64,000 nt of DNA from positions 1-64,000 of the forward strand of contig JAEEVN010000001.1 in assembly GCA_016290885.1 (NCBI GenBank), in the 5' to 3' direction. The notes under the pieces were generated by a model. The model was given only the letters and a program-made list of their open reading frames with translations, had not been told where the DNA came from and searched no databases. Below are positions 1-64,000 of this stretch, one piece after another. The number at the start of each line of letters is the position of its first letter. Position 1 is the stretch's first letter. The position numbers and the translations under genes are program-made. Source of the stretch: Caryophanales bacterium (GTDB lineage: Bacteria; Bacillota_I; Bacilli_A; RF39; UBA660).

Positions 1-1134
1 ATATTTTGGATTCATTAAATTAATCATCATAGCTAAATCTTCTTTAGATGCATGATGTCCTAAATGTTTCTTAGTAGATGCACATTCTACATTTATATTA
101 TCTTTAGCTATTTCATCTAAGATAACAGCATATCTTTTTTCCATACCATCAGCACTAGGCTCAGTTATAAAGATAGTATCTGTTTCTTTTAATTTAATAT
201 ATTTATCATATCCTTTTAATATTCTTTCAAGGTTAGCAAATGGTTTTTCTCTTTCATCAGATATTAACACAACTACACCTTTATCATCAAGATTAGTTAA
301 ATCTCCAATTCTATCTTTATCTACATCTAAATATTTCATTTCGATTGCTTTATTAATTAGTTCTTGTAAACTTTTACCCATTATAACTACTTTACGATGA
401 GTTTTCATTATTTCATTAAATATTTCTTGTACACGATAAATATGAGCTGGCATAATAGTAGCTATTATTCTATCTTCATATTTACTAAATACTTCAGATA
501 TATAATCACTTAATCTATTATGTGGTGTTGTAAAACCAGGTTTTTCTGCATACATTGATTCAGAAAGTAAACAAAGTACTCCTTGTTTTCCAACATAAGC
601 AAGTTTTCCAATATCTGTTTTATAACATCCTTGCATACTACTATCAAATACAAAGTCTCCTGTATAAACAATAGATCCATCTCTAGTATATAAAACATAA
701 GCAACAGCATCAGGTATTGAATGTGTTACATTAATAGGAAATACACTTGCATCTTTACTAAATGCTATATTAACATGAGGTTTAATTTCTTTTAAGTTAG
801 TAGCTTTAACATTATATTCTTCTAAGTCTCTTTTAATTATTTCCATAGTAAACTTAGTAGCATATACTGGAATATCTGGTATCGCACTAACTAAATCAGT
901 AATACCTCCCATATTATCATCGTGTCCATGGGTAATAAATACTCCTTTAATTCTATCCTTATTACTAATTAAATAATCAAAATTAGGAATAATATAATCA
1001 ATACCTAACATTTTATCATTACCAAATTTTAAACCGCAATCAAATACAAATATGTCGTTTTCTACTTCAACAACATACATATTTTTCCCTAGTTCATTTA
1101 ATCCACCTAGGGCAAATATCTTTATTTTACTCAA
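1..1134 (-). CDS. rnj: Ribonuclease J (metallo-beta-lactamase/beta-CASP family), N-terminal part; runs off the window edge
   Basis: Minus-strand translation from a TTG start at 1134: LSKIKIFALGGLNELGKNMYVVEVENDIFVFDCGLKFG...GVFITHGHDDNMGGI; HGHxDN metal motif. Not in the ORF track because the frame is open at the edge. Confidence 0.88.
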   Translation of the reverse strand, partial: MSKIKIFALGGLNELGKNMYVVEVENDIFVFDCGLKFGNDKMLGIDYIIPNFDYLISNKDRIKGVFITHGHDDNMGGITDLVSAIPDIPVYATKFTMEIIKRDLEEYNVKATNLKEIKPHVNIAFSKDASVFPINVTHSIPDAVAYVLYTRDGSIVYTGDFVFDSSMQGCYKTDIGKLAYVGKQGVLCLLSESMYAEKPGFTTPHNRLSDYISEVFSKYEDRIIATIMPAHIYRVQEIFNEIMKTHRKVVIMGKSLQELINKAIEMKYLDVDKDRIGDLTNLDDKGVVVLISDEREKPFANLERILKGYDKYIKLKETDTIFITEPSADGMEKRYAVILDEIAKDNINVECASTKKHLGHHASKEDLAMMINLMNPKY

Positions 1135-1203
1135 AATAATCTTCTCCTTTCTAAATATTTCTAAGTTTTAAAAGACTACCATATTATACAACACTTTTTA
1201 AAA

Positions 1204-1869
1204 TTAATCAAGTGTAGCTAACTTATCTAAAGCATCTTTAGCTGCTTCTTGTTCTGCTTCTTTTTTAGAAGTTGAAGTTCCTTTTCCTAAAATAATTCCA
1301 TCTACTTTAACTATGCAAGTAAATACTTTTTCATTAGAAGGTCCTTCTTCATCAGTTATTTCATATACTGTAGATTTTTTATCAGTTTGTACTATTTCTT
1401 GTAAAACTGTTTTATAATCATGTAAGAATAAATCTTTTTCTTCTTTAATATATGGTATTACTACTTCATAAACTATATCTTTAACTGTTTTTGAATCTTT
1501 AGTAAGGTATACTGCTGCTAAGAAAGATTCAAATATGTCTGCTACTATAGATTCTTTAGATCTACCTCCAGTTTGTTCTTCACCTTTACCAAGTCTAAGA
1601 TATTTAGGTAATCCTAAATTATTTGAATAACATGCTAATGCTTTTTCACAAACATAACTAGATCTAAGTTTAGTCATTTTTCCTTCATCATAATCATCAT
1701 TTATATATAAAAATTCACTCACTAGAAAATCTAGAATCTTATCCCCTAAAAATTCTAGTCTTTCATAATCTTCACCCTTCTTAGTTTCATTTACATAACT
1801 AGAATGAGTAAAAGCTCTCTTAATAATTTCATTATTTAAATCAATATTATATTTAGTAATAATATCCAT
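1204..1869 (-). CDS. rnc: Ribonuclease III; likely start at MDIITKYNID (1869), the track start at 1908 is probably too long
   Basis: HSSYVNE, YERLEFLGDKILDFLVSEFL (RNase III signature), C-terminal dsRBD (KKEAEQEAAKDAL). Confidence 0.93.
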   Translation of the reverse strand: MDIITKYNIDLNNEIIKRAFTHSSYVNETKKGEDYERLEFLGDKILDFLVSEFLYINDDYDEGKMTKLRSSYVCEKALACYSNNLGLPKYLRLGKGEEQTGGRSKESIVADIFESFLAAVYLTKDSKTVKDIVYEVVIPYIKEEKDLFLHDYKTVLQEIVQTDKKSTVYEITDEEGPSNEKVFTCIVKVDGIILGKGTSTSKKEAEQEAAKDALDKLATLD

Positions 1870-1916
1870 AACCATCACCAATATCATTATATCAAAAAAA
1901 GTCTTCAATTTGAAGA

Positions 1917-2786
1917 CTATTTTATTTCTGTGAATGAGAATGTTTCAGGTATTTTGAAGTTATCATTAGTTAAATCTAATCCTTCTACTTGAATAATATG
2001 TACTAATCCATCAGCACCATCAAGATACCATGTAATGACCCAAACATTATCACTTCTATATTGAGTAGATAATTTATATGCATCATATGATCCTAATTTT
2101 ACTAATTCTACTTGTATATTTGTTGCATCTGGATCATTTGCACTATAATAACTTGCTTCTTGATCAGCAGCATATTTTGCTGTTGTAGCATCTGGTGTTT
2201 CTTTCCAAACATTTAAAGTTACGATATAAGCTCCTTTTGCAGTATTAGCAACTGTAGAATCATCAACATATTGTAATGCTGTTTCTGCTGCTCCTGGTAC
2301 TTTTGCTGCAGTCCATTTTCCAGGTAATTTTAAATATCCTAATGTACTATTACCTACTACCATGTATTCTTTTTCTTCAGGTGCAGTTGGTGTTGTAGGT
2401 GTAGTTGGTGTAGATATTGGTTCTGGCTCTGGTTCTGGTGTTGGAGTATTTGGTAATAAGAATTTATATGCTATAAACCCTCCTAAACCTAATACTAATA
2501 AAGATAAGATTATAATAACTACTATTAATCCTACATTACTACTCTTTTTTTGTTCTGTTGTACCTGTACTTGTATAAGCAGGTGCTGGTTGTATTGGTGT
2601 TGGATCTGGTATAGGTTGAGTAACTTCACTAACAACCTTTTCTGTTTCTAGTACTTCTGGTTCAGCGTTTACTACTGGTTCAGTAGTCACTGGTGTTGCT
2701 GGTGTTTCAGCAACTACTGGTTGTCCACAATTAGGGCAAAATGTTGCTCCTTCCGCAAGTAGACTATTGCAATTTTTACAATTCAT
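1917..2786 (-). CDS. Zinc-ribbon single-pass membrane protein
   Basis: N-terminal CKNCNSLLAEGATFCPNCG zinc ribbon, Pro/Thr-rich linkers, one TM segment (VGLIVVIIILSLLVLGLGGFIAYKFL), extracytoplasmic C-terminal domain. Confidence 0.75.
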   Translation of the reverse strand: MNCKNCNSLLAEGATFCPNCGQPVVAETPATPVTTEPVVNAEPEVLETEKVVSEVTQPIPDPTPIQPAPAYTSTGTTEQKKSSNVGLIVVIIILSLLVLGLGGFIAYKFLLPNTPTPEPEPEPISTPTTPTTPTAPEEKEYMVVGNSTLGYLKLPGKWTAAKVPGAAETALQYVDDSTVANTAKGAYIVTLNVWKETPDATTAKYAADQEASYYSANDPDATNIQVELVKLGSYDAYKLSTQYRSDNVWVITWYLDGADGLVHIIQVEGLDLTNDNFKIPETFSFTEIK

Positions 2787-2892
2787 AATATCACTCCTTA
2801 TTATTTAAATTATATCACATAATATATTTTAAAATAAATTTTAATTTATTTACTTTACAGTTTGATTATGATAAAATTATCTTGGTGGTAAA

Positions 2893-3129
2893 ATGAAAAA
2901 TGTAATGATATTTTTAATAAAAATATATCAAAGTTTACCATTTAGTTCCCATAAAGCATGTAAATATATACCAACATGTTCTGAGTATTCAAAAGAAGCT
3001 TATGAAAGATTTGGTTTCTTTTATGGGACTTATTTAACTATAAAAAGAATAAGTAGATGTGTACCATGGAAACATGATAATATTTATGATCCAGTACCAT
3101 TAAGGAGGAAAAATGAAAAAGAAAATTAG
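2893..3129 (+). CDS. yidD: Membrane protein insertion efficiency factor YidD
   Basis: IYQSLPFSSHKACKYIPTCSEYSKEAYERFG...CVPWKHDNIYDPVP matches the YidD pattern. Confidence 0.9.
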   Translation: MKNVMIFLIKIYQSLPFSSHKACKYIPTCSEYSKEAYERFGFFYGTYLTIKRISRCVPWKHDNIYDPVPLRRKNEKEN

Positions 3130-3973
3130 TTTTATTATATTATTATTAGGAATATTTTTATTAAGTGGATGCGCAACAGATTCTATGGAGAATATTACTG
3201 TTTACACTAGTATTTATCCAATTGAATATGTTACTAATGAATTATATGGTAACTACTCTACTATATATAATATGTATCCACAAGGAATTAATCCGTTTGA
3301 ATATAAATTAACTAACAAGCAAATAAAAGATTATGGTAATAGTGATTTAGTTATCTATAATGGTCTTGGTAAAGAAAAAGATTATATCGTTACAATGGTT
3401 AATAATAATAGAAAATTAAAAATAATAGATTCTACTAATAGAATTGAATATAAATATTCACAAAATGAAGTTTGGATTAATCCATCTAATGTATTAATGG
3501 TAGCAAGAAATGTTAAAGAAGGTTTAAAAGAATATGTTATATCTGAAAACCTAGACAAAAAAATTGATGATAATTATGAAGCATTAAAAATTAATATTTC
3601 TAATTTAGATGTAGAATTAAAAGAAATGGCAGAAAATGCTTCAAATAAAGATATGATAGTACAAGATAATGAATTAACTTTCCTATCTAAATATGGTTTA
3701 AATATTATTTCTTTAGATAGTGAAACAGTAACAGACAAAATATATAATGATGCTAAGAATATGGCTTCTAGTGGAGAAATAAAATATATATTTGTTTTAT
3801 CTGGATATGAAGAAAACGAATATACAAAGAGATTAAAAGAAGAATATACAGATTTAGAAATAATGTATATTGATCCAATTAATAATATATCTACTGAAGA
3901 TAAAAATGCTGGTAAAGATTATATATCTATTATGAATGATAATATAGATAAATTAAAACAAGAGTTATATTAA
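3113..3973 (+). CDS. ZnuA/AdcA-like metal ABC transporter substrate-binding lipoprotein, apparently lacking metal-ligand histidines
   Basis: Lipobox LLSGC; cluster 9 SBP-like architecture (VYTSIYPIEYVTNELYG, LVIYNGLG). The translation contains no His. Confidence 0.75.
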   Translation: MKKKISFIILLLGIFLLSGCATDSMENITVYTSIYPIEYVTNELYGNYSTIYNMYPQGINPFEYKLTNKQIKDYGNSDLVIYNGLGKEKDYIVTMVNNNRKLKIIDSTNRIEYKYSQNEVWINPSNVLMVARNVKEGLKEYVISENLDKKIDDNYEALKINISNLDVELKEMAENASNKDMIVQDNELTFLSKYGLNIISLDSETVTDKIYNDAKNMASSGEIKYIFVLSGYEENEYTKRLKEEYTDLEIMYIDPINNISTEDKNAGKDYISIMNDNIDKLKQELY

Positions 3974-3985
3974 ACTCTTGTTTTT
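3957..3985 (+). terminator. Rho-independent terminator after the ZnuA-like gene
   Basis: AACAAGAGTT ... AACTCTTGTTTTT stem-loop plus T-run. Confidence 0.75.
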
Positions 3986-4958
3986 ATATTCCAAGTAAAC
4001 TAAGTAATATCATTGCAAGTACTGCTAATGTATTTTGAATGAAATGAAAATATATATTAGTCCATAAATTATTAGTTTTATAGTATACACTTGATAAGAA
4101 TATACCAAGAGAACTATATACTAATATATATAATAATTCTTTAATACTTTGAAAATCATCTACTACATGTAATGCTCCAAAAGTAACACCACAAAGTATT
4201 ATAAATAACCATTTTTTATTAAATATTTTTCTAAATATACCTCTGAATAATAATTCTTCAGTAATTGGAGCATAAATACATGCAAGTAAAATAATATATA
4301 ATGGTTTATTACCAAAAGTAGTCATTAAATTAGTTTGATTAGTCGCAGTACTAATACCAGTATAAAGTCTTATTGAAATAGATAATACAAACATTACTGC
4401 AAGTGATATACCAAACATTTTAAATACAAAAGAATTATATTCTCTAAAGTATTCTTTAAAATATTTAAAATCTCTTTTTAAATCTTTATAGAATAGTAAT
4501 AACATCATTAATAATACTGTTACATCTAATGCTATACCTACTATCTTATTTTCAATGAACATAGGTACTATAAACATAAGTCCCATACTTATAATAAATG
4601 CTAATATATATACTATTTTTTTATGATTATGCATTATTTCTAATTTAGGTAATTCTCTCTTCTTATATGGACTAGTTTTCTTAAAATAAACAAATCCAAG
4701 TATACCAGAAATAATATTCATAAGAAAGAATATTATTGATATAGCAAATTCTAATCCCCTATTTATTTCTTTATCATTAAATGAATATCCTAGGAATATT
4801 CCTATACCTATAAATGATAAAGAATACATTACAATATTATATATTTGTATAAATGAAATACTTCCTATTCCAGACATTAACCACAATATAAAACTTGGGA
4901 ATGTATAAATAATCATAGCTATTGCTGCTATTAATAAAAATTTTTTATTTTTATTCAT
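3984..4958 (-). CDS. CPBP family intramembrane glutamic endopeptidase (Abi/CAAX-like)
   Basis: Multi-TM; APITEELLFRGIFRKIF (EExxxR) and FGALHV / NIYFHFIQN motifs. Confidence 0.85.
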   Translation of the reverse strand: MNKNKKFLLIAAIAMIIYTFPSFILWLMSGIGSISFIQIYNIVMYSLSFIGIGIFLGYSFNDKEINRGLEFAISIIFFLMNIISGILGFVYFKKTSPYKKRELPKLEIMHNHKKIVYILAFIISMGLMFIVPMFIENKIVGIALDVTVLLMMLLLFYKDLKRDFKYFKEYFREYNSFVFKMFGISLAVMFVLSISIRLYTGISTATNQTNLMTTFGNKPLYIILLACIYAPITEELLFRGIFRKIFNKKWLFIILCGVTFGALHVVDDFQSIKELLYILVYSSLGIFLSSVYYKTNNLWTNIYFHFIQNTLAVLAMILLSLLGI

Positions 4959-4996
4959 TTTAACACCTCTAGTATAATTATAACATAAAAAGAATG

Positions 4997-5545
4997 CTAT
5001 TTACATTCTTTTCTAAGTCTTAATCTATAAGTTTTTATATATTTATCATGGAAGAATAATGGCTTTGATGTTATGTCTCTTATAACATTAAACCAGATAC
5101 CATCATGACAATTTGGGACACCATCAAATCCTTGTTTATGCCACCAAACACCATTAGGTGCTTTTCTTAAAAAATGATAATCTCCTCGTTGTGAACTATA
5201 GAAATACGCAATAAGCCATGAATAATCAACAATTTCATTACCATTTTCATCATAAGTAATATTTATTATTGTTTGTTCTTCTGGATCTGCTTCTTCATGT
5301 TCTAATTCTAATGCATCTAAATCCATATTTAATCTATCAAGCCTAGTATAATTTTCTTTAACTTCTGAATACTTAGCACCAGTTATATTACAATAAAAAT
5401 CTCCTAATTGAAAATGATGATCATGTCTATCCCCAGGGACATCTAAACCTAGCGCAAATGCATAACAATTTGTGGTCTTTATATTTTGCCAATGATGTTC
5501 TTTTAATACAATTTGACTTCTTATTTCATCTTTAAAATCTGCCAT
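4997..5545 (-). CDS. Putative Cys/His hydrolase-like protein (NCYAFALGLDV ... GDYHFLRK..WHKQGF)
   Basis: Conserved NCYA(F/Y)ALGLD motif and a downstream His-containing motif shared with the adjacent frameshifted paralog; enzymatic role inferred. Confidence 0.55.
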   Translation of the reverse strand: MADFKDEIRSQIVLKEHHWQNIKTTNCYAFALGLDVPGDRHDHHFQLGDFYCNITGAKYSEVKENYTRLDRLNMDLDALELEHEEADPEEQTIINITYDENGNEIVDYSWLIAYFYSSQRGDYHFLRKAPNGVWWHKQGFDGVPNCHDGIWFNVIRDITSKPLFFHDKYIKTYRLRLRKECK

Positions 5546-6120
5546 ATGTACACCTACTTTTCTGATTTAATGTTAATCTATATGTTTTTACATATTTAAA
5601 TCCATTAAAATGACATTCTCTAGGATCCAAAATTATTTCCCCATTGGAATCTTTATTAGTAGGAGCTTCTTTAAAACCCATCTTATGAGTCCATACTCCG
5701 CTCAAATCTTTTCTAACAAAATGAAAATCTATATTATTATCTACTGCTGTATAAAATGATATTAACCAAGAACGAGTAACTGATGAAACTTCATATGAAT
5801 CTCTATGAAAATGTTCTTTAAAACTAGCACATTCTTCTGGATTTGCTCCCCTCTAAAGATTCAAAGTCTAATTTCATTCTTTTTTCAAAACTCATTCTAC
5901 TAACATCAAAAAGGCCATATTCATATTTAATTCTACCAATGGTACCTGGTTGATATGCAAAATTTGCAATACTACGTTCAAATACATCTAATCCTAAAGC
6001 ATAGGCATAACAATTTGTACCATAAATTTCTTCCCACTCTTCTGGTTCCTTTTCAATATCAATTTTTTTGCTTATTTTGCTAGTTGGCATTCTTAATTCA
6101 TAGTCTGGAAAAAATAACAT
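5532..6120 (-). pseudogene. Frameshifted paralog of the 4997-5545 protein
   Basis: Frame 1 (MLFFPDYELRMP...TNCYAYALGLDV...DFESLEGSKSRRMC*) stops at 5824. Removing one G in a GGGG run (about 5850) continues as GANPEECASFKEHFHRDSYEVSSVTRSWLISFYTAVDNNIDFHFVRKDLSGVWTHKMGFKEAPT...YVKTYRLTLNQKSRCTYGRF*, which aligns with the intact neighbour. Confidence 0.75.
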
Positions 6121-6173
6121 AAATATCCCCCATTTAATGTTACTTATTCTAATACAAAATATATTAAATAGCA

Positions 6174-6200
6174 ATAAAAAAACTAACTTACGTTAGTTAT
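6174..6200 (-). terminator. Terminator downstream of tRNA-Ser
   Basis: Minus strand AACTAACGTAAGTTAGTTTTTTT hairpin with T-run. Confidence 0.7.
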
Positions 6201-6207
6201 TTTTATA

Positions 6208-6300
6208 TGGCGGAGTAGGAGAGATTTGAACTCTCGCACCAGGTTACCCCGATCTACATCCTTAGCAGGGACGCCTCTTCAGCCTCTTGAGTACTACTCC
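6208..6300 (-). tRNA. tRNA-Ser (anticodon GCT)
   Basis: Minus strand GGAGTAG...CGTCCCTGCTAAGGATG...long variable arm...GTTCAAATC...CTACTCCGCCA; CCA encoded. Confidence 0.93.
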
Positions 6301-6370
6301 AAACTGCAATATAATTTTAACATTTATTAACATATAGGTCAATAAAAAATAATAAAAAAGTGAAGTATTA

Positions 6371-8083
6371 CTACTCCACTTCTTCTGATATATTTGTTAA
6401 TTTTTTTGCTGAATTTGATGAAAGATTTCTTTTTGGTTTTTTACAATTAATTTTCTCATCAAATTCCACATAAATTTCATCACCAGGTTCTAATTTTAAA
6501 TCAAATGGATAAGAATCAAAATCAATATTGCCCTTCTCATCTACTGGGAATGTATAAACAACATCATTTACAATAGCTTTTGATAAATGATCTCCTTTAT
6601 GACCTCCAATTAGATATGCAAAGTCATGAATAGTAGATCCTTCTTTAATAGATCTTGTTCTACCAGATATTTTATCAATTACGGATATCTCGTTTACTTT
6701 TAAAACATTAGATTCTAATGAGTGCCCATATTCTCCTAATGTTTTAATTGTTCTATCGCGTGATAATTCTGCTAATCTTCCATATATTGGATACTTTTTA
6801 AATTCTTCTAATATTCTCTCTCTAGTATTTGGTCCTTGGAACTTATATGATTCCCATGCTAATCCATATGTATTTCTATGTTCTTGTTTTTCTGTTCTAA
6901 TTTGAAATTGAACGAGTTTACCATTAATTGATGCAGTTTCATGGAATGATTGATATCCATTATATTTTGGATTAGCAATATAATTATGTTGATATTTATC
7001 TATTGGTGGATACATATCACATAAAATCTTTCTAGCTAACCAACAACTTATTTCATCTTTCATGATTAATTTTATAACTCTTAAGTCATGAATCATATCA
7101 AAATATTGTTCATCTTTTGCCATACCATTAATAATGTCTAATTCAGCTTTATCTACTGTCTGAAAATTTTTAATCTTTCTAAAGGCATCATATATACCAT
7201 AAACGTGTTTAATTCTTGATCTACTTAAACTTTCTCCTACTAATATAGTTTCATTAAGTAGTTCTTCCTCTGATTTATGTAACATTTCAGTAGAATCATA
7301 ATGCCCTACCATTTTTATATTCTTTCTTATTTCTTCGATAATACTTTGTAATATGTCATTTAAGAAAGGTAAATTTTTATCTTTAACGATCTGTCTATTG
7401 GCTGCTATTGTTTTATAAACATCTTGATGTTCTGGACTTAAATATTTTAATGATGAATCCTCTAGTAACTGTTGTGTTCTATATATACCATAATAATGCA
7501 TAAGCGGTGCATATACGTCTAATGTTTCTCTTGCTTTTTCTTGTTGTTTCATTGGAGTTTTAAATTCAAGAGTTAACATATTATGGATTCTATCTCCCGA
7601 CCCTTTTATAATGCCCGATCTTGGATCCAATAGGATAGTTTCAATGAATTTTCTCCTATTTAACATTTCAAGTTCTCCAGGGTCATTAATATCGATTTGT
7701 AATCTAAAATCATCTAAATTAGCATCTTCAAGCCTATTAAACTTAGTAACATCTGCAACTAATATTGCAACATCAGATCCAAATTTTTCTTTAATTTCAG
7801 GATATGTAGCATCAGTATCCTCTAAAGTATCATGTAATAGACCTGCTACAATAGAATCTATATCCATACGCATAATTGCTAAAAAGTTAGCACATGCTAC
7901 AGGGTGTGATATAAACGGTTCCCCACTATCTCTAGGTGGTTGATATTGATGTTTATCCTCAGCAAAAATATAGGCCTTTTCTATCCTATTTAGAGACTCT
8001 GCACTATCATCATATACCTTAACGAAATCTATTAATGTTTGTGGCGAATAATGACGCCAATCATTAATATTAATCATGCACAT
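6371..8083 (-). CDS. RelA/SpoT homolog: HD hydrolase, divergent synthetase domain, TGS; no C-terminal ACT
   Basis: GEPFISHP, VAGLLHDTLEDTDA, GDRIHNM (HD hydrolase); IHDLRVIKLI, YIANPKYNGYQSFHET, VQFQIRT (SYNTH); TGS-like C-terminus (GSTIHDFAYLIGG). Confidence 0.88.
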   Translation of the reverse strand: MCMININDWRHYSPQTLIDFVKVYDDSAESLNRIEKAYIFAEDKHQYQPPRDSGEPFISHPVACANFLAIMRMDIDSIVAGLLHDTLEDTDATYPEIKEKFGSDVAILVADVTKFNRLEDANLDDFRLQIDINDPGELEMLNRRKFIETILLDPRSGIIKGSGDRIHNMLTLEFKTPMKQQEKARETLDVYAPLMHYYGIYRTQQLLEDSSLKYLSPEHQDVYKTIAANRQIVKDKNLPFLNDILQSIIEEIRKNIKMVGHYDSTEMLHKSEEELLNETILVGESLSRSRIKHVYGIYDAFRKIKNFQTVDKAELDIINGMAKDEQYFDMIHDLRVIKLIMKDEISCWLARKILCDMYPPIDKYQHNYIANPKYNGYQSFHETASINGKLVQFQIRTEKQEHRNTYGLAWESYKFQGPNTRERILEEFKKYPIYGRLAELSRDRTIKTLGEYGHSLESNVLKVNEISVIDKISGRTRSIKEGSTIHDFAYLIGGHKGDHLSKAIVNDVVYTFPVDEKGNIDFDSYPFDLKLEPGDEIYVEFDEKINCKKPKRNLSSNSAKKLTNISEEVE

Positions 8084-8142
8084 CTCCCCCTCTTTTAGTA
8101 CGAAATATGATACAACTTTATGGAATTTTTGTCAAATTTTAA

Positions 8143-8170
8143 AAAGTAATCCAATCACTTGAATTACTTT
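8143..8170 (-). terminator. Terminator downstream of tRNA-Gln
   Basis: Minus strand AAAGTAATTCAAGTGATTGGATTACTTTTT hairpin. Confidence 0.65.
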
Positions 8171-8179
8171 ATTTTATAA

Positions 8180-8255
8180 TGGTTGCCCCTGTAAGATTCG
8201 AACTTACGCATGTCAGGGTCAGAGCCTGATGCCTTACCACTTGGCGAAGGGGCAA
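8180..8255 (-). tRNA. tRNA-Gln (anticodon CTG)
   Basis: Minus strand TTGCCCC...TCAGG CTCTGAC CCTGA...GTTCGAATC...GGGGCAACCA; loop CTCTGAC places CTG at 34-36. Confidence 0.9.
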
Positions 8256-8323
8256 TTTATATAATTATGATATCACAAAAAAAATATTTATTAAACTCTT
8301 AAATCATGTTATAATTTTTATGT

Positions 8324-8409
8324 GCTCCTGTGGCGGAACTGGTAGACGCGCTAGACTCAAAATCTGGTTTCCAAAAGAAGTATCGGTTCGATTCCGATCA
8401 GGAGCACCA
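8324..8409 (+). tRNA. tRNA-Leu (anticodon CAA)
   Basis: GCTCCTGTGGCGGAACTGGTAGACGCGC AGA CTCAAAA TCT ... GGTTCGATTCCGATCAGGAGCACCA. Confidence 0.94.
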
Positions 8410-8420
8410 ATATAAAATAA

Positions 8421-8445
8421 AAAGACTTGTTCAAAGTCTTTTTTT
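8421..8445. terminator. Bidirectional terminator after tRNA-Leu; could also end the minus-strand small-peptide transcript
   Basis: AAAGACTT GTTCA AAGTCTTT TTTT; the minus strand reads AAAGACTTTGAACAAGTCTTTTTATTTT. Confidence 0.75.
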
Positions 8446-8455
8446 ATGCTATTAT
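8427..8455 (+). promoter_or_regulatory. Candidate promoter for a short + strand RNA
   Basis: TTGTTC (8427-8432), 17-nt spacer, TATTAT (8450-8455); predicted TSS about 8463. Confidence 0.45.
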
Positions 8456-8462
8456 TTATTTA

Positions 8463-8535
8463 GAGGAACACTTAATTTAATTGAGTGCCATCCTTATTTA
8501 ATTGGTATGATACTCAACTAGAGTATCATTTTTTT
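8463..8535 (+). ncRNA. Candidate small antisense RNA (about 73 nt), convergent with and overlapping the 30-aa ORF's 3' end
   Basis: Starts at the predicted TSS, 5' near-palindrome CACTTAATTTAATTGAGTG, ends at ATGATACTC AACTA GAGTATCAT TTTTTT. Confidence 0.45.
8507..8535 (+). terminator. Rho-independent terminator of the candidate sRNA; overlaps the stop codon of the 30-aa ORF
   Basis: Perfect 9-bp stem ATGATACTC/GAGTATCAT with T-run. Confidence 0.75.
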
Positions 8536-8618
8536 ATTACTAATACCAGTAAGGTAAGTAGTGATAATATGATTGAAATATACATTAGAAGCTTAATTAT
8601 ATAAACTCTTTTGTTCAT
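8526..8618 (-). CDS. Unannotated 30-aa hydrophobic peptide MNKRVYIIKLLMYISIILSLLTLLVLVIKK; candidate type I toxin
   Basis: ORF read by hand; strong SD AAAGGAGGTGGTGAAATG; single TM with basic ends; below the ORF-track length cutoff. Confidence 0.6.
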   Translation of the reverse strand: MNKRVYIIKLLMYISIILSLLTLLVLVIKK

Positions 8619-8673
8619 TTCACCACCTCCTTTCTAGAAAAAGAGGATGACACTCTAATTAAATGTTCCATAT

Positions 8674-8679
8674 ATTATA
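8674..8679 (-). promoter_or_regulatory. Candidate -10 box (TATAAT) for the small-peptide mRNA; TSS about 8669
   Basis: Minus strand GCGAATATAATATATGGAACATTT; no convincing -35 box seen. Confidence 0.4.
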
Positions 8680-8715
8680 TTCGCAAAAAAAATAAAAATT
8701 CCCCTAGTATGTATA

Positions 8716-8740
8716 AAAAAAGACTCATATGAGTCTTTTT
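8716..8740. terminator. Terminator for the L,D-transpeptidase gene (bidirectional)
   Basis: AAAAAGACTCATATGAGTCTTTTT. Confidence 0.75.
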
Positions 8741-9750
8741 TAATCTACTATATAAACAGGTGTACCTATTTCTACCATATAATATAAATCTTCTGCTTTA
8801 TCAAGAGGCATGTTTACGCATCCGTGAGATGGATCATATGTATAGATATTTCCCCCAAATCTCCATCTCCAAGTTGCATCATGCATACCATGAGTTGAAC
8901 TTATAAATGGCATCCAGTAATATACAAATGATTCATATGGATCATCTGGTGGTCCTTTTAATGTTACATTTCTTGCTTTATTATTTAGATAATATGTTCC
9001 ATATGGTGTATTACCATTATTACCAGTTACTACTGGAGTTTCAAGGGCTATTCTTCCTCTACTATAATATGTTAACCATTGATCTCCAATTGATATAACT
9101 ATATATGTATTTTTAAATTTTTCTTGAACTATTATTTTTATTTCTTTAGTAGTTATATTTCCAGAAGAATCTTCAACAGTGAATTTTTCTATATATTCCC
9201 CCTCTTGAGATAAATCTAGATTATTTTCTACTTTTACTTTATCAGTTATATCACCATCACAATTATCAATAGCACTATATGTAGGTTCAGCATAATTGCC
9301 ATTTAAATCTGCATATACTTCCATATCAGAATTAATTGTTAATTCTGGTGGTATTTTATCTACTATATTTACTTTTCTTATAATAGTTTTATCTATATTC
9401 AAATTTTTAATTACTAAATTATATTTTATTTCATAAGATCCTATTTTAGAATAATCTATATTATCAGATATTTTTACATTTTTACTAACATCTTTCTTAA
9501 ATAAATATGCTTTATATCCTTCTTCTTTATATTTATCTTCTCCAACATTAAGTACTACTACATCATTACCTACTAATTTAAACTTTGTTGGAACAGCATT
9601 CTTTTTAAATACTAATAGAACTAAAATAAGAGCAAGGAAAAACAAGATTAATAATTTAATAATTAATCTTAATCTTCTATTTTGTTGCATTAATTCTTCA
9701 AATGGTAATTCACTATTTTTTTTACCCATAAGATCACCTTTTAAATACAA
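8740..9750 (-). CDS. L,D-transpeptidase (YkuD) with DUF5011-like Ig domain and N-terminal TM anchor
   Basis: STHGMHD...YTYDPSHGCVNMPLDKAEDLY catalytic motif; YAEPTYSAIDNCDGDITDKV Ig-like domain. Start is probably MGKKNSELP. Confidence 0.9.
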   Translation of the reverse strand: MYLKGDLMGKKNSELPFEELMQQNRRLRLIIKLLILFFLALILVLLVFKKNAVPTKFKLVGNDVVVLNVGEDKYKEEGYKAYLFKKDVSKNVKISDNIDYSKIGSYEIKYNLVIKNLNIDKTIIRKVNIVDKIPPELTINSDMEVYADLNGNYAEPTYSAIDNCDGDITDKVKVENNLDLSQEGEYIEKFTVEDSSGNITTKEIKIIVQEKFKNTYIVISIGDQWLTYYSRGRIALETPVVTGNNGNTPYGTYYLNNKARNVTLKGPPDDPYESFVYYWMPFISSTHGMHDATWRWRFGGNIYTYDPSHGCVNMPLDKAEDLYYMVEIGTPVYIVD

Positions 9751-9792
9751 AGTTATTATATCAAAAAAAAAGTAAAAGTTATATACTTTTAC

Positions 9793-11256
9793 TTATTTTT
9801 TTAAATTATCTAGTTTTTCTTTCATCATGTTATAAGCCATAGTAGGATTTGCTTTTCCTCTAGTCTTTTTCATAACTTGACCAATAAAGAAATCTAATGC
9901 TTTTGGATTAGCTGGATCATATGATTCAACTACATTAGGGTTTTCAGAAATAACTTCATCTACTATAGATTCTATAGAAGAAGAATCAGTTATTTGCATC
10001 ATACCTTCATCTTTAACAATTTGCATTGGTTCTTTCTTTTGTTCAAGAACTTTAGCAAATACTTCTTTACCTTGTTTAGAAGATATAGTTTTATCATCAA
10101 TTAATTTAATTAAATCATGAAGCATATCTGGAGTCATAAAGAATTCATCCATAGTAATTAAATTATAATTTAAATACGATAAAATCATACCATTTACCCA
10201 GTTACATGCTTCTTTAGGATCAGTACCTAATTTAACTGTATCTTCGAAGAAATCAGATACTTTCTTTTCTTTAACTAGAATATCTGAATCATATTCAGAT
10301 AAACCATATTCTTTAATATATCTTTTCTTTCTATCATAAGCAAGCTCTGGAATAGATTTTTTGATTTCCTCTAACCAATCTTCACTTAATTTAAATTTAG
10401 GAATATTTGGTTCAACAAAATATTTATAATCTATAGCATCTACTTTAGATCTCATTCTAATAGTAGTACCACTTTCTTCATCCCATCTTCTTGTTTCTTG
10501 TTCTACTTCAGTATCGTAAGTACCTTCTTCTTTACATTTAGTTTGTCTTTTTACTTCGTAATTGATTGCATCTCTTACTCCACCGAATGAGTTAACGTTT
10601 TTAATTTCTACTTTAGTCCCCCAGTTAGCTGGAATATCTTCTAAAGTTTCATCCATAATAGATATATTTACGTCACATCTAATTTGACCTTTTTTAGAAT
10701 CAGCTTCAGATATACCTAAATATTGGTATACTGATCTCATATGTTCTAGGAATGCTACTGCTTCATCTGCAGATGCTATATCAGGCATAGTAACAAGTTC
10801 TAGAAGAGGAACACCTGCTCTATTATAATCAATTGTAGATACATCATATAAGTGATCTAGTGATGCAGCATCTTCTTCTAAGTGAATATTATCTATTCTT
10901 ACTCTTTTTTCTTCTCCATCACATTCAAAATCTACATATCCCATCATACCTACTGTTTCATATGGTGGATTTTGAGTTAATTGGTATCCTTTAGGTAGAT
11001 CTGGATAATAATAGTTCTTTCTTAAGAAATACATATATTTTGGTTGTTTACAATTAAGTACCATAGAAGCCATTAAACTCATTCTTACAGCTTCTTTATT
11101 AACTACAGGAAGTATTCCTGGAAAAGCCATATCTACAGGGCTAATATTTTCATTTGGTACTACTGAGTAAGAGTTTCTAGCACTAGAAAATACTTTAGTA
11201 TTAGTTTCAGATATTTCACAGTGCATTTCAAGTCCAACTTTAACTTTATATCCCAT
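9793..11256 (-). CDS. gatB: Asp-tRNA(Asn)/Glu-tRNA(Gln) amidotransferase subunit B
   Basis: GYKVKVGLEMHCEISETNTKVFS, YPDLPKGYQLTQ, RCDVNISI; start MGYKVKVG (track start at 11268 is 4 aa upstream). Confidence 0.95.
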   Translation of the reverse strand: MGYKVKVGLEMHCEISETNTKVFSSARNSYSVVPNENISPVDMAFPGILPVVNKEAVRMSLMASMVLNCKQPKYMYFLRKNYYYPDLPKGYQLTQNPPYETVGMMGYVDFECDGEEKRVRIDNIHLEEDAASLDHLYDVSTIDYNRAGVPLLELVTMPDIASADEAVAFLEHMRSVYQYLGISEADSKKGQIRCDVNISIMDETLEDIPANWGTKVEIKNVNSFGGVRDAINYEVKRQTKCKEEGTYDTEVEQETRRWDEESGTTIRMRSKVDAIDYKYFVEPNIPKFKLSEDWLEEIKKSIPELAYDRKKRYIKEYGLSEYDSDILVKEKKVSDFFEDTVKLGTDPKEACNWVNGMILSYLNYNLITMDEFFMTPDMLHDLIKLIDDKTISSKQGKEVFAKVLEQKKEPMQIVKDEGMMQITDSSSIESIVDEVISENPNVVESYDPANPKALDFFIGQVMKKTRGKANPTMAYNMMKEKLDNLKK

Positions 11257-11257
11257 C

Positions 11258-12724
11258 TTACTCACCATCCTTTGCTATTTGTCCTTTAAAAGGCATAGCT
11301 TTTTCAAGTGCATATGCAATATTAAGAACATTTTCATCATCATAGCAATTGCCTGTTATATTAAGTGCTACTGGAAGACCATCGACAAATCCATCTGGAA
11401 TAGTAATTGATGGGAATCCACCATAGTTACCTATTTGTAAATGTTCATCAAGTGCTACTGTAGCTAAATCATTTGATAATATATCAAGTGATCCATCAAT
11501 ATGTTTAGCAGGTCCAATACCAACTGGTAATATAACACCATCATATTTCTTAAATAAATCTTTCCATGTATCAACAAGTAATCTTCTTACTCTTTGAGCA
11601 TTTCTAAAATATCTTTCTTGGTTTTGTGATTGAAGAACATAAGATCCAATTACAAATCTTCTCTTAATTAATGAAGAGAAACCTTTAGTTCTATAATCTT
11701 TAACCATATCTATCCAGTTATCAAAACCTTTAGATCTAGGTCCAAATATAATACCTGTTAAGTTAGACATATTAGATGTTGCTTCTGCACAAGATATAAC
11801 AACATATACTGATGCAGATGCATTTAAAAGTGTTCTATTAACAGATACTTCTTCTACTTCTATACCTATTTCTTTAGCAAGTTCTACTGCTTTAAAGAAA
11901 TTTTCTAAGTGTTCTTTTAATTCTTTTGAAGGGTTTTCATATTCATTAATATCACATAATTCTTTTACGTAACATAATTTCTTACCTTTAACTTCTCCAG
12001 TTAAAGCTTCTTTTAATTTAATCTTACTTGAATCCCAAGTAGTCATATCATTTTTATCTATACCCTTCATTTCATCTACTACTATTGCAGCATCTTTAAC
12101 ATTTCTAGTTAAAACTCCTAAATGATCTAATGAAGATGCAAATGGGAATAAACCATATCTAGAAATCATTCCATATGTTGGCTTATATCCAACTATACCA
12201 CAGTATGCAGCTGGTTTTCTAATTGAATCACCAGTATCAGACCCTGTTGCATATGGATATACTCCTGCTGCTACAGCACAAGCTGATCCTGATGATGATC
12301 CAGCACATTGTCTTGTTTTATCCCATGGATTTAATACTGGTCCAGTATGACAAGTAGTACCTGTACCGCCCATACCAAATTCATCCATAGCAGTTTTATT
12401 AACCATTACTGCTCCTGCTTTTTTTAATTTAGAATATGCAGTTGCATCAAAGAATGGTACATAATCTTTTAAAGTATTACTACTTCCTGTAGATAAAATA
12501 CCTCTAGTTGAATAGTTATCCTTAACACCACAAGGTATTCCAGATAATAAATTATCTGTTATAGGTGCTTCTTTAGCATCATCAAGTATAGTTACAAATG
12601 CATTATACTTATCTTCTACTTCATGTGATAGTTTAAGCGATTCATCGATTAATTCTTTTGAAGTGACTTCACCACTCTTTAATAATTCATGAAGTTCTTC
12701 AATACTCTTATTCATGTATTTCAT
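11258..12724 (-). CDS. gatA: Asp-tRNA(Asn)/Glu-tRNA(Gln) amidotransferase subunit A
   Basis: Amidase signature region (CAGSSSGSACAVAAGVYPYATGSDTGDSIRKPAAYCGIVGYKPTYG). Confidence 0.95.
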   Translation of the reverse strand: MKYMNKSIEELHELLKSGEVTSKELIDESLKLSHEVEDKYNAFVTILDDAKEAPITDNLLSGIPCGVKDNYSTRGILSTGSSNTLKDYVPFFDATAYSKLKKAGAVMVNKTAMDEFGMGGTGTTCHTGPVLNPWDKTRQCAGSSSGSACAVAAGVYPYATGSDTGDSIRKPAAYCGIVGYKPTYGMISRYGLFPFASSLDHLGVLTRNVKDAAIVVDEMKGIDKNDMTTWDSSKIKLKEALTGEVKGKKLCYVKELCDINEYENPSKELKEHLENFFKAVELAKEIGIEVEEVSVNRTLLNASASVYVVISCAEATSNMSNLTGIIFGPRSKGFDNWIDMVKDYRTKGFSSLIKRRFVIGSYVLQSQNQERYFRNAQRVRRLLVDTWKDLFKKYDGVILPVGIGPAKHIDGSLDILSNDLATVALDEHLQIGNYGGFPSITIPDGFVDGLPVALNITGNCYDDENVLNIAYALEKAMPFKGQIAKDGE

Positions 12725-12725
12725 C

Positions 12726-13022
12726 TTAACCCACCACCTTTGGAACTTCTACTTCTCTTCCTGAGAATTCATCGCAGTTTTGAAGTAGTTCTTCTATTGG
12801 AACTGAACCATCTTCATCGTCATCTCTTAATTCATATTCAAAATCATCAAGAGCATGAGTCATAGGTTCTACTTTTTCTATTCCAGGGATATCATTAATA
12901 ACATTTATTTGTTCATCAATAATATCAAATTCATCTAAAACCATTTTATTTTCTTCTGGAGTTAAACCAATTAATAGTTTATCTGCATAGTCATCTACCA
13001 TTTCTTTAGTAAATTTACTCAT
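12726..13022 (-). CDS. gatC: Asp-tRNA(Asn)/Glu-tRNA(Gln) amidotransferase subunit C
   Basis: 98 aa, GatC-like; between aspS and gatA. Confidence 0.9.
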   Translation of the reverse strand: MSKFTKEMVDDYADKLLIGLTPEENKMVLDEFDIIDEQINVINDIPGIEKVEPMTHALDDFEYELRDDDEDGSVPIEELLQNCDEFSGREVEVPKVVG

Positions 13023-13023
13023 A

Positions 13024-14778
13024 CTATTCCTCCTCTACTACTTTAATTCCAAGTTCTTCTAATTGTTTTGGTTCAAGTACACTAGGTGATCCCATCATTT
13101 GATCTTGACCAGATGCATTTGGTGGGAATGCTTGAACTTCTCTTAAGTTTGGTTCATCTTGAATAATCATTAAGATTCTATCAATACCAGGAGCCATACC
13201 TCCATGAGGTGGAGCACCATATTTAAATGCAGTAGCAAGTGATGTAAATCTTTCTTCAAGAGTTCCTTTTGGATAACCAACCTTTTCAAATCCTTTTTCA
13301 AGTAATTCTAAATCTGTATTTCTAATAGCTCCTGATGCTAATTCAAATCCATTTGCTACAAAGTCAAATTGGTGTGCTACTATATCTTCTAAGTTAGCTG
13401 ATTCATAGTCTTGTCCATCTAAAACTGGTTTAGAGAATGGATTATGACAGAAATCCCATTTCTTTTCTTTATCATCATATTCAAACATTGGGAAGTCTTT
13501 AATAATAGCAACTTCTATTCTATTTGGATCAATTAAACCTAATTTTCTACCTAATTCATCTCTTATTTGACCAGCAAATTTTTGAGCTACTTTTAAATTC
13601 TTATTAGCTATAAAGAACATAACTGAATTTGTTTTCATATCGAATTCTTTTATTAAATTATTTCTTTCTTCATCACTTAAGAATTTATCTATAGGTCCTT
13701 TTAATGAACCATCTTCCATTAAAGTAATATATCCAATACCTGGCATACCAATAGATGATGCGAAGTCTACTACTTCATTAAACCAACTATTAGGTTTAGT
13801 ACCTATATCATCTACTACTATTACTTTAATAATAGATTCACTAAATGGTTTAAATGTAGTATTTTTAAGTACTTCGGATGCATCTTTAATAATTAATGGG
13901 TTTCTTAAATCTGGTTTATCAGAACCATACATATTCATTGCATCTTTATAACTAATTTGTCTAAATGGTTTTTCATTTACCTTTTTATTACTGAATTTAC
14001 TAAATACATCATAGTAAATATCACTACCTATTTCTAATATATCTTCTTCAGTTACATAACTCATTTCAAAATCTAATTGGTAGAATTCTAAAGTTCTATC
14101 TTTTCTTCCATCTTCATCTCTAAAACAAGGTGCTATTTGGAAATATTTATCAAAACCACCAACCATTAATAATTCTTTATATATTTGTGGTGCTTGTGGT
14201 AATGCATAGAATCTTCCTTTAAATTTTCTACTAGGTACAACAAAGTCTCTTGCACCTTCAGGTGAACTAGCTGTTAATAAAGGTGTTTGAATTTCGGTAA
14301 AACCTAAATCATACATTTTATTTCTTAAGAAATGTAATACTTCTCCTCTTAATTTAATATTCTTATTAACTTCTGGATTTCTTAAGTCTAAATATCTATA
14401 TTTAAGTCTAACTTCTTCATTTGTTTCTTTACTCAAATCTATTTCAAAAGGAATTTGTTCTGCTCTTGAAGATAATAATTCAAGTTTTTCACAAACTACT
14501 TCAACTAAACCTGTAGGTAGTTTTTCATTGATAGTTTCTTCATCTCTTCTGATTACTTCTCCTTCTACTTTAATAACAGTTTCTTTTGAAATACCTTTTA
14601 ATAGACTTTCGTCATGAACTACAACTTGAGTTCTACCATAATTATCTCTTAGGTCTACAAATTGTACTCCTCCATGGTCTCTAATTGTATCAACAAAACC
14701 ACTTAATCTTACTTTTTTACCAATATCACTTTCTCTTAATTCACCACAATTATGAGTTCTAAAAATATTTTCTTTCAT
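13024..14778 (-). CDS. aspS: Aspartyl-tRNA synthetase, probably non-discriminating given the gatCAB linkage
   Basis: Class II motifs: FVPSRKFKGRFYALPQAPQIYKELLMVGGFDKYFQIAPCFRDEDGRKDRTLEFYQLDFEMS; GGMAPGIDRI. Confidence 0.95.
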   Translation of the reverse strand: MKENIFRTHNCGELRESDIGKKVRLSGFVDTIRDHGGVQFVDLRDNYGRTQVVVHDESLLKGISKETVIKVEGEVIRRDEETINEKLPTGLVEVVCEKLELLSSRAEQIPFEIDLSKETNEEVRLKYRYLDLRNPEVNKNIKLRGEVLHFLRNKMYDLGFTEIQTPLLTASSPEGARDFVVPSRKFKGRFYALPQAPQIYKELLMVGGFDKYFQIAPCFRDEDGRKDRTLEFYQLDFEMSYVTEEDILEIGSDIYYDVFSKFSNKKVNEKPFRQISYKDAMNMYGSDKPDLRNPLIIKDASEVLKNTTFKPFSESIIKVIVVDDIGTKPNSWFNEVVDFASSIGMPGIGYITLMEDGSLKGPIDKFLSDEERNNLIKEFDMKTNSVMFFIANKNLKVAQKFAGQIRDELGRKLGLIDPNRIEVAIIKDFPMFEYDDKEKKWDFCHNPFSKPVLDGQDYESANLEDIVAHQFDFVANGFELASGAIRNTDLELLEKGFEKVGYPKGTLEERFTSLATAFKYGAPPHGGMAPGIDRILMIIQDEPNLREVQAFPPNASGQDQMMGSPSVLEPKQLEELGIKVVEEE

Positions 14779-14798
14779 ATTTCCTCCTTATAAAATAA

Positions 14799-15037
14799 AA
14801 AACAGTTATTAATCCCTACAAGGGACGAATAACTGTTAAATCCGTGGTACCACCCAAATTCATCATTATAATAATGACCTTTGATCTATAACGTTAGATA
14901 TACGTATTAACCTACTAATTTCAGTTAATAAACTCCAAGGTGTTCTTTCACAAATCTATCATAATCCATTTTCACCATCTAGGACTCTCTAATATGAATC
15001 GATATGTTACTCGTCCTTTTCTTCGTTTTTGCAACTA
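14799..15037 (-). promoter_or_regulatory. T-box leader upstream of aspS-gatCAB
   Basis: Minus strand AGAGAG, CACCTTGGAGT, CTGAAATTAGTAGG, GGGTGGTACCACGG T-box, terminator AACAGTTATTCGTCCCTTGTAGGGATTAATAACTGTTTTTT. Confidence 0.92.
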
Positions 15038-15093
15038 TATATTAACACACTTTTCCCTTATAAGTCAATGTATTTTATTAATTTTACATAAAT

Positions 15094-15117
15094 AAGAAAA
15101 GAGGATATTATCCTCTT
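15094..15117 (-). terminator. Terminator downstream of the GLUG protein gene
   Basis: Minus strand AGAGGATAATATCCTCTTTTCTT. Confidence 0.65.
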
Positions 15118-18100
15118 AATTATTAAATACTTTTAATGTTGGAAGCCCATCTTCATCAAGTTCATCATTAAATGCATTATCACCATTTATTATACTTAAT
15201 ATATCTGGTGCTTCTTCAGTTGTATAAGTTCCTACTCCTAAAGATGCTTCTGGAGTACATGAATCCCATCCTGGTAAACCAATACATCCAATTGCGAATC
15301 CATTTGGATCAGTATTAAACTTATTACCTGTTGAACTAGTATTATATTCATTTAGTATTTGCCCAACTTTTCTTTGTGAAGTAGATTCTGGTACATTTAT
15401 AGTTCCAGCATTAAAGCAATCTTTTGCTCCACTTACTGAAATACCACCAACATTTATACCAGAATTAATTGCACTCGATCTAGTAACAGTTATATTACCT
15501 TTATTGACTGAATTAACAGTTGGTGCACCACTAAATCCAAGGTTTAAACCAGCAATATTAACAGTTCCAGGATTAAAGTTTTCAAAGTTAATTTCTAAAT
15601 TCCCTAAGTTATATAAATTCTTAAGTGATGCATCACTTCCATATCCACCATTATAAGATATACCACCAATCATAACTGTATTTGATCCACCAGTTCCACC
15701 TTCAAATATTATATTTCCTGAATTATATGAATTTTCTATTATGTTAGTATTAGTAGCAAATCCTGCTATTTGTGCAGTATATGTAGATGTTACATTACCT
15801 CTATTATAAGAGTTCTTTATTGATCTGCATTGTGAACAGAATCCACCAATTAAGTTACCATTTAATGCAGGAACATATAGGTCTCCTGTATTATATGAAT
15901 TTGTAACATCACCTGCTTGATATCCTACTAGACCTCCTGCAGCAGTACCACCAAATACTGTAACTTTTCCTGTGTTATAGCTTTTATTGACATTTCCCAT
16001 AAAGTATGCAACAAGTCCTCCAGTATATCTTAATCCAGTAATATCACCTGTGTTATAACAATTTTCAACAAATGTTCCATCATTATAAGATCCACCCGCA
16101 GATCCCACAATACCTGACGCATATCCATATAATCCACTTATATCTCCTGTATTATATGAATTTGTTATTTTTAACGGACTACTTGTTCCAGCAACTATTC
16201 CCGCTACATAGCAACGTGGATTAGCTAATGCTGCTTCTTCTATTGTTATACCATTATTATATGTTTTCTTAGCAATTATATTTCCGGAATTATAACAATT
16301 TTCTATTACAGTTTCATTGCTTGCTCTTCCTACTAATCCACCTATATAGCCACCTTCTGATTCTCTTGGATTAGTGCCTGGCATATTTGAACTATTACCT
16401 GTATTATAAGAATCTTTGATATAAGCCTTTGAATATAATTCTCCTACAAGACCTGCATTTTGTGTCCCTGTATCAAAATTAAAGTCTCCATTATTAGCTG
16501 CATTTTCCATAAGAAGATATCCACCACCACATGTACCTACTATTCCACCAGTGCCTTGTGAATAACCTATAACATTACGATCTCCGTTATTAGTAACATT
16601 TCTAAATATTATATTTGGTTCGTCTGAAGCAGGAACACCTTCAATTTTATGAATTATTCCTGAAACATAATTTCCATCATATGACAAATTAATATTATTT
16701 GTTACATTTTCAAATCTAACTGACCCTTCAGAAGAAGAATTATGATAAGCAATTAATCCTGCTGAATAACCTGCATATGCATTACCATATGTTGTAACAT
16801 TTTCAACTGTTAAATTCTTATATGTATATCCTGAAAGAGCACCAAAGTTATATGTTGATGTATTAGCATACACATCAGATAGTGTTATATTTTTAAATGT
16901 AGCATTTGTTGAATGACCAAATAATCCTTTATAACCAGCTGGTGAACTATCATTAGTTATATATAAACCACTAATTATATGATTATCTCCATCATATGTA
17001 CCTGCAAATGTTTTATAAACATTTTGACTAGTTGATTGATCATAGTAATAGTATCCAGCAGATATCCATACATGTGCATTACTTAAATCTCCATTAGTTG
17101 CTTGGTCATTTAAATTATCATTAAGTTTAATATTCTTAATTTGTTTAATATATTGTCCTTCATATGTTGTTCCATTATTTACTGATTTTGCAAAACATGC
17201 CAATTGATTTGCAGTTTTGATTTGATATGGATCAGATTCTGTTCCACTTCCACCTTCAAATACTTTATCTGGTGTTAATACTCCTCTTGCATCACAATCT
17301 CCATCCCATGTTTCTATTAAATCTATTTCTTCATTTACTGTTACTACTAATTCTTTAGATTTAGTTATTGGATTAACTATTGCACTAAGTAAATTATCTA
17401 AACCAAATACTCCTGCTAGTACTGTGAATGATAAACTAAGTGTTGCTACTCCAGTTATTACACCTGCAGTTACTTTTTGTTTTTTAGTTTTTAATTTTCT
17501 AAATAATACTGCATATATACCTAATCCACTTACAAAGAATAATAATGTTATTAATATTATATTATCTAGTGTCTTTGGATTAGAAGGTATTGGTTTTGGT
17601 GTTGGTTTATCTGGATCTACAGGTATAACCTTCTTTTCACATATCTTTTTAGTTTCATTATATATTTCATCATCAGCACATTCTACTGGTTTTTCTGGTT
17701 TAACGCATATACCATTTTCATTTCTTTCCATTCCTTCTGGACATAAACACATACTTTCATCTTCAGAAAGTATTTCTCCTTCAGGACAACTACCTTCATC
17801 ATAAGTATATTTTATTTTTACTTGTGATGTAGTTGAACCATTAGTTGCGCCTTCTTTAACTTTAGCATTAATTATTACTTTATTTGTATCATTACCATTT
17901 ATTGCTAATCCGCCTTCAGGTAAATTAGAAGTATATTCAATATTTGGGTTCTCATTTTCAAAATCTATACTTCTTAGAGTCCCTGCTCTATCCCCTGAGT
18001 TTGTTACAGTGATTGAGAAATTTACTTCCGCTCCTATATCTTCAAATAGAACATCTAATGACTTGTTAGGGGCATCTATGCTTGTTATAGTCCCTAATGT

Positions 18101-18205
18101 TCCAGTTCCTTCTTCTTCAATATTTGTTACATCTACATTAAATGTTAATGCTTTAACATTAAATATAAATAAAAACATTCCTAAAAATAATAATATTTTT
18201 TTCAT
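15116..18205 (-). CDS. Surface protein, paralog 1: signal peptide, Ig-like domain, Cys-rich module, Pro-linker, NPKT-TM-basic, second TM, GLUG repeats
   Basis: SNPKTLDNIILITLLFFVSGLGIYAVLFRKLKTKK; repeated (S/N)YNTGDI...GGLVGY units. Confidence 0.82.
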   Translation of the reverse strand: MKKILLFLGMFLFIFNVKALTFNVDVTNIEEEGTGTLGTITSIDAPNKSLDVLFEDIGAEVNFSITVTNSGDRAGTLRSIDFENENPNIEYTSNLPEGGLAINGNDTNKVIINAKVKEGATNGSTTSQVKIKYTYDEGSCPEGEILSEDESMCLCPEGMERNENGICVKPEKPVECADDEIYNETKKICEKKVIPVDPDKPTPKPIPSNPKTLDNIILITLLFFVSGLGIYAVLFRKLKTKKQKVTAGVITGVATLSLSFTVLAGVFGLDNLLSAIVNPITKSKELVVTVNEEIDLIETWDGDCDARGVLTPDKVFEGGSGTESDPYQIKTANQLACFAKSVNNGTTYEGQYIKQIKNIKLNDNLNDQATNGDLSNAHVWISAGYYYYDQSTSQNVYKTFAGTYDGDNHIISGLYITNDSSPAGYKGLFGHSTNATFKNITLSDVYANTSTYNFGALSGYTYKNLTVENVTTYGNAYAGYSAGLIAYHNSSSEGSVRFENVTNNINLSYDGNYVSGIIHKIEGVPASDEPNIIFRNVTNNGDRNVIGYSQGTGGIVGTCGGGYLLMENAANNGDFNFDTGTQNAGLVGELYSKAYIKDSYNTGNSSNMPGTNPRESEGGYIGGLVGRASNETVIENCYNSGNIIAKKTYNNGITIEEAALANPRCYVAGIVAGTSSPLKITNSYNTGDISGLYGYASGIVGSAGGSYNDGTFVENCYNTGDITGLRYTGGLVAYFMGNVNKSYNTGKVTVFGGTAAGGLVGYQAGDVTNSYNTGDLYVPALNGNLIGGFCSQCRSIKNSYNRGNVTSTYTAQIAGFATNTNIIENSYNSGNIIFEGGTGGSNTVMIGGISYNGGYGSDASLKNLYNLGNLEINFENFNPGTVNIAGLNLGFSGAPTVNSVNKGNITVTRSSAINSGINVGGISVSGAKDCFNAGTINVPESTSQRKVGQILNEYNTSSTGNKFNTDPNGFAIGCIGLPGWDSCTPEASLGVGTYTTEEAPDILSIINGDNAFNDELDEDGLPTLKVFNN

Positions 18206-18290
18206 ATATACATATCTCCCTATTATTTTAATTATAACATAGTAAAAATAAAAAAGAAAACTATGTTTTATATAGTTTTCTTTTACTTTA

Positions 18291-21221
18291 CTAATTAAAT
18301 GCTTTTAATGTTGGAAGTGTTTCTCCTTCTTTTATTTCAAATGCATCATCACCATTTATTATACTTAATATATCAGGAACCGAATCATTTATAGCATTAC
18401 TAATAGTTATAATATGATGTTCTCCGTTAAAGCCATCTTCACTAATTGGATCATCTAACGCTGAATCATCTAATTCTACTAAACCTAAATTGTAGTTATT
18501 AGTAGAATCACTACTTGGTGTAGTACCATATAAGCCAATAGTATGTGGACCAGTATATTTATTATTTACATTAAGTTTAATATTACCCGAATTAACTGAA
18601 TTTGATACAGGAAAGTCTCCTATACCAATACCTGCTGCTAATATTGTTGGAAAATTTGTACCATCATCATTTAGGGAAATATTTCCTAAATTATATGAAT
18701 TAGTAATTGCATCTCCATCAACCATTATTCCTGAATATGACACTTTTTCATCAGATTCACTTGTTCTTAAACCACCATTTGTTATTGTTATATTACCAAA
18801 ATTATATGAATTAGAAACAGTCTTACCTCTACCTGTAATACCTCCTATATATTTATCATAATTTTTAGAAGTTATATTACCTTTGTTATAACTATTCTTT
18901 ACATCTCCACAGATACCGCAAATACCACCAAGCCATACTCCTGTACCATCGGAATTTAAAATTATTTCTCCTTCATTATAAGAATTTTCTACATCAACAT
19001 AGCGATAAGAATAGTCTCCAGTTGCTACTAAACCACCTACATATCCCCAAGATGTAGAAGCAGTTATTTTTCCTTTATTATATGAATTTTTGATTAAACC
19101 ATCGATGTCTGCGACTAACCCTCCAACAACAGGAGCTGTAGTTATTATATCTCCAGTATTATAGCAATCCTCAATTAATGTATCACCATGAAATTCAGTC
19201 TCTCCAAGAAGTCCACCAAGTCTTCCATAACCTTCAGTTTGAATGTTTCCAGTATTAAATGATTTTTTAACTGCTAATTTTGTCATTATACTTTCATATC
19301 CTACTAATCCACCAATCGAAGCAGCTTGAGCGTTTGTAATATTACCAGAATTAAAGCTATTATTGATTGTACCATCATAAACCCTAAATTCACCAAATAA
19401 TCCGCCAACTTTACTATCACAATTTATTATATTACCTGTATTATATGCATTGTCTACAATCGTATTAGTAGATGTTAAGTCTCCAACTATTCCTCCAACG
19501 TATAGTGTTTCATCATCTTCAGTACAAACAATATTTCCTTTATTTGCAACATTTTTAAAATTTGTATTATCAATGTTCATTGCATATCCAATCATACCAC
19601 CTGAAAAACCTGATGAAGAAATTTCTCCATTATTTACAACATTTTCAAAATTGATTGTAAAACCACCATAAATATTTCCTATAAAACCTGTATTAACTCC
19701 ATTAATGTTATTAACTGAATTAAAAATGTTTATATCATCACAAACACCATCAGGATTATCTACTCTATAAACAAAACCAACTCCACCAGTTGCATTACCA
19801 TAAGTCTTAACATTATCTATTGTTATTGCGTGATACATTGTACCTAAAACAGCAGAACAAGGAGTAAAAGGTGAACAATTTAAATAAGCATCTGAGATTT
19901 GAATATTTTTTAATTCTGCCCTATCTGCGCTTCCAAATAAAGCAAATCCTTTTGAATAGTATTCATCATCAACTATGTATAATCCACTTATTACATAATT
20001 ATCTCCATCAAAAGTTCCATTAAATGTTCGTTTAATTGATGAGCCAATACTACTATCATAATATTCTGCAAATCCAGCAGGTGTCCAAACATGTGCATTA
20101 CTTAAATCACCTGATGCTGCTTGTTCATTTAAATGCTCATTTAATTTAATACTTCTCGTTTGTTTAATAAATTGTCCTTCATAGGTATTTCCTTCATTTA
20201 CTGATTTTGCAAAACAACTTAATTGTTCTGCATTTTTTACTTGATATGGATCAGATTCTGTTCCAGAACCGCCATCAAATATATTTTCTGGTGTTAAATC
20301 ATTAGTATCTAATGAACATTCTCCATCCCATGTTTCTATTAAATCTATTTCTTCATTTACGTCTACTATTATTATTCTTTCTTCTGATATAATGTCTGCT
20401 ATTGCTCCTAGTAAATTATCTAGTCCAAACACTGATGCTAGTACTGTAAATGATAATGTTATTGTAATAACTCCAGTTATTACACCTGCAGTAACTTTTT
20501 TCTTATTTGTATTTAATTTCTTAAACATTGCAGCATATATACCAAGTCCACTTACTATAAATAATAAAGTTATTAATATTATATTATCCATAGTTTTTGG
20601 ATTACTTGGTGTAACTGGTGCTACTGGTATTACTTTCTTTTCACAAATTTTCTTTTCTTCATTATATATTTCATCAGTAGCACACTCAACTGGTTTTTCT
20701 GGTGTTACACAGATTCCTTGTTCATTTCTTTCTGTTCCATCAAGACATAAACATGTTCTTTCATCATCAGATAGTACTTCTCCTTTAGGGCAAATACCTT
20801 CTTCATATACATATCTAATTGTAATTTTTGATGCACTTTTTCCATTTACTGGAGTTTCTGTTAATCTTGCAGTTACTAAAATTTCATTTTTATCAAAACC
20901 ATCAATAACAAGTCCAGTCTCAGGTATATTTGATGTATATTTTATGCTTGGATTTCCTGAATCAAATGAAATACTACGAAGTAATTTTACTTTAGATCCT
21001 GTATTTGTAATAGTAATTTTAAAATTTACTTCATCACCCTTATCATGGAATATAACATCTAGTGTTTTACCCCCAATATTAATTGTTTCAATTGAACCTA
21101 TTGTACCATTATTTCCTTCGTCTTCTATATTTGTTATATCTATATTAAATGTTAATGCTTTAACATTTGTTATAAATAAAAACATTAATAATATTAATAA
21201 TATTTTCTTCTTCATATGCAT
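18291..21221 (-). CDS. Surface protein, paralog 2 of the same architecture
   Basis: SNPKTMDNIILITLLFIVSGLGIYAAMFKKLNTNKKK; GLUG repeats; tandem to paralog 1. Confidence 0.82.
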   Translation of the reverse strand: MHMKKKILLILLMFLFITNVKALTFNIDITNIEDEGNNGTIGSIETINIGGKTLDVIFHDKGDEVNFKITITNTGSKVKLLRSISFDSGNPSIKYTSNIPETGLVIDGFDKNEILVTARLTETPVNGKSASKITIRYVYEEGICPKGEVLSDDERTCLCLDGTERNEQGICVTPEKPVECATDEIYNEEKKICEKKVIPVAPVTPSNPKTMDNIILITLLFIVSGLGIYAAMFKKLNTNKKKVTAGVITGVITITLSFTVLASVFGLDNLLGAIADIISEERIIIVDVNEEIDLIETWDGECSLDTNDLTPENIFDGGSGTESDPYQVKNAEQLSCFAKSVNEGNTYEGQFIKQTRSIKLNEHLNEQAASGDLSNAHVWTPAGFAEYYDSSIGSSIKRTFNGTFDGDNYVISGLYIVDDEYYSKGFALFGSADRAELKNIQISDAYLNCSPFTPCSAVLGTMYHAITIDNVKTYGNATGGVGFVYRVDNPDGVCDDINIFNSVNNINGVNTGFIGNIYGGFTINFENVVNNGEISSSGFSGGMIGYAMNIDNTNFKNVANKGNIVCTEDDETLYVGGIVGDLTSTNTIVDNAYNTGNIINCDSKVGGLFGEFRVYDGTINNSFNSGNITNAQAASIGGLVGYESIMTKLAVKKSFNTGNIQTEGYGRLGGLLGETEFHGDTLIEDCYNTGDIITTAPVVGGLVADIDGLIKNSYNKGKITASTSWGYVGGLVATGDYSYRYVDVENSYNEGEIILNSDGTGVWLGGICGICGDVKNSYNKGNITSKNYDKYIGGITGRGKTVSNSYNFGNITITNGGLRTSESDEKVSYSGIMVDGDAITNSYNLGNISLNDDGTNFPTILAAGIGIGDFPVSNSVNSGNIKLNVNNKYTGPHTIGLYGTTPSSDSTNNYNLGLVELDDSALDDPISEDGFNGEHHIITISNAINDSVPDILSIINGDDAFEIKEGETLPTLKAFN

Positions 21222-21288
21222 ACCTTCCTATTGTCCATATCAATTATAGCATAAAAAAAGAAATTATTTAAAAATAATTTCTTCTATT

Positions 21289-21597
21289 TTACGCTACAAA
21301 ATGTGTATGTTTTGTTATCCATTTTTTTAGTTTAATATTTAACCAGAATCCATATATACCAAATGTAATTATAGTTAATAAAAACCATTTAATCCAGTTT
21401 CCAAATAACTGTATTGCTTTACCATCGAAAGATAATCTTTTTCCTTCGATAACTGTATGTTTTGTTTCCCAACTATAAACCATACATACAGCCCAAGGAT
21501 AACAAATACCTAGTGTAAATACTGTTACTAATGCTCCAAGTATTCTCCATCCAATTAATTGAAGTAATCCTCCATCAAAATAAGATTTATTTTCCAT
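21289..21597 (-). CDS. Small membrane protein, DUF898/YjgN-like
   Basis: SYFDGGLLQLIGWRILGALVTVFTLGICYPWAVCMVYSWETKHTVIEGKRLSFDGKAIQLFGNWIKWFLLTIITFGIYGFW; start MENKSYFDGG with AGGAGG-type RBS. Confidence 0.75.
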   Translation of the reverse strand: MENKSYFDGGLLQLIGWRILGALVTVFTLGICYPWAVCMVYSWETKHTVIEGKRLSFDGKAIQLFGNWIKWFLLTIITFGIYGFWLNIKLKKWITKHTHFVA

Positions 21598-21626
21598 ATA
21601 TATCCTCCTAAAGTAATTATAACACA

Positions 21627-21653
21627 AAAAAAAGAACCTTACGGTTCTTTTTT
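21627..21653 (-). terminator. Terminator downstream of tRNA-Asn
   Basis: AAAAAAGAACCTTACGGTTCTTTTTT. Confidence 0.75.
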
Positions 21654-21661
21654 AATCAACA

Positions 21662-21737
21662 TGGCGCTCGATACAGGACTCGGACCTGTGACATCTTGAT
21701 TAACAGTCAAGCGCTCTACCAACTGAGCTAATCGAGC
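21662..21737 (-). tRNA. tRNA-Asn (anticodon GTT)
   Basis: Minus strand GCTCGAT TAGCTCAGTTGGTAGAGC...CTGTTAA...GGTCCGAGTCC...ATCGAGCGCCA. Confidence 0.95.
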
Positions 21738-21800
21738 AATTCTCGTTGACAATATAAATGATAACATTTATCACTTTTGTTGTCAACAAGATTTTTTAAA

Positions 21801-24800
21801 TTATTTCTTTTTCTTTAAGAATATTATTAATCCTACTATAGCACCAACTAATAATGTTATTATTAGTCCATATTTAACTACTACTTTACCTGTTTGAATA
21901 TTTATAATTAATTCAGATTTTGAACTTGCTAAATATTCAATTGTTTCTTGAGGTTTTTTATTAGTAATTATATTGCTACCATAGACAAGTCCATCTTCAT
22001 CTACGAAGAATGTTGCTACATTTATAGTTTTCTTAGGAAGTTCATATCCTTCTGGAGCTTCTACTTCTAAGATTCTATATTGTCCTGGTTCTAGATAATA
22101 TACTGTTGCACTACCATTATTTGTAGTTATTTCTGTTAATTCAGAATTTTCATCTGCACGATATACTAGATTTCCATTACTTAATTCTTCTTTTACTAAT
22201 GATAATGTATTATATTTTTTATCATTATCTAGTTTTTGAAGATAGAATATTGCACCATCCAATGGATTGTTATATTCATCAAATTTGTAGAATGTAAATG
22301 ATGTTGGTTTATTTACTAATGCTTCTCCAGTATCTTGAATTGCTGTTTCATTTTTCTTAATATGTACTAGAGTAAATCTATTATCATCATTTTCTGGTAA
22401 GCTATAGCCTTCTGGGGCTTCTACTTCTTCAATTACATAATATGTATCATATTCTAAATATTCTATTAAAGCTGTACCTTCTTTTAATACAGAAGTTAAA
22501 TCATCACTAATTAAATCTTCTAAATCATTAAAGTCATTAGAATTATATCCTAAACTATTTGGATCATATGAACAATTATCTCCAGAACATGTAGTTATTA
22601 CATCTGTATCAAGCACTGGTCTATATTCATATATACCTTCTTTAATAGTTTTTAGTTTAATTAATTCTTTATCTTGATCTTGTGGTTTTCTATTAGCATT
22701 ATAATTAGTTACTTTATATACTTTAAATTTAGCTCCTCCAAGTAATTCATCAGTATCTGCTTCATTATCACCATCTTTATCAGCATATTTTCTTATTACT
22801 AATGCAGTTGGTTTATTTGGAACTTCTACTTCTTCTACTTCAACAGTATTATTTACTATAGTAAATTCTGTTTCAGCATCTCTACCAATTGGTAAGATAT
22901 AGTTTGTTGGAGCAACTGTTTCAAGTAATACATACTTATATCCTGGATCTGATGGCAAATATCTAAGTACTAATTTACCAGCATTTGGATGAAGTTCTGT
23001 AACTCCAGATTCATTTAATTTCTTATATCTATATACCTCTACTCCATCATCTTCTTGATCACCTTGAATAACTCCTCTATCCATAAAGTTCATTACTGTT
23101 ATTCCTGCTGCTAATCTTTCTTCATCAGTAGAATAATCTGATGGATGACATTCAGTATCTATAGCACATTGATATACTTTAAATGTAGTTGTTTCATCTG
23201 GTATTAAGTAATTATATTTCGAATCTCTCTTTTCAAATATTACTCTTGTTGGAATATTCTTAATCTCTGCAGTTATAGAAGAAGGATTACCCGCATCTTC
23301 TAAAGGAAGAATATATTTAACTACTGGATGACCATTATTATCAAATGGTAATTGATCTCCATAGTTTAAATCTTTATTTAAATAATCAGGTAATACAAAG
23401 TTTTGTTTTGTATCACTTGTTATTTCTTCAATATAATATACTTCTCCTCTTTGTAAGTGAGTTACTTTTATCTTTCCTAATTTAGTATGCATCTCGGTAA
23501 TGACATTATTATCATCTACTGGAATATATCTATATTCTCCAGTATCACATCTATCATTACTATTCTTATTTGATACAAAATTACCATCACTAGAGCATTT
23601 TAAACTTAATATATTTCCATTACTATCTCTTAATACAAATGTCATTGAATCAAATATTTTTAATGATTCATTTTCTATAGATGCTAAATCTTCATCTTGA
23701 TAATAATCGTATAAATCACTCTTTATGAAATTAATTTCTGTAGGTTTATTATCTATTCTAGATGTTAATTCCACATAATTACTTCCATCATCTAGAGTTG
23801 ATGATAATACTGTAAAATCAGTATATGCTTCTGATCCAGATGGTAAATAATATCCATTAGGAGCATCTTTTTCATATAATGAATAACTATATTCACTTGG
23901 TAAATATGCAAGTACTAATACTCCTCTATCTGTTATTAAATCAGATACTTTGTTAGTACTATTATTCTCTTTACTATATTTATAAGTTAATACTGGAGGG
24001 CCTACTGAAGATAAATCATCAGTAAAGTTATCAATATAACCTCTATCTTCAAAGTATACTATTTCTGCACCTTGAGTAGTTGCTCTACAACTAGTAACAG
24101 TCTTAGGACATCTATATACATTAAATGTAGTTCTTGAATCAGGAATTAATTCACCAGTAGTTTTATCTCTCTTTTCGAATACTACTCTTGTAGGTAAGTT
24201 TTCTATCAAATTAGTTACTGATTCAGATGGTGTTGTACCATTATTAGTATCATTTGGTAAAACCGTACTTAAATCATATATTACATAAGGGTGTCCTTTC
24301 CAACTCCAACCACTTGGTATACCACTTGGTTTACTTATATTAGTTGGTAATATAAAGTTTCCTTTAGTATCTGATTTAGTTTCTTCTATATAGTATTTTT
24401 CATTTCTATATAGATTAGTTATTAACATCTCACCATTCTTTGTGTGTAATTCAGTTACATTATTACCTGATGTTGTACCGTCACCACCTATAAATCTATA
24501 TTCACCATCTGCCGTCTTTTTAAGAGTTACAATGTTACCATCTTTATCTCTTAATACAAATGTCATTGAATCAAATATCTTATTACTTGATCCTAATGCT
24601 TCAGCATCTGTAGAACTATAGTATTTATAAATATCATCTTTTCTAAACTTAATCATTGTAGGATAATCAATGATATTTTTATTATTAGCATTTGCAGTAG
24701 TAGTATTTGTTGGTACTACATCTATTTCAGTTTCTGCAAGTGCACCACTCACATTATAATATCCATCTGGTGCATTTGTTTCTACTACTACATATTTATA

Positions 24801-27800
24801 ATTTGTTGGTAAGTATTCTAATGTTAATTTACCTTTAGTACCTTCAGTTACTAAGTTAAGTGATGTTACTCCATTACCAGATTGATTTAATAATGCTGGA
24901 TATACAGTTTCTGAACCATATACTCTTGGAGATCCAAATTTAATCTTTCTTCCTGTTGATGTTGCTTGTGTACATTTTGATACTGTTTTTTCACATGCAT
25001 ATACTTCAAATGTAGCAGTTTGTTTTTTATTTGTTCCTTCATGAATATCTTCACTAGTTCTATTATTTTTCTTTGATAATGATATTCTAGTAGGTAGATC
25101 ATCTATTACACCAGTAGTTTTTGGAGTAACAGAAGTACTATCACAACACATTTTATTATTATCTGTAAATGGTACTATATATTCTACTGAAGGATGAGTA
25201 CTTGGTAATGTAAATACTGTATTAGCAGGTACTTCTACTTCTTCAATAGTATATTTCTTACCTCTACATAAATGAGTTATTTTAATTTTTCCACCACAAG
25301 TATTTATATCATAAGTTAATTGATTTTTTTGTTCAGTAGTTAATAATGATTCATCTGATACATATCTATATTCAGCTATACCATTATTAGTATTACAAGT
25401 TCCTGTATTGCCTACTTTTAATAGTTTTATATAATTACCATTTTCATCTTTAACTCTAAATTTAATCTTATCAAATGCATTTATTTCATCAATAGATTCA
25501 AATTTGACTGTTGATGTAGGATCTGCATAACTATAAATATCTCTCTTAGTAAATGTAATACTTGATGGAGTATTATTTAATCCTTTAGATACTTTTCCAC
25601 TTGATGTACATGATGTTGCATTTGGTGAAGAACAATTTGTTATTGTAAATTGATAATCACTAGTATTTGTATATCCTGGATATAAATATCCACTACAAGG
25701 AGTAGTTCCAGAGCAAGATGAACAAGATGTATCACAACATACTTTCTTCTCTTTTACATAATATGTTCCCTTTGGTAAATGATATACTTTAAATTTTCTA
25801 TTATTATCTAATTGTAAATCTGTTATAGCAGTCCCTGATGTTCCATCAACTGTATTACCTGCATATTCATAGACACCATCAGATGTTTTAACAAATGATA
25901 TTAAATTACCATTAGTATCAGTTATATTAAATGATAATTTCTTTAATTCGTTTGTAGTAATACTATTCCAGTTTATACCATTAATAGTGGTATCTCCACT
26001 AGAAACTGTTTTAGTAAATTCAAATTCTGTTTTATAGTTTACTAATTTGTTTGAATTAGTCATTGCAGCAAATGCATTACCTGAAGTTATACTTAATGTT
26101 TTACTACTTCCAAATGTATGATTTTGAGCAGAATCTATTTCTTCTACAGTATATGTTCCTGATGGCAACCCACTTACACATACTTGACCAGTCATATTAA
26201 TACTTGTTGATCCAGCTGCTCCTGATGTCATAACTGTTCCAGAAGTATTAGCTCCTGTATATACATAACATGCTTTTTGTGCATTTGCAGAATCACTTTG
26301 AGTAGTTGGATTATTTACTGTTATATATTGACCTGCACTATTTTTAACTTTAAATGTTGCACCATTAATTAATGTAGATCCATTTTCAGTAGTTTTATAC
26401 CAGTTTATTACATATTTTCTATCAGTAAATACATAATTTGTATTTGTATTATAAGTTTTATTAGCAACTGTTGTTCCATCAGACGCTACTGCGCTATCAG
26501 ATAAACATGCAGTTCTTGCTGCTGCTGCATTAGAATATTCTTTTAATTGAATTGCTGCTAATGCTCTACTAGATGTTACTGTTGAATATCCATCTGGAGC
26601 TTTAGTTTCAGTTACTGTCCAATTCCCTGCTGCTGAACTATCACCCAAGAAGAATGATGTAATTCCATTTGAAGTAGAATAATCAGTACTATTTTTATTA
26701 ATTGTTATACTTCCCTTTGTAGCAGTAAATTCTGCTCCTGTTAAAGCATTACCTGTTGAACTATCAGTCTTCTTTACTTTAAGACAGTAATATTGTTTTG
26801 TATCACTCTTAGTTACTGGGTTATTACAAGTAGAACCTTCTGTTAAACTACTTGCTGATACTGTTACTCCTGCACTATTATCATTCCAATATCCTGATGG
26901 TGCAGATGTTTCTGATAATGTATAATTTTGATATTTTAATCCTGTAAATGTTGTTATACCACTTGCATTTGTTGTTCCTGTATGTACATCTCCTGCTGCT
27001 CCTGTTAATGTGAATCCTGCACTAGCAAGTCCTGAACCAGTTTCAGAATCTGCTTTCTTAACTGAATAACAATAACTCTTTTGAGTATTAGTTAATGTTG
27101 GAGTGCTATCACAAGTTCCATCACTATTAGAATCAGTTGCAGTTATAGGAACACATCCTGAACTATATGTATATTTATTTGTTAATAAGTTCTCTGATCC
27201 TAAAGCAAAAGATGTTTCTTTAACATAATATGTTGTATTTTGAGTTAAATTATTAAATGTTACTGTTCCTGTAGAACCATTTGTTAAATTAACTGTAGCA
27301 TTTTGTGATGATACTAAAGTGGAACAACTAGAATCACTATATAATCCTATGGTTGTAGTAGCATCTCCTCCATCATTATTAAATGCACTTATTGTTTTAT
27401 TAACATTTAGATTACAGTTAGCACCTTCCCAATATACTTTGAAATATGCTACACCTGCTTGTCCTCCCCAACCTCCGAGGTTACCAGATTGAGTTAATGT
27501 TCTAACACTTAATAATAACCATTTATCTGCTCTATGATCTTGTTGAATCTGTATTCTTACTTTTATTCCTTCAGATTCAGGTTTACCTATAATATTACCA
27601 CCACTTTGCCAATCATATGCTGCAGATTCATATGGGTGAATACATTGCATTAAGATATATTCATCTGGATCAGCGAAGTTCATATAAAGAGTTCCATCAC
27701 CATTTCTTCTAGCAAAACCTGTATTTATCATATATGGGAATACTTCGTTTGTAGAAGCTTGATGATAAGCATCATCACTATAATCCCAATAAATAGCTTT

Positions 27801-28856
27801 ATTATATGCGAATGTATCTGCATTTGCAGATCTACCTTGAGAGCCATAGTTTACACATAAAGGTTCTCCTCTAAAATAAACCCCTGTTGTACCATCAGTA
27901 CAATAGAAGAAATTATCTGTGCTTCTTCCCCAAGAAAGTGTCATAGCATCAGTTGTATAATATGCACCATATCCATTATCAGCATCATATAATAATTGAG
28001 TTGGTTCTTCTAATAATCTATAAGAATTAGCTTTTGATATATCTGCTGGATTAATTGCAAATACATTTTTAATTATATTATTACCTAATTTTATATCGAT
28101 CTTATTAATTAATATTGTAGGCATATTAATAACTAAAGTATCTGTTAATTTATCATATCCATATGATTCTTCATTTAATCTTTCATCAGAACCATTTATA
28201 TAAATATATATATTATCTTTAGATAAATTACTATTAACAAATCTTGATAATGGAATCTTTGTTTCTAAATCCATTAAATCATTAGAAGCCGTATTATTAA
28301 ATGTTACTAATTTCTTAACACTATAATCTGTTTCTAATTTACTTATTTCTTCATATGTTAATAATGTTTCAAGTTCTGCTTGTACAATAATACGATTATC
28401 CTTATCTGCTTTTTCATAAAAACTAAATGGAATTTTTAAAGTCTTTGTTTTTTTATCATAAGAACAACCTTCGATTGGTTCACCATATAAGTTATTCATA
28501 GCAAACATTGTATCAGTTACTCTATTAAGCAATTTTTTATTTGTAAATTTACTTAGATCTACATATAAATAATCCCCATCTTTAGTAAGAGGTACATAAT
28601 GTGCTGCACTATATATAACATCATCTATATGATTATGAACAGTATCATCAATAGTAGCATCTTCACTCATTTTATCTTTATCTCCGATTAAATAAGTTAC
28701 TTTCATCATATATGTATCATCATATTTAACTAATTTAGAATTAAAACTATTTAAATCTATAAAATATATAGTTGAGAAAACTAGTATTACTAATAATACT
28801 AGTGCTATTAATACTTTATATTTATTATATAATCTCTTTATCATATGAGCCTCCAA
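21801..28856 (-). CDS. Giant (2351 aa) Cna-B/SpaA-type repeat adhesin with C-terminal IQTG-TM-KKKK sorting-like signal
   Basis: Many prealbumin-like units with ETKAPDGY / EVEAPEGY E-box motifs; N-terminal TM; C-terminus INIQTGKVVVKYGLIITLLVGAIVGLIIFLKKKK. Confidence 0.88.
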   Translation of the reverse strand: MEAHMIKRLYNKYKVLIALVLLVILVFSTIYFIDLNSFNSKLVKYDDTYMMKVTYLIGDKDKMSEDATIDDTVHNHIDDVIYSAAHYVPLTKDGDYLYVDLSKFTNKKLLNRVTDTMFAMNNLYGEPIEGCSYDKKTKTLKIPFSFYEKADKDNRIIVQAELETLLTYEEISKLETDYSVKKLVTFNNTASNDLMDLETKIPLSRFVNSNLSKDNIYIYINGSDERLNEESYGYDKLTDTLVINMPTILINKIDIKLGNNIIKNVFAINPADISKANSYRLLEEPTQLLYDADNGYGAYYTTDAMTLSWGRSTDNFFYCTDGTTGVYFRGEPLCVNYGSQGRSANADTFAYNKAIYWDYSDDAYHQASTNEVFPYMINTGFARRNGDGTLYMNFADPDEYILMQCIHPYESAAYDWQSGGNIIGKPESEGIKVRIQIQQDHRADKWLLLSVRTLTQSGNLGGWGGQAGVAYFKVYWEGANCNLNVNKTISAFNNDGGDATTTIGLYSDSSCSTLVSSQNATVNLTNGSTGTVTFNNLTQNTTYYVKETSFALGSENLLTNKYTYSSGCVPITATDSNSDGTCDSTPTLTNTQKSYCYSVKKADSETGSGLASAGFTLTGAAGDVHTGTTNASGITTFTGLKYQNYTLSETSAPSGYWNDNSAGVTVSASSLTEGSTCNNPVTKSDTKQYYCLKVKKTDSSTGNALTGAEFTATKGSITINKNSTDYSTSNGITSFFLGDSSAAGNWTVTETKAPDGYSTVTSSRALAAIQLKEYSNAAAARTACLSDSAVASDGTTVANKTYNTNTNYVFTDRKYVINWYKTTENGSTLINGATFKVKNSAGQYITVNNPTTQSDSANAQKACYVYTGANTSGTVMTSGAAGSTSINMTGQVCVSGLPSGTYTVEEIDSAQNHTFGSSKTLSITSGNAFAAMTNSNKLVNYKTEFEFTKTVSSGDTTINGINWNSITTNELKKLSFNITDTNGNLISFVKTSDGVYEYAGNTVDGTSGTAITDLQLDNNRKFKVYHLPKGTYYVKEKKVCCDTSCSSCSGTTPCSGYLYPGYTNTSDYQFTITNCSSPNATSCTSSGKVSKGLNNTPSSITFTKRDIYSYADPTSTVKFESIDEINAFDKIKFRVKDENGNYIKLLKVGNTGTCNTNNGIAEYRYVSDESLLTTEQKNQLTYDINTCGGKIKITHLCRGKKYTIEEVEVPANTVFTLPSTHPSVEYIVPFTDNNKMCCDSTSVTPKTTGVIDDLPTRISLSKKNNRTSEDIHEGTNKKQTATFEVYACEKTVSKCTQATSTGRKIKFGSPRVYGSETVYPALLNQSGNGVTSLNLVTEGTKGKLTLEYLPTNYKYVVVETNAPDGYYNVSGALAETEIDVVPTNTTTANANNKNIIDYPTMIKFRKDDIYKYYSSTDAEALGSSNKIFDSMTFVLRDKDGNIVTLKKTADGEYRFIGGDGTTSGNNVTELHTKNGEMLITNLYRNEKYYIEETKSDTKGNFILPTNISKPSGIPSGWSWKGHPYVIYDLSTVLPNDTNNGTTPSESVTNLIENLPTRVVFEKRDKTTGELIPDSRTTFNVYRCPKTVTSCRATTQGAEIVYFEDRGYIDNFTDDLSSVGPPVLTYKYSKENNSTNKVSDLITDRGVLVLAYLPSEYSYSLYEKDAPNGYYLPSGSEAYTDFTVLSSTLDDGSNYVELTSRIDNKPTEINFIKSDLYDYYQDEDLASIENESLKIFDSMTFVLRDSNGNILSLKCSSDGNFVSNKNSNDRCDTGEYRYIPVDDNNVITEMHTKLGKIKVTHLQRGEVYYIEEITSDTKQNFVLPDYLNKDLNYGDQLPFDNNGHPVVKYILPLEDAGNPSSITAEIKNIPTRVIFEKRDSKYNYLIPDETTTFKVYQCAIDTECHPSDYSTDEERLAAGITVMNFMDRGVIQGDQEDDGVEVYRYKKLNESGVTELHPNAGKLVLRYLPSDPGYKYVLLETVAPTNYILPIGRDAETEFTIVNNTVEVEEVEVPNKPTALVIRKYADKDGDNEADTDELLGGAKFKVYKVTNYNANRKPQDQDKELIKLKTIKEGIYEYRPVLDTDVITTCSGDNCSYDPNSLGYNSNDFNDLEDLISDDLTSVLKEGTALIEYLEYDTYYVIEEVEAPEGYSLPENDDNRFTLVHIKKNETAIQDTGEALVNKPTSFTFYKFDEYNNPLDGAIFYLQKLDNDKKYNTLSLVKEELSNGNLVYRADENSELTEITTNNGSATVYYLEPGQYRILEVEAPEGYELPKKTINVATFFVDEDGLVYGSNIITNKKPQETIEYLASSKSELIINIQTGKVVVKYGLIITLLVGAIVGLIIFLKKKK

Positions 28857-28945
28857 GAATATAATAAGATACTGTCCCCAATTATTATTATATTTATATA
28901 ATAATTTTACTATAATTTATAATAAAAGTAAACAAAAGTATATAT

Positions 28946-28975
28946 AAAAAACTACACAAAATGTGTAGTTTTTTT
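28946..28975. terminator. Terminator separating the two adhesin transcription units
   Basis: AAAAAACTACACAAAATGTGTAGTTTTTTT. Confidence 0.75.
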
Positions 28976-28976
28976 A

Positions 28977-29627
28977 TTATTTTACATCATAAGACCAAGT
29001 TATTTTTTTGATTCTTCCAAATCTATATTCTAATTTTAATTCTGCGATATTTGTAGGATTGCCTTCAATGACTGCATCTTTATTATAATATCTAATTTCT
29101 TTACTATTTCTATAACTAAAATATGCATTATTCTTAACTAAATTATCATTTAAAGCATCAATTGTATAATTCTTATAAATATAATTTCCTTCTGGATATT
29201 CTACTTTATATTTATTAATAACATTTAATACTTTATTACCTACTTTTATATTTCTTCCAGTTTTATATCTACCAGAAGTAATTTCAGCTCCTACTAAAAC
29301 ATAATCATTATAGTTTTCTTTTAATGTTAATTTTAGCCCAGAATAATAGTATTCCATATATTTATAATTATTTTTAGATATTTCTTTGGTAGATTTTGGT
29401 TTTCCTAATTCTTTTTCTACTTCTTCAGATGTAGATAAGAATTTAAGATTATTTACTCTTAAATCTTTAATAGTAAATATTTCATTATCATTCTTTTTTA
29501 ATTTTACATTTTCAAAATTACCAAATAATCCTGAAAGGATCAGTAGTAGAGAGATAATTACTATCACTCCTACTACTGAAAAGAATACTATTTGTTTTTT
29601 ATCTAGTTTAATCACTTTCTTTGCCAT
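28977..29627 (-). CDS. Single-pass membrane protein of unknown function, coupled to the upstream adhesin gene
   Basis: N-terminal TM (IVFFSVVGVIVIISLLLILSGLFG) then soluble domain; start overlaps the stop region of the 29635-35031 gene. Confidence 0.65.
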   Translation of the reverse strand: MAKKVIKLDKKQIVFFSVVGVIVIISLLLILSGLFGNFENVKLKKNDNEIFTIKDLRVNNLKFLSTSEEVEKELGKPKSTKEISKNNYKYMEYYYSGLKLTLKENYNDYVLVGAEITSGRYKTGRNIKVGNKVLNVINKYKVEYPEGNYIYKNYTIDALNDNLVKNNAYFSYRNSKEIRYYNKDAVIEGNPTNIAELKLEYRFGRIKKITWSYDVK

Positions 29628-29634
29628 ATTATCC

Positions 29635-32600
29635 CTACTTTCTCTTCTTTAAGAATATTATTAGTCCTACTATTAAACCTATAACTATAGTTATTATTAG
29701 ACCATATTTAATTACTACTTTACCTGTTTGAATATTAATAATTAATTCTGCTTTATCACTAGCTAAATATTCAACTGTATCAGATGGTTTCTTATTAGTA
29801 ATTATATTACTTCCATAAACAAGTCCATCATTATCTACAAAGAATGTAGCTACATTTATAGTTTTCTTAGGAAGTTCATAACCATCTGGAGCAGATACTT
29901 CTAAGATTCTATATTGTCCTGGTTCTAGATAATATACTGTAGCATGTCCACCTATAGTTGTTATATCTGTTAATGTTGATGCTGAATCTGCTTTATATAT
30001 AATATCACCATTTGATAAAGTTTCTTTAGAAACAGTTAATGTATTATATTGTTTTTCATTGTCTAATTTTTGTAAGTAGAATGTTGCTCCATCAAGTGGA
30101 GTATTATATTCATCAAATTTGTAGAATGTAAATGCCGATGGTTTATTTACTAGTGCATCTCTTGTATCAATTATTTCTGTTTCATTTTTCTTAATATGTA
30201 CTAGAGTAAATCTATTATCATCATTCTCTGGTAAGCTATAACCTACAGGAGCTTCTACTTCTTCAATTACATAATATGTATCATATTCTAAATACTGAAT
30301 TAAAGCTGTACCTTCTTTTAATACAGAAGTAATATTATTTCCAGAAGATTCTATTAAATCATCTATATTTTCCCATTGACTAGGATCATATCCTAGACTA
30401 TTTGGATTATATGAACAATTATCTCCAGAACATGTAGTTATTATATCTGTATCAAGAACTGGTCTATTTTCATAAATACCTTCTTTAATAGTTTTTAATG
30501 AAATTAATTCTTTATCTTGATCTTTTGCTTTTCTATTAACATTATAATTATTTACTTTATATACTCTAAATTTAGCACCACCAAGTAATTCACCATTATC
30601 AGCTTCATTATCGCCATCTTTATCTGCATATTTTCTAATTATTAAAGCTGTTGGTGAGTTTGGAACATTTACTTCTTCTACATCTACTGTAGTATTAACT
30701 ACTGTAAATGGAGTTTCAGCTAATTTTCCAGTTGGTAATACATAATTTACTGGAGCAACTGTTTCAAGTAATACATAATTATAACCTGATTGTAAGTATC
30801 TAAGTACTAATTTACCTGTACTTTCAGGATGTACTTCAGTTACATAACAGTTAGTTGTTACAGTATCAGTACATGCTACTTTACTCTCAGCATCGCTATC
30901 ACTCATTGCTCTATATACTTTAGTTCCTGCATCCTCTTCATCATTTGTAATGATACTCTTTGGTTCAAACTTAATAAGTTTCATACCAGCAGCTTCTCTT
31001 TCTGCTACTGTAGAGTAAGAACTTGGATTACATAAACTATCTTTTGGACATCTATACACTTCAAATGTAGTTGTCTCATCTGGAATTAAATAATTATATT
31101 TTCCATCTCTCTTTTCAAATGTTACTCTTGTTGGTTTATCATTAATTATTGCAGTTTTACTAGTTCTTTGTTCTTCTTCATTAGTAGAACATGGAACTTC
31201 AAAACATACTTCAGGATTTAATGTACCTTGTTTTTCCAATACATATACTGAATCATCAGGTACTCTGATTTCTTCGAATGTATATGTTTCACCACGACAT
31301 AATCCAATTAATTTAATATGTCCACCACAAGCATGTAATGTTTGTGTGATTGTTAATCCATTACTATTAACATGATAATTAAATACGTTTGGATCAACAT
31401 CACTTGGTAATTGTAATCCTGGTACATATCTATAGATACTATAATCAGAATCACTAGTGCATGTAGTACTTGATCCTCCTACATATACAAAGTTTAGATA
31501 ATTACCATTACTATCTTTTACTTTAAAGTCTATTCTATCAAAATCGCTTCTTTCTTTAGCATTTTCAAATTCAACACTTGATTCAGTAGAGTTTTGAATT
31601 CTATCATTATCTACTATATCTGCTTGATTTTGATAATTATATAAATCTTTCTTAGTAAATGTTATTTCTGTTGGTATATTTGTTAATGATTGAACTTCAA
31701 CACCTGCATCACTTGAACAAGAACTTGTATTTTGTTTAGCTGTATCGCTAGAGCAATCATTAATTGTAAATGAATATGTATTAGAACTATAATCTGGGGA
31801 ATAATATCCAATACATTCACCACTAGATGATGTAGTTCCTGCACATGTAGGTGCTGTTGATGGTCTACTACTTGGATTTGCAATTGTTCCATAACCGCCA
31901 TTACCTAATTGGCAACTAGAAGTATCAATTTCTTTAATTGTATAAGTACCTTTTGGTAAATGTTTAACATTGATTTTTCTATTTGAATCTAAATGTAATA
32001 CTGTTATGTTATTACCAGATCCACCTTGATCTACACCATTAGATCCATATTCATAATGACCAGAGGAAACTTCTTTAACTGGTACTACATTACCGTTTGA
32101 ATCATATATACTGAATCCTATTTTCATTAACTCTTCAGTAGTCATATCACTTAATGAAACTGTCTTAGTTACTCCACCAATAGTAACAGTATATAATGTA
32201 TCATCTTCTTGTGATCCATCTACATTTGATACTTTCTTAGTAAATTCAAATTCAGTTGGATAGTTAATTATTTTATTAGCATTAGTCATACTAATAAATT
32301 TATTACCAGCTGTTATATCTAAAGTACTATATGAACCAAATGTATGATATTCTGGTGCTTTAATTTCTATAACTTGGTATGTGCCTTCTGGTAAACCAGC
32401 AACACATACTTCTCCAGTCATAGATATACCAGTTGATCCACTATCACCAGATACCATTACAGTACCTGTGCTTGCAGTTCCTGTATATCTATAGCAAGCT
32501 TTTGTTGTACCAGTAGAATCTGTTTGAACTGCTGGTGCATTAGTAACTGTTATAAATTGACCAGAACTATTTTTAACTCTGAATTCTGAACCATTTATTA

Positions 32601-35031
32601 ATGTTGATCCATTTTCAGTAGTTTTAAACCAATTTATTATTATCTTTTTATCTTTAACAACATAATTGTTATTACCATTATTTGAATTATATGTTTTAGC
32701 AGCGATTGTTGTTCCATCATATGCTTCTGCATTATCTGTGAAACAAGCAGTTCTTGCTGCCGATTCATTAGCATATTCTTTTAAAGCAATAGCTGTTACA
32801 GTATGACCATTAGGATCTGCTGTATATCCATCTGGAGCTTTAGTTTCAGTAACTACATAATCTCCTGATTTAGAACTATCACCCAAGAAGAATGATGTAA
32901 TTCCATTTGATGTATTATAATTAGCACTATTTTTATCTATTGTTATATTACCTTTAGTTGCTCTAAATTCTGCTCCTGTAAGAGTTTCTCCTGTATCATA
33001 ATCCACTTTTTTAACTTTAGCACAGTAATATACCTTTGTATCTGTTTTAGTTACTGGGTTATTACAAGCAGACCCTTCAGTTAAACTACTTGCAGATACT
33101 GTAGTACCATTACCACCATTATCATTCCAATAATCAAGACTACCATTTCCATCTAAATCTGCTGGATTAGCAGTAGTTTCATATAATGTATAATCTTGAT
33201 ATTTTAATCCTGTAAATGTTGCTATACCATTAGTAGCATTTACTGTTTGATCATAGCCTTCTCCTACTAATCTCCAAGTAGTATTATTAACAACAGTATT
33301 ATTATTCTCTTTATCAACTTTCTTTATTGAATAACAATAACTTCTTTGAGTATTAGTAATATTTAATGTCTCTTCACAGACCTTATCTTCATCTGCATCA
33401 GTTATAGTTACTGCCCTACATCCAGAAGAATCACCATATCTACTTGTTAATAAATTTGTTGATCCTAAAGTAAATCCTGTTTCTTTAACAGAATAAGTTT
33501 GATCTAATCTTAAATTTGTAAATGTAGCAGTTCCTGATGCTCCATTTGTTAAATTAACATCAATTGTTTTTGTTTGCACTGGGCTTCCTGAACAATCTGC
33601 ATTTCTATATAAACTTAATGTAGAAACTGCTGTTCCGGTATCATTATTAAATGTATTAACTGTTTTACTTGCAGTAAAATCGCAGTTATTACCTTCCCAT
33701 ACAACCTTAATATAAGCTAAACCTATTTGTGTTGCTACACCTATTCTTTGACCCCATTCATTTCTACCATAAGTATCAATTTTTAAGATCATGTATCTTT
33801 CATCTCTATTTATAGCTTGAACAGTTACTCTAAGTTGGATATTAGCAACTCCATCACTATGTTCAGTATCATGGTTAGAACATGCTAAGATTATCCATTG
33901 GCTTGCATAATCAGGATCAATTGATAATCCTGCAGTACCGATAAATGACATTCTAGCTAGGAAAGGAATTTCTCCTTTTATATCCTTAGCTGCAGACATA
34001 TTAACATATCCACCATCATATGGGAAATATGAACGATACATACTTGCATATGTTCCACACCAGTCGCCACCATCTGTAGCAGTACCATTAGTACATATTC
34101 TAAAGCGGCTATAATCTGACCAATATGAACTACCAGTATTAAAATCTGTATATTCTGTATAGTGTTTTGACCCAGATGTCCAAGAATCACCAGGTTCTTC
34201 AGAAAGTTTAAATTCATACATGTTAGCATATGTATAATTAGCATATGCAAATACATTTTTAAATATATTATTACCTATTTTAATATCAACTTTATTAATT
34301 AATATCGCTGGTATTCCTATAGATAAAACTTTAGTATTATTATCATAAGAAAGGAAATCTTTATCAGCTGGTTTACTTGAACCATTTACATAGGCATAAA
34401 TATTATCCATTGATAAATTACCATTTACATAATTTTCTAAAGATATCTTTGTTTCTAATTGGAATAATTCATTTTTTTCTTTTCCAGAATAAGTTATTAA
34501 TTTCTTAACACTATAATTTGTTTCTAGATTTCTTAATTGTTCTTCTTTTAATAATGATTCTATTTCTACTTGTACTGGAATTCCTTCATTATTATTTTCA
34601 TAATAACTATATGGGATCTTAAGAATTTTAGTATCTTTATCATAAGAACATCCATCGATTAATTCAGCATATACATTATGCTTTGAATAGACAATATCTA
34701 CTACTTCATTAAGGAGAACTTTATTTGTAAAATCTCCTAAATTTGCATATAAATAATCTCCCTTTTTAGAAAGAGGAATTACTTGATCTGCAAAATATAA
34801 AATAGAGTCTGGATCATCTACTACAGTCTTATCTATAGTAGTGTTTTCATCTAATTTATCTTTATCACCTATTAAATATGAAACTTTTAATAAATATTTA
34901 TCATTATAATCAACTAATTTCGAGTTAAATCTGTTTAAATCTATATAATATACAACTACTAAAGCTAGTATTAATAATAATACTAGCGATAATAGCAATA
35001 TTTTCCTTTTCTTAAATAAATTTTTTAACAT
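29635..35031 (-). CDS. Giant (1798 aa) Cna-B/SpaA-type adhesin, paralog of 21801-28856
   Basis: Same N-terminal domain (YLIGDKDKLDENTTIDKTV), multiple Cna-B-like units, C-terminus INIQTGKVVIKYGLIITIVIGLIVGLIIFLKKRK. Confidence 0.88.
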   Translation of the reverse strand: MLKNLFKKRKILLLSLVLLLILALVVVYYIDLNRFNSKLVDYNDKYLLKVSYLIGDKDKLDENTTIDKTVVDDPDSILYFADQVIPLSKKGDYLYANLGDFTNKVLLNEVVDIVYSKHNVYAELIDGCSYDKDTKILKIPYSYYENNNEGIPVQVEIESLLKEEQLRNLETNYSVKKLITYSGKEKNELFQLETKISLENYVNGNLSMDNIYAYVNGSSKPADKDFLSYDNNTKVLSIGIPAILINKVDIKIGNNIFKNVFAYANYTYANMYEFKLSEEPGDSWTSGSKHYTEYTDFNTGSSYWSDYSRFRICTNGTATDGGDWCGTYASMYRSYFPYDGGYVNMSAAKDIKGEIPFLARMSFIGTAGLSIDPDYASQWIILACSNHDTEHSDGVANIQLRVTVQAINRDERYMILKIDTYGRNEWGQRIGVATQIGLAYIKVVWEGNNCDFTASKTVNTFNNDTGTAVSTLSLYRNADCSGSPVQTKTIDVNLTNGASGTATFTNLRLDQTYSVKETGFTLGSTNLLTSRYGDSSGCRAVTITDADEDKVCEETLNITNTQRSYCYSIKKVDKENNNTVVNNTTWRLVGEGYDQTVNATNGIATFTGLKYQDYTLYETTANPADLDGNGSLDYWNDNGGNGTTVSASSLTEGSACNNPVTKTDTKVYYCAKVKKVDYDTGETLTGAEFRATKGNITIDKNSANYNTSNGITSFFLGDSSKSGDYVVTETKAPDGYTADPNGHTVTAIALKEYANESAARTACFTDNAEAYDGTTIAAKTYNSNNGNNNYVVKDKKIIINWFKTTENGSTLINGSEFRVKNSSGQFITVTNAPAVQTDSTGTTKACYRYTGTASTGTVMVSGDSGSTGISMTGEVCVAGLPEGTYQVIEIKAPEYHTFGSYSTLDITAGNKFISMTNANKIINYPTEFEFTKKVSNVDGSQEDDTLYTVTIGGVTKTVSLSDMTTEELMKIGFSIYDSNGNVVPVKEVSSGHYEYGSNGVDQGGSGNNITVLHLDSNRKINVKHLPKGTYTIKEIDTSSCQLGNGGYGTIANPSSRPSTAPTCAGTTSSSGECIGYYSPDYSSNTYSFTINDCSSDTAKQNTSSCSSDAGVEVQSLTNIPTEITFTKKDLYNYQNQADIVDNDRIQNSTESSVEFENAKERSDFDRIDFKVKDSNGNYLNFVYVGGSSTTCTSDSDYSIYRYVPGLQLPSDVDPNVFNYHVNSNGLTITQTLHACGGHIKLIGLCRGETYTFEEIRVPDDSVYVLEKQGTLNPEVCFEVPCSTNEEEQRTSKTAIINDKPTRVTFEKRDGKYNYLIPDETTTFEVYRCPKDSLCNPSSYSTVAEREAAGMKLIKFEPKSIITNDEEDAGTKVYRAMSDSDAESKVACTDTVTTNCYVTEVHPESTGKLVLRYLQSGYNYVLLETVAPVNYVLPTGKLAETPFTVVNTTVDVEEVNVPNSPTALIIRKYADKDGDNEADNGELLGGAKFRVYKVNNYNVNRKAKDQDKELISLKTIKEGIYENRPVLDTDIITTCSGDNCSYNPNSLGYDPSQWENIDDLIESSGNNITSVLKEGTALIQYLEYDTYYVIEEVEAPVGYSLPENDDNRFTLVHIKKNETEIIDTRDALVNKPSAFTFYKFDEYNTPLDGATFYLQKLDNEKQYNTLTVSKETLSNGDIIYKADSASTLTDITTIGGHATVYYLEPGQYRILEVSAPDGYELPKKTINVATFFVDNDGLVYGSNIITNKKPSDTVEYLASDKAELIINIQTGKVVIKYGLIITIVIGLIVGLIIFLKKRK

Positions 35032-35040
35032 ATAACCCTC

Positions 35041-35598
35041 CTAGAAGTTTTTACTTGAATCTAATGTCTTATTAAAGTCCCTTAAATAATCAAATTTAAC
35101 TGCATTTTTAGGTATTATTTTTATTTCTAAGGCAGTTATTGGTTCCTCAGAATTACCAGATATTTCTCCATTACAAGTCCAATTTAACCATTTATCTTTT
35201 TTATTATATGTTCTATAACACATATCATATTTTTTATGTAATAGATTTGAAACTTTCATTTTAAATCCATATATTTGCTTAGAATTTTTTTCCATTGCTT
35301 TATAGTTTTGTTCAGACCAATCAGTAGTATATGCTGTATAGTAAGCATATCCTTTATCAGTCTTAATTTTTATTTCTAAATTTTGTATAGGATTTTCTTT
35401 ATCTCCTACTGTAAGACCATTCTTTTTATTTCTAGACCATTTACCATTTTGATAAACTTTATATTTAACATTATATATTTTGTTATTATTCATTTTATCT
35501 GTATTTAATTTGTTAAATATTAGCAATGAAGCAATTAATCCTAAAAGGATTAATGCTCCAATAGCTATACGAATTTTATATTTTTTTATAATTTCCAT
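35041..35598 (-). CDS. Membrane-anchored protein with two ChW-like (clostridial hydrophobic W) repeats
   Basis: YKVYQNGKWSRNKKNGLTVGDKENPIQNLEIKI ... YRTYNKKDKWLNWTCNGEISGNSEEPITALEIKI. Confidence 0.65.
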   Translation of the reverse strand: MEIIKKYKIRIAIGALILLGLIASLLIFNKLNTDKMNNNKIYNVKYKVYQNGKWSRNKKNGLTVGDKENPIQNLEIKIKTDKGYAYYTAYTTDWSEQNYKAMEKNSKQIYGFKMKVSNLLHKKYDMCYRTYNKKDKWLNWTCNGEISGNSEEPITALEIKIIPKNAVKFDYLRDFNKTLDSSKNF

Positions 35599-35609
35599 AT
35601 TTTACCTCT

Positions 35610-38600
35610 TTATTCTAATATAATGTTATGAGTTGATATTCTAATTACTGGTCTTACTTGTAAACTAGTTTCAACTGTAATATCCTTACTAAATCCATTT
35701 GTTCCTTGTACTGGAAGAACACTTGAATTTGATGTCATAACATATTTTGCTAATGAACTAGTATCATAACTATTATTTAATACCCCATATTCATTATATG
35801 TAGTATCATTGGCAGTAGCATATACTGCATCCATTAACCAGAAGTCTCCATTTAATAAGAAACTTGAATCTGTTAAATTATTAACTAAATTATTAAATTC
35901 TGCTGCAGTAAGTAATCTTACTTTAGAAGTAGTATAAATATTTCCTGCACAATTTGGTGCATCAACTACCCCACCATTTGCACTAGGATTAAATAATCCT
36001 GATGCATCATCGCATATATTAAATCCTATTAGTTTTGATGAATCTATACGTGTTGATTCTAACCAATTATTATTTAAATATCCATTGATTGCTGAAGTAC
36101 TCCATTTATATACTCCATTGTTATGAGCCATAGCAGTTTGATTAGCATCTGCAAGTAATGTTAATATTTGTTCATTTCCATCTGGAGCAACTCCTATTAC
36201 ATGGAAATTAACACCTGCATATCTTAATGAATCTCCTACAGCATATTGATCGTCATTAACATATTCCTTGTCAGCAACATTCTTAATAACTGGTATGTAT
36301 TCAGTTATTTCAGCGATACTAGCAGTATTTATGAATGCTCCTGCTTCATCTCTTGCTGGTAAGAATAATACTATTTGTAAGTATACTGTTTCTCCAGGAT
36401 TAATTAATGTATTTTCTAGTGTTCTATTACCAATCATTCCATCTACTTCGAACCATCCAGCATTTTCAGGATAATTCTTATCAAATATAAATCCATTAGG
36501 TATATCTTCTTTAACTAGATTAACATATCCAGCTTTATTAGAATTGTTTGTAATAGAAATTCCATAATATACTTTTGCAGTATATCTATTTGGATTTAAT
36601 ACACTTATTGATACTGTAGATAAATTATTATAGTTACTTGTAGTAATCGCACCATTATTAGTTAAATCTATTCTAGTTATATATTTATCCATTATAAATC
36701 CAAAAGTATGTTTAGGTTGTAATCCAATATCCATATTAGAAATACTATTAACTGGTGGATATAACACTAATCCTTTAGAAGTTTCTGATTTATCACTAAT
36801 TTCTACTGTACCATCAGTATCTATTAAATATGCATCAGAGTCTTTATTAACATCTTCAGTAGCATATCTAAGAGCTAAATCATATTTATTAACATCATAT
36901 TTTGCTCTTATTTTATATCTACCTTTATCTAAGTTAGCAAATTCATATTTACCATTTTCATCAGTAACAGTTTCTGCTACATTCTTTAATACACCATCGT
37001 TTGTTACTTTATATAGTGTAACTGGTACATTATTAATATATGTTTCATTACCATCTCTAACACTATCTCCAGTATTATCTAAGAATACAACACCAGATAT
37101 AGTTCTATTTATAACTGAAGCTTCTATTATATTCGAAGAGTTTTCACTAGATGTTGCTGTATATCCATAGAATCTATTATTATATTTATCTGAAGCTTTA
37201 TTATCTTTTGTTTTTAGGCTAACTACTATTTCTCCCATATATGAAGCATCTTGGATAGAAATATTTGTTATTTTTATACCTGTAATACCATCAATAAATT
37301 CATTTCCTATATTTCCACAGCTTTCCCAAATATTTTCATTATCTGCTGTTATTTTAGAAGGAACTTCTTTAGTACATAATAAGTTTTCTAATCCTACAGT
37401 TTCTGATGTTACTTTAACTGAATAACTACCAGTAAAGTTAGATCCATTTTCATCTCCTGTATATGGAAGAATATTTATTAATGTATAATCATTAACAGGT
37501 TCTCCTACATTGTTATAAGCATTTAATACATAATCAATAGTACCATTCTTTTCAATTAACGATCCAGAAGCACCAACAGATTCTGTACCAATTACTTCAT
37601 TAATACCAGTTCCATAAATACTAAACTTAGCATTTCCACCAACTGTTCTATCATATTCACCATTGATATTTTCTCCATAAGGATAACTTTCAACAGTTAA
37701 TTCAACAGCTTTTCCTGATAAAGTTGGAGATAATTTAGCTTTGAAATAAATATCATTTATTTTCATATTAGCTTTTATCTTATCACCAGAAGTAATTATT
37801 ATATATTCTAATCTTGTATAATTATCATTTATTTCAACTGTTACTGGTTTAATTAGATCATCATCAGGAATATAAATTAAACCTTTTGGAAGAATTACAT
37901 TAGCTTTTACTAACTTGATATACCAAGTATCATCTGCTCCTATATTCATTCCATTATCTACTAATGATGTTTCTACTTTATAAGTAATAGTTTCATTATT
38001 AACAGTTCTATATTTAGTTTTCATTGAACCATCACTATTTTTATTAGTAACACTAATGTTTTGTTTTAATGAGAAACTAACAATACTTAAAGTATCTCCA
38101 ATATATTGTTCACTATAAGCATTTTTAATATAGTTATCAGCTGATATAGCATTATTATCTGCATCAGTTATATTCTTTATTTGTGGTGCATAATAATATA
38201 GTTTTGAATCATAATCTGAAGTAGAAATCATAGTAGTTGCTTGATATGTTTGTGTTACATCAGGCACATTTCTAACTCTTACTTTTATAGTAACTACAAC
38301 TTCTGCTCCATCTGGTAAAGTTACTCCTTCTTTAGTTTGAACAATAACTTTACTTATTGGAATTTCAGTTTCTACTCCATCAGTTATACTAGCAGCATCA
38401 TCTATTTTATTAAATGTTTCTTCGACACCATCTACTGCTTTAATACATGGTCCACCATATAAGTTTTGAATTTGATCTCTATTTAAATATGCTAAATTAT
38501 ATCCAGAACATACTCCTGCTAAAGTTTTATCATTATCAGAAAGTTTTGTAGTGGATACATCGTTTAATTCATATAATGAACTATCATCAAATGTTCCTGA

Positions 38601-40166
38601 AACGAATTTAACTTCAAAATCATCTTTAGAAATATTACTGCATTCAGTTTTACCACATTTAATCTTTATACTTACATCATCTGTTTCATTATATGGTAAT
38701 ACTCTATATGCATATGTATCAAACTTAGATACTTCTTTTAATGTTGCTTTTCCTGAAGTTTTATTAGTTTTAAATTTAGTTATATATTTAACTATTGTTC
38801 CTTTAGAAACAGATCCTCTTCCATTAATTGTTAATCTTGCCACTTCATTTTCATCATAGAATGCAGATGATGTTAAAACATCAATATTTGGATCATCACT
38901 TTCTATAGAACCACTTACTTGTTCATATGTATTTTGAATTGTTTTAGTTCCTATAGGTGTATTATTTTCATCATATAAAGTAATTGTATTGTTAATAGCA
39001 TTTTGTCCATCTCCATCTAATCTAGGTGAGAAATTAGTTAGAGCAACTGTTGCTATATAGAATCCATCTACACCTGAATTATCAGCGTTTAATGATGGAT
39101 TATTTAATAATTCAAATCCAGATATTTTAATTATATAAGTATTGCCTTCTTTAGTAACTACTGCATTTCCTGGTTTTTTAATATATTTACTTGGTTCTCC
39201 AATACTAGATGTACTATATGGTAAAGCTCCTTGTACTGATCTAATTCCATCTGTTACTTCTACTCCATATAATCTTATCCAGTTTTCATTAGAGATTGCA
39301 TCTCCTAATCCATCTTGATCAAATGTTGCTTTTATAGTTATTTCATCTTTCGGATAATAAGATCCAGGTATAATTCCAGTATTTAATTTTATTCCTAAAA
39401 GATAAGTAATAAATCTACCATCTTTTTCATCATAATTAGCAGATTGAGTAAATGTATTTTCTCCAACTAATGAATATGTTTCATATACTGGTGCACTTGA
39501 TACTATTGTAGGCATATAATTAGCAGGTCCTACTGAAGCATATGCCCCATCATACGAATAATAATAGTTAGTTTCACTTGCTTCATTATATCCAAGTACT
39601 ACTGGTTCATCATAATTATTTTCATCAACATCAAATGTAAATGTTGGATGTATTTCATATCCATTAGGTGCATTATAAACATTTAATGTTACAGAATAAT
39701 TTGTTGATTCAAATGAACTATTATCTCTAATAACACATAGTCCTGTATTATCACAATTGTTTTCATCAAAAGTTACATATTTTTTATCATCACCATTTAA
39801 TGTAATTCTTAAATTAACTTTTACATCTTCAACATCATTTGTTTCATCAGATGAATCTTTTACATCAAATGTGAAATTATATTTAATCTTATCAAAAGAT
39901 TTAACTAATATGTTATCTTTACTACTATCTTTTGAAGCAGTATAACTATTAGTACAATTCTTTCCTTCATTATCACATGTAATTACTAATCCATCATCGC
40001 TATCAAAATTAGTACCTGTTTCAATCGAAGTCATAGTAATGTTACTAATAACTGCATTATCTATATTAGCTCTTGCTATCTTATAGATAATAAAACTTCC
40101 TCCTAGTAATACAATTAAAATTGCTAAGTATATAGCTATTTTTTTGTTCTTATTTTTACTTTCCAT
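35610..40166 (-). CDS. Large surface protein (1518 aa) with SdrD_B-like domain and C-terminal DUF6273-like domain
   Basis: ISGVVFLDNTGDSVRDGNETYINNVPVTLYKV...DENGKYEFANLDKGRYKIRA; C-terminal YAVGDSLRYAGVNFHVIG...YLNNNWL; N-terminal TM. Confidence 0.8.
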   Translation of the reverse strand: MESKNKNKKIAIYLAILIVLLGGSFIIYKIARANIDNAVISNITMTSIETGTNFDSDDGLVITCDNEGKNCTNSYTASKDSSKDNILVKSFDKIKYNFTFDVKDSSDETNDVEDVKVNLRITLNGDDKKYVTFDENNCDNTGLCVIRDNSSFESTNYSVTLNVYNAPNGYEIHPTFTFDVDENNYDEPVVLGYNEASETNYYYSYDGAYASVGPANYMPTIVSSAPVYETYSLVGENTFTQSANYDEKDGRFITYLLGIKLNTGIIPGSYYPKDEITIKATFDQDGLGDAISNENWIRLYGVEVTDGIRSVQGALPYSTSSIGEPSKYIKKPGNAVVTKEGNTYIIKISGFELLNNPSLNADNSGVDGFYIATVALTNFSPRLDGDGQNAINNTITLYDENNTPIGTKTIQNTYEQVSGSIESDDPNIDVLTSSAFYDENEVARLTINGRGSVSKGTIVKYITKFKTNKTSGKATLKEVSKFDTYAYRVLPYNETDDVSIKIKCGKTECSNISKDDFEVKFVSGTFDDSSLYELNDVSTTKLSDNDKTLAGVCSGYNLAYLNRDQIQNLYGGPCIKAVDGVEETFNKIDDAASITDGVETEIPISKVIVQTKEGVTLPDGAEVVVTIKVRVRNVPDVTQTYQATTMISTSDYDSKLYYYAPQIKNITDADNNAISADNYIKNAYSEQYIGDTLSIVSFSLKQNISVTNKNSDGSMKTKYRTVNNETITYKVETSLVDNGMNIGADDTWYIKLVKANVILPKGLIYIPDDDLIKPVTVEINDNYTRLEYIIITSGDKIKANMKINDIYFKAKLSPTLSGKAVELTVESYPYGENINGEYDRTVGGNAKFSIYGTGINEVIGTESVGASGSLIEKNGTIDYVLNAYNNVGEPVNDYTLINILPYTGDENGSNFTGSYSVKVTSETVGLENLLCTKEVPSKITADNENIWESCGNIGNEFIDGITGIKITNISIQDASYMGEIVVSLKTKDNKASDKYNNRFYGYTATSSENSSNIIEASVINRTISGVVFLDNTGDSVRDGNETYINNVPVTLYKVTNDGVLKNVAETVTDENGKYEFANLDKGRYKIRAKYDVNKYDLALRYATEDVNKDSDAYLIDTDGTVEISDKSETSKGLVLYPPVNSISNMDIGLQPKHTFGFIMDKYITRIDLTNNGAITTSNYNNLSTVSISVLNPNRYTAKVYYGISITNNSNKAGYVNLVKEDIPNGFIFDKNYPENAGWFEVDGMIGNRTLENTLINPGETVYLQIVLFLPARDEAGAFINTASIAEITEYIPVIKNVADKEYVNDDQYAVGDSLRYAGVNFHVIGVAPDGNEQILTLLADANQTAMAHNNGVYKWSTSAINGYLNNNWLESTRIDSSKLIGFNICDDASGLFNPSANGGVVDAPNCAGNIYTTSKVRLLTAAEFNNLVNNLTDSSFLLNGDFWLMDAVYATANDTTYNEYGVLNNSYDTSSLAKYVMTSNSSVLPVQGTNGFSKDITVETSLQVRPVIRISTHNIILE

Positions 40167-40268
40167 ACAATCACCTATTTTCTATTTTTATACTTATAAT
40201 AATTGTATCATTATAGGGTACTATTTTCAAGTTTTTTAAATAAAAAAATGATTATTTTTAATCATTTT

Positions 40269-41015
40269 TTATATATATTTTGAATAAATATTATAGCTAT
40301 CTAAAGTTAATACATTTAATACCACTTTTTTAAAGAAAGTATCATCTTTTAAATAGTCTTTAATTGTATTCATTATTACTTTTGCTACTATATCTTTATC
40401 TTCTGTTTTAACAGTTAAATTAGGTATACAAATAGTATCAATATTATTATTTTTAGCAAGATCTAAAGAATTAATTATACAGTCTTTTATTTCTTCTATT
40501 ATTTCTTCATTAATATCATCTATATTAGGTTTAACAGTATGAATAATATATTCACATGGCAAATTATACCCTTCAGTTAATACTACTTTAGATACTTCTA
40601 TATCATTACCTTTAGATATTTCTTTACATTTAAGTCTTAAAGCAATACCTGCATTTGAATGAATATTATTATCTATACAATTATGATTTGGTTTAAAACA
40701 TCCAGTTAATTTTGGTGTAGCAAAATTAACTATTGCACCTACTTTTATTTCAGTAATGCTTCCTTGCCATATGCTTAATCTATCAGTAAAATCATTAACA
40801 TCTTTAATATTTTTTTCTTTTAATTCTGATTGTAAAAGCATATCCTCTTTTTTAATTATTTCTTCATCTAGATATGTTGCTGGTCTAACATTTATTAAAC
40901 CTCTAAGAAGCTCTCTTTTATTAACATAAGAAGAAGGCATTTCTATCTTGGGATGGTCTTTTTCATCTAAAAAATATTTAATTAATTCGTTAACTAACGT
41001 CTCCAAAAAAATCAC
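40269..41015 (-). CDS. Zn-dependent macrodomain protein, protein-ADP-ribose hydrolase-like
   Basis: KRELLRGLINVRPA...LSIWQGSITEIKVGAIVNFATPKLTGCFKPNHNCIDNNIHSNAGIALR, matching the GCFxPxHxCIDNxIH Zn-macro motif. Confidence 0.85.
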   Translation of the reverse strand: MIFLETLVNELIKYFLDEKDHPKIEMPSSYVNKRELLRGLINVRPATYLDEEIIKKEDMLLQSELKEKNIKDVNDFTDRLSIWQGSITEIKVGAIVNFATPKLTGCFKPNHNCIDNNIHSNAGIALRLKCKEISKGNDIEVSKVVLTEGYNLPCEYIIHTVKPNIDDINEEIIEEIKDCIINSLDLAKNNNIDTICIPNLTVKTEDKDIVAKVIMNTIKDYLKDDTFFKKVVLNVLTLDSYNIYSKYI

Positions 41016-41060
41016 CTAGAAATATTATAACATAAATAAAAAAAGAAAATAGTTTTTTAA

Positions 41061-42137
41061 CTATTTTCTTTTAATTAAATTTGTTAATAATCCAAGACCT
41101 AAACATATCATTACAAATGAAACTAATGCTCCTAAGAATGGTATTAATTTAATTAAATATAGACATGAAAGACCTATTAATAAGATGAAATAAGGATTTT
41201 TAACTTTATCCTTTAATATTAAACTAGTTACTGTATAAGTACTTAATATTGTTGATAAATATACTAATACTCCATATAAAACTGTAGCAATTATTCCTGT
41301 TGAAACTCCTATATAAGTTACTAATGTAATTAATGAAACTATAGGTACTGCCACTAATATTAATAATCCCCACGCAAATGATGGTAATAATCTATTTGCT
41401 TTTATTTCTCCTAATTTATTAAATAATCTTGGTATTAATAATATCATTAATATTCCTACTACTAATATATTTAATAATCCTGTTAAAGTACTAACTAATT
41501 TAGCAAGAATTCTAGTACCTAAAGATACTTTTGGATCAACATCAAAATTAACTGATTGATTTTTATAAGTACTTGTAGAACCAATATTAGTCATTTTACT
41601 TATAACAATATTAGCATCTTCATTATAAGATAATTTACCATTAATTATAGTATCACTATTAATAGTAATATTAGCTGAATCTATATAAACATCTCCATTA
41701 ATAGCAATATTTTCAAGTACTACACTTTCTCCTGCTATGTATAGATTTCTACCTACACTACCTTTAAGAGAAATATTTTGTCCTGCTGCATATATATCTC
41801 TAGCAGCTTCTACTCCTTCAATTTCAATTGTTTGACCTGCTAAGAATCCATCTTTAAATGAAGCTCCTTTTATGTTTACTTCATTACCTGCTACAAAAGC
41901 ATAATCGCTTTGTCCTGTAACATTGACTGAGTATCCAGCACCAAATAAAATACCATTGATTCTATTATTAATTATTACATTATTTCCAGCAATAAAGCCA
42001 GATCCTTCCATTTCATCATTTACAGTTACATCATAATCTGCTCTAAATAATCCTTTTTGAGAATCTGCTTTTGCTATAACTGGATTAAATAAAACAACTA
42101 ATGCTATAACCATTAAAAATTTAAATATCTTTTTCAT
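41061..42137 (-). CDS. Secreted/membrane protein with bactofilin-like polymer-forming repeats and C-terminal TM region
   Basis: Signal peptide; GSGFIAGNNVIINNRINGILFGAGYSVNV...GDVYIDSANITINSDTIINGKLSY beta-helix-like repeats, then several TMs. Confidence 0.7.
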   Translation of the reverse strand: MKKIFKFLMVIALVVLFNPVIAKADSQKGLFRADYDVTVNDEMEGSGFIAGNNVIINNRINGILFGAGYSVNVTGQSDYAFVAGNEVNIKGASFKDGFLAGQTIEIEGVEAARDIYAAGQNISLKGSVGRNLYIAGESVVLENIAINGDVYIDSANITINSDTIINGKLSYNEDANIVISKMTNIGSTSTYKNQSVNFDVDPKVSLGTRILAKLVSTLTGLLNILVVGILMILLIPRLFNKLGEIKANRLLPSFAWGLLILVAVPIVSLITLVTYIGVSTGIIATVLYGVLVYLSTILSTYTVTSLILKDKVKNPYFILLIGLSCLYLIKLIPFLGALVSFVMICLGLGLLTNLIKRK

Positions 42138-42186
42138 ATTTTAATCCTTTCTATTTTAATTATAACTAAAAAAAGTGATTTGTAAA

Positions 42187-42855
42187 TTAAATATTACAAA
42201 TCACATTATCGCACTTGTCAATATACTTATCTTTTTCTTTTTTATCCACAAGATAAGTAAGCTTTATTCCTTTAAATCTTTGAACTTTTTTATCATCAAT
42301 TAGATCTTTATTAACATTTATAAAATCAGGTTTACAAGTATTAATAAAATTAACTGTATTATGCTTAGGCCCTACTAATAAACCTAAAAGATAGTTCTTT
42401 CTAAATAATCTAAAATAAATAATAGTACTAGGTATAAAAGATTGAATAGCAAATTCACCTTTATAATTATCTAATCTATTAATTACTTCTTTTTCTAATC
42501 TAAATCCTTTAGAATATTTTAATTCTATTAATAATGGTACCTTACCATTTACTAATTCTAATACTTCATCAAAAGTAGGAATTACACTTCCATCGAGTAA
42601 TTTAATATTTCTTAATTCTTCTAAGGTTTTATCTTTAATAAACCCTTTTTCATTACTTAATCTATCAACTTTATCATCATGTGAAACTACTACTTTATTA
42701 TCCTTAGTAAGATGTAGATCAAGTTCTATTGTATAACCTTTAGTAATTGCTTTTTTAAAGGCATTAATAGTATTTTCCGCAGTTTTCTTATTATCAAAAA
42801 TACCCCTATGAGCAATTGTACTATTTTTTAAAAAATCACTATTCTTCATAATCAT
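42187..42855 (-). CDS. Glycerophosphodiester phosphodiesterase family protein
   Basis: IAHRGIFDNKKTAENTINAFKKAITKGYTIELDLHLTKDNKVVVSHDD. Confidence 0.92.
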   Translation of the reverse strand: MIMKNSDFLKNSTIAHRGIFDNKKTAENTINAFKKAITKGYTIELDLHLTKDNKVVVSHDDKVDRLSNEKGFIKDKTLEELRNIKLLDGSVIPTFDEVLELVNGKVPLLIELKYSKGFRLEKEVINRLDNYKGEFAIQSFIPSTIIYFRLFRKNYLLGLLVGPKHNTVNFINTCKPDFINVNKDLIDDKKVQRFKGIKLTYLVDKKEKDKYIDKCDNVICNI

Positions 42856-43663
42856 CTAAAAACGAATGTTTTTCGTTCCCCTTTCTATATCCTAAAACAC
42901 AATCTAAATTAATATTATCAAGTGCTGTAAATATATTATCTTCTACTAATTTATTATTCTTTTTTAATTCTTTAATTAACATCTTAACTTCATATCTTTT
43001 ACCATCATGTTTATCATTTTCTGTAAACTTACAAGCACAGTTAATGAAATTTAATTCATTATATCTAGCAAAGCTAATTATATCTTCTTCGCTAACTAAA
43101 TATAAAGGTCTAATTAATTCTAATCCAGGGAAATTCTCACTATGCAATTTAGGTAACATAGTCTTTATTTCTGATGAATATAAAAGTGCTAATAAACTTG
43201 TTTCTATTACATCATTAAAATGATGCCCTAATGCTATTTTATTACATCCTAATTCCTTAGCTTTATTATATAAGAATCCTCTTCTCATTCTTGCACACAT
43301 ATAACATGGTGCTTCTGGTGCAAGTTTATTTGCTACTTCAAATATATCACTATCAAATATTTCTATATCTACTCCAAGTATTTTAGCATTATCTTTTATT
43401 TGCTTTATAATCTCTTTTTTATAACCCGGATTCATTACTACATACTTAGCTTCAAATTTAAACTTACCATGTTTAATTAATTCTTCAATACATTTTGCAA
43501 GCAAAAATGAATCTTTTCCACCACTAATACAAACCATGATTTTATCATCTGGTTTTATTAATTCATAATCTGCTACTGCTTTAACAAATTTAGAATATAT
43601 ATCTTTTCTAAATTTAGTTATTAAGCTTCTTTCTATCTCTTGCTTTCTAGTCATTTGAATCAC
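42839..43663 (-). CDS. TtcA/TilS-like PP-loop tRNA modification ATPase
   Basis: VCISGGKDSFLLAKCIEEL PP-loop; CYMCARMRRGFLY CxxC; LGHHFNDVIET. Confidence 0.85.
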   Translation of the reverse strand: MIQMTRKQEIERSLITKFRKDIYSKFVKAVADYELIKPDDKIMVCISGGKDSFLLAKCIEELIKHGKFKFEAKYVVMNPGYKKEIIKQIKDNAKILGVDIEIFDSDIFEVANKLAPEAPCYMCARMRRGFLYNKAKELGCNKIALGHHFNDVIETSLLALLYSSEIKTMLPKLHSENFPGLELIRPLYLVSEEDIISFARYNELNFINCACKFTENDKHDGKRYEVKMLIKELKKNNKLVEDNIFTALDNINLDCVLGYRKGNEKHSFLDDYEE

Positions 43664-45140
43664 CTATTAAAGATTTTCCTGTCATTTCTATAGGTTTATC
43701 TAATCCCATTAAATCAAGCATAGTTGGAGTAATATCACATAATCTACCATCATTAAGTTTAATTCCTTTTTTAGTAATTATTAATGGTACTAAATTAGTT
43801 GTATGTGCAGTAAATATATCATTATTTTCTATCATTTTTTCTGCATTTCCATGATCTGCAGTTATTAATAATATTCCATTATGTTCTAATACTTTTTTAT
43901 ATATCATACCTACTGCAGTATCAATTGTTTCTACTGCTTTTATAGTAGCATCTAAATTACCAGTATGTCCAACCATATCAGTATTAGCAAAATTAAGTAT
44001 AATAACATCATACTTATTACTATCTATTGCTTCAATTACTTTATCTCTAACTATATTTGCACTCATCTCAGGCATCATATCATATGTTGCTACTTTAGGA
44101 GATGGTACTAATATTCTATCTTCATTTTTATAAGCATCTTCTTTTCCACCATTAAAGAAGAATGTAACATGTGCATACTTTTCAGTCTCTGCTATTCTAA
44201 GTTGTCTATATCCTAAATCAGATATATATTCTCCAAATGTATTTTTTAATTCTTCTGGCTTAAATAATATATGAACATTATTAAATGTTTTATCATAAAC
44301 AGTCATACATAAATAATATGTGCTAATATCTTTTCTTTCAAATTCATTAAAAGATTTATCAGTAATTGCTCTAGTTAATTCTCTCGCTCTATCAGGTCTA
44401 AAATTAAAGAAAATAATCGAATCATTATTATTAATCTCTTTTCCACCATTAATAATAACTGGTTTAATAAATTCATCAGTTATATCGGAATTATATGAGT
44501 TTTCTATTGCCTCTATAGCACTATTAAAATTATCTCCTTTAGCATTAACAATAGCATCATAAGCTAGTTTAACTCTATCCCATCTATTGTCTCTATCCAT
44601 AGCATAATATCTACCACTAATAGATACTATATTGGCGTCTATTTTCTTAACAAATTCTAATCCTGATTTAGGATTAGTATCTCTTCCATCAGTAAATACA
44701 TGTACATATACTCTATCAAATTTTTTAGACTTACAAAAATCTAATAAAGCAATTAAATGATCAATATGAGAATGTACTCCACCATCAGAAACTAATCCCA
44801 TAATATGTAGATTTGTATTATTATTAATACAATTATCTATAGCAGCATTTAATTCTTTTAAATCATAAAAAGATTTATCTTCTATAGATTTATTTATTCT
44901 TACTAAATCTTGATAAACTATTCTTCCAGCTCCTATATTAGTATGACCTACTTCAGAATTACCCATTTGTCCATCTGGTAAACCTACTGCTTCTCCTGAA
45001 GCATTTATTTTACTATTTGGATAAGTATTAAATAAATAATCCAAATTAGGAGTACTTGCTAGTTTAATAGCATTACCCTCATTATTATCACTTATTCCAA
45101 ATCCATCAAGAATCATTAACATTATTAATTCTTTATTCAT
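43647..45140 (-). CDS. gpmI: 2,3-bisphosphoglycerate-independent phosphoglycerate mutase
   Basis: LMILDGFGISDNNEGNAI, GLPDGQMGNSEVGHTNIGAGRIVYQDL, FTDGRDTNPKSG, ITADHGNAE. Confidence 0.96.
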   Translation of the reverse strand: MNKELIMLMILDGFGISDNNEGNAIKLASTPNLDYLFNTYPNSKINASGEAVGLPDGQMGNSEVGHTNIGAGRIVYQDLVRINKSIEDKSFYDLKELNAAIDNCINNNTNLHIMGLVSDGGVHSHIDHLIALLDFCKSKKFDRVYVHVFTDGRDTNPKSGLEFVKKIDANIVSISGRYYAMDRDNRWDRVKLAYDAIVNAKGDNFNSAIEAIENSYNSDITDEFIKPVIINGGKEINNNDSIIFFNFRPDRARELTRAITDKSFNEFERKDISTYYLCMTVYDKTFNNVHILFKPEELKNTFGEYISDLGYRQLRIAETEKYAHVTFFFNGGKEDAYKNEDRILVPSPKVATYDMMPEMSANIVRDKVIEAIDSNKYDVIILNFANTDMVGHTGNLDATIKAVETIDTAVGMIYKKVLEHNGILLITADHGNAEKMIENNDIFTAHTTNLVPLIITKKGIKLNDGRLCDITPTMLDLMGLDKPIEMTGKSLIGDSND

Positions 45141-45149
45141 ATAGACCTC

Positions 45150-46097
45150 CTATATATTTAGTAGATACATTTCAAAACCAAATTCTTTATCTACTTTACC
45201 ACTAACTATATCTAAATCTAATTTAGATAATTTTTCTAAATTATCTTTTATTTCTTCAATTGAATAATCATTTTTTAAAGCAAGACTAATTCTATAAGGA
45301 TGTTCTTTTAATGTAGAAACAATTTCTTTTTCACTAAAACCATTATTTCTCATTATTTTAACTTGTAGATATAATCTAAATTGATTAGATAAAGTAATAA
45401 TTAATTTAAGAGGATCTTCTTTTCTTCTTATCAATTCTTTATATAATTTATCTATTTTACTTTTTTCCTTATTGATAATTGCATTAGTTAAATCAAATAT
45501 ATTAGTTTCTATATTATTTGTAATAACTTTTTCTATATCATCTTCAGTTATTTTTTTATCTTTATCTTTATATATAAATAATTTATCTAATTCTTTCATA
45601 ATAACTGATAATTCATAAGATGTTTTACTAATTAATAACTCTATATTTCTAGATGATATAGAATATCCTTTATCTCTTATATAATCCATTAGATAATTAT
45701 TAAGATTATAATTTTCTATCTTATTACAAACATATACTTTACTAATACTAGATATTAATTTACTAATCTTTTTTCTAGAATCAATTGTTTCTTCTCTTAA
45801 TATAAATACTAGATATACATCTTCAAAAGGTTTATCTAAATACTTAATTAATTCTTCAATATCTTCTTTTTTATTAACATCATCTTTACTGGATAAAAAA
45901 GAAGAATTATCACATAATATTAATTTTCTATTAGAGAACATGTTTACAGAACTTGCTTCAACTAAAAGAGAATTAATAGTAGAAGAACTCATATCCATTT
46001 TAATTATTTCTTCACTATTAATTTTTAAGTCATCAATGATCTTATTAATATTTTCATTTATCAAATAATTTTCTAAACCATATATTAAATAAAACAT
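45150..46097 (-). CDS. holA: DNA polymerase III delta subunit
   Basis: LIYGLENYLINENINKII; ETNIFDLTNAIINKEK...LYKELIRRKEDPLKLIITLSNQFRLYLQ. Confidence 0.88.
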   Translation of the reverse strand: MFYLIYGLENYLINENINKIIDDLKINSEEIIKMDMSSSTINSLLVEASSVNMFSNRKLILCDNSSFLSSKDDVNKKEDIEELIKYLDKPFEDVYLVFILREETIDSRKKISKLISSISKVYVCNKIENYNLNNYLMDYIRDKGYSISSRNIELLISKTSYELSVIMKELDKLFIYKDKDKKITEDDIEKVITNNIETNIFDLTNAIINKEKSKIDKLYKELIRRKEDPLKLIITLSNQFRLYLQVKIMRNNGFSEKEIVSTLKEHPYRISLALKNDYSIEEIKDNLEKLSKLDLDIVSGKVDKEFGFEMYLLNI

Positions 46098-46126
46098 ATT
46101 CCCACCTTTAATAATTATAACATAAA

Positions 46127-46148
46127 AAAAGACTAATTTTAGTCTTTT
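46127..46148. terminator. Hairpin terminator
   Basis: AAAAGACTAATTTTAGTCTTTT. Confidence 0.6.
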
Positions 46149-46738
46149 GTTCCACTAATTATCAAAAAGTTCCCAGCGATCTGTTTATATCCTGCTGAAA
46201 TATCTAAGTCTTCTTCTTTAAATGTAGATTTTTCTATATTTAAAGAAAAATCAGTTAATTCATTCCTAAATAAATTAATTGAATCTTCTGTATTATAATT
46301 ACCTTCACCCTCAAATACTATATTGTTTCCTTTATCATCAATTCTTTTTATATCAGTAGCAAAGTCTAATACTATTTTACCACTTGGTTTTAATACTCTT
46401 TTTATTTCTTTTAAAATATTTTTAACTACTATCTCATCAAATAAATGAAGAGTACCTGTACAGAAAATACCATCAAAAGAAGACTCTTCAAAGGGCAATG
46501 TTTTAGTAATGTCTACTACTTTAATATGTAATTTATTTTTTAAATCATTAGGGCAATTATCTTTTAGTATTTTTAATTCATTTTCGTCAATATCAATAGC
46601 AGTTACAGAATCAGATATTTCTAAAAGTTTATCATTAAATCTTCCATCTCCTGCAGCTATATTTAATATATTCCCAGAAAAACCTATTTCATTTATTTTA
46701 TCTATTGTTTCTCTTTCTTCAATTCCCCATTTTGACAT
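46139..46738 (-). CDS. Class I SAM-dependent methyltransferase
   Basis: ILNIAAGDGRFNDKLLE; FDGIFCTGTLHLF; RVLKPSGKIVLDF. Confidence 0.85.
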   Translation of the reverse strand: MSKWGIEERETIDKINEIGFSGNILNIAAGDGRFNDKLLEISDSVTAIDIDENELKILKDNCPNDLKNKLHIKVVDITKTLPFEESSFDGIFCTGTLHLFDEIVVKNILKEIKRVLKPSGKIVLDFATDIKRIDDKGNNIVFEGEGNYNTEDSINLFRNELTDFSLNIEKSTFKEEDLDISAGYKQIAGNFLIISGTKD

Positions 46739-46767
46739 ATTATCACCTACTCAAATTATAACACAAA

Positions 46768-46788
46768 AAAAGACCAATTTGGTCTTTT
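46768..46788. terminator. Hairpin terminator downstream of ddl
   Basis: AAAAGACCAATTTGGTCTTTT. Confidence 0.65.
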
Positions 46789-47791
46789 ATTCTTTAGATA
46801 AATCAATTAATTTGTCTAATAAATCACTATAACTAATACCTATATTATTAAATAATTTAGGATACATACTTATACTTGTAAAACCAGGTAAAGTATTTAT
46901 TTCATTTATTATTATTTTATTAGTATTATTTTCGATAAAGAAATCTACTCTAGATAGTCCTTTACCATCGATAGCTTTAAATGCTTTAATAGCTTGTTTT
47001 CTTATTTCATCAGATAATTCTTTTGAAATAGATGCAGGTATTTCTGTAATAGTAGTTTCATCATTATATTTAGCATCATAACTATAAAATTCATCTGATT
47101 TAACTATTACTTCACCTACTGAAGATGCAATTACTTCTTCATTACCAAGTACACCACATTCTACTTCTCTACCATTTATTCCTTCTTCAAGTAATATTTT
47201 TCTATCATAATTAAATGCATCTAGTAAGCCTTCTTCTAATTCTTTAGTATTATGAGCTTTTGTAATACCTACTGAAGATCCTTGATTAGATGGTTTAATA
47301 AATATTGGATAATTTATATTTTCTTCTATTTTAGGAATAATATCTTCTAAAGATAATATTTCTTCATTAAAATGTTTATCTACTAAAATATATTTATCAT
47401 TTAATCTTTTAACATATACATATGGTGCAACATTAATACCTGCTGCTTTAAATATAGTTTTAGCATATATTTTATCCATACCTACTGAAGATGCTAATAC
47501 TTTACATCCTACATATGGTTTTTTAATTAATTCAAATAATCCTTGAATAGTTCCATCTTCTCCATAAAGACCATGAAGTACTGGGAATAATATATCCATA
47601 TCTTTTAAGAAATTTATATAATTATCTATTTCTTTTTCTTCGCAAAACCATTTACCTTCTTTATCGATATATATTGGATATATATCATATTTATCTTTAT
47701 CTAAATTATTAAGTACATAGCTAGCACTTACTTTAGACACTTCATTTTCAGAGGACATTCCTCCATATATAACACCTAGTTTAGTTTTCAT
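46787..47791 (-). CDS. ddl: D-alanine--D-alanine ligase
   Basis: YGGMSSENEVSKVSA; FPVLHGLYGEDGTIQGLFE; KPSNQGSSVGITKA; INEINTLPGFTSISMYP. Confidence 0.95.
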   Translation of the reverse strand: MKTKLGVIYGGMSSENEVSKVSASYVLNNLDKDKYDIYPIYIDKEGKWFCEEKEIDNYINFLKDMDILFPVLHGLYGEDGTIQGLFELIKKPYVGCKVLASSVGMDKIYAKTIFKAAGINVAPYVYVKRLNDKYILVDKHFNEEILSLEDIIPKIEENINYPIFIKPSNQGSSVGITKAHNTKELEEGLLDAFNYDRKILLEEGINGREVECGVLGNEEVIASSVGEVIVKSDEFYSYDAKYNDETTITEIPASISKELSDEIRKQAIKAFKAIDGKGLSRVDFFIENNTNKIIINEINTLPGFTSISMYPKLFNNIGISYSDLLDKLIDLSKE

Positions 47792-49130
47792 TATTATCTC
47801 CTTTTAAAGCATTTACTATTTCTATAAAATTAAGAGAATTAGATGCTTTTAATAATATAGTATCTCCTTCTTTAATTATTTCTTTTAAATAATTAATTGC
47901 ATCTTCATTATTACTAAAATGAACGTTATTTGTATTAGAATTATCATTTATATATTTAGAATCATTACCTACAGTGACAAGTAAATCTATATTATTTTCA
48001 TTTACTACTTTACCTATATTAGAATGTATTTCTTTTGAATAATCACCTAGTTCTAACATATCTCCTAGAACTGCTATTTTTCTTCCTGATTCTTTACCTA
48101 AATTTTTAATAGCTTCTCTCATAGAGTCATAATTAGCATTATATGTTTCATCAATTATTTTATAACCATTAACATTATATATTTGTAATCTACTCTTAGT
48201 AAGTTCAAAACTTTCTATACCTTTTTTAATTTCTTCCATAGAAAGACCAAGTTCTTTACCTGCTGCTATAGCAAGCATAGAATTATATATAAATGCTTCT
48301 CCTCCTACATTTAAATTAATTAAAGTATCATTATATTTATAACTAGTATTCCCTTCATAAGATATATCTTTAGCCATAATATCACTATCATTATTAATAC
48401 CTACAGTAATAATATTATCTTTATTAGATAAATAATAATCATGAAGCATATCATTATCATTATTAATTATTAATTTGCCAGAAAGTCCATCTCTTATTTC
48501 TAGTTTAGCTTTTAGTATATTTTCTCTAGATCCTAAATTACCTATATGAGCTGAACCAACATTAGTAATAATAGCTAAAGTTGGTTTAGCTATTTTGCTT
48601 AAATAACTAATTTCTCCAGCATGATTCATACCCATTTCTAAAACTAATACATCTTCATCTTTTAGTTTAAGAATCATAAGTGGCATACCTATATCATTAT
48701 TTAAATTACCTGCTGTTTTTAATACTTTATATTTTTGGCTTATTACAGATGCTACTATATCTTTAGTACTAGTTTTACCTACAGATCCTGTAATAGCTAC
48801 TATAGGTATATTATATTTACTTCTTTTTAAACTAGCTATTTGTCCTAAAGCTTTAATAGTATCATCTACTTCTAATATAAAAGTATTATCTATTTTTTCA
48901 TAATTAGATATTACTCCTTTATTAACTATTACACCTTTAGCACCATTTTTAAGTGCATCTAAATAATATATAGATCCATCAGTATTACCTTTTAAACCTA
49001 TAAATACATCCCCTTTATTTATTTCTTTAGTATTTCTAGTAATTCCTAATACTTCTGTATCTTCTCCATATACTAGAGTACCATTAGTAACTTTAATTAT
49101 TTCACTTAATGTTAAATTCATTTTTATCAC
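47781..49130 (-). CDS. murF: UDP-MurNAc-tripeptide--D-Ala-D-Ala ligase
   Basis: ITGSVGKTSTKDIVASV; EMGMNHAGEISYLSKIAKP; VLGDMLELGDYS. Confidence 0.94.
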   Translation of the reverse strand: MIKMNLTLSEIIKVTNGTLVYGEDTEVLGITRNTKEINKGDVFIGLKGNTDGSIYYLDALKNGAKGVIVNKGVISNYEKIDNTFILEVDDTIKALGQIASLKRSKYNIPIVAITGSVGKTSTKDIVASVISQKYKVLKTAGNLNNDIGMPLMILKLKDEDVLVLEMGMNHAGEISYLSKIAKPTLAIITNVGSAHIGNLGSRENILKAKLEIRDGLSGKLIINNDNDMLHDYYLSNKDNIITVGINNDSDIMAKDISYEGNTSYKYNDTLINLNVGGEAFIYNSMLAIAAGKELGLSMEEIKKGIESFELTKSRLQIYNVNGYKIIDETYNANYDSMREAIKNLGKESGRKIAVLGDMLELGDYSKEIHSNIGKVVNENNIDLLVTVGNDSKYINDNSNTNNVHFSNNEDAINYLKEIIKEGDTILLKASNSLNFIEIVNALKGDNNEN

Positions 49131-49217
49131 CCAATATTATTATAATATATTTTATTAAAATTATATATAAAAAAGTAGAATTTACATTCTACTTTAGTTA
49201 AGTCTTATATTAATATA

Positions 49218-49844
49218 TTACATATATTTAAATCCAAGTGTTCTATATATTTGTATAGCATTTTTTAAATTAAATACTTTAGTAAATACTAAATTATATA
49301 TTTCATCTCCTAATACAATTATAATAACAATTATAGATATAACTATCATTAATCTTCTAGGAGTTTTTGTAGCTAAAAAATATCCTATTGGATTAAGAAC
49401 ATACATTAATAAAAATGAAGATAATCCAAAGAATAATACACTTCTTAAACATATAAATCCACCTATATTACCAAAGTTCCATATTTCTACATTATAATCC
49501 CAGAATCTTTCTCCAATTAGTTTATATATTGCAAATCCCGAAAAATATTCAAGAGTACCTGTTATAACTAATGATAATAAAAATACTAACCAAGGTTTCT
49601 TTTTAAATCTAGAACATATAATTAATATTAAGAATGCTCCAATTGCATATATATTAATCCAAGGAAGAAAATTTCCTCCTCTCATATACCATACTTTCAT
49701 ACCAGAATTAAAGAAATAAAATATAAATTCATATATCCATCCAAACAATCCTGAAACAAATAATATAAATGCAAATACTCCTAATTTTTGCCATTTATCT
49801 AATTTAATTTTATCATTCATATAATCATTAAAAAACTTTTTCAT
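49218..49844 (-). CDS. Multi-TM protein, putative ABC transporter permease (CmpB-like)
   Basis: SGLFGWIYEFIFYFF...TGTLEYFSGFAIYKLIGERFWDYN...GGFICLRSVLFFGL. Confidence 0.75.
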   Translation of the reverse strand: MKKFFNDYMNDKIKLDKWQKLGVFAFILFVSGLFGWIYEFIFYFFNSGMKVWYMRGGNFLPWINIYAIGAFLILIICSRFKKKPWLVFLLSLVITGTLEYFSGFAIYKLIGERFWDYNVEIWNFGNIGGFICLRSVLFFGLSSFLLMYVLNPIGYFLATKTPRRLMIVISIIVIIIVLGDEIYNLVFTKVFNLKNAIQIYRTLGFKYM

Positions 49845-50308
49845 TACTTAATCTCCCTATTTATAATATGACTTGTTTTATTTTTTATTATATCTTTAGT
49901 GACTACTGGTAAAATATAATAATCATCTATTTTATCTATATCTACAAAACCATATTTAATTGGTTTCCCTTCAATATTTTCAATTATTTTATTTGTATCT
50001 ATATCATCTATAAAGCTTCCTTTATATATAAAATATATTTCATGAAACTTAATACCATCATGCTCAAATAAATTTTCTATAGTAGATATACATTCTTCTA
50101 CTTTTATATCTAAACCCGTTTCTTCTTTAATTTCTCTAATTATCGCTTCTTCACTACTCTCTAAGAAATGAACTCCTCCACCAGGTAAGCAATAATTATC
50201 TTTATTATCATTTTTATGTAATAGTATTTTATTATCTTTTGTGATAATTATTCCTGCTCTTACATTAAGTTTTATTCCATCAATAATTATCCTTATATCC
50301 ATAGACAC
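49844..50308 (-). CDS. NUDIX hydrolase
   Basis: Nudix box GGGVHFLESSEEAIIREIKEETGL. Confidence 0.92.
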   Translation of the reverse strand: MSMDIRIIIDGIKLNVRAGIIITKDNKILLHKNDNKDNYCLPGGGVHFLESSEEAIIREIKEETGLDIKVEECISTIENLFEHDGIKFHEIYFIYKGSFIDDIDTNKIIENIEGKPIKYGFVDIDKIDDYYILPVVTKDIIKNKTSHIINREIK

Positions 50309-50360
50309 CTCCTATTATGTAATTATTATAGCATAAAAAAGAAAGATTTAATCTTTCTTT

Positions 50361-52715
50361 TTATTCACATATAAATCCTTTAGAAGTAATTATATTAAAT
50401 GCATCTTCTTTACTAGTAGGAACTGAATCAAAACTATTACCAAAAGCTTCATCAAAATTATCTTTTACTTTAAATAATAATGTATACGTATCATCAGTTT
50501 CTGCAGTAGATATTTTAACAGATTTTAATTTTTCTTTATATTGTAATCTCATAGCAAATATTAAACCATTTACTACTCTTTTAGCAATATTAAATGCTGG
50601 ATTATTAGGATCATAATTCTTCATCCTAATAGTACCTTTAACATACATTTCACTTATTTTTTCTTCTTTATTAAAATCTACTTTAACTTGATATACAGTT
50701 TTAAACATTTCAGAATCTTCTATTTGATAACACATAATCGAATTATCTCTAGCTTTTAATTTACGTTTTGCATCACGTCCTATTGTTTCTGGAGTAAATG
50801 TTGGTTCTCTATCACTTTCTTCCTCTAGATAGAAGTGATACATATGAGTTCCTGTTGCTGAAGAATCTACTACTGCGAATGCTAATTCATCATAATCGAT
50901 AAAATCATTAAGATTCATGACAAAATCTTTTGTTAATTCATGAGTATATACCTTTTCATATTTACCATCTGATTTTATAAATACTAATAATGTTAAGTGT
51001 TTTGATTCGGAATCTGCGATTATTTGTGCTTTTTCTCCATGATCGCTTGGTGTAGCATAGAAGAAATTTATACTCGCATAATTACTAGTTCTATTTTTTT
51101 CTTGTTTGCCTGCCAAATTATTTACCGGATATTTTATCACACCATTTTCATCAGTTGCAATTAATACTTTATTATCATAATCAAGTGTTAACATTTTTTC
51201 AGCAGTCTTTAGCATAACTTCTTTAAATTTTTCTGCCCCTGCTTTATTTTTTAAATATTTTAATGCATCTTCTTGTTTCAATGAATCAAGTGCAATTCTA
51301 GTTCCATTTTTCACCATATTTTCATAGTTTGACAAGAACACAAATTGATTATATCCACTGCCTTTATTTAAGCTTTTATAAGAGTATAAATTATATCCAT
51401 ATGCTTTTTTATTAAATGCTGTACCAGTTTTATTAACTCCCGCTGAATCAACCGCAAATAATGTTGCAGTAGTTTCTATTGTAAATCCCCCACTTGGGCA
51501 GTCGCCATATCCCTTAGGCGCTTCTGGGATTTTTGAAGGGTTTTCAGTACCACAGAAATAATGTTGATAATGATGGAATAATTCATGTGCCGCTACTAAT
51601 TCAGTATCTTCAAAATTTGAAGAAGCTGAAGTAATCATAAAATATGGGAAAGTATAAGTGCCCGCAACTGCAGAAACTTGCATTTGAAGATTCGAATCTA
51701 AATCATTAAATGATGATGTGTTTCTTCCGGCCTTTGTTAATATTTGACGCCATTTTTCCACTACTGCATTATACGCTCCAAGTAAATCTGTTTGACTAAG
51801 ATCTACTATATATACTGGCATTGCAGTTAATAAATAATCTGTGTCTACACCGCTATCTTTTAATATTTGGCATGCTGCCCTTCCTTCAGCATTAAATGAT
51901 TTGCAATCCTTTGTTACTTCATATGTTACACTATTTGCAGACCTAAAATTTGTTGGGCTATATTGATATTTAAGCCCATATTTTTTTTCATATTCTACAA
52001 CCATTTTTTCTAAGAAATTTGCAATTTTATTAGCATGTTCATCTGAAACAGCATTTCTTCCAGTAGTTGTATAATATACTAGGAAATGTCCCTTACTTGA
52101 TAATTTAACATGATCTACTTTATTTGTATCATCACCAACTGGTGACCATACATTTTTCACTTTATAATCATTTAGATATGATGTATCATCTTCACTAATA
52201 TCTACATTCCATTTCATATCACTTAATGAATATTTTTCTACCAGATAGTTAATAGTATTTTCTGATAACTCATCAATAACTTCTGAAGCTTTTGAAAAAA
52301 GTTGTTCTGTATCAATGAAATCATAATCTAATGATTTATACCTTTCATCCATACTATTTATATCATATGTAGCATATGCTAATTGCATTATATATTGATC
52401 TGCTGTTATTGATCCGTTTTTATAATCTTCATCAATTTGTTCTAAAGATGTTAATGTATATTCTGATATTTCAGATGTCTTTGCACCTGGTGTACCTAAA
52501 GCATCAATATCTGGGAATGGGTCATCTATTCTTGTTAGATATTTAAAGAGTTTTATACCTCCAAATATTAATCCTCCTATAATAAGTACTACTATTAGGA
52601 AAATAAGAAATCCTTTTCCTTTCCTTTTCTTTTTTGGTGGCTCTGGTAATGGTTCAAAATCAGTTTGAACTGGTTCAGCCACCTTAACATTTTCATTATT
52701 TAATTCTTCATTCAT
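50361..52715 (-). CDS. Membrane-anchored putative zinc metallopeptidase (HExxH)
   Basis: N-terminal TM after KKKRKGKG; VAAHELFHHYQHYF with downstream GGFTIETTATLFAVDSAG. Confidence 0.75.
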   Translation of the reverse strand: MNEELNNENVKVAEPVQTDFEPLPEPPKKKRKGKGFLIFLIVVLIIGGLIFGGIKLFKYLTRIDDPFPDIDALGTPGAKTSEISEYTLTSLEQIDEDYKNGSITADQYIMQLAYATYDINSMDERYKSLDYDFIDTEQLFSKASEVIDELSENTINYLVEKYSLSDMKWNVDISEDDTSYLNDYKVKNVWSPVGDDTNKVDHVKLSSKGHFLVYYTTTGRNAVSDEHANKIANFLEKMVVEYEKKYGLKYQYSPTNFRSANSVTYEVTKDCKSFNAEGRAACQILKDSGVDTDYLLTAMPVYIVDLSQTDLLGAYNAVVEKWRQILTKAGRNTSSFNDLDSNLQMQVSAVAGTYTFPYFMITSASSNFEDTELVAAHELFHHYQHYFCGTENPSKIPEAPKGYGDCPSGGFTIETTATLFAVDSAGVNKTGTAFNKKAYGYNLYSYKSLNKGSGYNQFVFLSNYENMVKNGTRIALDSLKQEDALKYLKNKAGAEKFKEVMLKTAEKMLTLDYDNKVLIATDENGVIKYPVNNLAGKQEKNRTSNYASINFFYATPSDHGEKAQIIADSESKHLTLLVFIKSDGKYEKVYTHELTKDFVMNLNDFIDYDELAFAVVDSSATGTHMYHFYLEEESDREPTFTPETIGRDAKRKLKARDNSIMCYQIEDSEMFKTVYQVKVDFNKEEKISEMYVKGTIRMKNYDPNNPAFNIAKRVVNGLIFAMRLQYKEKLKSVKISTAETDDTYTLLFKVKDNFDEAFGNSFDSVPTSKEDAFNIITSKGFICE

Positions 52716-52770
52716 AAAAACTCCTATTCTTAATGTAATTATAACATGTTTTTATAATAAATAATTAAAC

Positions 52771-52798
52771 AAAAAAAACTGGTGTGTAAACCAGTTTT
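52771..52798 (-). terminator. Terminator downstream of tRNA-Arg
   Basis: Minus strand AAAACTGGTTTACACACCAGTTTTTTTT. Confidence 0.7.
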
Positions 52799-52805
52799 AT
52801 TTATA

Positions 52806-52882
52806 TGGTGTCCTCGACTAGAATCGAACTAGCGACCTATCCCTTAGGAGGGGATTGCTCTATCCTACTGAGCTACGAGGAC
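52806..52882 (-). tRNA. tRNA-Arg (anticodon CCT)
   Basis: Minus strand GTCCTCGTAGCTCAGTAGGATAGAGC...CTCCTAA...GTTCGATTC...CGAGGACACCA. Confidence 0.94.
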
Positions 52883-52914
52883 AAAAAAACTATACTAATT
52901 ATAGCATAGTTTTA

Positions 52915-53520
52915 TTAATTTGCCATTGCTTTAACAATAATTCTTGATTGTCCACCACTTTCACAAGTCATCAATGTTAAATGATATCCATCATATTTTT
53001 TATATATATCTACTCCATTTGGATCATAATATCTTATTTTTTCATATACAGTATATTCAAGTTCTCTACCAGATGAATCTGTTATATATATCTTATCACC
53101 AGATTCTAGGTTTCTTATACCATACATAAATGGCCCTTGACCTCTATAGTTATGGCCTGATAGTATAAATCCTCCTGGTTCATTTACTGATACACCATAA
53201 GATTTAACTACTCCTAAATCCATAGAATGATATGTATTTTCTCCAATTATAACAGATCTAAATCCAATACTAGGGATTTCTACTTTACCAAGTAATGTAT
53301 ATCCACTATAATCAAATCCAGTATTAGATGTTTTATCATCCTCTATATCTTCAACATTTACTTTTTCTATCTTAACAGATTTTTCAAAAGCATCTAATGC
53401 ACTTGCTTCTAATCTTTCTAATTTTCTTTGTTTAAAAGATTCAAATATCATTAGAAATGATATAACATATAAGGCCGCAATAAAAACAAAAATTAATATA
53501 TTAATTATCTTTTTTATCAT
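52915..53520 (-). CDS. Sortase
   Basis: N-terminal TM; FILSGHNYRGQGPF (His), LTLMTCESGGQSRIIVKA (Cys and Arg). Confidence 0.9.
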   Translation of the reverse strand: MIKKIINILIFVFIAALYVISFLMIFESFKQRKLERLEASALDAFEKSVKIEKVNVEDIEDDKTSNTGFDYSGYTLLGKVEIPSIGFRSVIIGENTYHSMDLGVVKSYGVSVNEPGGFILSGHNYRGQGPFMYGIRNLESGDKIYITDSSGRELEYTVYEKIRYYDPNGVDIYKKYDGYHLTLMTCESGGQSRIIVKAMAN

Positions 53521-53530
53521 ATAGCCTCCA

Positions 53531-53965
53531 CTAGTATCCTAGTTTCTTTAATATCCTCTTTATTTCTCTTTTATTAGATTTTATATCAGTATTACCAATT
53601 ATAATTGTATTATCTACTTGTACTAAGTAGAAATAACCACTCTTAGTACTTTTAACTGTCATATAATTTTTCTTATCCTTATAACTAAAATACTTTCTAT
53701 CTTTATAATTAATAGATACATAGTTTCTAGCATCTTCCTCTGTTTTAAATTCATAATAAATAAATTGATTATTCTTTCCAGATGCTTCAATATATCTTTC
53801 AAATTTATCAGACAAAAGTGATGTTTCATTAGAAACTAAATAACCTGATTCTTCTTTGAATGACTCAATAAATTTTGTATAAGTAATTGATTTATAATCT
53901 TTACCACATGCACTTAAAATAAATATAAATAGTAATGCTATTATTCCCTTTAATATCTTTTTCAT
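53531..53965 (-). CDS. Small lipoprotein of unknown function
   Basis: MKKILKGIIALLFIFILSACGKDYKS lipobox. Confidence 0.7.
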   Translation of the reverse strand: MKKILKGIIALLFIFILSACGKDYKSITYTKFIESFKEESGYLVSNETSLLSDKFERYIEASGKNNQFIYYEFKTEEDARNYVSINYKDRKYFSYKDKKNYMTVKSTKSGYFYLVQVDNTIIIGNTDIKSNKREIKRILKKLGY

Positions 53966-54020
53966 AGTCTAGTCTCCTATCATATATAAAGTATATCATT
54001 TTTTTATTTTTATTTCAATA

Positions 54021-54746
54021 TTATCTTTTTTCTAATTTTAATTTATCCGCAATAGTTACTATAAATTCACTATTAGTAGGTTTTGATTTTTCCATGTCTA
54101 CACTATGCCCAAATATTTCATCCATTAATTTTATATCTCCTCTATTAGAACTTACTTCTATAGCATGTCTAATAGCTCTTTCTACTTTAGTAGGAGATGT
54201 ATCATATTTACTGGCAATATCAGGATATAATTCTTTAGTTATGCCTGATATATTTTTAGCATTATATAAATTTATTATAGCTTCTCTTAGATATTCATAT
54301 CCCTTTATATTAGAAGGTATTCCAAGTTCATGTAATAACTTTGATAATTCTTGTTTAACATCTTTATTATCTCTTTTAGAAGTAACTGATTCCATCAATT
54401 TAGTTTCTAAATCTTCAAAAGAATATGGTTTTAATATAAAATCATCGACTTGATAATTACTTACTTTTCTAATAATAGTATCAGAGTTTAAAGAAGTCAT
54501 AACAATTATATTTTTTCTTAGATTTAGTTTTTTAAATTCTTTTAAAAAATATAATCCATCTTTTTTAGGCATAACTAAATCTAATAGAATTAGATCTATA
54601 TCATCTTTATGCTCTATTAGTATTTTTAATCCTTTTTCTCCATCTTCTCCAATATACTTAATATTAATTCTTGGATTATTTTTAAAATATCTAATAAGCA
54701 TATTAACAAAATTAGTATTATCATCTACTACTAAAATATTTTTCAT
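54021..54746 (-). CDS. spo0A: Spo0A-type sporulation response regulator
   Basis: Receiver LILLDLVMPKKDG; C-terminal ELGIPSNIKGYEYLREAI...LYPDIASKYDTSPTKVERAIRHAIEVSSNRG matches the Spo0A effector domain. Confidence 0.93.
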   Translation of the reverse strand: MKNILVVDDNTNFVNMLIRYFKNNPRINIKYIGEDGEKGLKILIEHKDDIDLILLDLVMPKKDGLYFLKEFKKLNLRKNIIVMTSLNSDTIIRKVSNYQVDDFILKPYSFEDLETKLMESVTSKRDNKDVKQELSKLLHELGIPSNIKGYEYLREAIINLYNAKNISGITKELYPDIASKYDTSPTKVERAIRHAIEVSSNRGDIKLMDEIFGHSVDMEKSKPTNSEFIVTIADKLKLEKR

Positions 54747-54782
54747 ATAGTGCCCTTTCTATAAAAAAAGATGGTGAATATC

Positions 54783-56015
54783 CTATTCATCATCTTTTTT
54801 ATGTTTAAAATTAATAACTTCTTTTATATCATTAAAGAATTCTAAACCTTTTTTATAATTTTTAATTGAGTCCATATAAACATCATATACTTTTTTACCA
54901 AAAGCATCCGAAGAATTATCTAAAGAAGTTTTATATGCACCTTCAGATAATTTTTTATATAATTTTTTATCACTATATAATTTGTATATATAATTACTAA
55001 AATCTGCATTTTTAGCAAATAAATATCCATTTTCATTATTCTTTACAGAGCCTTCAAAACTTTCGTCTTTAATAGCTACTACAGGCACTTTAGAAGACAA
55101 AGCTTCAAGTACTGTTAGTCCTTGAGTTTCAGTAACAGAGAATGTAGAAAATACATCCATTAAATGATAATAGTTTTGTATATTTTCTATTTCTACTTTA
55201 CCTGTAAATATAACATTATTTTCTATATTTAATTCTTTTGTTAAATCTTTTAATATTTTTTTATCTGGGCCATCTCCTACTAATAATAATTTTATATTAG
55301 GGATTTTATCTATTAATTTACTAAATTCTATAATTAATTTATCTACGGATTTTTCTTTTCCTAATCTAGATACAGATCCAACTACAAAAGAATCCTCTAG
55401 TTTATATTTCTTTCTTAGTTTTTCTACTTCTTCTTTATCTATATTAGAGAATCTTTCTATATCCATACCAGTAGGTATTATATTTATTTTTTTATTTGGA
55501 TTATATTTTTCTTTAAATATATTATATATTTTTTTAGTAGGTACTATTAATTCACTTACTGTTGTATCACAGTAAAATCTAGTAAGATACTCTACTAATT
55601 TCTTACTTGGTTTATCAAAATAACCTTTAGTTAAATAAAATAAATAATCTTCATACATAGTATGATATGTATGAACAAGTGGTATATCTAATTGTTTAGA
55701 AATTATTCTACCAAATGTACCTATACTAAATTCTGTTTGAGTATGAATTATATCTAATTTCCATTTTCTTATTTGATTAAATGCTCTTGGATTATAAAAA
55801 GTAGTTAATCTTGTATCATATATTTTAGTAGGGACTCCTGGTATATATATTACTTTATTTTCTTTATCATATTTATATTTTAAATTTTCAAGATTCATAG
55901 TTACTACAAATACTTCATGCCCCATTTTCTCTAATGATTCTTTAAGCATAAGTTCACTAGTAACAAGTCCACTAACATAAGGTAGATATGTATCTGTAAA
56001 TATACCTATTCTCAT
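54783..56015 (-). CDS. GT4 family glycosyltransferase (diacylglycerol glucosyltransferase-like)
   Basis: GIFTDTYLPYVSGLVTSE; IHTQTEFSIGTFGR; VHTYHTMYEDY; EALSSKVPVVAI. Confidence 0.88.
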   Translation of the reverse strand: MRIGIFTDTYLPYVSGLVTSELMLKESLEKMGHEVFVVTMNLENLKYKYDKENKVIYIPGVPTKIYDTRLTTFYNPRAFNQIRKWKLDIIHTQTEFSIGTFGRIISKQLDIPLVHTYHTMYEDYLFYLTKGYFDKPSKKLVEYLTRFYCDTTVSELIVPTKKIYNIFKEKYNPNKKINIIPTGMDIERFSNIDKEEVEKLRKKYKLEDSFVVGSVSRLGKEKSVDKLIIEFSKLIDKIPNIKLLLVGDGPDKKILKDLTKELNIENNVIFTGKVEIENIQNYYHLMDVFSTFSVTETQGLTVLEALSSKVPVVAIKDESFEGSVKNNENGYLFAKNADFSNYIYKLYSDKKLYKKLSEGAYKTSLDNSSDAFGKKVYDVYMDSIKNYKKGLEFFNDIKEVINFKHKKDDE

Positions 56016-57031
56016 TTTTTCTTCCTCCTATATGTCATTAAAACTATACCACCTAGAACCATACCAAAATAATATGTAATTAATCTCCATAAAAGCATTC
56101 CTGCACTAAGCATTGCACCACTCTTTATAAATATCTTAAAGAAATCAATAAATCCATATTCAAGTCCCCCAGTAGCACCTGGTATAGGAACAAATGATCC
56201 TATTAAGAATGTAAATGAAGATGATACAAATGATTCTAAGTAATTAATTTTAGAATATCCAAATGAATAAAAAACAAATATTGGTATTACATATAAGAAA
56301 CATAAACTAATTAAATTAAATATAAAACTTAATATAGTATTTTTCTTATTATTTTTCATAATAGCAGTGCTATTATAAAAATCTTCTAAATATTTATTAA
56401 ATTTTTCTTCTTTTTGTTCTTTATTTTTTATAAATTTAAAATGAAATATAAATTTAAATATCTTAGAAAATAATTTAGTATTTAATTTCTTAGCTCTAGA
56501 TATAAATATAATTATTCCCATGACTAATATATTAGCAAAATAACCAATTAATACTATTTTTTTAAGTAATAAAGTATCTGGTAATATCTTAAATATACCA
56601 TTTAATATAATAGCTATAGTACTAGTAAAAATAAGTCCAAATTGATAAGTAATAAAGTTTTGCATTAATGCATTTAGTGAATCACTAACTTTAATTCCTT
56701 CTTTATTTAATAAATACATTTCAAATGGTTGTCCACCTGAACTAAACGGTGTTATTGCATTAAAAAACATAGCCATACACATTAGTTTAAAACAAGATGA
56801 GAATTTATAATTAGGATCTATTTCTTTTAAAAATCTATATTGTGATAAACTTTGAAATAATATATTAAGTATCATACAAAGTGCTGCTACTAATACCCAT
56901 AAATAATTCATATTTTTAAAATAATTCATTGCACCATTAAAATCATCTTTTAAAGTAAAAAAGATGACAACAAATGCAACAATTACTAAAAGTATTATAT
57001 TTAATCTGTACTTTTTCATATTATTCCTCAA
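56012..57031 (-). CDS. Lysylphosphatidylglycerol synthase TM region-like (UPF0104) flippase-type membrane protein
   Basis: Multi-TM; NAITPFSSGGQPFEMYLL; FVPIPGATGGLEYGF; ATGA overlap with the downstream GT gene. Confidence 0.85.
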   Translation of the reverse strand: MRNNMKKYRLNIILLVIVAFVVIFFTLKDDFNGAMNYFKNMNYLWVLVAALCMILNILFQSLSQYRFLKEIDPNYKFSSCFKLMCMAMFFNAITPFSSGGQPFEMYLLNKEGIKVSDSLNALMQNFITYQFGLIFTSTIAIILNGIFKILPDTLLLKKIVLIGYFANILVMGIIIFISRAKKLNTKLFSKIFKFIFHFKFIKNKEQKEEKFNKYLEDFYNSTAIMKNNKKNTILSFIFNLISLCFLYVIPIFVFYSFGYSKINYLESFVSSSFTFLIGSFVPIPGATGGLEYGFIDFFKIFIKSGAMLSAGMLLWRLITYYFGMVLGGIVLMTYRRKKK

Positions 57032-58148
57032 ATATACCTGGTAATTTATTTCCTTGTAAATATTCTAGAGAAGCTCCTCCTCCAGTAGATATAACAAAAT
57101 TATTATCACTTAATAATTCATTACAAGCAGATACTGTATCTCCTCCGCCTATAACTACTAATTTATTATCTTTATTTAATGCTTCTAATATATTTTTAGT
57201 ACCATAAGTATAACCACCTTCTGTAAATCCAAGTGATCCATTAAAGAATATAGTATTAGATTTATTTATTATTTCACTAAATCTTTCTACACTCTTAATA
57301 CCTATATCATATCCTACTAATTCAGAAGTCATATTATCTATATCAATACATTTATCAAGTTCTATAAAATTATCACTAATTAAAATTATTTTATCTTTAT
57401 AATTATTTAATAAGTTTTTACAATAATCTATATAATCTTCTTCTAAAAAAGATTTACCTATTTCTTTACCTTCTGCTTTTAAGAAAGTATATACCATTGC
57501 ACCGCCAACTAATAGATAATCTACTTTAGTTATTAATTTATCTATTAATTTAATTTTATCTGATACTTTTTTACCACCCATAATAACAGTAAATGGTTTA
57601 GTAGGATTATCTAGTTTTTTTAGATTATTAACTTCTTCTTCAATTAAGAATCCATTACAAGATTCTAAGTATTTACTAATGCCTACATTAGATGCATTTT
57701 CTCTATGAGCAGTACCAAATGCATCATTAATAAATACATCTCCAAAAGATGAGAAGTATTTACTTAATTCTAAGTCACAATTACTTTCTTTTTTATCATC
57801 TAAATCAAAGAATCTAGTGTTTTCTAAAAGAACTATTTTATTATCATTAATAGCCTTATTTATATCTTCTTCCCATGTACAAAAATATACATTTTGACCT
57901 AGTAATCTACTTAATTCAGTTGATACTATTCTAAGACTATTTTTAGCCTTATCTTCAGGAGTTTTAATTCTTCCTAAATGAGACATTATAATTACTTTAG
58001 ATGCTCTTTCTAAACAATAATTAATAGTTTTTAAACTCTTTACTATTCTTGTATTATCAAGTATTTTATTATCCTCTATTGGTACATTTAAATCACATCT
58101 TATCATTACTTTTTTGTTATCTATATTTAAATCTTTTAATGTCTTCAT
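57021..58148 (-). CDS. pgk: Phosphoglycerate kinase
   Basis: VMIRCDLNVPIEDNKILDNTRIVKSL; MSHLGRIKTPEDK; FINDAFGTAHRENASNVGI; GGGDTVSA; STGGGASLEYLQG. Confidence 0.95.
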   Translation of the reverse strand: MKTLKDLNIDNKKVMIRCDLNVPIEDNKILDNTRIVKSLKTINYCLERASKVIIMSHLGRIKTPEDKAKNSLRIVSTELSRLLGQNVYFCTWEEDINKAINDNKIVLLENTRFFDLDDKKESNCDLELSKYFSSFGDVFINDAFGTAHRENASNVGISKYLESCNGFLIEEEVNNLKKLDNPTKPFTVIMGGKKVSDKIKLIDKLITKVDYLLVGGAMVYTFLKAEGKEIGKSFLEEDYIDYCKNLLNNYKDKIILISDNFIELDKCIDIDNMTSELVGYDIGIKSVERFSEIINKSNTIFFNGSLGFTEGGYTYGTKNILEALNKDNKLVVIGGGDTVSACNELLSDNNFVISTGGGASLEYLQGNKLPGIFEE

Positions 58149-58212
58149 ATTACTAACCTCTAAATATAATTATATCATATTTACAAAAGAAAAAAGCATG
58201 AAAATTCATGCT

Positions 58213-61200
58213 TTACTCATTAAATACTCTTAATGTTGGAAGACCTTCTTCATCAAGTTCAGTATTAAATGCATTATCTCCATTTATTATACTTAAAATA
58301 CTTGGTGTTTCTTCAGTTGTATAAACACCTGCAGTATCATAATCTTCTTGAGTACAAGTTGTCCAGCTATTATTAGGACAATAATATGGTAGTTTAGCTG
58401 GATCTGTATTATATTTATTGTTAGTTGTTCCGTTAACTTTATGTGAATTTATCTCTCCAACATAAATATTGTGTTTATAAGTATCCCCATATGTATTAGT
58501 AAATTCTTCATCATATATAGAATGACCTAAAGGCGAATCATCAAGAGTTATTGTTCCAGCATTAAAGCTGTTTGTTACCTTTGACCAAAGTGATATACCA
58601 GCTATATAGAAGCTTCTAGATTCAGTATATGGTTGATTTATTGTTAAAGTAATATTTCCAGCATTTACAGAATTAGATGTATTAGCATAAGAAACTCCAC
58701 TAATTCCAAATGGAATATTATTAACGCCATTATATGATGCAGTTATATTACCAAGATTATATGCATTTTGATCGCCAGAGCCAGTGCCATAACTACTTGA
58801 GCCATTAATTCCAGACACATACATTGTACTTGGATATGATCTCGCTTCTTGAACTATGTCTTCAACAAGTATATCTCCTGAATTATAAACATTTTTGATA
58901 TCTCCTGCATTTGCTCCAATAATTCCACCAACAGACCATGGTTGATGTTTGAAATCCATATTTCCTCTGTTATAACTATTTTCTATGCTACAGCTAAATC
59001 CACAAATACCACCAATTTGATTTTGTTTACCAAATGTTGTTACAAGAATGTCTCCTGTATTATAAGAATTATTAACAAAAGTACTAGTAGATCTTTCTCC
59101 TTGTGCAATAAGTCCACCAGAATCAAATCCAGCAAATATTGTTAAATCTCCTGTGTTATATGATTTAGTTAATGTTCCTTTATAATATCCAACTAATCCA
59201 CCAGTAAATGATGTGGATGTTATATCACCAGTATTATAGCAATTTTCAATTAAATTATCCGCAGATCTAGCTGCTTTACCAATTAATCCTCCTACATATA
59301 TACCATATAAAGAGAAATGACCAGTGTTATAAGAATTAGTTAATGTTAATCTATCACTAGAGACATATCCAAAAATTCCACCTACTGTATCTTGTGGGTT
59401 TATTCCATTATTATCATAATGATCCATTCCCTCAAAGTTAATTCTTTCATCTTTAAAATCTATATTACCTGAATTATATAAATTATTACCAGTCAATTCA
59501 GATCCATAAGTCATACCTATTAATCCACCCATGATACCACCCCTGAAAGTAGCTCCTGTATTAGTGAAATTACCAGTATTATAACAGTTTTCTAAAGTGA
59601 TTTTTGATGAATTCCATGCACCACCTATTCCACCAAATTGACTACCAATGTTTTCGTCAAAAGTGAAATTTCCTGTATTCCCAGAATTTGCAACTAATAC
59701 ATTTGGTGATCCATATAGATATCCTAATATTCCGCCAAATAATGAACTAGTTCCAGATGTATAATAGAAATTACCATTATTCTTTGTATTTTTAATTACT
59801 AAATTTGGAGTACTTGATGAAGGTATTCCTTCAGCATAATAAATAATACCTGATCCTGATTCAGAAAAATATAAATCTATATTATTTTCTACTCTATTAA
59901 GAGTAAATCCACCCTCTCTATTACCATTAAAATATGAAACTATTCCAGCAGAATAACCTTTTAGATTTCCTGCACCATATGTCTTAATATTATCTAATGT
60001 TAAGTTTTTATATCCATATCCTAATAATGCTCCTGTATATCCATAATTACCAGTAGTATTAATCATATATACATCTGATAATTCCATATTTTTGAATGTT
60101 GCATTAACTGCATATCCAAATAAACCTTTATAGTTACCATATTGATGTTGGCTTACACTATCATCTGTAATATATAAACCACTAATAATCTTATCGTCAC
60201 CATCATATGTACCTGCAAAATATGGTGCTGGATCTAATCTGTAATCACCAGCAGATATCCATACATGAGCATTACTTAAATCTCCTGCTATTACTTGATC
60301 AAGCAAATGATCATTAAGTTTAATATTCTTAGTTTGTTTAATATATTGTCCTTCATATGTTGTTCCATTATTTACTGACTTAGCAAAACAAGATAATTGC
60401 TCTGCAGTTTTAACTTGGTATGGATCAGATTCAGTACCAGATCCTCCATCAAATATATTTGATGGTGTTAATTCTGCTACATCTAAATCACAATTACCAT
60501 CCCATGTTTCTATTAAATCTATTTCTTCATTTACTGTTACTATTAATTCTTTTGATTTAGTTATTGGATTAACTATTGCACTAAGTAAATTATCTAAACC
60601 AAATACTCCTGCTAGTACTGTAAATGATAAACTAAGTGTTGCTACTCCAGTAATTGTAGCACCCACTATTTTTGATTTTTTAGTTTTTAATTTCTTAAAT
60701 AATACTGCATATATACCAAGTCCTGATACAAAGAATAATAATGTTATTAATATTATATTATCTAATGTCTTTGGATTAGAAGGTATTGGTTTTGGTGTTG
60801 GTTTATCTGGGTCTACAGGTATAACCTTCTTTTCACATATTTTCTTTTCAGTATTATATATTTCATCATCTGCACATTCTACTGGTTTTTCTGGTTTAAC
60901 ACAGATACCAGCTTCATTTCTTTCCATTCCTTCTGGACATAAACACATACTTTCATCATCAGAAAGTATTTCTCCATCAGGACAACTTCCTTCATCATAA
61001 GTATATTTTATTTTTACTTCTGATGTAGTTTTACCGTTTTGTGCACCTTCTTTAACCTTAGCTTTAATTGTTACCATATTAAAGTCATGCCCGTTGATAG
61101 CAAGACCACCTGAAGGTAAATCAGATGAGTATTCAATCTTATCATTTCCTGGTTCAAATGCTATTTCTCTTAGAGTTCCTGCTCTATCCCCTGAATTTGT

Positions 61201-61407
61201 TATAGTGATTGAGAAATTTACTTCATCTCCTATATCTTGGAAATAAGCATCAACTGTTTTATTATCTAAATCTATGTTAGTTATTCTTCCGATTGTTCCA
61301 TTATTTCCTGCATTTTCAATATTTTCTATATTCACATTAAATGTTAAAGCGCTAACATTTGTCATAAACATAAACATTAATAAAAATAATAATATTTTCT
61401 TCTTCAT
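58213..61407 (-). CDS. Surface protein, paralog 3 of the Ig/NPKT-TM/TM/GLUG family
   Basis: SNPKTLDNIILITLLFFVSGLGIYAVLFKKLKTKKSK; GLUG repeats; N-terminal half very close to paralog 1. Confidence 0.82.
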   Translation of the reverse strand: MKKKILLFLLMFMFMTNVSALTFNVNIENIENAGNNGTIGRITNIDLDNKTVDAYFQDIGDEVNFSITITNSGDRAGTLREIAFEPGNDKIEYSSDLPSGGLAINGHDFNMVTIKAKVKEGAQNGKTTSEVKIKYTYDEGSCPDGEILSDDESMCLCPEGMERNEAGICVKPEKPVECADDEIYNTEKKICEKKVIPVDPDKPTPKPIPSNPKTLDNIILITLLFFVSGLGIYAVLFKKLKTKKSKIVGATITGVATLSLSFTVLAGVFGLDNLLSAIVNPITKSKELIVTVNEEIDLIETWDGNCDLDVAELTPSNIFDGGSGTESDPYQVKTAEQLSCFAKSVNNGTTYEGQYIKQTKNIKLNDHLLDQVIAGDLSNAHVWISAGDYRLDPAPYFAGTYDGDDKIISGLYITDDSVSQHQYGNYKGLFGYAVNATFKNMELSDVYMINTTGNYGYTGALLGYGYKNLTLDNIKTYGAGNLKGYSAGIVSYFNGNREGGFTLNRVENNIDLYFSESGSGIIYYAEGIPSSSTPNLVIKNTKNNGNFYYTSGTSSLFGGILGYLYGSPNVLVANSGNTGNFTFDENIGSQFGGIGGAWNSSKITLENCYNTGNFTNTGATFRGGIMGGLIGMTYGSELTGNNLYNSGNIDFKDERINFEGMDHYDNNGINPQDTVGGIFGYVSSDRLTLTNSYNTGHFSLYGIYVGGLIGKAARSADNLIENCYNTGDITSTSFTGGLVGYYKGTLTKSYNTGDLTIFAGFDSGGLIAQGERSTSTFVNNSYNTGDILVTTFGKQNQIGGICGFSCSIENSYNRGNMDFKHQPWSVGGIIGANAGDIKNVYNSGDILVEDIVQEARSYPSTMYVSGINGSSSYGTGSGDQNAYNLGNITASYNGVNNIPFGISGVSYANTSNSVNAGNITLTINQPYTESRSFYIAGISLWSKVTNSFNAGTITLDDSPLGHSIYDEEFTNTYGDTYKHNIYVGEINSHKVNGTTNNKYNTDPAKLPYYCPNNSWTTCTQEDYDTAGVYTTEETPSILSIINGDNAFNTELDEEGLPTLRVFNE

Positions 61408-61475
61408 AGTATACCTCTCTATTATATATATAATTATATCACAAAAAAAGAAACTATTTAATAGTTTCTTTTTAA

Positions 61476-62783
61476 TTATTCTACAATTACATTTACAGAT
61501 ATACTCTTATTATTTGAAGTAGTAATTATAATAGTTGTACTACCTCTTGATACTCCACTTATTAATCCTGATCCAGATACTGTTGCAATTCTTGAATCAT
61601 TTGAAGAATATCTTAAAGTTTTATCTGTTGCATTTGATGGTAATACAGATGCATATATTTGTGTTGTTCCACCTAATGAAACATAGTATGTATCATCCGC
61701 ATCAATTGATGATGGATAAACATTAATATTTGGATTTACATCTGTTCCTCCACCACCTGGTTGTGGTTGTGGTGTTGGATCTGGAGTTGGTGTTGGTTGT
61801 GGCGTTGGAGTTGGTGTAGGTGTTGGAGTTGGATCTGGAGTTGGTGTTGGTTGTGGTTTACAATCAACAACATCATATTTTCTTTCTACAGTCGCTTCAT
61901 TTCCAGCTTTATCCTTAACCGAATATTTAATAGTATAAGTACCTATCTTACTTGTTTCATTATATCCTGTTATCTTAACACTATTTGTAATATCTCCATC
62001 TACGTCATCTCTTGCTGTATATCCATATACACCTTTTGTACTTACATCTACTTTATCATTTAAACATACTTTTTGATATGTATCATCATATAAGAATGTA
62101 ATTATTGGAGGTGTAGTATCTTTATTTTCTGTATCATCTTTTACTACTACAACAACAGTTCTTTCTTTAGTAGCAGTATTACCTGCTTTATCACTAACTG
62201 TATATGTAACTTTATATGTACCTTCTTTAGATATATCAACAGTGCTTACAGTTTTAATCTTATCAGTAATATCACCATCTACATTATCTTTTGCGGTAGC
62301 ACCTTTATCTTTATATTTTTTCCCTAAACTTGTTTTAACAGTTTCTGAACCAAATAATGTTATTACAGGTTTCTTTGTATCATTCTTTGTTTGAGGTGTT
62401 TGATCAGATTTAGGTTTATCTACAACCTTAGAACCATATCCTTCAGTTGTATAAATACTTTTACATTTTAGATATGTTTTGTTACCTGATTTTTCACTTA
62501 TAACATAACCTTCACAATCTTTTGCTAATTCTTCAGTAACTAATCCACCCTTATTTATTATATCTTTGATATCAGTCTCAATATAGCTATTATCTTCTAC
62601 TACAAGACTTTCTTGTGCTAAGTAGTTTTTAACAGCATTATTGAATTTAGGTTCTAGAGCTTGATATTTTTTTCTCATACTATTTCTATAAAGAAATATA
62701 GAACCTACTATTATTCCTATTACTACTAATATCGAGATTAAAACTATTATTTTAGTTTTAGTCCAAAACTTCGATACTTCCAT
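61476..62783 (-). CDS. Membrane-anchored surface protein: unknown Cys domain, two DUF5011-like Ig domains, PT-rich linker, BIG2-like domain
   Basis: N-terminal TM; KKYKDKGATAKDNVDGDITDKI...GTYKVTYTVSDKAGNTA twice; PTPTPTPTPQPTPTPDP; C-terminal DKTLRYSSNDSRIATVSGSGLISGVSRGSTTIII. Confidence 0.82.
   Translation of the reverse strand: MEVSKFWTKTKIIVLISILVVIGIIVGSIFLYRNSMRKKYQALEPKFNNAVKNYLAQESLVVEDNSYIETDIKDIINKGGLVTEELAKDCEGYVISEKSGNKTYLKCKSIYTTEGYGSKVVDKPKSDQTPQTKNDTKKPVITLFGSETVKTSLGKKYKDKGATAKDNVDGDITDKIKTVSTVDISKEGTYKVTYTVSDKAGNTATKERTVVVVVKDDTENKDTTPPIITFLYDDTYQKVCLNDKVDVSTKGVYGYTARDDVDGDITNSVKITGYNETSKIGTYTIKYSVKDKAGNEATVERKYDVVDCKPQPTPTPDPTPTPTPTPTPQPTPTPDPTPQPQPGGGGTDVNPNINVYPSSIDADDTYYVSLGGTTQIYASVLPSNATDKTLRYSSNDSRIATVSGSGLISGVSRGSTTIIITTSNNKSISVNVIVE
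61761..61857. repeat. Low-complexity repeat encoding the PTP/PQP/PDP linker
   Basis: Iterated ggttgtgg/gttggagtt/ggatctgga units on the + strand. Confidence 0.75.
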
Positions 62784-62792
62784 TTATACCTC

Positions 62793-63215
62793 CTATTTTT
62801 CTAGATATTTTGGTTCATAATCAACTGTTGTATATGAATCACCACATTTAATATATGGTTCATATTCCACTTTAAAATTGCCTTCATCATTTTTAAAATT
62901 AGTAATTATTGTATACCCAACGCATTCATTAGTTATATCATCTTGTAGATAACCATTTTCTATTAGTGTATCCATTGTTATTATTCTATATCCATATTCT
63001 TCTATTTGATCTGCTTTTTTACCATAGTAATATACAGTTGCAGTTTTAAAATCTTTTTCTAATTTTTTATATCTAGCTAATTTCTTAGCACCACTACTTT
63101 TTACTGTTACTATTACAACTATTGCAATTGTTACTACAAGTACAAATAGAATTATATGTAATCTAGTTATATGTTTTTCTCTTTCTCTTAGTTTTTTGAA
63201 TAAATCTAATTTCAT
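62793..63215 (-). CDS. Single-pass membrane protein sharing an N-terminal domain with the 61476-62783 protein
   Basis: [33 protein letters not shown]...[10 protein letters not shown] parallels DCEGYVISEK...YLKCKSIYTT; ATGA overlap with gap. Confidence 0.7.
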
Positions 63216-64000
63216 AAATTTTCTCCAAGGTATTTTAATGTTCTAACAAGTTGAGATGTATAACTCATTTCATTATCATACCAAGATCCTACTTTAACTA
63301 ATTGTTTTCCATTAACATCCATAACTTTTGTTAAAGTTGCATCAAATAATGAACCATAACTCATACCTATAATATCACTAGAAACTATTTCATCTTCATT
63401 ATATCCTAATGATTCATTAGCATTTTCTTTGAATAATTTATTTATTTCTTCTACAGAAGTATTTTTATCAAGTTCACAAATTAATTCTACTAAAGAACCA
63501 GTTATAGTAGGAACTCTATTAGCAGATCCATCTAATTTACCTTTTAATTCAGGAAGTACTAAACCAATAGCTTTAGCAGCTCCTGTCGAATTAGGTACTA
63601 TATTAGATGCAGCTGCTCTAGCTCTTCTAAGATCTCCACCTTTATGTGGTAAATCTAATAGATTTTGATCATTAGTATAAGCATGAGTAGTTATCATATA
63701 ACCTATTTTTAATCCATAATTATCGTTTAATACTTTTGCTACTGGTGCTAAACAGTTAGTTGTACAACTTGCTCCACTAACAATAATATCATCTTTATTT
63801 AAATCCTTATGATTTACATTATATACAATAGTTTTAACATCTTCTTCAGAAGGAGCAGATATTAATACTTTCTTAGCACCAGCATTAATATGTTTCATAG
63901 CTTTTTCTCTTTTTCTAAATACTCCAGTACATTCAAGAACTACATCAACATTTAATTTACCCCATGGTAAATTTTCTGGATCCATTTCTTTATAGATTTT
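63212..64000 (-). CDS. gap: Glyceraldehyde-3-phosphate dehydrogenase, C-terminal part; 5' end outside the window
   Basis: [62 protein letters not shown]. Frame stays open to 64000, so the internal Met at 63985 is not the start. Confidence 0.95.

Follow-up and report, generated by a model that had tools for sequence, protein, structure and literature searches.

Within the window, i.e. the whole 64,000-nucleotide stretch of DNA that was analysed, a small module lies between a tRNA-Leu gene (8321-8406, plus strand) and a gene for an L,D-transpeptidase-like protein (8740-9750, minus strand; named from sequence). It is bordered by two bidirectional terminator-like hairpins with T-runs, the first of which (8422-8447) lies on the tRNA-Leu side, at the predicted end of the toxin mRNA, and overlaps the antisense promoter, whereas the second (8713-8744), past the transpeptidase-like gene, forms the upstream border. 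Between these hairpins a minus-strand, toxin-like open reading frame (8618-8526, with a TGA stop codon at 8528-8526) encodes a basic, 30-residue peptide with a single transmembrane (TM) segment, MNKRVYIIKLLMYISIILSLLTLLVLVIKK, and is preceded by a strong Shine-Dalgarno (SD) sequence, AAAGGAGG (8633-8626, minus strand), in which GGAGG is near-invariant in the family alignment. On the plus strand, TTGTTC (8427-8432) and TATTAT (8450-8455), spaced by 17 nt and with a TG extension, constitute a putative antisense promoter (8427-8455). The RNA predicted to arise from it (~74 nt, 8463-8536, plus strand) is complementary to the stop codon and 3' UTR of the mRNA, and would end at a terminator (8507-8536) comprising a hairpin (8507-8529), with which a terminator scan agrees, and a T-run complementary to the Ile-Lys-Lys codons. 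The initial annotation had proposed the reading frame and its SD, the plus-strand promoter elements, the hairpin and T-run ending the plus-strand RNA, the overlap of that RNA with the stop codon and 3' UTR and the two flanking terminators, all of which were found in the sequence. Since the hairpin at 8507-8529 has a T-run for the plus strand only, transcription of the minus-strand mRNA has to continue past it, in the direction of 8447-8422. As predicted from promoter, structure and terminator, this mRNA would start with GGAAC at 8669, end at the 8447-8422 terminator (8669-8422, minus strand) and encode the 30-residue membrane peptide. Matches to Rfam within the window were limited to tRNAs and a T-box, with nothing near the gathering score in the element itself; the T-box leader (14818-15032, minus strand) is upstream of an aspartyl-tRNA-synthetase-like gene (13024-14778).

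The window copy of the peptide has a charge of +5 and a maximum 19-residue hydropathy of 2.90, and the family consensus is roughly MKKRxFIIKxLxxIxIILxLLxLLVxVIKK. A TM-like window is present in 82 of 83 distinct peptides, the median net charge of which is +6; small (<60 residue) hydrophobic peptides with a TM helix, as these are, are a feature of type I toxin-antitoxin systems. Conservation of the reading frame in relatives, which the initial annotation had set as a check, was evident among the 92 family elements extracted (partly redundant), with 0.39 synonymous versus 0.14 non-synonymous differences per site (125 close pairs). This purifying selection, together with the family-wide conservation, led to rejection of a chance reading frame. 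No significant match to the peptide was found in Pfam, NCBIfam, PHROGs, PADLOC or PDB, kinship to the TxpA and BsrG toxins being judged from the Pfam and NCBIfam profiles, and the APXXXGXXX (PxxxG) motif of Fst occurs in none of the 83 distinct peptides. By analogy, overproduction of the peptide would be expected to damage the membrane.

The candidate new module of the initial annotation holds, although not as one locus but as a member of a multicopy family. The element recurs at four other places in the same genome (alignments of ~200-300 nt), each with the peptide reading frame, such that this genome contains at least five family copies, counting the 8526-8618 locus. With a profile of the 30-residue peptide, matches were obtained in 74 of the 147 genomes sampled from the same GTDB family, a count that is slightly generous because some of the matches with E above ~1e-3 are chance hits within longer frames. 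In a sample of the order, 112 of 194 genomes were positive and all listed positives belong to that same GTDB family, while a class sample of 298 gave one strong match outside it (G430, E = 1.5e-10), at a locus (L114) with the complete element architecture. The family is confined almost wholly to one GTDB family of uncultured gut and rumen Bacilli; public titles of relatives describe MAGs of uncultured Bacilli, Erysipelotrichaceae or Firmicutes, several of them from rumen or gut. Positive genomes have between one and seven matches each, arranged in tandem in some, the genomic position of the copies varies and decayed copies occur, being frameshifted (L017) or truncated (L019). Family counts are of related copies, and hence not of independent events. 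Judged against the open-access literature, this is an apparently unrecorded, many-copy type I toxin-antitoxin-like family, which is added here to those of uncultured gut Bacilli with small genomes; both the toxin family and the RNA variant are regarded as new within type I systems, as opposed to a new kind of system.

No relatives of the element were found in IMG/VR, INPHARED or PLSDB, the viral scan having been conducted with two short peptide patterns only, and a phage or plasmid module was rejected on these grounds. Twelve of 60 elements (the 8463-8536 locus and 11 others, e.g. L015, L036, L080 and L108) have a tRNA gene within ~80-340 nt on the 3' side, always on the antisense-RNA strand, and 0 of 60 have one on the 5' side. 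The copies may insert downstream of tRNA genes, or make some use of this location.

The antisense promoter and terminator are conserved in their own right, which goes beyond the initial annotation. In relatives (e.g. L088 and L114), TTGACA-N17-TATTAT with a TG extension, closer to consensus than the window promoter, is located on the opposite strand beyond the 3' end of the element, and a sigma-A-type -35/-10 score of at least 11 was obtained for 67% of copies, as compared with 2.2% when sequence was shuffled; with a score of 10, the window copy has a weaker promoter than its relatives. Transcription of the antisense RNA from a housekeeping-type promoter is predicted by analogy. The terminator consists of a hairpin starting at the stop codon and a T-run complementary to the last codons of the reading frame. 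Indeed, the C-terminal Ile-Lys-Lys is encoded by ATA-AAA-AAA in 58 of 70 copies, as compared with 38% expected from codon use in the window, and Lys and Ile codons inside these reading frames are even less biased (the associated P value of 1e-14 is indicative only, the copies being related). In peptides with shifted C-termini (IKKTL, IKKDTL, IIEAM) the A-run and a GACACT stem are still kept, which points to selection on the antisense terminator as such. Past the stop codon, the next 45 nt fold to -10.1 kcal/mol on the antisense strand, versus -5.0 for shuffled sequences. The module therefore appears to have its own antisense RNA gene, as type I systems do, given the conserved promoter and terminator; complementarity to the mRNA follows from its position. 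Elements from outside the genus of the window, e.g. L088, L114 and L021, probably have an antisense start ~30 nt earlier than that of the window copy, and a 5' hairpin, GCAAG/CTTGC (with matched variants, e.g. GAAG/CTTC), ahead of the GGGAAC segment. One further element (L053, G031:C28:91000-91700) has a ~40-nt self-complementary insert within the antisense terminator hairpin, the rest of the element being intact.

Two copies retain an intact peptide reading frame and have lost the 3' half and the antisense promoter, L099 being interrupted by foreign, insertion-sequence-like DNA and L113 truncated at a tRNA, with TATGCT as its -10. For a potent toxin, an intact reading frame lacking the 3' half is difficult to explain, unless these copies are silent; no clear sign of a locked SD, which would account for their survival, was seen in them.

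A feature absent from the initial annotation is that the 5' UTR of the predicted mRNA (8669-8645) is complementary to its own 3' UTR (8493-8465). The closure comprises two helices on the minus strand, the first formed by GGAACATTTAATT (8669-8657) and AATTAAGTGTTCC (8477-8465), and the second by GAGTGTCATCC (8655-8645), which runs on into the anti-SD sequence CCTC, and GGATGGCACTC (8493-8483). The whole predicted mRNA folds to -77.2 kcal/mol (z = -9.1). Across 46 elements the mean energy of cognate 5':3' pairing was -32.2 kcal/mol, versus -23.0 for non-cognate pairing, and none of 10,000 permutations fell below -25.9 kcal/mol. When covariation was evaluated on the closure and stop-codon hairpin of the window copy, 91% of cells were found to pair, 18 of 29 pairs showed two-sided change, and the covariation score was 0.337, versus at most 0.123 with the partners slid. 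Compensating pairs in the closure include GGAACATT/AATGTTCC, GAAGCGTTTA/TAAACGCTTC, GTGTCTACC/GGTAGACAC and GTGTCATCC/GGATGACAC. These data indicate a conserved base-paired link between the ends of the messenger, which the antisense RNA would pull apart. Being the complement of the 3' UTR, the antisense RNA is a near repeat of the mRNA 5' UTR, and hence both RNAs share one 5' sequence, in inverted arrangement.

Terminal segments that are inverted, the scattering of several copies over each genome and the location of 12 of 60 copies just past a tRNA gene, in one fixed orientation, are also what would be expected of a small, MITE-like mobile element, with inverted ends and a reading frame devoid of regulatory function. 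However, the ends covary between copies rather than staying uniform, the reading frame is under purifying selection, and the antisense promoter and terminator are conserved. The mobile element on its own is accordingly most improbable, and was rejected as a full account by the covariation and the selection on the reading frame, although MITE-like behaviour could describe how the copies spread.

The effect of the closure on the SD was examined by folding. Opening of the SD costs 4.7 kcal/mol in the full-length mRNA as opposed to 7.2 kcal/mol after 3' truncation, the cost being higher upon truncation in 64 of 72 elements. Similar values were obtained for 28 elements when all sequence downstream of the reading frame was removed, mimicking the antisense-bound state (7.1 kcal/mol), or when the 3' UTRs were shuffled (7.0 kcal/mol). 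For the window copy, folding suggests that release of the 5' UTR lengthens the SD hairpin. The SD is still inside a local hairpin in the full-length predicted fold; it is partly hidden in both states, indicating that the switch is one of degree. In B. subtilis, binding of SR4 to bsrG increases SD sequestration from 4 to 8 bp (PMC6562991). Since the SD here is similarly more open in full-length folds, the favoured model is that the antisense RNA displaces the intramolecular helix, locking translation. In the free mRNA, the 5' UTR would be tied to the 3' UTR and would occupy part of the anti-SD sequence; the plus-strand RNA (~8463-8536) would pair with the mRNA (~8669 to ~8422) from the stop codon through the 3' UTR, taking over the latter, and the freed 5' UTR would then lock the SD more deeply. 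RNase III probably cuts the resulting duplex, as judged from the B. subtilis systems (PMC6562991).

The converse arrangement is known from hok and aapA mRNAs, in which closure hides the SD (PMC6733600). Applied here, closure would be the lock, with the full-length mRNA inert, 3' trimming activating it, and the antisense RNA removing escaped or nascent mRNA. The aapA and hok mRNAs are marked by a covarying 5'-3' closure (PMC6733600), the closed structure is very stable, and the SD does stay in a local hairpin of the full-length fold. Nevertheless, the rule that closure hides the SD and 3' trimming opens it is the opposite of what folding predicts in the 64 of 72 elements noted above, and an antisense RNA that pairs with the 3' UTR would undo such a lock, so this arrangement seems unlikely. 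At the level of sequence, relatives keep the reading frame, the SD, the antisense promoter and the antisense terminator, and the closure covaries. The type I reading of the initial annotation is backed by these family-wide features, on which the locus is best interpreted as a type I toxin-antitoxin-like module; such a module with a displacement-type SD switch, the switching upon antisense binding being predicted by folding, is probably the correct explanation. By analogy, we infer transcription, toxicity, RNase III cleavage and induction. A further proposal, to which slightly less than an even chance is given, is that the antitoxin is a mimic of the 5' UTR of the toxin mRNA that represses by strand displacement, and that the toxin promoters have moved between sigma-H-type and LexA control. 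If true, the locus would work as an RNA switch, with an antisense RNA taking the place of an intramolecular helix; the natural set of covarying copies makes such a switch directly testable.

The layout combines the 3' overlap of TxpA/RatA and BsrG/SR4 with a 5'-3' closure of the hok/aapA type. As in bsrG/SR4 of B. subtilis, the RNAs are convergent with a 3' overlap, the peptide is a small membrane peptide, and the action of the antisense RNA on the 3' part of the mRNA deepens SD sequestration (PMC6562991 for bsrG; predicted here). However, the 30-residue peptide has no kinship to BsrG detectable by family profiles, the overlap extends from the stop codon over ~73 nt as opposed to ~120, the antisense RNA is close to a repeat of the 5' UTR of the mRNA, the closure covaries, and there are many chromosomal copies for which a phage link was not found. 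The txpA/RatA pair of B. subtilis is likewise convergent with a 3' overlap of ~75 nt (PMC4147584), whereas txpA encodes 59 residues and RatA reportedly works through decay by RNase III, with the SD not hidden. Closure of the toxin mRNA by a long-distance 5'-3' interaction is shared with hok/Sok and aapA/IsoA, and the presence of several copies per chromosome with aapA/IsoA (PMC6733600); in contrast to both, folding suggests that closure opens the SD here, and the target of the antisense RNA is the 3' UTR, not the region where translation starts. The likeness to known type I loci drawn in the initial annotation was thus retained for TxpA/RatA and BsrG/SR4, but not for Fst/RNAII (par of pAD1). 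The latter shares a peptide of ~30 residues, convergent RNAs and repeated segments at both RNA 5' ends. Here, however, the shared segments are inverted, the only direct repeats in 8360-8760 being AT-rich or terminator ones, the overlap reaches the stop codon, and membership of Fst was rejected on the absence of DRa/DRb-type repeats and of the APXXXG (PxxxG) motif. A LexA-controlled toxin promoter (predicted in some relatives here), a separately driven antisense RNA and a peptide of similar size (29 residues) are found in tisB/IstR-1 of E. coli (PMC4147584), which differs in being divergent with a trans-type target, as opposed to convergent and cis, and the window copy has no LexA box.

Putative stress-type promoters ahead of the toxin genes likewise extend the initial annotation. 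The TATAAT that it placed before the mRNA 5' end is present (8679-8674), but is overlapped by a better-defined block, AGGGGAATT-N11-TGCGAAT (8705-8679, minus strand), predicted to be a sigma-H-type promoter. Compared with the sigma-H consensus RMAGGRWWW-N11-12-RRMGAAW (PMC4754846), 7 of 9 and 6 of 7 positions agree. All five toxin copies in the genome have GGGAAT-N15-GAATA at one fixed spacing. Genome-wide there are ten such sites, as compared with five for the reversed pattern across all allowed spacings, and the other five are just upstream of radC, a UvrD/PcrA-type helicase gene, topA, and genes for a peptidase-type ABC exporter and a MacB-like ABC protein; a looser match is located ahead of a DinD-like gene. 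A sigma-H-type regulon in this small-genome gut Bacilli MAG (G000; C14:34416, C33:11983, C36:15938, C30:22046, C45:161304 and C26:29514), in which radC, the helicase, topA, the two ABC proteins, the DinD-like gene and the five toxins share one promoter block, is possible. The genome encodes a 204-residue sigma factor that matches the SigH model at 1.4e-29, below the cut-off of that model, the gene for which adjoins an rRNA-methyltransferase-like gene (named from sequence), and a comEC homologue is also present.

A LexA matrix, derived from the boxes upstream of lexA in relatives, identified a box above threshold in 15 of 89 elements (L080 and L090 being among the relatives with one), 14 of them at the promoter position abutting the -10, a result reached in 0.3% of shuffles; no LexA boxes were found in 3' control stretches or at the toxin promoter of the window copy. 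The toxin promoters therefore look stress-linked, being of a predicted sigma-H type here and having LexA boxes in 14 relatives. These promoter types suggest induction of the toxin by DNA damage or a competence-type sigma factor, and the toxin would get ahead once its own inducible promoter fires, i.e. a sigma-H-type one here and a LexA-controlled one in some relatives. Stress-type promoters would equally suit an ordinary small membrane protein (e.g. a stress-induced regulator acting on a membrane complex), its amount held down by the antisense RNA and non-toxic at natural levels; small single-TM proteins need not be toxins, and copies without the antisense half (L099 and L113) persist. However, patchy presence, one to seven copies per genome, tandem and decayed copies and changing position are typical of toxin-antitoxin modules and not of housekeeping genes, and such a protein is considered improbable. 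In many relatives without a LexA box (e.g. L018, L047, L104 and L105), TTGTTCG(A/C)TTG is conserved near the toxin -35. Besides RpoD and the SigH-like factor, G000 encodes an unusual 695-residue protein with a sigma-70 region 2 domain (C36:6006-6197, L144).

Follow-up and report, generated by a model that had tools for sequence, protein, structure and literature searches.

Between positions 8465 and 8669 of the window, i.e. the whole stretch of 64,000 nucleotides that was analysed, two inverted repeats enclose a small open reading frame, and the question is whether these repeats matter as DNA or as the ends of an RNA. The first-pass annotation had proposed that they place the same element at both predicted RNA 5' ends, and this holds: the plus-strand copy GGAACACTTAATTTAATTGAGTGCCATCC lies at 8465-8493, the minus-strand copy GGAACATTTAATTAGAGTGTCATCC at 8669-8645, and each is preceded by a promoter-like sequence that is kept in the homologs. 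In the 205-nt stretch read on the minus strand, the first 25 nt and the last 29 nt are the two repeat arms. Read as mRNA, the arms form a single 24-bp helix of -30.5 kcal/mol, interrupted by one bulge in the leader and by one of 5 nt in the 3' arm. Against a shuffled remainder of the transcript the best site for the leader averages -10.4 +- 2.2 kcal/mol, and no shuffle was as strong as the real helix (0/2000). The 205-nt RNA as a whole folds at -67.8 kcal/mol versus -32.9 +- 3.9 for dinucleotide shuffles (z = -9.0), and in the fold of the minus-strand transcript the leader (8669-8645) pairs with its own 3' UTR (8493-8465). We call this long-range helix the clamp; its 5' arm is the mRNA leader (8645-8669, minus strand) and its other arm the 3' UTR segment at 8465-8493 (minus strand), both assigned by folding and covariation. 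The first part of the leader can alternatively form a local 5' hairpin. A third, partial copy of the repeat element is found in a terminator stem at 8507-8529.

The conservation of the clamp was followed in two sets of homologs. In 34 homologs aligned by sequence alone (set A2), 93.3% of the cells of the 23-pair long-range helix are standard pairs, as against 32-46% when the columns are slid by 1-3 positions. The same helix has 14 doubly changed pairs compared with 6.2 in shuffles (0/500) and a covariation score of 0.328 compared with 0.189; the shuffle controls take no account of relatedness, so the conclusions rely on the slid columns, on the further set of homologs and on the wobble test described below. 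The second set (A3) comprises 93 distinct further sequences, a few loci of which overlap A2. Here pairing in the two helices of the clamp amounts to 91.9% and 97.2%, 16 of the 23 pairs are doubly changed, and over the whole structure this is true of 53 of the 64 pairs versus 29.5 when shuffled, although these counts lean towards the model since the A3 alignment was fitted to the covariance model. An unguided scan by mutual information over all 21,528 column pairs placed the clamp pairs 16-231, 25-222 and 26-221 within the top seven. The swaps themselves are conspicuous: the clamp block CUACC/GGUAG is replaced by CAUCC/GGAUG and also by pairs of the CGUCC type, and as this block lies outside both local hairpins, the swaps are explained by pairing of the leader with the 3' UTR alone. 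In some copies the clamp is weak by prediction (inner helix 0.00 in L031 and L033). The pairing of the inverted repeats is a real and conserved RNA structure, beyond chance, and the two repeats look like the ends of one peptide mRNA selected for head-to-tail pairing.

The strand under selection can be read from the mismatches. A DNA palindrome, or copying from arm to arm, predicts equal frequencies of G.U and A.C. Read on the mRNA strand, the clamp mismatches are 82 G.U to 16 A.C in the first set and 220 to 16 in the second, so the mRNA strand is what selection acts on. In other words, covariation and strand-specific wobble both give strong support to the suggested pairing between the leader and the 3' UTR of the same mRNA, a fold like that of hok or aapA mRNAs. 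The terminator stem (G.U 3, A.C 53) and the 5' hairpin of the putative small RNA (sRNA) on the opposite strand (G.U 10, A.C 45) run the other way in the same reading, i.e. their mismatches are G.U on the plus strand, which points to selection in the sRNA. The local hairpin of the leader again shows the mRNA-strand bias (G.U 150, A.C 7), though this hairpin follows in part from the other two helices. Among the sequence evidence, these opposite biases are the strongest for the existence of two RNAs and for which helix belongs to which. A palindrome kept at the DNA level, be it a regulator site at both promoters or the result of gene conversion between the arms, was rejected on the ratio of 220 to 16.

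Candidate start and end signals are present for both putative transcripts. The promoter assigned to the peptide mRNA, GGGGAATTTTTATTTTTTTTGCGAATATA (8676-8704, minus strand), has SigH-type spacing, is conserved in sequence and ends just ahead of the leader; the identical sequence precedes all five copies in the window's own genome as well as radC, topA, dnaG-rpoD and others. In the window's genus this promoter has the form GGGGAATT-N13/14-GAATA, and in other genera a sigma-A-type TTGTTT-N17-TATAAT is found. The likely mRNA terminator (AAAGACTTtgaacAAGTCTTTTTATTTT; 8412-8441, minus strand), proposed from its sequence, would be common to the tRNA-Leu gene on the plus strand. In most homologs from other genera (e.g. 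L037, L042 and L048) the clamp helix ends with GGGAAC/GUUCCC and is immediately followed by a U-run on the mRNA strand; there, the long-range helix could double as the mRNA terminator.

On the plus strand, an extended -10 box of the form TGnTATTAT (TGCTATTAT, 8447-8455), conserved in the homologs, lies upstream of the other arm and is the predicted sRNA promoter, to which other genera add a -35 of the TTGACA type. The pattern TGnTAnnAT occurs in 96% of 92 homolog loci versus 7% in shuffles; many of these loci were found by a pattern lying downstream, and 34 unselected loci were also compared. The predicted antisense sRNA is about 71 nt long (8465-8535, plus strand) and consists of a 5' hairpin, a linker and a terminator (fold z = -4.5, with the strand bias given above). 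Its intrinsic terminator with T-run (8507-8535, plus strand, stem 8507-8529) is supported by sequence and wobble bias, and the T-run is the complement of the last two Lys codons of the peptide (AAA AAA). The antisense RNA thus appears to have a promoter and a terminator of its own, the former conserved and the latter selected on the sRNA strand. Other genera have an extra 5' hairpin in the sRNA (CAAGGAAACUUG) together with an A-rich linker.

The SigH-type promoter set (AGGGGAATT-N-GAATA) has 26 matches in the own genome versus one for the reversed pattern. These promoters precede the five peptide genes, radC, a dinD/BRO-like gene, topA and dnaG-rpoD, and also a UvrD-like helicase, two ABC transporters and a SpaA-like surface protein. 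A gene for a SigH-like sigma factor adjoins rlmB (L091). Taken together, these genes may form a regulon for DNA repair, or one resembling a competence regulon, within a reduced genome.

The open reading frame itself (8526-8618, minus strand) encodes MNKRVYIIKLLMYISIILSLLTLLVLVIKK, followed by a stop codon. The product is a small, hydrophobic, toxin-like peptide of 30 residues that ends in lysine; the homologous peptides are mostly 30 aa long (27-33) with a C-terminal IKK or similar. The frame is under coding selection, i.e. codon position 2 changes least and the synonymous fraction of single-site changes is 0.44 versus 0.23 expected, and further covarying RNA hairpins lie inside it. No match above noise was found in Pfam, NCBIfam, PHROGs or PDB, and the Pfam and NCBIfam searches gave no family match to the hok or the bsrG/SR4-txpA/RatA toxins. 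The peptide is probably a membrane toxin. In one copy (L030, 1523-1720) a frameshifting deletion cuts the peptide to 23 aa (MNKRVYIIKLLKYISFILSLPYW), so this copy is either decayed or tolerated. A second class of loci (L115, L120, L124, L163, L173, L097 and others) combines this RNA architecture with a peptide that looks unrelated, begins M-x-KKDFLI and resembles MNKKDFLILSLIILIFLLVLLLFIVLI; the RNA frame may carry exchangeable peptides.

The predicted sRNA overlaps the end of the reading frame (8526-8535), the stop codon and the 3' UTR, i.e. the two genes have a convergent layout with overlapping 3' ends, and its 5' part nearly copies the mRNA leader. Pairing with its antisense target, the 3' UTR, is predicted at -113 kcal/mol. 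The annotation had also pointed out that the repeat is nearly palindromic, so that the sRNA could pair with the leader; such a duplex is possible but weak, -16.4 versus -30.5 kcal/mol for the leader with the 3' UTR. We therefore dropped an action of the sRNA on the leader because of the weak duplex; the palindrome is better explained as the selected 5' hairpin of the sRNA (the 10 to 45 bias). Between clamp and terminator stem lies a linker (8494-8506 on the mRNA strand, 11-20 nt in homologs) whose predicted unpaired probability is 0.58 in the mRNA and 0.60 in the sRNA, which makes it a candidate toehold. Within the own genome, the leaders of the copies on the window's contig (C45), C52 and C47 pair with 3' UTRs of their own group at -18 to -31 kcal/mol versus -6 to -15 for those on C5 and C14, and cognate sRNA:mRNA pairing (-112 to -128 kcal/mol) far exceeds non-cognate pairing (-26 to -79). 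Pairing within the genome is thus predicted to fall into two specificity groups, window/C52/C47 and C5/C14.

The Shine-Dalgarno (SD) sequence of the peptide gene is GGAGG at 8630-8626 on the minus strand, with the ATG at 8618. It is predicted to be held in a hairpin (8626-8646, minus strand) in which CCUCUUU pairs with AAAGGAGG, and this holds for the full-length, the 3'-UTR-deleted and the sRNA-bound mRNA alike; the mean predicted unpaired probability of the SD is 0.20, 0.13 and 0.12, respectively. Over the homologs, about 80-90% of this hairpin's helix is paired. The clamp ends immediately short of the anti-SD, and over the family its extension into the anti-SD hardly exceeds that in shuffles, so clamp and SD hairpin can stack without competing. 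Masking of the ribosome site by the clamp itself is not borne out by the folds: the SD is masked by a separate, adjoining local hairpin, whether the 3' UTR is present or not. Sequestration of the SD by a long-distance interaction, a feature of hok and aapA, was not seen in the folds, in which SD access and the extent of the clamp were examined. The predicted folds give no explanation of how translation would be switched on.

Building on the clamp and its arms, the SD hairpin, the coding selection and the conserved promoters and terminator, we propose, with a probability of roughly 0.7, that the locus is a chromosomal type I toxin-antitoxin-like module, in which the mRNA is clamped end to end and the sRNA displaces the leader from the 3' UTR. 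A minus-strand mRNA, from about 8669 to 8412, would encode the 30-residue peptide, and a convergent sRNA would be made from about 8465-8535. The full-length mRNA would close by placing its leader on the 3' UTR, with the clamp sitting on the local hairpin that hides the SD; such a closed fold with a hidden SD would leave the mRNA translationally quiet and both of its ends protected. Since the sRNA is complementary to the 3' UTR and almost matches the leader, the two would compete for the 3' UTR. First contact would be made at the single-stranded linker after the terminator stem, the likely toehold, and by branch migration the sRNA would then displace the leader. The outcome would be a duplex of about 70 bp, a substrate of RNase III, and a freed leader that folds locally while the SD stays hidden. 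A gene for RNase III is present in the own genome, inside the window at 1204-1908. Toxin would be made only if the sRNA were lost or outnumbered and, in addition, the clamp were opened or trimmed.

The clamp might instead be a stability element only, in a 3'-overlap type I module like BsrG/SR4 that has neither a hok-like inactive state nor strand displacement; here the sRNA would act simply by forming a duplex that RNase III degrades, and the clamp would shield the mRNA from exonucleases. It is established that RNase J and 3' exonucleases are hindered by a 5' hairpin and by closed ends, and the predicted access to the SD, nearly the same whether the 3' UTR is present or not, fits this reading, as does the 3'-overlap layout shared with bsrG/SR4 and bsrE/SR5 (PMC7430163). 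We nevertheless consider it unlikely, since the hairpins of the coding region and the clamp covary as one fold, beyond the needs of a simple end cap, and since an sRNA that is a near-copy of the leader follows from the clamp, which makes competition for the 3' UTR unavoidable.

Less probable still is a regulatory module without a toxin, in which the peptide would be a membrane regulator within a SigH-type regulon and its level would be tuned by the antisense RNA. The mRNA promoter of the genus does match the SigH-type set found before radC, topA, dnaG-rpoD and the dinD-like gene, and the peptide lacks a match to a toxin family. Yet a small hydrophobic peptide, a convergent antisense RNA and a masked SD are typical of type I toxins, as are multiple diverged and tandem copies and a frameshifted one, and the promoter type differs in other genera. 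We regard as very improbable a switch in which the anti-SD is drawn off the SD by the 3' UTR, where some copies have an SD-like GAGG, so that the clamp activates translation and the sRNA, by taking the 3' UTR, shuts it off. Two copies (L034 and L041) can indeed lengthen the clamp by three pairs into the anti-SD, but the family-wide clamp ends short of it, adding the 3' UTR brings SD access from 0.13 to no more than 0.20, and this 'anti-anti-SD' mechanism was rejected as no extension into the anti-SD is conserved. Hardly any credence is left for a 205-bp MITE-like element with terminal inverted repeats spread by transposition, which the annotation had offered as its alternative and which requires target-site duplications and near-identical, repeat-bounded copies: a search of the genome did find five copies with inverted ends, but they are only 69-85% identical, no target-site duplication is seen in their flanks, the homology extends past the repeats on both sides into two different promoters, plasmids, phages and viral contigs gave no match, reading frame and RNA structure are under selection, and the excess of G.U over A.C is not predicted by DNA-level palindromes.

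The proposed toxin-antitoxin-like module is best described as a putative hok/aapA-like mRNA clamp joined to a bsrG/SR4-like 3' overlap, and by sequence it is a member of neither group. With hok/Sok (plasmid R1, enterobacteria) it shares a small hydrophobic peptide, an antisense RNA, a structured coding region and the conserved, covarying closure of the 5' and 3' mRNA ends, the last of these also being a property of AapA. It differs from hok/Sok in that the sRNA covers the 3' UTR and stop codon and not the leader, in that the SD is hidden by a local upstream anti-SD and not by long-distance pairing, in that no mok-like overlapping frame is seen, and in its unrelated peptide and its host (Bacilli versus Proteobacteria). 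Fst/par of enterococci (RNAI/RNAII) likewise has a pair of short, convergent transcripts that carry repeats close to their 5' ends. The par repeats are direct and give two RNAs with complementary sequence in that region; the repeats of the module are inverted, so that its two RNAs start with almost identical sequence. Unlike IsoA, which is complementary to the 5' part of the AapA mRNA, the sRNA of the module is complementary to the 3' part of its mRNA and is similar to the leader. In other respects AapA/IsoA of Helicobacter and relatives is alike, with a long-distance 5'-3' interaction, local SD-masking hairpins and a small peptide with a basic C terminus (PMC6733600). In both hok and aapA the full-length mRNA is inert, and 3' trimming activates it (PMC6733600).

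Among the Bacillus pairs bsrG/SR4, bsrE/SR5 and txpA/RatA the likeness lies in the convergent sRNA over the mRNA 3' end, the expected RNase III route, a peptide of about 30-60 aa and weak access to the SD (PMC7430163). The 3'-overlap antitoxins of B. subtilis act via RNase III on the duplex (PMC7430163). A 5'-3' clamp of the present kind is not described for them in the text consulted (PMC7430163), and those pairs are mostly prophage-linked and have no sequence relation to the module. In timP/TimR, too, mRNA structure sets the translation of a small membrane toxin and the antitoxin RNA remodels this structure, but that structure is a pseudoknot, the antitoxin acts on the 5' UTR and there is no end-to-end clamp (PMC11228461).

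If the reading is true, a hok-style end-to-end clamp arose in a lineage of Bacilli with the opposite (3'-overlap) antisense layout, and the logic of the clamp extends further than one would expect from the proteobacterial examples. It is conceivable, though we put it forward only tentatively, that the sRNA stands for a new class of antitoxin RNA, a mimic of the leader that replaces the leader strand in the clamp by toehold-led displacement; in the same tentative scheme, clamp and U-run may terminate the mRNA in many genera, and in the window's genus the module would have been placed under a SigH-type promoter that DNA-repair and replication genes also use. As more than 100 diverged copies are aligned, the structure is directly testable and natural compensatory variants are supplied; two cognate specificity groups inside one genome are likewise available.

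The distribution was followed from the own genome outwards. The genome of the window (1.11 Mb, 52 contigs) carries five copies that have diverged from one another, located on contigs C45 (the window), C52, C47, C5 and C14. Of 147 genomes in a search of relatives, 55 had matches, some of which were short and confined to the promoter or flank. A covariance model (R1) detected the element in 197 of the 291 genomes sampled from the family and in 113 of 150 genera, frequently in several copies per genome and also in tandem. The tandem modules are spaced by a few hundred to a few thousand bases (L033, L049, L086, G207:C14 and G622:C6). Outside the family matches are rare: a class-wide sample gave 34 genomes with matches out of 395, 33 of the 34 inside the family, and a phylum-wide sample 10 out of 392, 9 of the 10 inside the family. 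The named records with a related sRNA sequence are metagenome-assembled genomes of uncultured Bacilli and 'Tenericutes', including Candidatus Ventrenecus. Searches of plasmids, phages and viral contigs gave no matches, and an origin from a phage or plasmid was dropped on this account. In Rfam, sub-threshold chance matches only were obtained and no family covers the element. A literature search for RF39 together with toxin-antitoxin found nothing, its coverage being incomplete and the taxon name not proven. The RNA pair looks like a new and widespread one of the toxin-antitoxin type in uncultured gut Bacilli, present in about two thirds of the sampled genomes of a large family with reduced genomes.

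Elsewhere in the window, a T-box leader (RF00230, 125.9 bits) is found at 14818-15032 on the minus strand, upstream of the ORF at 13024-14778. Also on the minus strand, 21801-28856 encodes a protein of 2351 aa with seven SpaA-type domains, adjoined by very large ORFs at 29635-35031 and 35610-40166; together they probably form a cluster of giant surface proteins.
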